From Candidatus Bipolaricaulota bacterium (GTDB lineage: Bacteria > Bipolaricaulota > Bipolaricaulia > UBA7950 > UBA9294), in the NCBI GenBank assembly GCA_030612485.1, contig JAUWNS010000050.1:1-14218 (forward strand): a stretch of DNA of 14,218 bases, given 5' to 3'. Below the pieces are notes generated by a model, which saw only the letters and a list, made by a program, of their open reading frames with translations, was not told the DNA's origin and searched no databases. Of the stretch, positions 1 through 14,218 are shown in pieces (positions within the stretch are counted from its first letter, which is position 1; every line of letters begins with the position of its first letter). The translations under genes and the position numbers were made by a program.

Positions 1-2525
1 TCTGTGCGGCGAACTACGTGCGCACGATCACCTACGAGGCGTCGGACGACTGTGGAAACACGAACCCAACGACCTACGACGTGGTGATCACGGTGACCGA
101 CACGACGCCGCCAGTAATTACCTGTCCGAATCCAATCAGCGCACAGTGCCCAGGGGACGTACCAGCCCCAGACATCTTGCTGGTGAGTGCCACGGACAAC
201 TGCGACCCATCCCCGACAATCACCCATGAGGGCGATGTGTCGGATAACAACACCTGTCCGGAGACGATCACCCGCACCTACCGCGCCACCGATGACTGTG
301 GCAACTGGGCAGAGTGCTCCCAGATCATCACCGTGAACGACACGATCCCACCAACGATCACCTGCCCTACTGACATCACCGTGAACAGTAACCCAGATGC
401 TTGTGGAGCAGACGTAACGGTCCCAGCCCCAGCGGCGAGCGACAACTGTGGCGTGGCTAGTGTGACGAACGACTACACTGGCACTTCGGATGCCTCGGGC
501 TTCTATCCCGTGGGGACGACTACGGTGACCTGGACGGTGACCGACAACTGTGGCAACACCGCTCAATGCAGTCACACAGTGACCGTAACCCTTAATGCCG
601 AACTCTCCATTGCCAAGACTGCGGACAAGGGCACGGCTACGGTGGGAGACGTGATCACTTACACGTACACGGTGACCAATACGGGTAATGTCCAGCTGAC
701 GAACGTGAGTGCCAACGATAATCTACTGGGGCCGGTGACCAACTTGAGCCCGACGACGCTACCTGTCGGCGGGGTAGCAATCGGAACGCTTCAATACACA
801 GTGACCGAGGCGGATATCTGTGGTCCAATCGAGAATACAGCTACCGCCACAGCTACCGGTCCGTGCGACAATACGGTCGGCCCGGTCTCCGCCAGCGCGA
901 TCGTGACGGTGATCTATGAGGCCAAGCTCGAAGTCAGAAAGCTCATCACTTCGGGACACGACACGAAGGCACCTGTACTGGACGATACGATCGGGTACAT
1001 GCTCGAGGTGGAGAACACAGGGAACGTGTCTCTAAGCGGCGTGGCGGTGATGGATTCCATACTAGACACGGTGTTATTCGATCCAACAAGCGATGATGGA
1101 AACGGTGTGCTTGATATTGGCGAGACGTGGATCTACACCGGTAGCTATGAGGTCACGGAAGATGATCTCTATGGTCCGATCGTCAATGAGGTCACAGTGA
1201 CCGCCACCGATCCGTGTGGCCATCCTGTTGAAGGGGTAGCAGTGGCAGCGACGGTCTGGGAGAACACGCCACCAACCGCGCTGGATCAGACCCTCACCAC
1301 CTGCAAGAACACCCCGATCACGTTCGATCTGGTCGCACGCGATCTCAATATCTTCTTTGACCCCGAGAATCCTGATGCGCCGCAGATCCACCCGTTGGTG
1401 TTCAGCATCCTCGGTGCGCCGGAGAATGGCACAGTGAGCGGAAACCTGGCCAACGTGACATACACCGCGGACCACTATGCGAGGGTCACGGTGACGTATA
1501 CCCCGACCCTGGACTTCCTCGGGACTGAGACGATCACCTTTGTGGTGCAGGACCCGTTCGACGAGTTCGCCATTGGCACCGTCATGATCGACGTGATAGA
1601 GTGCGGTGGAGAGGAAGTAGTCGGTGGTGGAGGTGCTGTCACCCCAGAGGTTGTGATCAACGAAGTGGCTTGGGGTGGCACAAAGGTGAGCCCGGATGAT
1701 GAATGGATCGAGCTTGCGAACAACACCGATGGAACAATCGACCTTTCAGGCTGGACACTTCGTTGGAGACGAAAGCATCCCACCACTCCCGAGGAGAGAA
1801 AGTGGAAGGTGGTGGAACTCGCTGGGAGGATAGGCCCTGATGACTACTACCTTATGGAGCGAACACATGACGAGGTAGTTAGCGATATCCAGGCGGATCT
1901 CATCTACGATACCGTTAGGCCGTATCATCTTGCTCTCTCTGACTTAGGTGAGGTGATGGAGCTTGTGGATCCCAGTGGCGACGTGGTGGATACCGCAAAC
2001 GCCGATCCACGGCGCGAAGACGGCTGGCCTGCTGGCTACGGCAAGGCCGGGGCACCGCTCTTCGGGACGATGGAGCGGATCGATCCACTCAGTCCTGATA
2101 TGGACAAGAATTGGGATACTAATCGCTACATCATCATCAACGGCCTCGATGCTGAGCGTGATTGCCTTGTCGCCACGGCCGGAGTGACCAACGAGAAAAC
2201 CCTTATCCAGACGTTGGAGGGTCAGGATCCTCAGATCGTTCAGGCAGGGGAGGTTATCACAATCTCAGCAATTGCGCCTGCGGAATGTGACACTGTCGAG
2301 TGTCTCCCGCATGTGACCCTAATCCAGGCTGATGAGGTAGCCGGCGGGGGTGGCGCGGTTGTGAACGCACAGGAAGCCCTGTCTGGTAGGCGGGTTGAGG
2401 GAACACGTAGCTACGAGTTTTCGGTGGATACATCGCAGCTTGCTCCAGGAACCTACGACATTTGGATCACGGTGGGGCAAAGCAACTTCCACCACCTGTG
2501 TATCGTCGTCGAAGAAAGGACATAG
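1..2525 (+). CDS. Modular secreted/surface protein: HYR, DUF11-like, cadherin-like and lamin-tail domains (5' end outside window)
   Basis: The frame is open to the left edge (first full codon at 3), so the signal peptide and N-terminus are missing. It ends at TAG 2523-2525. Numbering from the GTG codon at 18, domains in order are: two HYR-like beta-sandwich repeats (about 29-108 and 109-192) with the recurrent D-x-C-G-N and T-P-P-x-I-T-C-P signatures; two DUF11/DUF7507-like repeats (193-300, 301-416) with V-x-N-T-G-N-V; a cadherin-like Ig domain (417-528); a Gly linker EVVGGGGAV (533-541); a lamin-tail domain (LTD, about 543-690) with INEVAWGGT and DEWIEL; and a C-terminal beta domain after a second linker EVAGGGGAV (773-781). 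All are extracellular adhesion or stalk-type modules, so a surface or matrix role is inferred. No enzyme motif or C-terminal anchor is visible. The cadherin-like unit is closely similar to one in the next gene, suggesting related function. Confidence 0.85.
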   Translation, partial: CAANYVRTITYEASDDCGNTNPTTYDVVITVTDTTPPVITCPNPISAQCPGDVPAPDILLVSATDNCDPSPTITHEGDVSDNNTCPETITRTYRATDDCGNWAECSQIITVNDTIPPTITCPTDITVNSNPDACGADVTVPAPAASDNCGVASVTNDYTGTSDASGFYPVGTTTVTWTVTDNCGNTAQCSHTVTVTLNAELSIAKTADKGTATVGDVITYTYTVTNTGNVQLTNVSANDNLLGPVTNLSPTTLPVGGVAIGTLQYTVTEADICGPIENTATATATGPCDNTVGPVSASAIVTVIYEAKLEVRKLITSGHDTKAPVLDDTIGYMLEVENTGNVSLSGVAVMDSILDTVLFDPTSDDGNGVLDIGETWIYTGSYEVTEDDLYGPIVNEVTVTATDPCGHPVEGVAVAATVWENTPPTALDQTLTTCKNTPITFDLVARDLNIFFDPENPDAPQIHPLVFSILGAPENGTVSGNLANVTYTADHYARVTVTYTPTLDFLGTETITFVVQDPFDEFAIGTVMIDVIECGGEEVVGGGGAVTPEVVINEVAWGGTKVSPDDEWIELANNTDGTIDLSGWTLRWRRKHPTTPEERKWKVVELAGRIGPDDYYLMERTHDEVVSDIQADLIYDTVRPYHLALSDLGEVMELVDPSGDVVDTANADPRREDGWPAGYGKAGAPLFGTMERIDPLSPDMDKNWDTNRYIIINGLDAERDCLVATAGVTNEKTLIQTLEGQDPQIVQAGEVITISAIAPAECDTVECLPHVTLIQADEVAGGGGAVVNAQEALSGRRVEGTRSYEFSVDTSQLAPGTYDIWITVGQSNFHHLCIVVEERT

Positions 2526-2537
2526 GAGGATTAGCAG

Positions 2538-2564
2538 CCCCTGGAGTGTTGAACGCTCCAGGGG
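2538..2564 (+). terminator. Intergenic hairpin after the modular surface gene
   Basis: Stem 2538-2548 pairs with 2554-2564 (11 bp, one G-U, loop TTGAA), 12 bases past the TAG stop. It is GC-rich and well placed for a terminator or 3'-end stabiliser, but no U-tract follows, so intrinsic termination is uncertain. Confidence 0.45.
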
Positions 2565-2576
2565 ATGTAGGAGGTA

Positions 2577-2606
2577 TTGACTCGAAGGGGTTATATACTG
2601 TAGTAT
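2577..2606 (+). promoter_or_regulatory. Candidate promoter for the cadherin/beta-barrel gene
   Basis: TTGACT at 2577-2582 and TAGTAT at 2601-2606, separated by 18 bases, between the upstream hairpin and the GTG at 2622. The -35 is near consensus and the -10 is weak. TATACT at 2594-2599 is a better -10 but spaced only 11 bases from this -35. Confidence 0.35.
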
Positions 2607-2621
2607 GGGTTATGAAATAGA

Positions 2622-4361
2622 GTGCAGGGTGCATCATTTGTTGGCTGGGGGGTAAGGCAACTGGACAAGATACCGAGAGCGAAGCTGCTTTGGATCATTG
2701 GAGTCATCCTTCTGAATGCCTCCATAGTATATGCGGTCCCTACGGCGAACGACGATGCTGCATCGGTCAGCGAAGATGGTTCTGTCCTTATAGGTGTTCT
2801 TGCAAATGACGTGGGGGCTACATCCATCGTGTCGATAACCAGCCCTCAGCACGGTACGGCAACAATCGATGGCGATTCAGTCCGATATCTTCCCGACCCG
2901 GATTATTGTGGCCCGGATGTGTTTTCCTATACAGCAAGCGACGGGAGCAACACGGATACAGCCCAGGTGACGATCACCGTGATTTGCGTCAACGATGCAC
3001 CGGTGGCTGAGGATTCAACAGTCACAACGCTTCCGGGTGTCGAAATCATGTTCTCTCTGCGGGCGGAGGATCGTGACATCGACCCGCTTCATCCTGAGGA
3101 ACATCCCTTAGTCTTTACAATCCGCGAGGGGCCGGAACACGGAACCGTCACAAATGGCCTGGCCGTGGTTTTCTACGAGGCTCCGCACACTGCCGTGGCC
3201 GATTTGGTCTATACCCCTGATGCAGGATTCACGGGAACAGACCGGATTACGTACGCTGTTACCGACCCAACGGGAGCAACGGCTATGGGACAGATCGATA
3301 TTGACGTAGGCAAGCCATCGCACGTAGGAAGGTTCGCTGGTAGCTGGGCGGGTTCGTTCACGGTGGGTATTGGGGCATTCTCGATTGATGCCTTTAGCAA
3401 TGTACTTTCGGCGGTCTACGAACTCGACCCACTGCGTCTCAAGGCGACCGCCTCGTGGAACAAGTTGTCTTTCTCATCGTTTACAATCAACGCAGATGTC
3501 GCAGTCGCTGGGCTTGCAACGTTGCGCTCGACCTTGGCCTTCGATCCAAGTCAGCTTGCTTTCAATTACTTCCGCACAACCACGACGTTCGACTTGTTTG
3601 ATCTACGGGTCCGACACACCTTCTATTTGACGATTCCCCAGACAAACTCCTATCAGCAGTTCTTCCTCCGGACGAGCCTTGCCGGAGTGACGATTACGAA
3701 TACAACAAAGTTCATGGCTTGTCCGATCTGTTTCTCGGAGAACGAGCTCCGTGTACGCTGGTCCTGGGAGCCGTGTGACCTCAAGGTTGACACAAAGCTG
3801 AAGACTACGGCTGAAGATGGGTTTGATTCCTTCTCGATCTCGTTGACGGAGATCTCCCTCTTTCGTTTGCCGTTTCTCAGGATCGGCCTGAATCTTAAGA
3901 CCACTTTCACGACATCCAACAAGGAGTTGGCACCGTCCTTCACCTGTCGGACAGAGTGGATCGATTGCATCAAGCTACGCTGTGAACTCGACGCTGACGA
4001 TATGCTCCTTGATGGGGTTAATATCTATGGGATTGAGATCCGTCACAACTTCCTCGGTGGCGTGGATATCCGGATGGCGACGTCATTCGATGAGACTAAG
4101 AACGCGTCACTCACGGGATACTCCCAGTACTTCGAATCCTTTATCATCTCCGGACCGTTGTCCTCCTGCTGTGGCGCCCCAGGGCGCTGGCAAATCGGTA
4201 CCTATTATTCCTGCGATGCCACAACCCTCTTCGATTGGGGAATGACGGTGGCAAAAGTGGATATGGGCCTCACCGACCAGTTTCGGTTCTCATTCGAAGC
4301 CAAGTTCACCGACAACCCCGCTGATACGGAACTAACTTTCGGTTGGCGGGTCCTCTGGTAA
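2622..4361 (+). CDS. Secreted protein with two cadherin-like domains and a beta-barrel-like C-terminal region
   Basis: 579 residues from GTG 2622. A signal peptide runs to about residue 38 (hydrophobic core LLWIIGVILLN, cleavage near VYA). The n-region is unusually long and GTG 2622 lacks a Shine-Dalgarno; a CTG at 2661, just after GGGGGGTAAGG, would give a more ordinary signal peptide, so the start is open. Residues 39-122 and 124-229 are Ig/cadherin-like repeats (VLANDV, YTASDGSNTDTAQVTITV, then HPLVFTI, PEHGTV, YTPDAGFTGTDRITY). The second is clearly homologous to the cadherin-like domain of the upstream gene. Residues about 232-579 are long alternating polar/hydrophobic strands with a final ELTFGWRVLW. 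A C-terminal aromatic residue is typical of outer-membrane beta-barrels, so I infer a barrel displaying an Ig-like head. No family is recognised for that half. It could instead be a secreted beta-helix or jelly-roll protein. Confidence 0.75.
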   Translation: MQGASFVGWGVRQLDKIPRAKLLWIIGVILLNASIVYAVPTANDDAASVSEDGSVLIGVLANDVGATSIVSITSPQHGTATIDGDSVRYLPDPDYCGPDVFSYTASDGSNTDTAQVTITVICVNDAPVAEDSTVTTLPGVEIMFSLRAEDRDIDPLHPEEHPLVFTIREGPEHGTVTNGLAVVFYEAPHTAVADLVYTPDAGFTGTDRITYAVTDPTGATAMGQIDIDVGKPSHVGRFAGSWAGSFTVGIGAFSIDAFSNVLSAVYELDPLRLKATASWNKLSFSSFTINADVAVAGLATLRSTLAFDPSQLAFNYFRTTTTFDLFDLRVRHTFYLTIPQTNSYQQFFLRTSLAGVTITNTTKFMACPICFSENELRVRWSWEPCDLKVDTKLKTTAEDGFDSFSISLTEISLFRLPFLRIGLNLKTTFTTSNKELAPSFTCRTEWIDCIKLRCELDADDMLLDGVNIYGIEIRHNFLGGVDIRMATSFDETKNASLTGYSQYFESFIISGPLSSCCGAPGRWQIGTYYSCDATTLFDWGMTVAKVDMGLTDQFRFSFEAKFTDNPADTELTFGWRVLW

Positions 4362-4623
4362 GAGATATCAACGTTATTTCCTGATGTTCCAACAACTCTA
4401 TGATTCTGCGGGCCACGTCCTGTCAAGGGGTGTATTGGTCCATCCTTAATATCCTTCCTTCGGTGGCCTGGTCTTAACTCCAATCTACCGAGTTCGATGT
4501 CGCGATAAATGAGGACGGCGTTAGCAAGCGTTTGCTCGGAAAGGAGAAAGAGGCTGTACTCTTCCATTAACCAGGCCTGTTCCAGCTTTTCAGGCCGATC
4601 ATCGAGCGGACGGATCTGCCCTC
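4362..4623. other. Intergenic region upstream of the first cyclic-di-GMP riboswitch
   Basis: No convincing gene. A minus-strand reading frame crosses it (4630 to 4205), but it starts with TTG without a Shine-Dalgarno, covers the -35 box at 4624 and runs 157 bases into the end of the cadherin/barrel gene. An 8-bp inverted repeat, GGCCTGGT around 4475 and ACCAGGCC around 4570, is the only structure noted. No U-tract terminator for the upstream gene was seen. Confidence 0.4.
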
Positions 4624-4652
4624 TTGACAACGTGATGCGGTTGTGATATAGT
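4624..4652 (+). promoter_or_regulatory. Strong sigma-70-type promoter driving the riboswitch leader
   Basis: A perfect TTGACA (4624-4629), a 17-base spacer, and TATAGT (4647-4652) preceded by TG at 4644-4645 (extended -10). Transcription would begin near 4659, about 25 bases before the riboswitch aptamer. This is the best promoter in the window. No comparable promoter was found before the second riboswitch, so this one may drive both. Confidence 0.75.
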
Positions 4653-4680
4653 AGTGATACTTATATGTCTGAGTTGTCCT

Positions 4681-4752
4681 GAAAAGGCAAACCTGTCGTA
4701 AGGCAGGGACGCAAAGCTACGGACCTTAAAGCTAAGGTAGCCGGGTTGCCAG
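4681..4752 (+). promoter_or_regulatory. Cyclic-di-GMP-I (GEMM) riboswitch, copy 1
   Basis: The layout matches the class I cyclic-di-GMP aptamer. P1 is GGCAA(A)CC at 4686-4693 with GGGTTGCC at 4743-4750. P2 is CCTGTC (4692-4697) with GGCAGG (4702-4707), capped by the GNRA tetraloop GTAA. Next comes the diagnostic junction GACGCAAAGC (4708-4717). P3 is formed by GCTAC with GTAGC and ACCTT with AAGGT. The 3' strand of P1 is also the 5' arm of the terminator at 4741-4776, so ligand binding should favour P1 and prevent termination (an ON switch). It sits in the leader of the RHH-MshEN-like gene that starts at 4810. Confidence 0.93.
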
Positions 4753-4776
4753 GGAATACTGGTGACTCGGTTTTTT
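4741..4776 (+). terminator. Riboswitch-controlled intrinsic terminator
   Basis: CCGGGTTGCCAG (4741-4752) pairs over 12 positions, including three G-U pairs, with CTGGTGACTCGG (4759-4770), loop GGAATA, followed directly by six T residues. The 5' arm overlaps the P1 3' strand (4743-4750) of the aptamer, so the two folds are mutually exclusive. It lies 33 bases before the ATG at 4810 and would attenuate the downstream gene when cyclic-di-GMP is low. Confidence 0.85.
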
Positions 4777-4809
4777 CTTGGTATCGGGGAGAACGAGGAG
4801 AGGAGAAAG

Positions 4810-5127
4810 ATGCAGACAACGATCTACTACAGTGACAACGACAGTTACGTGATCAAACAGGTCGACATGAAGGGACGCCGAGAGCGCAAGAGCCGCTCTG
4901 CGGTGATCCTCTCCATCCTGGAAGAGTATTTCGAGCGCGAGAAGCGCATCGGTGAGATCCTGATCGATCTCGGTGCCATCTCCCACACCGATCTTGCCAA
5001 GGGCCTCGAACTCCAGAAAAGCAAGTTCACAAAGAAGCTCCTCGGTGACATCCTTCTTGAGGAGGAGCTCGTCGAGCAAGAAGCGCTCGAGCGCGCGGTG
5101 ATCATTCAAGGAAGGAGCCAAGGATGA
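4810..5127 (+). CDS. Small regulator-like protein: RHH-like N-terminus fused to an MshEN-type cyclic-di-GMP-binding domain
   Basis: 105 residues from ATG 4810, chosen for the purine-rich GAGGAGAGGAGAAAG just upstream; the in-frame GTG at 4762 lies inside the terminator hairpin. Residues 1-45 fit a ribbon-helix-helix fold: strand TTIYYS (3-8), helix A about 11-25, then KSRSAVILSILEEYF (27-41), resembling helix B of CopG/Arc-type DNA-binding proteins. Residues 46-100 match the MshEN (T2SSE N-terminal) pattern R-L-G-x13-L-x3-L-x2-Q. Motif I is R46-I-G48, L62, L66, Q69. Motif II is L77-L-G79, L93, V97, Q100, with the Arg replaced by Leu and a 7-residue spacer where 5 is usual. MshEN domains of type II secretion and type IV pilus ATPases bind cyclic-di-GMP; here no ATPase follows. 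I infer a one-component cyclic-di-GMP-responsive DNA-binding regulator. RHH is less sure than MshEN. It is preceded by a cyclic-di-GMP riboswitch and followed, apparently in the same transcript, by another. Confidence 0.8.
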   Translation: MQTTIYYSDNDSYVIKQVDMKGRRERKSRSAVILSILEEYFEREKRIGEILIDLGAISHTDLAKGLELQKSKFTKKLLGDILLEEELVEQEALERAVIIQGRSQG

Positions 5128-5153
5128 AACCAAGGATGAAACCAAGGATGAAA
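5118..5153 (+). repeat. Three tandem copies of a 12-bp unit at the regulator's stop codon
   Basis: CCAAGGATGAAA occurs three times without a break (5118-5129, 5130-5141, 5142-5153). The first copy contains the TGA stop of the regulator (5125-5127) and an overlapping ATG (5124). Each copy offers AAGG followed by ATG. The 12-bp unit keeps the frame, encoding repeated MKPR in the +2 frame. Likely origin is slippage or duplication. Confidence 0.9.
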
Positions 5154-5249
5154 CATTCTGTGCGGTTGGGGGGCAGGCTGTCAATCGAGCGCCCTGCTTC
5201 CGTACTTGAATGGCTTAATGGTCTGTGCCTTGGAGGCCGGACTACATGA
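5124..5249 (+). CDS. Possible 41-residue ORF translationally coupled to the regulator
   Basis: ATG 5124 overlaps the upstream TGA (ATGA) and has AAGGAG at 5112-5117, six bases away. The peptide begins MKPRMKPRMKHSVRLGGR and is basic at its N-terminus, ending at TGA 5247-5249. No family is recognised. Coupling signals argue for translation. Short length, the repeat-derived start and lack of recognisable composition argue that it may be fortuitous. Confidence 0.25.
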   Translation: MKPRMKPRMKHSVRLGGRLSIERPASVLEWLNGLCLGGRTT

Positions 5250-5333
5250 TGGGTGGTTTTGGTGAGGGTATCGAAACTCAGGGCAAGGAGGCGAAGCTCG
5301 GAACAAGCACCAAAGTTTAACGTTTGAGGTGAA

Positions 5334-5406
5334 CGAAAAGGCAACTCTGGGGTGACCCAGACACGCAAAACTTCGGGCCTCTTTCAAGGAGGCGGCCGAG
5401 TTGCCG
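5334..5406 (+). promoter_or_regulatory. Cyclic-di-GMP-I (GEMM) riboswitch, copy 2
   Basis: P1 is GGCAACT (5340-5346) with AGTTGCC (5399-5405). P2 is CTGGG (5347-5351) with CCCAG (5356-5360), capped by GNRA loop GTGA. The junction ACACGCAAAAC (5361-5371) corresponds to the conserved A-C-G-C-A-A-A segment. P3 is GCCTC with GAGGC, within about 5376-5396. It lies in the leader of the structural operon, 47 bases before ATG 5453. No U-tract terminator follows, unlike copy 1; the downstream segment instead can mask the Shine-Dalgarno, so control is probably translational. The helix sequences differ from copy 1, so this is not a recent duplication. Confidence 0.9.
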
Positions 5407-5410
5407 AAAT

Positions 5411-5448
5411 ACCTTTCTAGAAAAAAGCAAACACTCTAGGAGGTGTTT
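5411..5448 (+). promoter_or_regulatory. Expression platform able to sequester the Shine-Dalgarno
   Basis: The Shine-Dalgarno AGGAGGT (5438-5444) is eight bases from ATG 5453. Two competing helices can cover it: 5411-5420 (ACCTTTCTAG, one bulged C) with 5436-5444, and AAACAC (5429-5434) with GTGTTT (5443-5448). In addition, GAGTTGC of the P1 3' strand can partly pair with 5427-5436, which could link aptamer state to ribosome-site access. The direction of the switch cannot be decided by eye. Confidence 0.55.
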
Positions 5449-5452
5449 CTGA

Positions 5453-6067
5453 ATGAAGAAGTACATAGTAATGAGCATAATCGCAATAGTGGCCCTCCTG
5501 CCGTTCGCGGCATGGGCGGATACTGGTGGAACGGCGGAGGCTACGCTAACTTTTGAAGCCGTCATAAACATGATTGTAGACGGCGAAGCCTGGTTAGATC
5601 TGACGATCGACCAGCCGATGATCGCCAGCATAGCCGAGGACGACGGATTTGTGGGACAGACGGACTGGGACGACTCCGACGACGACATAACGGTGACAGT
5701 GCAGTCCTTTACGGCTTTTCAGGTCTACAGTTCCTACTTCGGCACTGGAAGTCTGATTGCCAAGATCTCCGACAAGGACACTTTCCTTTACCTTGATGCT
5801 TACGCACTGCAGTGGGAACAGGTGACCGCTACACCAGTAAGCCCGGCGGGAGGCTTCAACTACAGTGCCCCTCCCGACACGGGAGATCTCACTCACCTGA
5901 TTGACTGGGGCAACCCAGCTCCTGCAAACATGTTCAGTGCTACGCCTGGGGAGACGCTGGGCTACAATGTTCAGTGGGATCCAACTAAACTATCCGCCGC
6001 TAACCTAAACGCGGACGATGCAATGGATCTGACAATCTACTTCGTCGTCACTGACTCTTCCACCTAG
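5453..6067 (+). CDS. Small secreted subunit-like protein (candidate fibre/pilin subunit)
   Basis: 204 residues. Signal peptide 1-22 (MKK start, core IVMSIIAIVALLPF, cleavage AWA/DTGG). The mature protein is all-beta in character, acidic and cysteine-free. It begins DTGGTAEATLTF, a strand of alternating hydrophobic residues, and ends with a strand DLTIYFVVTDSS. The DTGG-[ST]-A-x-A start is shared with the next gene's product, and the C-terminal pattern D-x3-L-x(n)-A-x-D-x(2)-T is shared with the protein at 7758, which suggests related subunits. I recognise no exact family; spore-coat-U or pilin-like subunits are the nearest comparison. It is the first gene after the second riboswitch, with Shine-Dalgarno AGGAGGT. 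It would be secreted to the periplasm or surface, and its role as a structural subunit is inferred from position next to a PapD-like protein. Confidence 0.8.
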   Translation: MKKYIVMSIIAIVALLPFAAWADTGGTAEATLTFEAVINMIVDGEAWLDLTIDQPMIASIAEDDGFVGQTDWDDSDDDITVTVQSFTAFQVYSSYFGTGSLIAKISDKDTFLYLDAYALQWEQVTATPVSPAGGFNYSAPPDTGDLTHLIDWGNPAPANMFSATPGETLGYNVQWDPTKLSAANLNADDAMDLTIYFVVTDSST

Positions 6068-6071
6068 TCTC

Positions 6072-6087
6072 AGGGAGGACTAAAATC
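6072..6087 (+). promoter_or_regulatory. Strong Shine-Dalgarno placed in front of an ATC codon
   Basis: AGGGAGG (6072-6078) is six bases from ATC 6085-6087. The frame opened by that ATC encodes a textbook signal peptide. No ATG, GTG or TTG lies at a usable distance; the nearest in frame is GTG 6115, inside the hydrophobic core. This suggests AUC initiation, a mutated start, or a base error for ATG. Confidence 0.6.
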
Positions 6088-7761
6088 AACAATCTTCTGG
6101 CTAAAGTCTTTCTGGTGTTCCTGATCGCCACGGTAGCGCTCGCGCTGCCCGTACTGGCCGATACCGGAGGTTCGGCCTCGGCGAGCCTGATAATTGTCGG
6201 GATACCGGAAGAGGAACAGACAGGCAGCGAAGTGGCAGGGGGAGGTGGGGCGGTTGATTGTGAACCGCTTTGCCCTCCTCCTATTCCTGCCCTTTACGCC
6301 ACCAAGCGCGCCGATCTCGCGGAAGACCTCAATGGTGATGGGGTGATCGATCCAGGCGATTCCCTGCGTTACACCATGCTCGTCACCAACTTCGCGCCGG
6401 TCCCGATGTTTGGCGTCGATTACGTGGAGATCATCGATCCTCATGTGCGCCTCATCCCTGGTTCTTGGGAAGTCACCAAAGGGAACGTAACGACTCGCGA
6501 TTTTGAGGGGATCGAGGTCCTCGCCTATCTTTTGGGGTCGCTCAACCCGGATGAAGTCGTGATTTTCTCGTTCGAGGTCCGCGTTCCGTATGATTTGGCT
6601 TCAAGCGTAAACGAGCTCGTGGGACAGGGGATTATATACGCCGATACGACGTCCCCCATCGTCACCGACAATCCGGATACGATGTTCCTCCAGGATGCCA
6701 CGCGGACACCTATCGGTGGTGCCGCGCCAGTTATCCTCGCGACGGCGGGTGGGGGAGCTTCCGTTGAGGAGCTAGCCACGCAGGGAGCTGCAGCTCAGGA
6801 GGCGGTCTCTGACGCCATCAAGGGGGCTGCGGTCATTCCGAACCCCGAGATTCTGCGCGTTGTCGCTAAACCCGAGGAAGTCGTCGAGTATGGAGTAGGC
6901 TTTGTGAACACAACCTCTGAACCACTCACAGACGTGCGGCTGGTGGATCTTGTGGGTCCGCACATGCACGTACAAATGGACTCGCTTACTCCCGCGTCAG
7001 CCCGTGTCTGGTCGTTTGGTGAGTTGCAGGTTGTAATAGCCGATATAGACCGACTCGAACCGGGCGAGACGGTCGTCCTCGGTTACCAGACGGTGGTGCA
7101 TAGTTACGTTCCCCCGGAGATAGCATATACCGCCTCGCGAGCTATTGTGTCGAGCCGTAATGGGACCACTCAATTATCGGACGATCCGCTGACCCAGCTT
7201 CAAAACGACCCCACAGCGGTGCTGTTCCCCTACCAGTGCGTGGGGGATGGCGCCTGGACATGGGATGATTGGCTCGATGTTGTCTCGCAAGCCCCGACAG
7301 GGCTGTGGCCACTCGTGATGCAGGAGAAGGATGAATCGCAGCACCTGCGATGGGTGCTCTACGGCGGTGATTTCTTCGGAGATCTCTCCACTCACCCGTC
7401 GGTACGCCCGCCGCTTTGGTCGGAGTGGGCGCTGGTCGGGTTAGTGGAAGTGCCGTTCGAGAATGCAAGAGATTCCAACCTCGGCTTTCGGCTAGCTCAA
7501 CGTGAAGAGCCGTATGTTGAGGGTTTCCTCGCCGAGGAGCCCCTGTTTATGTGGACCAAGTACGGCATGCCTCTCTACGGCCGCGTGCCGGCCACCGACA
7601 CTGGAGAGCTCTTGTCGTGCGACGGGTTCAACCAGGACTTCTGCGGTAAGGGGTATCTGCCGCTGTTGGTGCAACTCAACTGGTCGGAGGACTGGGATAT
7701 GCGCTGGCTGGAGGATGACCTGATCGTCGCCACGGTGAGCGAGGGGGAGGTGCAGCGATGA
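6085..7761 (+). CDS. Secreted DUF11-repeat protein sharing its mature N-terminus with the upstream subunit
   Basis: 558 residues if initiated at the ATC at 6085; the conventional alternative GTG 6115 cuts the signal peptide short and has no Shine-Dalgarno. With the longer start, the signal peptide is 1-25 (NNLLAKVFLVFLIA core, cleavage VLA/DTGG). Domains: DTGGSASASL start; linker EVAGGGGAV (about 49-57); DUF11-like repeat about 70-210, containing a Ca-loop-like DLNGDGVIDPGD; an Ala/Gly-rich segment (211-248); a second DUF11-like repeat (250-368); and a Trp-rich C-terminal region (375-558) of no known family with cysteine pairs. It lies 17 bases after the subunit gene and overlaps the next start by ATGA, so it is in the same operon. 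A large adhesin or tip-type component of the same surface structure is plausible but unproved. Confidence 0.8.
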   Translation: MNNLLAKVFLVFLIATVALALPVLADTGGSASASLIIVGIPEEEQTGSEVAGGGGAVDCEPLCPPPIPALYATKRADLAEDLNGDGVIDPGDSLRYTMLVTNFAPVPMFGVDYVEIIDPHVRLIPGSWEVTKGNVTTRDFEGIEVLAYLLGSLNPDEVVIFSFEVRVPYDLASSVNELVGQGIIYADTTSPIVTDNPDTMFLQDATRTPIGGAAPVILATAGGGASVEELATQGAAAQEAVSDAIKGAAVIPNPEILRVVAKPEEVVEYGVGFVNTTSEPLTDVRLVDLVGPHMHVQMDSLTPASARVWSFGELQVVIADIDRLEPGETVVLGYQTVVHSYVPPEIAYTASRAIVSSRNGTTQLSDDPLTQLQNDPTAVLFPYQCVGDGAWTWDDWLDVVSQAPTGLWPLVMQEKDESQHLRWVLYGGDFFGDLSTHPSVRPPLWSEWALVGLVEVPFENARDSNLGFRLAQREEPYVEGFLAEEPLFMWTKYGMPLYGRVPATDTGELLSCDGFNQDFCGKGYLPLLVQLNWSEDWDMRWLEDDLIVATVSEGEVQR

Positions 7762-8630
7762 AATCAAGGAGCCTGCTGCTAATTGTCCTCGGGCTGATTT
7801 TCATCACACCCGTTGTTCAGGGCATAACTTGCGATTACTCAGTTGACCCTGATGATCAGCGGTACTTGGCTGGGAACCCGAATTGCAGTGACGTGCAGGA
7901 TTGCTCTGACTGTATAGAATATAAGCTAGAGGGAGAAGAGCTCACAGGTGGTACTCATACAGATGGTACGATCACGGTAACCCTTACGGTCCGGGATTAC
8001 AATGAGGAAGAATGGTTGACATTTGACTGGATATCCAACATCCCGGTCACTGCCGTTATCGTCAAAGGTGGAAAAGTTACCGTAGACGAGCAAGACTACT
8101 TCGCCTATGTGTATAAGTACGGTTCCCCGCGGACTTCGGATGAATGTTTGTCCGCTCCTTCGGGGAAAGGTATTAGCCACATCACCTTCTGCTACGTTGT
8201 TCCTCAAATTGCGATTACGGTCAACTGGTATACTGAGGGCGTTTCTATCACTCAGCCGATTATTAGTGAATGGGCTGCAAGTCCGACCGAGTACACGCTG
8301 TTGTTCGGCAACCTACGGGTCTCAGTGACGGCGACGGTCGACTATGATCTGGGAATCTACTACACGGTGAATTCATTGAGCGATTTTTCGCCCCCCTCCG
8401 GGGCGACGCCCCTGTCGTTTGAGTACGGGACGGGCAGCGGCACCTGGACGTCAATCCCCCCCGAAGGAGGCACAATGCAAACCCTGCCCGCCCCTAGCGA
8501 AATTGGAACTAATAGAGAGCATACGTACCCCATGCGCGTTGACTTGGCTCAACTTGGGACTGGGGACCAAACTGCGGGTGACTCCATCACGTTCCAGGTG
8601 CATGTGGTGGCGACAGCCTCGGGGATCTAG
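7758..8630 (+). CDS. Secreted two-domain protein: Cys-rich SHITFCY-type domain plus subunit-like C-terminus
   Basis: 290 residues. ATG 7758 overlaps the previous TGA (ATGA) and has GGGGGAGG upstream. Signal peptide 1-22 (LLLIVLGLIFI, cleavage near VQG). Residues 25-155 hold six cysteines (25, 43, 49, 52, 130, 145) and the signature FDW...AVIVKGGK...SD...P...GISHITFCY, a pattern I know from many uncharacterised secreted bacterial beta-sandwich proteins. Residues about 156-290 are a second beta domain ending YPMRVDLAQL...AGDSITFQVHVVATASG, which aligns with the C-terminal strands of the 5453 product. Function unknown; a specialised or capping subunit of the same structure is the simplest reading. 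Cysteine-rich folding would fit a periplasmic oxidising environment. Confidence 0.8.
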   Translation: MKSRSLLLIVLGLIFITPVVQGITCDYSVDPDDQRYLAGNPNCSDVQDCSDCIEYKLEGEELTGGTHTDGTITVTLTVRDYNEEEWLTFDWISNIPVTAVIVKGGKVTVDEQDYFAYVYKYGSPRTSDECLSAPSGKGISHITFCYVVPQIAITVNWYTEGVSITQPIISEWAASPTEYTLLFGNLRVSVTATVDYDLGIYYTVNSLSDFSPPSGATPLSFEYGTGSGTWTSIPPEGGTMQTLPAPSEIGTNREHTYPMRVDLAQLGTGDQTAGDSITFQVHVVATASGI

Positions 8631-8669
8631 GCATGGGACACCGGCGGTATCCTCGATGGACAAGCGATA

Positions 8670-8699
8670 CTGTCATATTCGTAGTTGATGTGTTAGTAT
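8670..8699 (+). promoter_or_regulatory. Possible internal promoter before the chaperone-like gene
   Basis: CTGTCA (8670-8675), an 18-base spacer, then TGTTAGTAT, an extended -10 with hexamer at 8694-8699. The same TAGTAT hexamer is used at 2601. The match is modest, but the 117-base gap after 8630 is the first real gap within the operon. Confidence 0.3.
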
Positions 8700-8704
8700 C
8701 AGGA

Positions 8705-8731
8705 GCTGATGTCCCCTAAAGCGACATCGGC
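8705..8731 (+). other. Leader hairpin just upstream of the chaperone-like gene
   Basis: GCTGATGTC (8705-8713) pairs with GACATCGGC (8723-8731) over 9 bp, one of them G-U, loop of nine bases, ending just before the Shine-Dalgarno AAAGGAGG at 8732. No U-tract, so not an intrinsic terminator; possibly an mRNA stabiliser or protein site. Confidence 0.4.
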
Positions 8732-8747
8732 AAAGGAGGCGTCGTGC

Positions 8748-9581
8748 ATGAATCGGTTTAGGCGGCTACATTGCGGACTTCTCGTTGCTTTCCTGCTCGT
8801 CTTGGTTGTTCTCTCCGCCTGGGGGAGCATGTCGGTGGCGCCGCTCTCTTTACGGCTTGACATACCGCCTGGCGAAGACGGCGCGGGCGTCTTCCTCGTT
8901 CGCAACACTGGCAACGACCCGATCATTGTCAACCTCTCGCTTCACGATTGGTGGCGCACACCAGAGGGGAATTTTCAAATCCTAGCGGCGGAAACACTGG
9001 ATCGGTCCTGCGCTCCGTGGATGGTCTATTCTGCTACCACGGTGAACCTTGCCCCCGGTGAGGAGACGCAGATCTCGGTGCAACTCTCAGTGCCTGAGGA
9101 GGCAACAGGGGATCACTGGGCATTATTTCTTGTCGAAGAGCAGCCACAACCGGTGGAGGAAGAGCAGGCCGAAGAAGGGTTGACGAACACCACTCGTGTG
9201 GTCGTCACCTATGCGGTGAAGATCCTCCAGCAGGATTCGCTCAACGCCGCGCCCGATGCCGAGATCCAGGGAGTCGAGCTTGTCCAAGAAGCTCCCTTTG
9301 AACTGCTCATACGCTTTGCGAACACTGGCAATTCGCACATTACCACTGAAGGAACGATCGAGATCCGTGACATTTTCGGGGAAACGGTGCGAAGCTTCGC
9401 CGTCGATCCCTTCCCCACCCTTCCTGGAGAAGAGCGACCGTTGCGCATCCAAGACTCTGCTGAACCCCTGGCCGCGGGGACCTACTACGCCATCGCTCTG
9501 CTCGACTTTGGGGGCGAATACCTCATCCAAGGCGGGCTCCCCTTCGAGGTAGGGCCAGCCGATGTGACTGAAGGCCCTTAG
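8748..9581 (+). CDS. PapD-like two-domain periplasmic chaperone candidate
   Basis: 277 residues from ATG 8748, chosen for AAAGGAGG eight bases upstream; an upstream in-frame ATG at 8709 would fall in the leader hairpin and weaken the signal peptide. Signal peptide about 1-26. Residues 28-162 form an Ig domain with PapD-type order: VAPLSLRLDI at the start, VRNTGNDP, APWMVYSATTVNLAPGEETQISV, PEEATGDHWALFLVEE, then a long strand RVVVTYAVKIL (150-160) with Lys158 where classical chaperones have a G1-strand Lys. Residues 168-269 form a second Ig-like domain (FANTGNSHITTEG). PapD-family chaperones hold pilin subunits in the periplasm by donor-strand complementation. Position between subunit-like genes and a large beta-rich protein supports this. 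Alternative: a DUF916/WxL-interacting-type protein, though there is no C-terminal membrane segment. The acidic PVEEEQAEEG insert is unusual. Confidence 0.75.
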   Translation: MNRFRRLHCGLLVAFLLVLVVLSAWGSMSVAPLSLRLDIPPGEDGAGVFLVRNTGNDPIIVNLSLHDWWRTPEGNFQILAAETLDRSCAPWMVYSATTVNLAPGEETQISVQLSVPEEATGDHWALFLVEEQPQPVEEEQAEEGLTNTTRVVVTYAVKILQQDSLNAAPDAEIQGVELVQEAPFELLIRFANTGNSHITTEGTIEIRDIFGETVRSFAVDPFPTLPGEERPLRIQDSAEPLAAGTYYAIALLDFGGEYLIQGGLPFEVGPADVTEGP

Positions 9582-9815
9582 CCCATTCCGGTGACGAGGA
9601 CATCAAGCACCCTCCTTCTGGACTAGCGGGAAGCGCGATTGTCGTCTTCTCCCGCAGTATTCCTCCCACCTGCTCTCGTTCCACCTGTCCATCGCTCTTA
9701 TGCTGGCAGCATAAGGGAGGAGGACACACGGTGTAATCGCATTTCTGCCCCGAGTTTCTTGGGTTTCGTGTGTCAATGGTGGATGGCTATACGACGAACA
9801 ACTGTCCCCGACAGA
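9582..9815 (+). promoter_or_regulatory. Structured 5' leader of the large beta-rich gene, with a start-stop site
   Basis: The leader holds GCGGGA (about 9626-9631) able to pair with TCCCGC (about 9649-9654); an 8-bp hairpin CTTATGCT (9697-9704) with AGCATAAG (9708-9715); and a strong Shine-Dalgarno AGGAGG (9718-9723) followed, seven bases later, by GTG-TAA (9731-9736), a start codon followed at once by a stop. TCCTCCC at 9661-9667 could mask the Shine-Dalgarno core at 9715-9721. No in-frame start for the downstream gene lies at a usable distance from this Shine-Dalgarno. Confidence 0.4.
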
Positions 9816-12656
9816 ATGCTGCGGTTAATCGCGCTACTGCCGCTTCTATTTATCGGTCTCTTCCTGGCAAGTTCCCACGTATGTAACGCGGCTGACTATG
9901 CGGTCTCCATCTCGGCAACTGCCACCAAGTTCGTTGACGTAGGCGATCTTGTGACGCATGTGTTTACGATTGTCAATCAGGGAACTAACGATGACGTATA
10001 CGCGTTGGATCTCACCCTCCCGCAGGGTTGGGTCGCTCTGCCCGTTCCGGCCACTATCTCTGTTCCAGCAGGGGCAACCAGAATTGTATTCGTGAATTCG
10101 TCAGTTCCTTCTACAGCCGAGGCGGGCACTTACGAGATAACCCTCAAGGCAACCTCGCTGCACGACTCAGCCATTCACTCACAGGAGACGGCCTATGTGC
10201 AGGTACGCTCATCGTGGGGTTTCGAGCTGAAGTGGGTGCGCATTCCACCTCGGGGACAGCCGGGTGAACGGCTTCAGGGAAGCTTCAAGGTGACCAATAC
10301 CGGCAATTCGCCGGATGAATACCAAGTGGATGTAGTGGCAAGTGCTGGCTGGGAAGCAGGGGTGATGTTCGAAGAATTCGGTCTCCTGCCCGGAGAATCC
10401 CGAGAGGTGGAGTTCTACGTACTCGTACCTAACACAGCCACCGCAAAGGCGCAATACGGGGTCACGCTTACTGTCACATCGATCCAGAATCCATCACTCA
10501 CGCGTACACTAAGCACGACGGGCCGGCTCTCACCCCCTCCGCCAGAGCTTGTGGGAGGGACACTCTTTCCTGAGTGGATGATGTCCGTTGATTTTGATAT
10601 CGACCAACAGGCCAATCCTCGACTGAGTGTACGGGGATGGGGGGATATCGAAGGGTTTGGACAGATAGATGCAGGGGGCAGCCTGACAATTGCAGGGATT
10701 CAAAGCGCACGCGCATGGATTGACACCGGCGACTGGAGTATTTTCTTGGATGGCGGTACGATCGTCGGCCCGTTCCTCGGGGTCTCGGGTAGGCCGCTCT
10801 TTGGTGGTCATATCGGGGAGTTGGGGCTGTGGCGGTTGTTATTCACAGAAGATAGCAAGGGGTTTTATGGACTACTGCGTAACGATACCTCTTCATTACG
10901 GTTTTCTTTGGGAAGCGATAGCATTCGTGAGCTTGCGTTCCAGCAGATCGACCTGCGTCATGATTTTGCAGGCCCTGCTTCCGGGCGGTTCCTCATCGGC
11001 CGTGGAGTACAGACCGAATCGGGGATAGTCTGGAGTCTGGGTGGGGATGTTGAATTAGAAGAATGGGAGTTCGGTGGGTCATTCATGAGTGTCGGACCCG
11101 GCTACCCCAACCAGACACCAAGGTCTGAGGGGAGAGTATACGTGTCGTACGACGGCTGCCCATTCCCTGTTGACTCCTCTTGGTCCTCGGTCAGCAGAGA
11201 AGCCGGTCTTCCGCCGGATGAGTACAACCTTACCGCAAACAGTTTCCGTGCATCTGCGCCAATCCTCTCATTCGATGTCCTTTCCTGTACGCTCTCACTG
11301 CAGTTCGGTACACAGCAAAGCGACGATGCGCCCCGAAGCGTAGACGCACATAGTTACTCATTAGGCTGTTCATTGGCGGGGAATACCCCTATTCCCTGGT
11401 CGTTTGCTACTAGTTCCCAATGGCTTAATGACCAGATTGCCGGGACCACGACGACCTCTCAACAGGTGACGATCGGGGGAGAAGTTGAATTCGGTGAAAT
11501 CAGCACAATCTTGAGCGCTTCGATACAAGCGCTACAGGGCGCAACAGGAATAACAACATCATCTGGTTTGTCCATTACGCTGAGCGACGACAATCTCCCT
11601 GGGTCGCCGGAGGTCACCTTCTCCATAGGCGGTGGGGGAGCGGGCGCGGAAGGTCAGTTAACGTGGAATCCCGCGCCTGACACCGAGGTAGTATGGACCT
11701 GGGAGCTTCCCTTATGTGGAGAGGGTTTCTCTACCGATATCTCCGTGCGTTTCCCGGCGGCATTCCCCTTCTGTGGTCCTACGAAAGGACGCATTTCTGG
11801 TCGTGTTATCGTAGATGTAAATGGGAACGGCATATGGGACTCCGGTGAAGAAGGGGTGAAAGGCGTTCTCCTCCTTGCCGATGACTACGAGGCGATCACC
11901 GGTAACGATGGCCGATTCGTCTTTCCACCGTTGGATCCGGGAACCTACGCGCTTGCGATAAAGAGCCTGCCTGCTGGGTTGGTCCCTGAGGAAGCCTTCC
12001 CGCTGGAGGTCTCTATATCAGCCGGGGACGAGCCACAGATCTTGATTCCGCTTCGGCCACAATCCTGGCTTCGCGTGCGTGTGTTCAGCGATGCTAATCA
12101 AAACGGCCAGAGGGAAACCGCGGAAAGAGGGGTCTCCGGTGTTCAGGCATTTGTGAGAGGTGAGGGACTAGAAAAAACCTTGAGGACGGACGCAAGTGGC
12201 AGGTTCATCATAGAAGTCCCGCCGGGCTCCTACACGGTCGCACTAGATGTGAGCTCCCTTCCTCAGCGGGTTGAGATGACAACCCCCCAGACCGTTGAGG
12301 TGGACATGCCTGAGTATGGCACTGTTGACGTCGAGTTTGGGGTTTACCAACGCCCTCGGCCGGTTGTAATCACCTTCGGCCCTCCAACCGCTTCCTTCGA
12401 TTTCACTCCTCAAACGCCAATAGTGGGAGAAACAGTGCGCTTTACTGGGATATCGAGTCAAGCGGTAAACGCAGAGATTGTGTCTTATGCATGGGAGTTC
12501 AAGCAGGGAGACATCAAGATTACGCAGAGCGGGGAGCAAACCGACACCGTCTTCGCGAAACCGGGCCTATGGCAGGTCTACCTCACGGTGACTGACTCAA
12601 ATGGTCTCAGGGGCGCAGCGAAGAAAGAGATCACCGTCGGTAAGGCTGGAGACTAG
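9816..12656 (+). CDS. Large secreted/outer-membrane candidate: NEW3-like repeats, beta-rich core, two SdrD-B-like domains, PKD
   Basis: 946 residues from ATG 9816, preferred because it gives a clean signal peptide (1-25, MLRLIALLPLLFIGLFLA, cleavage VCNA); ATG 9783 is possible and neither has a clear Shine-Dalgarno. Domains: two NEW3/CARDB-like Ig repeats (27-131, 135-236; VNQGTNDD, VTNTGNSPDEY); a Gly- and aromatic-rich beta region (245-650) of alternating strands compatible with an outer-membrane barrel; an SdrD-B/carboxypeptidase-regulatory-like domain (about 658-746; VDVNGNGIWDSGEEGVKG, DGRFVFPPLDPGTY); a second one (750-840; SDANQNGQRETAERGVSG); and a C-terminal PKD domain (856-941; AWEFKQGD, VYLTVTDSNG). 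Last gene of the block, 234 bases after the chaperone-like gene. By position it may be the usher-like or anchoring partner, but the core is about half the length of a usual usher barrel and no usher motif is identified. It ends in TAG. Confidence 0.8.
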   Translation: MLRLIALLPLLFIGLFLASSHVCNAADYAVSISATATKFVDVGDLVTHVFTIVNQGTNDDVYALDLTLPQGWVALPVPATISVPAGATRIVFVNSSVPSTAEAGTYEITLKATSLHDSAIHSQETAYVQVRSSWGFELKWVRIPPRGQPGERLQGSFKVTNTGNSPDEYQVDVVASAGWEAGVMFEEFGLLPGESREVEFYVLVPNTATAKAQYGVTLTVTSIQNPSLTRTLSTTGRLSPPPPELVGGTLFPEWMMSVDFDIDQQANPRLSVRGWGDIEGFGQIDAGGSLTIAGIQSARAWIDTGDWSIFLDGGTIVGPFLGVSGRPLFGGHIGELGLWRLLFTEDSKGFYGLLRNDTSSLRFSLGSDSIRELAFQQIDLRHDFAGPASGRFLIGRGVQTESGIVWSLGGDVELEEWEFGGSFMSVGPGYPNQTPRSEGRVYVSYDGCPFPVDSSWSSVSREAGLPPDEYNLTANSFRASAPILSFDVLSCTLSLQFGTQQSDDAPRSVDAHSYSLGCSLAGNTPIPWSFATSSQWLNDQIAGTTTTSQQVTIGGEVEFGEISTILSASIQALQGATGITTSSGLSITLSDDNLPGSPEVTFSIGGGGAGAEGQLTWNPAPDTEVVWTWELPLCGEGFSTDISVRFPAAFPFCGPTKGRISGRVIVDVNGNGIWDSGEEGVKGVLLLADDYEAITGNDGRFVFPPLDPGTYALAIKSLPAGLVPEEAFPLEVSISAGDEPQILIPLRPQSWLRVRVFSDANQNGQRETAERGVSGVQAFVRGEGLEKTLRTDASGRFIIEVPPGSYTVALDVSSLPQRVEMTTPQTVEVDMPEYGTVDVEFGVYQRPRPVVITFGPPTASFDFTPQTPIVGETVRFTGISSQAVNAEIVSYAWEFKQGDIKITQSGEQTDTVFAKPGLWQVYLTVTDSNGLRGAAKKEITVGKAGD

Positions 12657-12810
12657 CAGAGGAGAAAACGCCTCAGTCACGTGGTACTCTGACCACTCCT
12701 CAGATCCCACTTGAGAGTAGTCCGGTGGATGGGATATCTGGCAGCTTACTCTTTGGTATGGATGGTCTTGTCCCAAGGCTCATCCTCCAAATAGAGGATC
12801 GACACAAAAT
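12657..12810. other. Intergenic region between converging genes
   Basis: Only weak hairpins are seen, for example GTGGT...ACCAC near 12680. No U-tract terminator for the plus-strand gene and no gene were found. The stronger hairpin just to the right serves the minus-strand gene and may also block plus-strand transcription. Confidence 0.5.
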
Positions 12811-12853
12811 GGAGCGCGACTCTAGCCCATCCTCTGAGCTGGAGTCGCGCTTC
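12811..12853 (-). terminator. Intrinsic terminator of the asparagine synthetase gene
   Basis: A 16-bp stem, 12811-12826 with 12838-12853 (two G-U or T-G positions), loop of 11 bases. On the minus strand it begins 14 bases after the TAA at 12868-12870 and is followed by ATTTTGTG. The long GC-rich stem could also stop plus-strand readthrough. Confidence 0.75.
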
Positions 12854-12867
12854 CCTATACTCGAAGC

Positions 12868-13776
12868 TTAAATTGACCCAACTAACCCGGGGACCTTAGG
12901 AAAGAGACGTGCTTTTGCAACAGAGTCGAGTCCGCAGATGTAGCGGGTCAATCGCTCGATCCCAATTCCGAATCCGGCTGACGCCGGGATCCCCTCCTCC
13001 ACTACGGATAGGTACTGCGTGAACCGTTGCGGGTTGATCTTATCCTGCTTTAACCGCTTCAGGATCGGCTCTAGTTCGTGCTCCCGCTCCCCGCCAGAGA
13101 GTGCCTCAGCGTAGCCTTTCGGGTAGATGAGGTCCATGTCGAGGAGCACTCCTGGTCGAGCGGGGTCCTGTCGATCGTAGAACTCCCGCACCTCGCGGGG
13201 AAAGTCGATCACCCAGCTCGGTTCCTGTAACGACAGCGAGAGCGAATCGTCGAATTTCTCGCCGAATTGCTCCATTGCTTCTTGATAGGTGATCTGCGCA
13301 AATGGAGGAACAGGAAGCGAAAGCTCGCGGTTGAGGAACCTAAGTTCCTCTGCACAATGTTCCTTAACTCCATTTAAGACCGCAAGGAACAGCCCCTCTC
13401 CGATTTCCATGATGTCATCCCGCGTTGCATCCCGCATCTCGAGGTCGAGCTGGACAAACTCGGCAAGGTAGCGTCCGTATCTCGCTCGTTCCGCCGGTTC
13501 CATACGTACGTTCGGTGAGAAACAGAAGATCTTAGGAACGGTTCTAAGGGCAATCTGTTTGTGCAGGATCATGCTCTTGGTCAACTTGTACGGGGAGCCG
13601 TAGTAGTCGATCGCCCCGTCGTAAGTCTCGTGGTGAAGGGGGTCGGTGACCGGAGAGAGGATCACCGGAAGGATCTCGATGAATCCTTGTTCCCGCAGCT
13701 ATGCTCCTGCTGCACGCATAATCTCGCTCTTCACCTTCAACACGCAAATCAGTTCACTCTCTGTATGAATACGCAT
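12868..13776 (-). CDS. Archaeal-type asparagine synthetase (AS-AR; AsnRS-like without anticodon domain), interrupted by an amber codon
   Basis: From ATG at 13776 (Shine-Dalgarno AGAGGAG, six bases upstream) the frame encodes 302 codons, about the family's length (close to 294 residues in Pyrococcus abyssi, from memory). Codon 26 is TAG; the longest uninterrupted part starts at GTG 13665 (265 residues) and lacks the conserved lead-in LREQGFIEILPV. Class II aminoacyl-tRNA-synthetase-type catalytic motifs are intact: ILSPVTDPL (38-46), KSMILHKQ (67-74), motif 2 with R91-x-E93 and YLAEF (103-107), SGGERE (227-232), and motif 3 GFGIGIERL (268-276). The family converts aspartate, ATP and ammonia to asparagine in the cytosol and lacks the tRNA anticodon-binding domain, as here. 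Homology on both sides of the TAG shows it is one gene. TAG is also the usual stop in this window, so reassignment is unlikely; a base error or recent mutation is the likeliest cause. Confidence 0.85.
13699..13701 (-). other. In-frame amber codon inside the asparagine synthetase
   Basis: The minus strand reads GGA GCA TAG CTG CGG at codon 26, between a start with a good Shine-Dalgarno and conserved downstream sequence. One base change from a Tyr, Trp, Gln, Lys, Glu, Ser or Leu codon would explain it. Confidence 0.85.
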
Positions 13777-14071
13777 CAGGTACTCCTCTTAGAAGGCAGA
13801 CTCGGCTTAATAGTGGAATCAAGGTAAAAACAGGAATTCTCGGATGTGCGCCCTGTTAAAGGACGTTGGTATTGCGAACGAACAGAGAGTTACGGTGGGC
13901 GTTCAGGCTTACTGAATAACGAGGGTGATCCACCGCGGGAACGGCGAATGTGAACGGTTGGACTTCATAGCTCTTCTGCGTCATAGCTACCCCTCTATTC
14001 GAGATGACTTACCGTACCACAACTCGACACCTCTGTCAACGGACAGAGAACACCCAAGAAGGCCCGATCGG
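13777..14071. other. Divergent intergenic region with a perfect palindrome
   Basis: No credible coding or RNA gene was found on either strand. Position 14031-14048 is a perfect 7-bp inverted repeat (CTCTGTC, AACG, GACAGAG), 23 bases before the -35 of the rightward promoter. It has no U-tract on either side, so an operator or leader structure is more likely than a terminator. The minus-strand gene's own promoter was not confidently found. Confidence 0.5.
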
Positions 14072-14100
14072 TTGGCGAGGTCCCGTTGGAGTGGTATGAT
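14072..14100 (+). promoter_or_regulatory. Extended -10 promoter for the Dak2/FakA-like gene
   Basis: TTGGCG (14072-14077), a 17-base spacer, and TGGTATGAT with hexamer TATGAT at 14095-14100. The expected start of transcription, about 14106-14108, is only two to four bases before the ATG at 14110, implying a nearly leaderless mRNA. Confidence 0.55.
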
Positions 14101-14109
14101 ACGCGTGTG

Positions 14110-14218
14110 ATGAAGAAGGAAATCTACGATAGGATTCCCTATCTGAACGCGGAGTACCTTCGTCGTGCGGTTCTCGCTGGCGCACGACGGGTAATTGCCG
14201 ACAAGGATCTCCTCAATC
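14110..14218 (+). CDS. Start of a Dak2-domain protein (FakA/YloV-like), cut by the window end
   Basis: Thirty-six codons from ATG 14110 to the edge. The peptide has NAEYLRRAVLAGARRVIADK followed by DLLN, which resembles the start of the Dak2 domain, where an L-x3-x-x-A-G-A-R helix precedes the LN-x-x-N-V-F-P-V-P-D-G-D-T-G nucleotide-binding loop (the loop would lie just beyond the window). Dak2/FakA proteins phosphorylate fatty acids with DegV-type partners, or are dihydroxyacetone-kinase-like. No Shine-Dalgarno precedes the ATG, in line with the near-leaderless promoter placement. The assignment rests on a short stretch. Confidence 0.6.
   Translation, partial: MKKEIYDRIPYLNAEYLRRAVLAGARRVIADKDLLN

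Follow-up and report, generated by a model that had tools for sequence, protein, structure and literature searches.

Two c-di-GMP-I riboswitches predicted to act in series around the gene for a putative c-di-GMP-binding RHH-MshEN protein in Candidatus Bipolaricaulota

Introduction

Can one second messenger be read more than once along a single bacterial message, and by more than one kind of sensor? The question is raised by a locus of Candidatus Bipolaricaulota within a stretch of 14,218 nt, which was analysed as a whole and is referred to here as the window. A first-pass annotation of this DNA had described two dissimilar c-di-GMP riboswitches around a gene for a probable c-di-GMP-binding protein, the first switch being transcriptional and the second apparently translational. 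If true, the locus is a natural case in which a single transcript senses one second messenger repeatedly, the gene for a c-di-GMP-binding protein lying between two RNA sensors of the same signal. The reason for which bacteria combine RNA and protein sensors of one signal would then become directly testable with reporters. In addition, the locus points to a family of RHH-MshEN proteins in an uncultured phylum. The layout described below is real, conserved and unusual; it is built from known parts and does not constitute a new category.

Layout of the locus

A cmscan search of the window against Rfam (E<=1) detected two c-di-GMP-I aptamers, both on the + strand, not counting four weaker overlapping matches from the same clan. 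Both fall into the c-di-GMP-I clan (RF01051/RF03167) with the scores listed below; the second lies 2.7 bits short of the RF03167 gathering score of 59, yet far beyond chance. The two aptamers are identical at 51 of 76 aligned positions and are therefore dissimilar, as had been claimed. They do not stand side by side in one leader before one gene, as contiguous tandem riboswitches do: the end of aptamer 1 and the start of aptamer 2 are 576 nt apart, and a 318-nt gene lies inside this span. Its product exceeds the cut-off of an NCBIfam model for c-di-GMP-binding, MshE-related proteins (NF053729; 39.4 bits, cut-off 38), in agreement with the earlier view of a probable c-di-GMP-binding protein between the switches. 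The features of the locus are as follows.

4624-4652, + strand: sigma-70-type promoter TTGACA-17-TATAGT, whole unit, 11 of 12 consensus letters
4677-4754, + strand: riboswitch 1 aptamer, c-di-GMP-I (RF03167, 70.0 bits, E 3.5e-15)
4739-4776, + strand: riboswitch 1 intrinsic terminator (hairpin 4739-4772 with a 14-bp stem, then TTTT)
4810-5127, + strand: gene of the 105-aa RHH-MshEN protein (ribbon-helix-helix-like in residues 1-44, MshEN in residues 44-103)
5128-5325, + strand: intercistronic stretch without a promoter- or terminator-like site
5326-5331, + strand: Shine-Dalgarno-like GAGGUG, which in folds forms the 5' side of the outer P1 stem; pairs with 5410-5415 in the closed aptamer
5331-5409, + strand: riboswitch 2 aptamer, c-di-GMP-I (RF03167, 56.3 bits, E 3.1e-11)
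5406-5449, + strand: hairpin sequestering the ribosome-binding site (RBS), competing with P1 and its outer extension (-14.8 kcal/mol)
5438-5443, + strand: Shine-Dalgarno (SD) sequence AGGAGG in the 3' arm of this hairpin, 9 nt ahead of the ATG at 5453
5453-6067, + strand: first of the genes under riboswitch 2, for a 204-aa protein that is probably secreted
6115-7761, 7758-8630, 8748-9581 and about 9639-12656, + strand: further ORFs

Riboswitch 1

Of the 14 loci compared, 13 have a promoter with 11 or 12 of the 12 consensus letters at the equivalent spot ahead of aptamer 1, and L025 has 9 of 12. In the window, the terminator following this aptamer takes its 5' arm from the final 16 nt of the aptamer, i.e. 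from the aptamer's 3' strand, and the two structures are mutually exclusive. The terminator hairpin reaches -22.3 kcal/mol compared to -8.6 +/- 2.4 kcal/mol for shuffled sequences, none of which (0/500) was as low, and it is the only terminator-like site on the + strand in 4300-6200. The 14-bp stem, the 16 shared nucleotides and the T-run together characterize a terminator that excludes the ligand-bound aptamer. When RNAs of growing length were folded, the aptamer stayed paired as far as 4760, and terminator pairing took over once the RNA reached 4765-4770. Since the two pairings exclude each other, the ligand should permit continued transcription, and riboswitch 1 is predicted to be a transcriptional ON switch. 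The assignment of the first riboswitch to transcription is thus supported by prediction.

The same design is common among the relatives described below. A terminator overlaps the 3' end of the aptamer in 14 of 15 upstream aptamers, which are distributed over 14 loci as L004 contributes two. For the first upstream aptamer of L004 the overlapping hairpin is visible in the fold only, and the upstream terminator of L001 is weak, with 7 bp. The two aptamers of L004 (5667-5775 and 5817-5946) stand in tandem before the RHH-MshEN gene, each followed by a hairpin which takes its 3' strand; with one more aptamer after the gene, this unit carries three switches.

Conservation in relatives

A scan of a genome collection comprising 84,980 species yielded 61 loci, including 30 full-length homologues, 25 of which are labelled Bipolaricaulota or Acetothermia, the rest carrying other or no phylum names. 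In total, 37 full-length RHH-MshEN genes were considered in 29 genomes, leaving out four partial matches. Aptamers flank 15 of these genes on both sides, three upstream only, three downstream only and 16 on neither side. Here, a gene was regarded as bracketed if same-strand aptamers lie at most 300 nt upstream and at most 400 nt downstream; the counts rest on at most 103 scored candidates per genome, and both this cap and contig ends can hide aptamers. In the closest group (L001-L013, at least 71% identical to the window gene), 12 of 13 homologues are bracketed; the one in G012 has no aptamer. The order of aptamer, gene and aptamer for which relatives were to be checked is thus recurrent, the window being a further bracketed case beside the 15. 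Two of the bracketed genes, G017:C114 and G020:C31, are divergent paralogues.

Several other arrangements were observed. In L001, the region between the gene and aptamer 2 (6334-6576) resembles, by eye, a decayed copy of the first terminator region joined to the beginning of the RHH gene, which hints at an origin of the double switch by duplication. L070, L071, L075 and L082 (G029, G028, G027 and G023) have no RHH-MshEN gene between their two aptamers, which are spaced by about 570 nt and each precede a separate small secreted-looking protein of about 143-172 aa, one of which is longer with an upstream start. Dense c-di-GMP-I arrays of whole and partial matches are found in L072, L073 and L130 (G002:C177, G005:C217 and G003:C8), with five rows each inside about 1-2 kb. 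Some 1.4 kb ahead of aptamer 1 of the bracketed L025 cassette, there is a GGDEF match (G024:C132:9581-10045). In G014:C21:11864-12178, an RHH-MshEN homologue has one TGA in the matched frame and an aptamer upstream only.

Proposed reading of the message

We regard it as probable that one message checks for c-di-GMP two times in succession, first at termination and then at initiation, with both tests of the ON type; the serial order of transcriptional and then translational control is well supported. A single transcript would begin just past 4652. At low c-di-GMP the terminator at 4739-4772 would form and RNA polymerase would stop. With c-di-GMP on aptamer 1, the aptamer would hold its 3' strand and no terminator would arise, so that the polymerase could enter the RHH-MshEN gene, pass riboswitch 2 and reach the surface-protein genes. 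The RHH-MshEN protein would thus be made after the first test. On the read-through message, c-di-GMP would also be needed on aptamer 2, where it would close P1 and the outer stem; closed P1 would remove the 5' arm of the hairpin at 5406-5449 and thereby free the RBS of the first surface gene. Two serial ON tests of one signal should sharpen the response, and less c-di-GMP could suffice for the regulator to be made than for the surface proteins. In this scheme, the aptamers, the competing hairpins, the domain composition and the conserved order come from computation; ligand binding, the ON direction, co-transcription, the thresholds, DNA binding and the sign of the circuit are predictions.

The RHH-MshEN protein and a possible third level

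In the 105-aa protein, what looks like a ribbon-helix-helix (RHH) N-terminus is followed by what looks like a c-di-GMP-binding MshEN domain, whose key residues are kept. The latter part carries two copies of the motif (R/K/L)LGxx(L/V/I)(L/V/I)xxG(L/V/I)(L/V/I)xxxxLxxx(x)LxxQ. In an alignment, R46, Q69 and Q100 correspond to K167, Q190 and Q218 of PilF (PMC11731258). Neither Q69 nor Q100 varies in either of the two alignments, and R46 is kept in at least 90% of a set of 43 sequences. Judged from these letters, the MshEN domain probably binds c-di-GMP. DNA binding is probable as well; the structure was predicted for a single chain only. The family comprises 398 matches at E<=0.01, and among the 120 matches listed, identity is 72-95%, with at least 93% of the query covered. 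No description of an RHH-MshEN protein was found in the open-licence PMC literature, where a search for MshEN together with ribbon-helix-helix turns up CdbA and a Myxococcus MrpC paper.

A third level of control through this protein is plausible. If it represses the promoter at 4624-4652, a negative loop would result, and if it activates the promoter, a feed-forward loop; autorepression is as likely as the coherent feed-forward that the first-pass annotation had suggested beside a threshold circuit. Neither feed-forward nor three levels of control on this one operon are supported so far. The chances are close to even that the switches act in series while the RHH-MshEN protein acts elsewhere or is not a DNA-binding regulator, which would leave two levels instead of three. 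This is in line with 16 of 37 homologues being without aptamers, and no operator-like element beyond the promoter core is conserved, by eye, across the 15 first promoters. However, RHH proteins commonly bind their own promoters, and ATGTCCMCTTGAC, in which an inverted repeat, TGTC-N5-GAC, covers the -35 box, stands at the promoter of the aptamer-led RHH-MshEN gene in G014, G016, G017 and G020. Only one or two copies per genome occur in these four divergent genomes. The element is absent from the close group of homologues; it is a lead toward the DNA target of the protein. The full three-level reading remains tentative, and we give it somewhat less than an even chance: a conserved cassette, in Bipolaricaulota-type genomes so far, of a transcriptional riboswitch, a new RHH-MshEN regulator family both induced and bound by c-di-GMP, and a translational riboswitch, by which the signal would be confirmed stepwise before surface fibres are made.

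One transcript and the downstream genes

The serial reading depends on one transcript across both switches, and the first-pass annotation had noted neither promoter nor terminator between them. In the window this was confirmed: no + strand promoter- or terminator-like site passes the scan in 4773-6200, and within 5128-5330 no promoter-like stretch exceeds a score of 6 (7 of 12 letters, with one point deducted for a missing -10 letter). Over the span from gene start to aptamer 2, the best score of 8 is matched by 43 of 60 shuffles. Likewise, the window shows no strong start just upstream of 5334, a finding which, together with unlinked homologues, would have spoken against the arrangement. The distance from the gene to aptamer 2 is 203 nt in the window and 9-23 nt, too short for a promoter, in eight of 14 loci (the window plus 13 bracketed loci).

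The lack of a separate start holds for the window but is not universal. Between gene and aptamer 2, L001 has TTCACA-16-TATAAT (11/12, 0/60 letter-shuffles as good) and L010 has TTTACA-16-TATCAT (10/12), while L004, L006, L007 and L008 have a 9/12 promoter-like match inside the gene; some relatives may thus use a further start. These matches, and the neighbouring secreted-protein genes of some other genomes that each have their own aptamer, would fit a riboswitch 2 in its own transcription unit, so that the switches would be neighbours and not in series. We consider this unlikely in view of the low promoter scores in the window, the short gaps in eight of 14 loci and the absence of a + strand terminator between the switches of the window. 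Co-transcription across both switches is therefore likely there.

The first gene under riboswitch 2 encodes the probably secreted 204-aa protein, perhaps a fibre subunit. The four further ORFs (6115-12656) probably belong to the same operon, and no + strand promoter-like site was seen in 5400-12900. SdrD_B, PKD and NPCBM_assoc domains were found in the last of them, and no domain above cut-off in the first three. Beyond the surface-protein genes, an ORF on the - strand (12868-13665) presumably resembles, as judged by eye, the catalytic part of a class II asparaginyl-tRNA synthetase or an archaeal-type asparagine synthetase.

Riboswitch 2

Downstream of aptamer 2 in the window, a U-run terminator is absent and the SD hairpin 5406-5449 is found instead. 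Shuffled sequences reach -5.5 +/- 2.1 kcal/mol, none of 500 being as low as this hairpin. In RNAs ending at 5415-5440, positions 5410-5415 pair with 5326-5331 (5412 with 5329); from 5445 on, 5412 pairs with 5443. Opening the SD sequence costs 11.5 kcal/mol in the full RNA versus 6.0 kcal/mol with the aptamer and P1 removed, and 5.9 +/- 1.4 kcal/mol with the aptamer letters shuffled (0/60 as high as the window); in these folds, the SD sequence of the window is only partly freed. The window thus possesses a hairpin which buries the RBS and excludes P1, with no terminator after the aptamer, a design that is weaker or absent in several relatives. Riboswitch 2 is predicted to be a translational ON switch, as the first-pass annotation had suspected.

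Among 13 judged loci (L013 was omitted because its contig ends there), ten have no terminator with a T-run after aptamer 2; the three matches are the SD hairpin itself in the window and L001 and a weak 6-bp match in L011. The SD sequence is dearer to open by at least about 2 kcal/mol in the full RNA than in the RNA without aptamer and P1 in 10 of 13 loci. The shuffled-aptamer control was passed clearly (<=2/60) by five of 13 loci, the window being among the clearest, and nearly (7-8/60) by two, and was failed by six. The case for translational control is therefore strong in the window and in platforms of its type, but some relatives leave it less certain. The second platforms of the divergent paralogues G017:C114 and G020:C31 and of G022:C109 are built as in the window, the former two leading into a protein with a start similar to that in the window. 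In all five platforms of the window type (window, L001, G017, G020, G022:C109) the SD sequence is paired in the minimum free energy fold, and pairs beside it co-vary (U-A/C-G and C-G/U-A/U-G), a small count judged without formal statistics.

An OFF switch, a non-switching remnant or an action via Rho or message decay would be compatible with the score of aptamer 2 under the RF03167 gathering score and with an SD sequence of which a part remains paired when the fold is constrained to the bound form. Such readings are improbable, as 5410-5415 pairs exclusively with either 5326-5331 or the SD side, which predicts ON, and divergent paralogues share this design with paired changes.

In three relatives, a short leader ORF after aptamer 2 (L002 4960-5052, L005 3512-3709, L006 6448-6552) ends atop the start of the secreted-protein gene, with an ATGA overlap in L005 and L006. 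This suggests that riboswitch 2 acts via translational coupling there.

Aptamer class and ligand

The name of the best-matching family, c-di-GMP-I-GGC (RF03167), might suggest a variant pocket. Its consensus has G in the GACGCGAA stretch (GACGC(G/A)AA), but both window aptamers, and all 29 of the aligned aptamers, have A at this position, and the variant reading was rejected. At the other key position the canonical G is kept in 28 of 29, including both window aptamers. The aptamers are therefore read as ordinary c-di-GMP-I. The pocket core letters, which we take to be G20, A47 and C92 in Vc2 numbering with the corresponding roles in the binding pocket, are all present in both window aptamers and occur in 28, 29 and 29 of the 29, respectively. 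From this, we infer that the window aptamers bind c-di-GMP.

That the ligand is instead the related dinucleotide 3',3'-cGAMP is very improbable: the upstream aptamer of L008 (5850-5947) does have A at position 20, where a G-to-A change presumably marks cGAMP-type relatives (Vc2 numbering), but G stands there in 28 of 29 aptamers including both of the window, GGDEF domains occur in 28 of 29 genomes and the MshEN domain implies c-di-GMP. The downstream aptamer of L008 retains G at this position, unlike its upstream partner.

Comparison with known systems

No description of the aptamer-gene-aptamer arrangement was found in titles and abstract starts of the open-licence PMC literature, nor was a riboswitch paper on Bipolaricaulota or Acetothermia found in that literature. 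We know of no regulator gene between the two riboswitches of the SAM-II/SAM-V tandem of Candidatus Pelagibacter ubique. Like the present locus, this tandem is described as reading one ligand by two riboswitches at the levels of transcription and translation; it differs in using two aptamer classes in tandem and a metabolite ligand (PMC4759541). Tandem c-di-GMP-I riboswitches are represented by the triple Bc3-5 of Bacillus thuringiensis (PMC4759541) and by a survey of contiguous riboswitches (PMC12452182). As at our locus, several c-di-GMP-I riboswitches act serially on one message, and they are said to give a more digital response. In contrast to the present case, where a whole gene lies between the aptamers, they stand side by side before one gene; furthermore, the platforms here differ (termination, then initiation) and gate different genes (PMC4759541, PMC12452182).

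The c-di-GMP-I riboswitch Bc1 also shows effects on both transcription and translation, but these are ascribed to one aptamer with a long platform and are incoherent, with downstream expression that does not track c-di-GMP (PMC11218506). In Vibrio cholerae, c-di-GMP likewise acts on one gene, tfoY, at several levels, namely through a riboswitch, a c-di-GMP-binding transcription factor and proteolysis. There, the levels are reported to be encoded at separate places, and the riboswitch, an OFF switch, is missing from the VpsR-driven transcripts (PMC7371385).

For the protein, the MshEN/GSPII-B domains of MshE and PilF share with the 105-aa protein the fold, the two-motif c-di-GMP site and the key residues; they sit on pilus or secretion ATPases (PMC5013675, PMC11731258), whereas the domain of the present protein has an RHH-like part as its fusion partner. 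A response regulator with MshEN, Bd2402, is also mentioned (PMC5013675). CdbA of Myxococcus xanthus is, like the 105-aa protein, a small RHH protein, and it binds c-di-GMP; it is described as without homology to known c-di-GMP receptors, as having overlapping sites for c-di-GMP and DNA, and as not thought to be a classical transcription regulator (PMC7156744).
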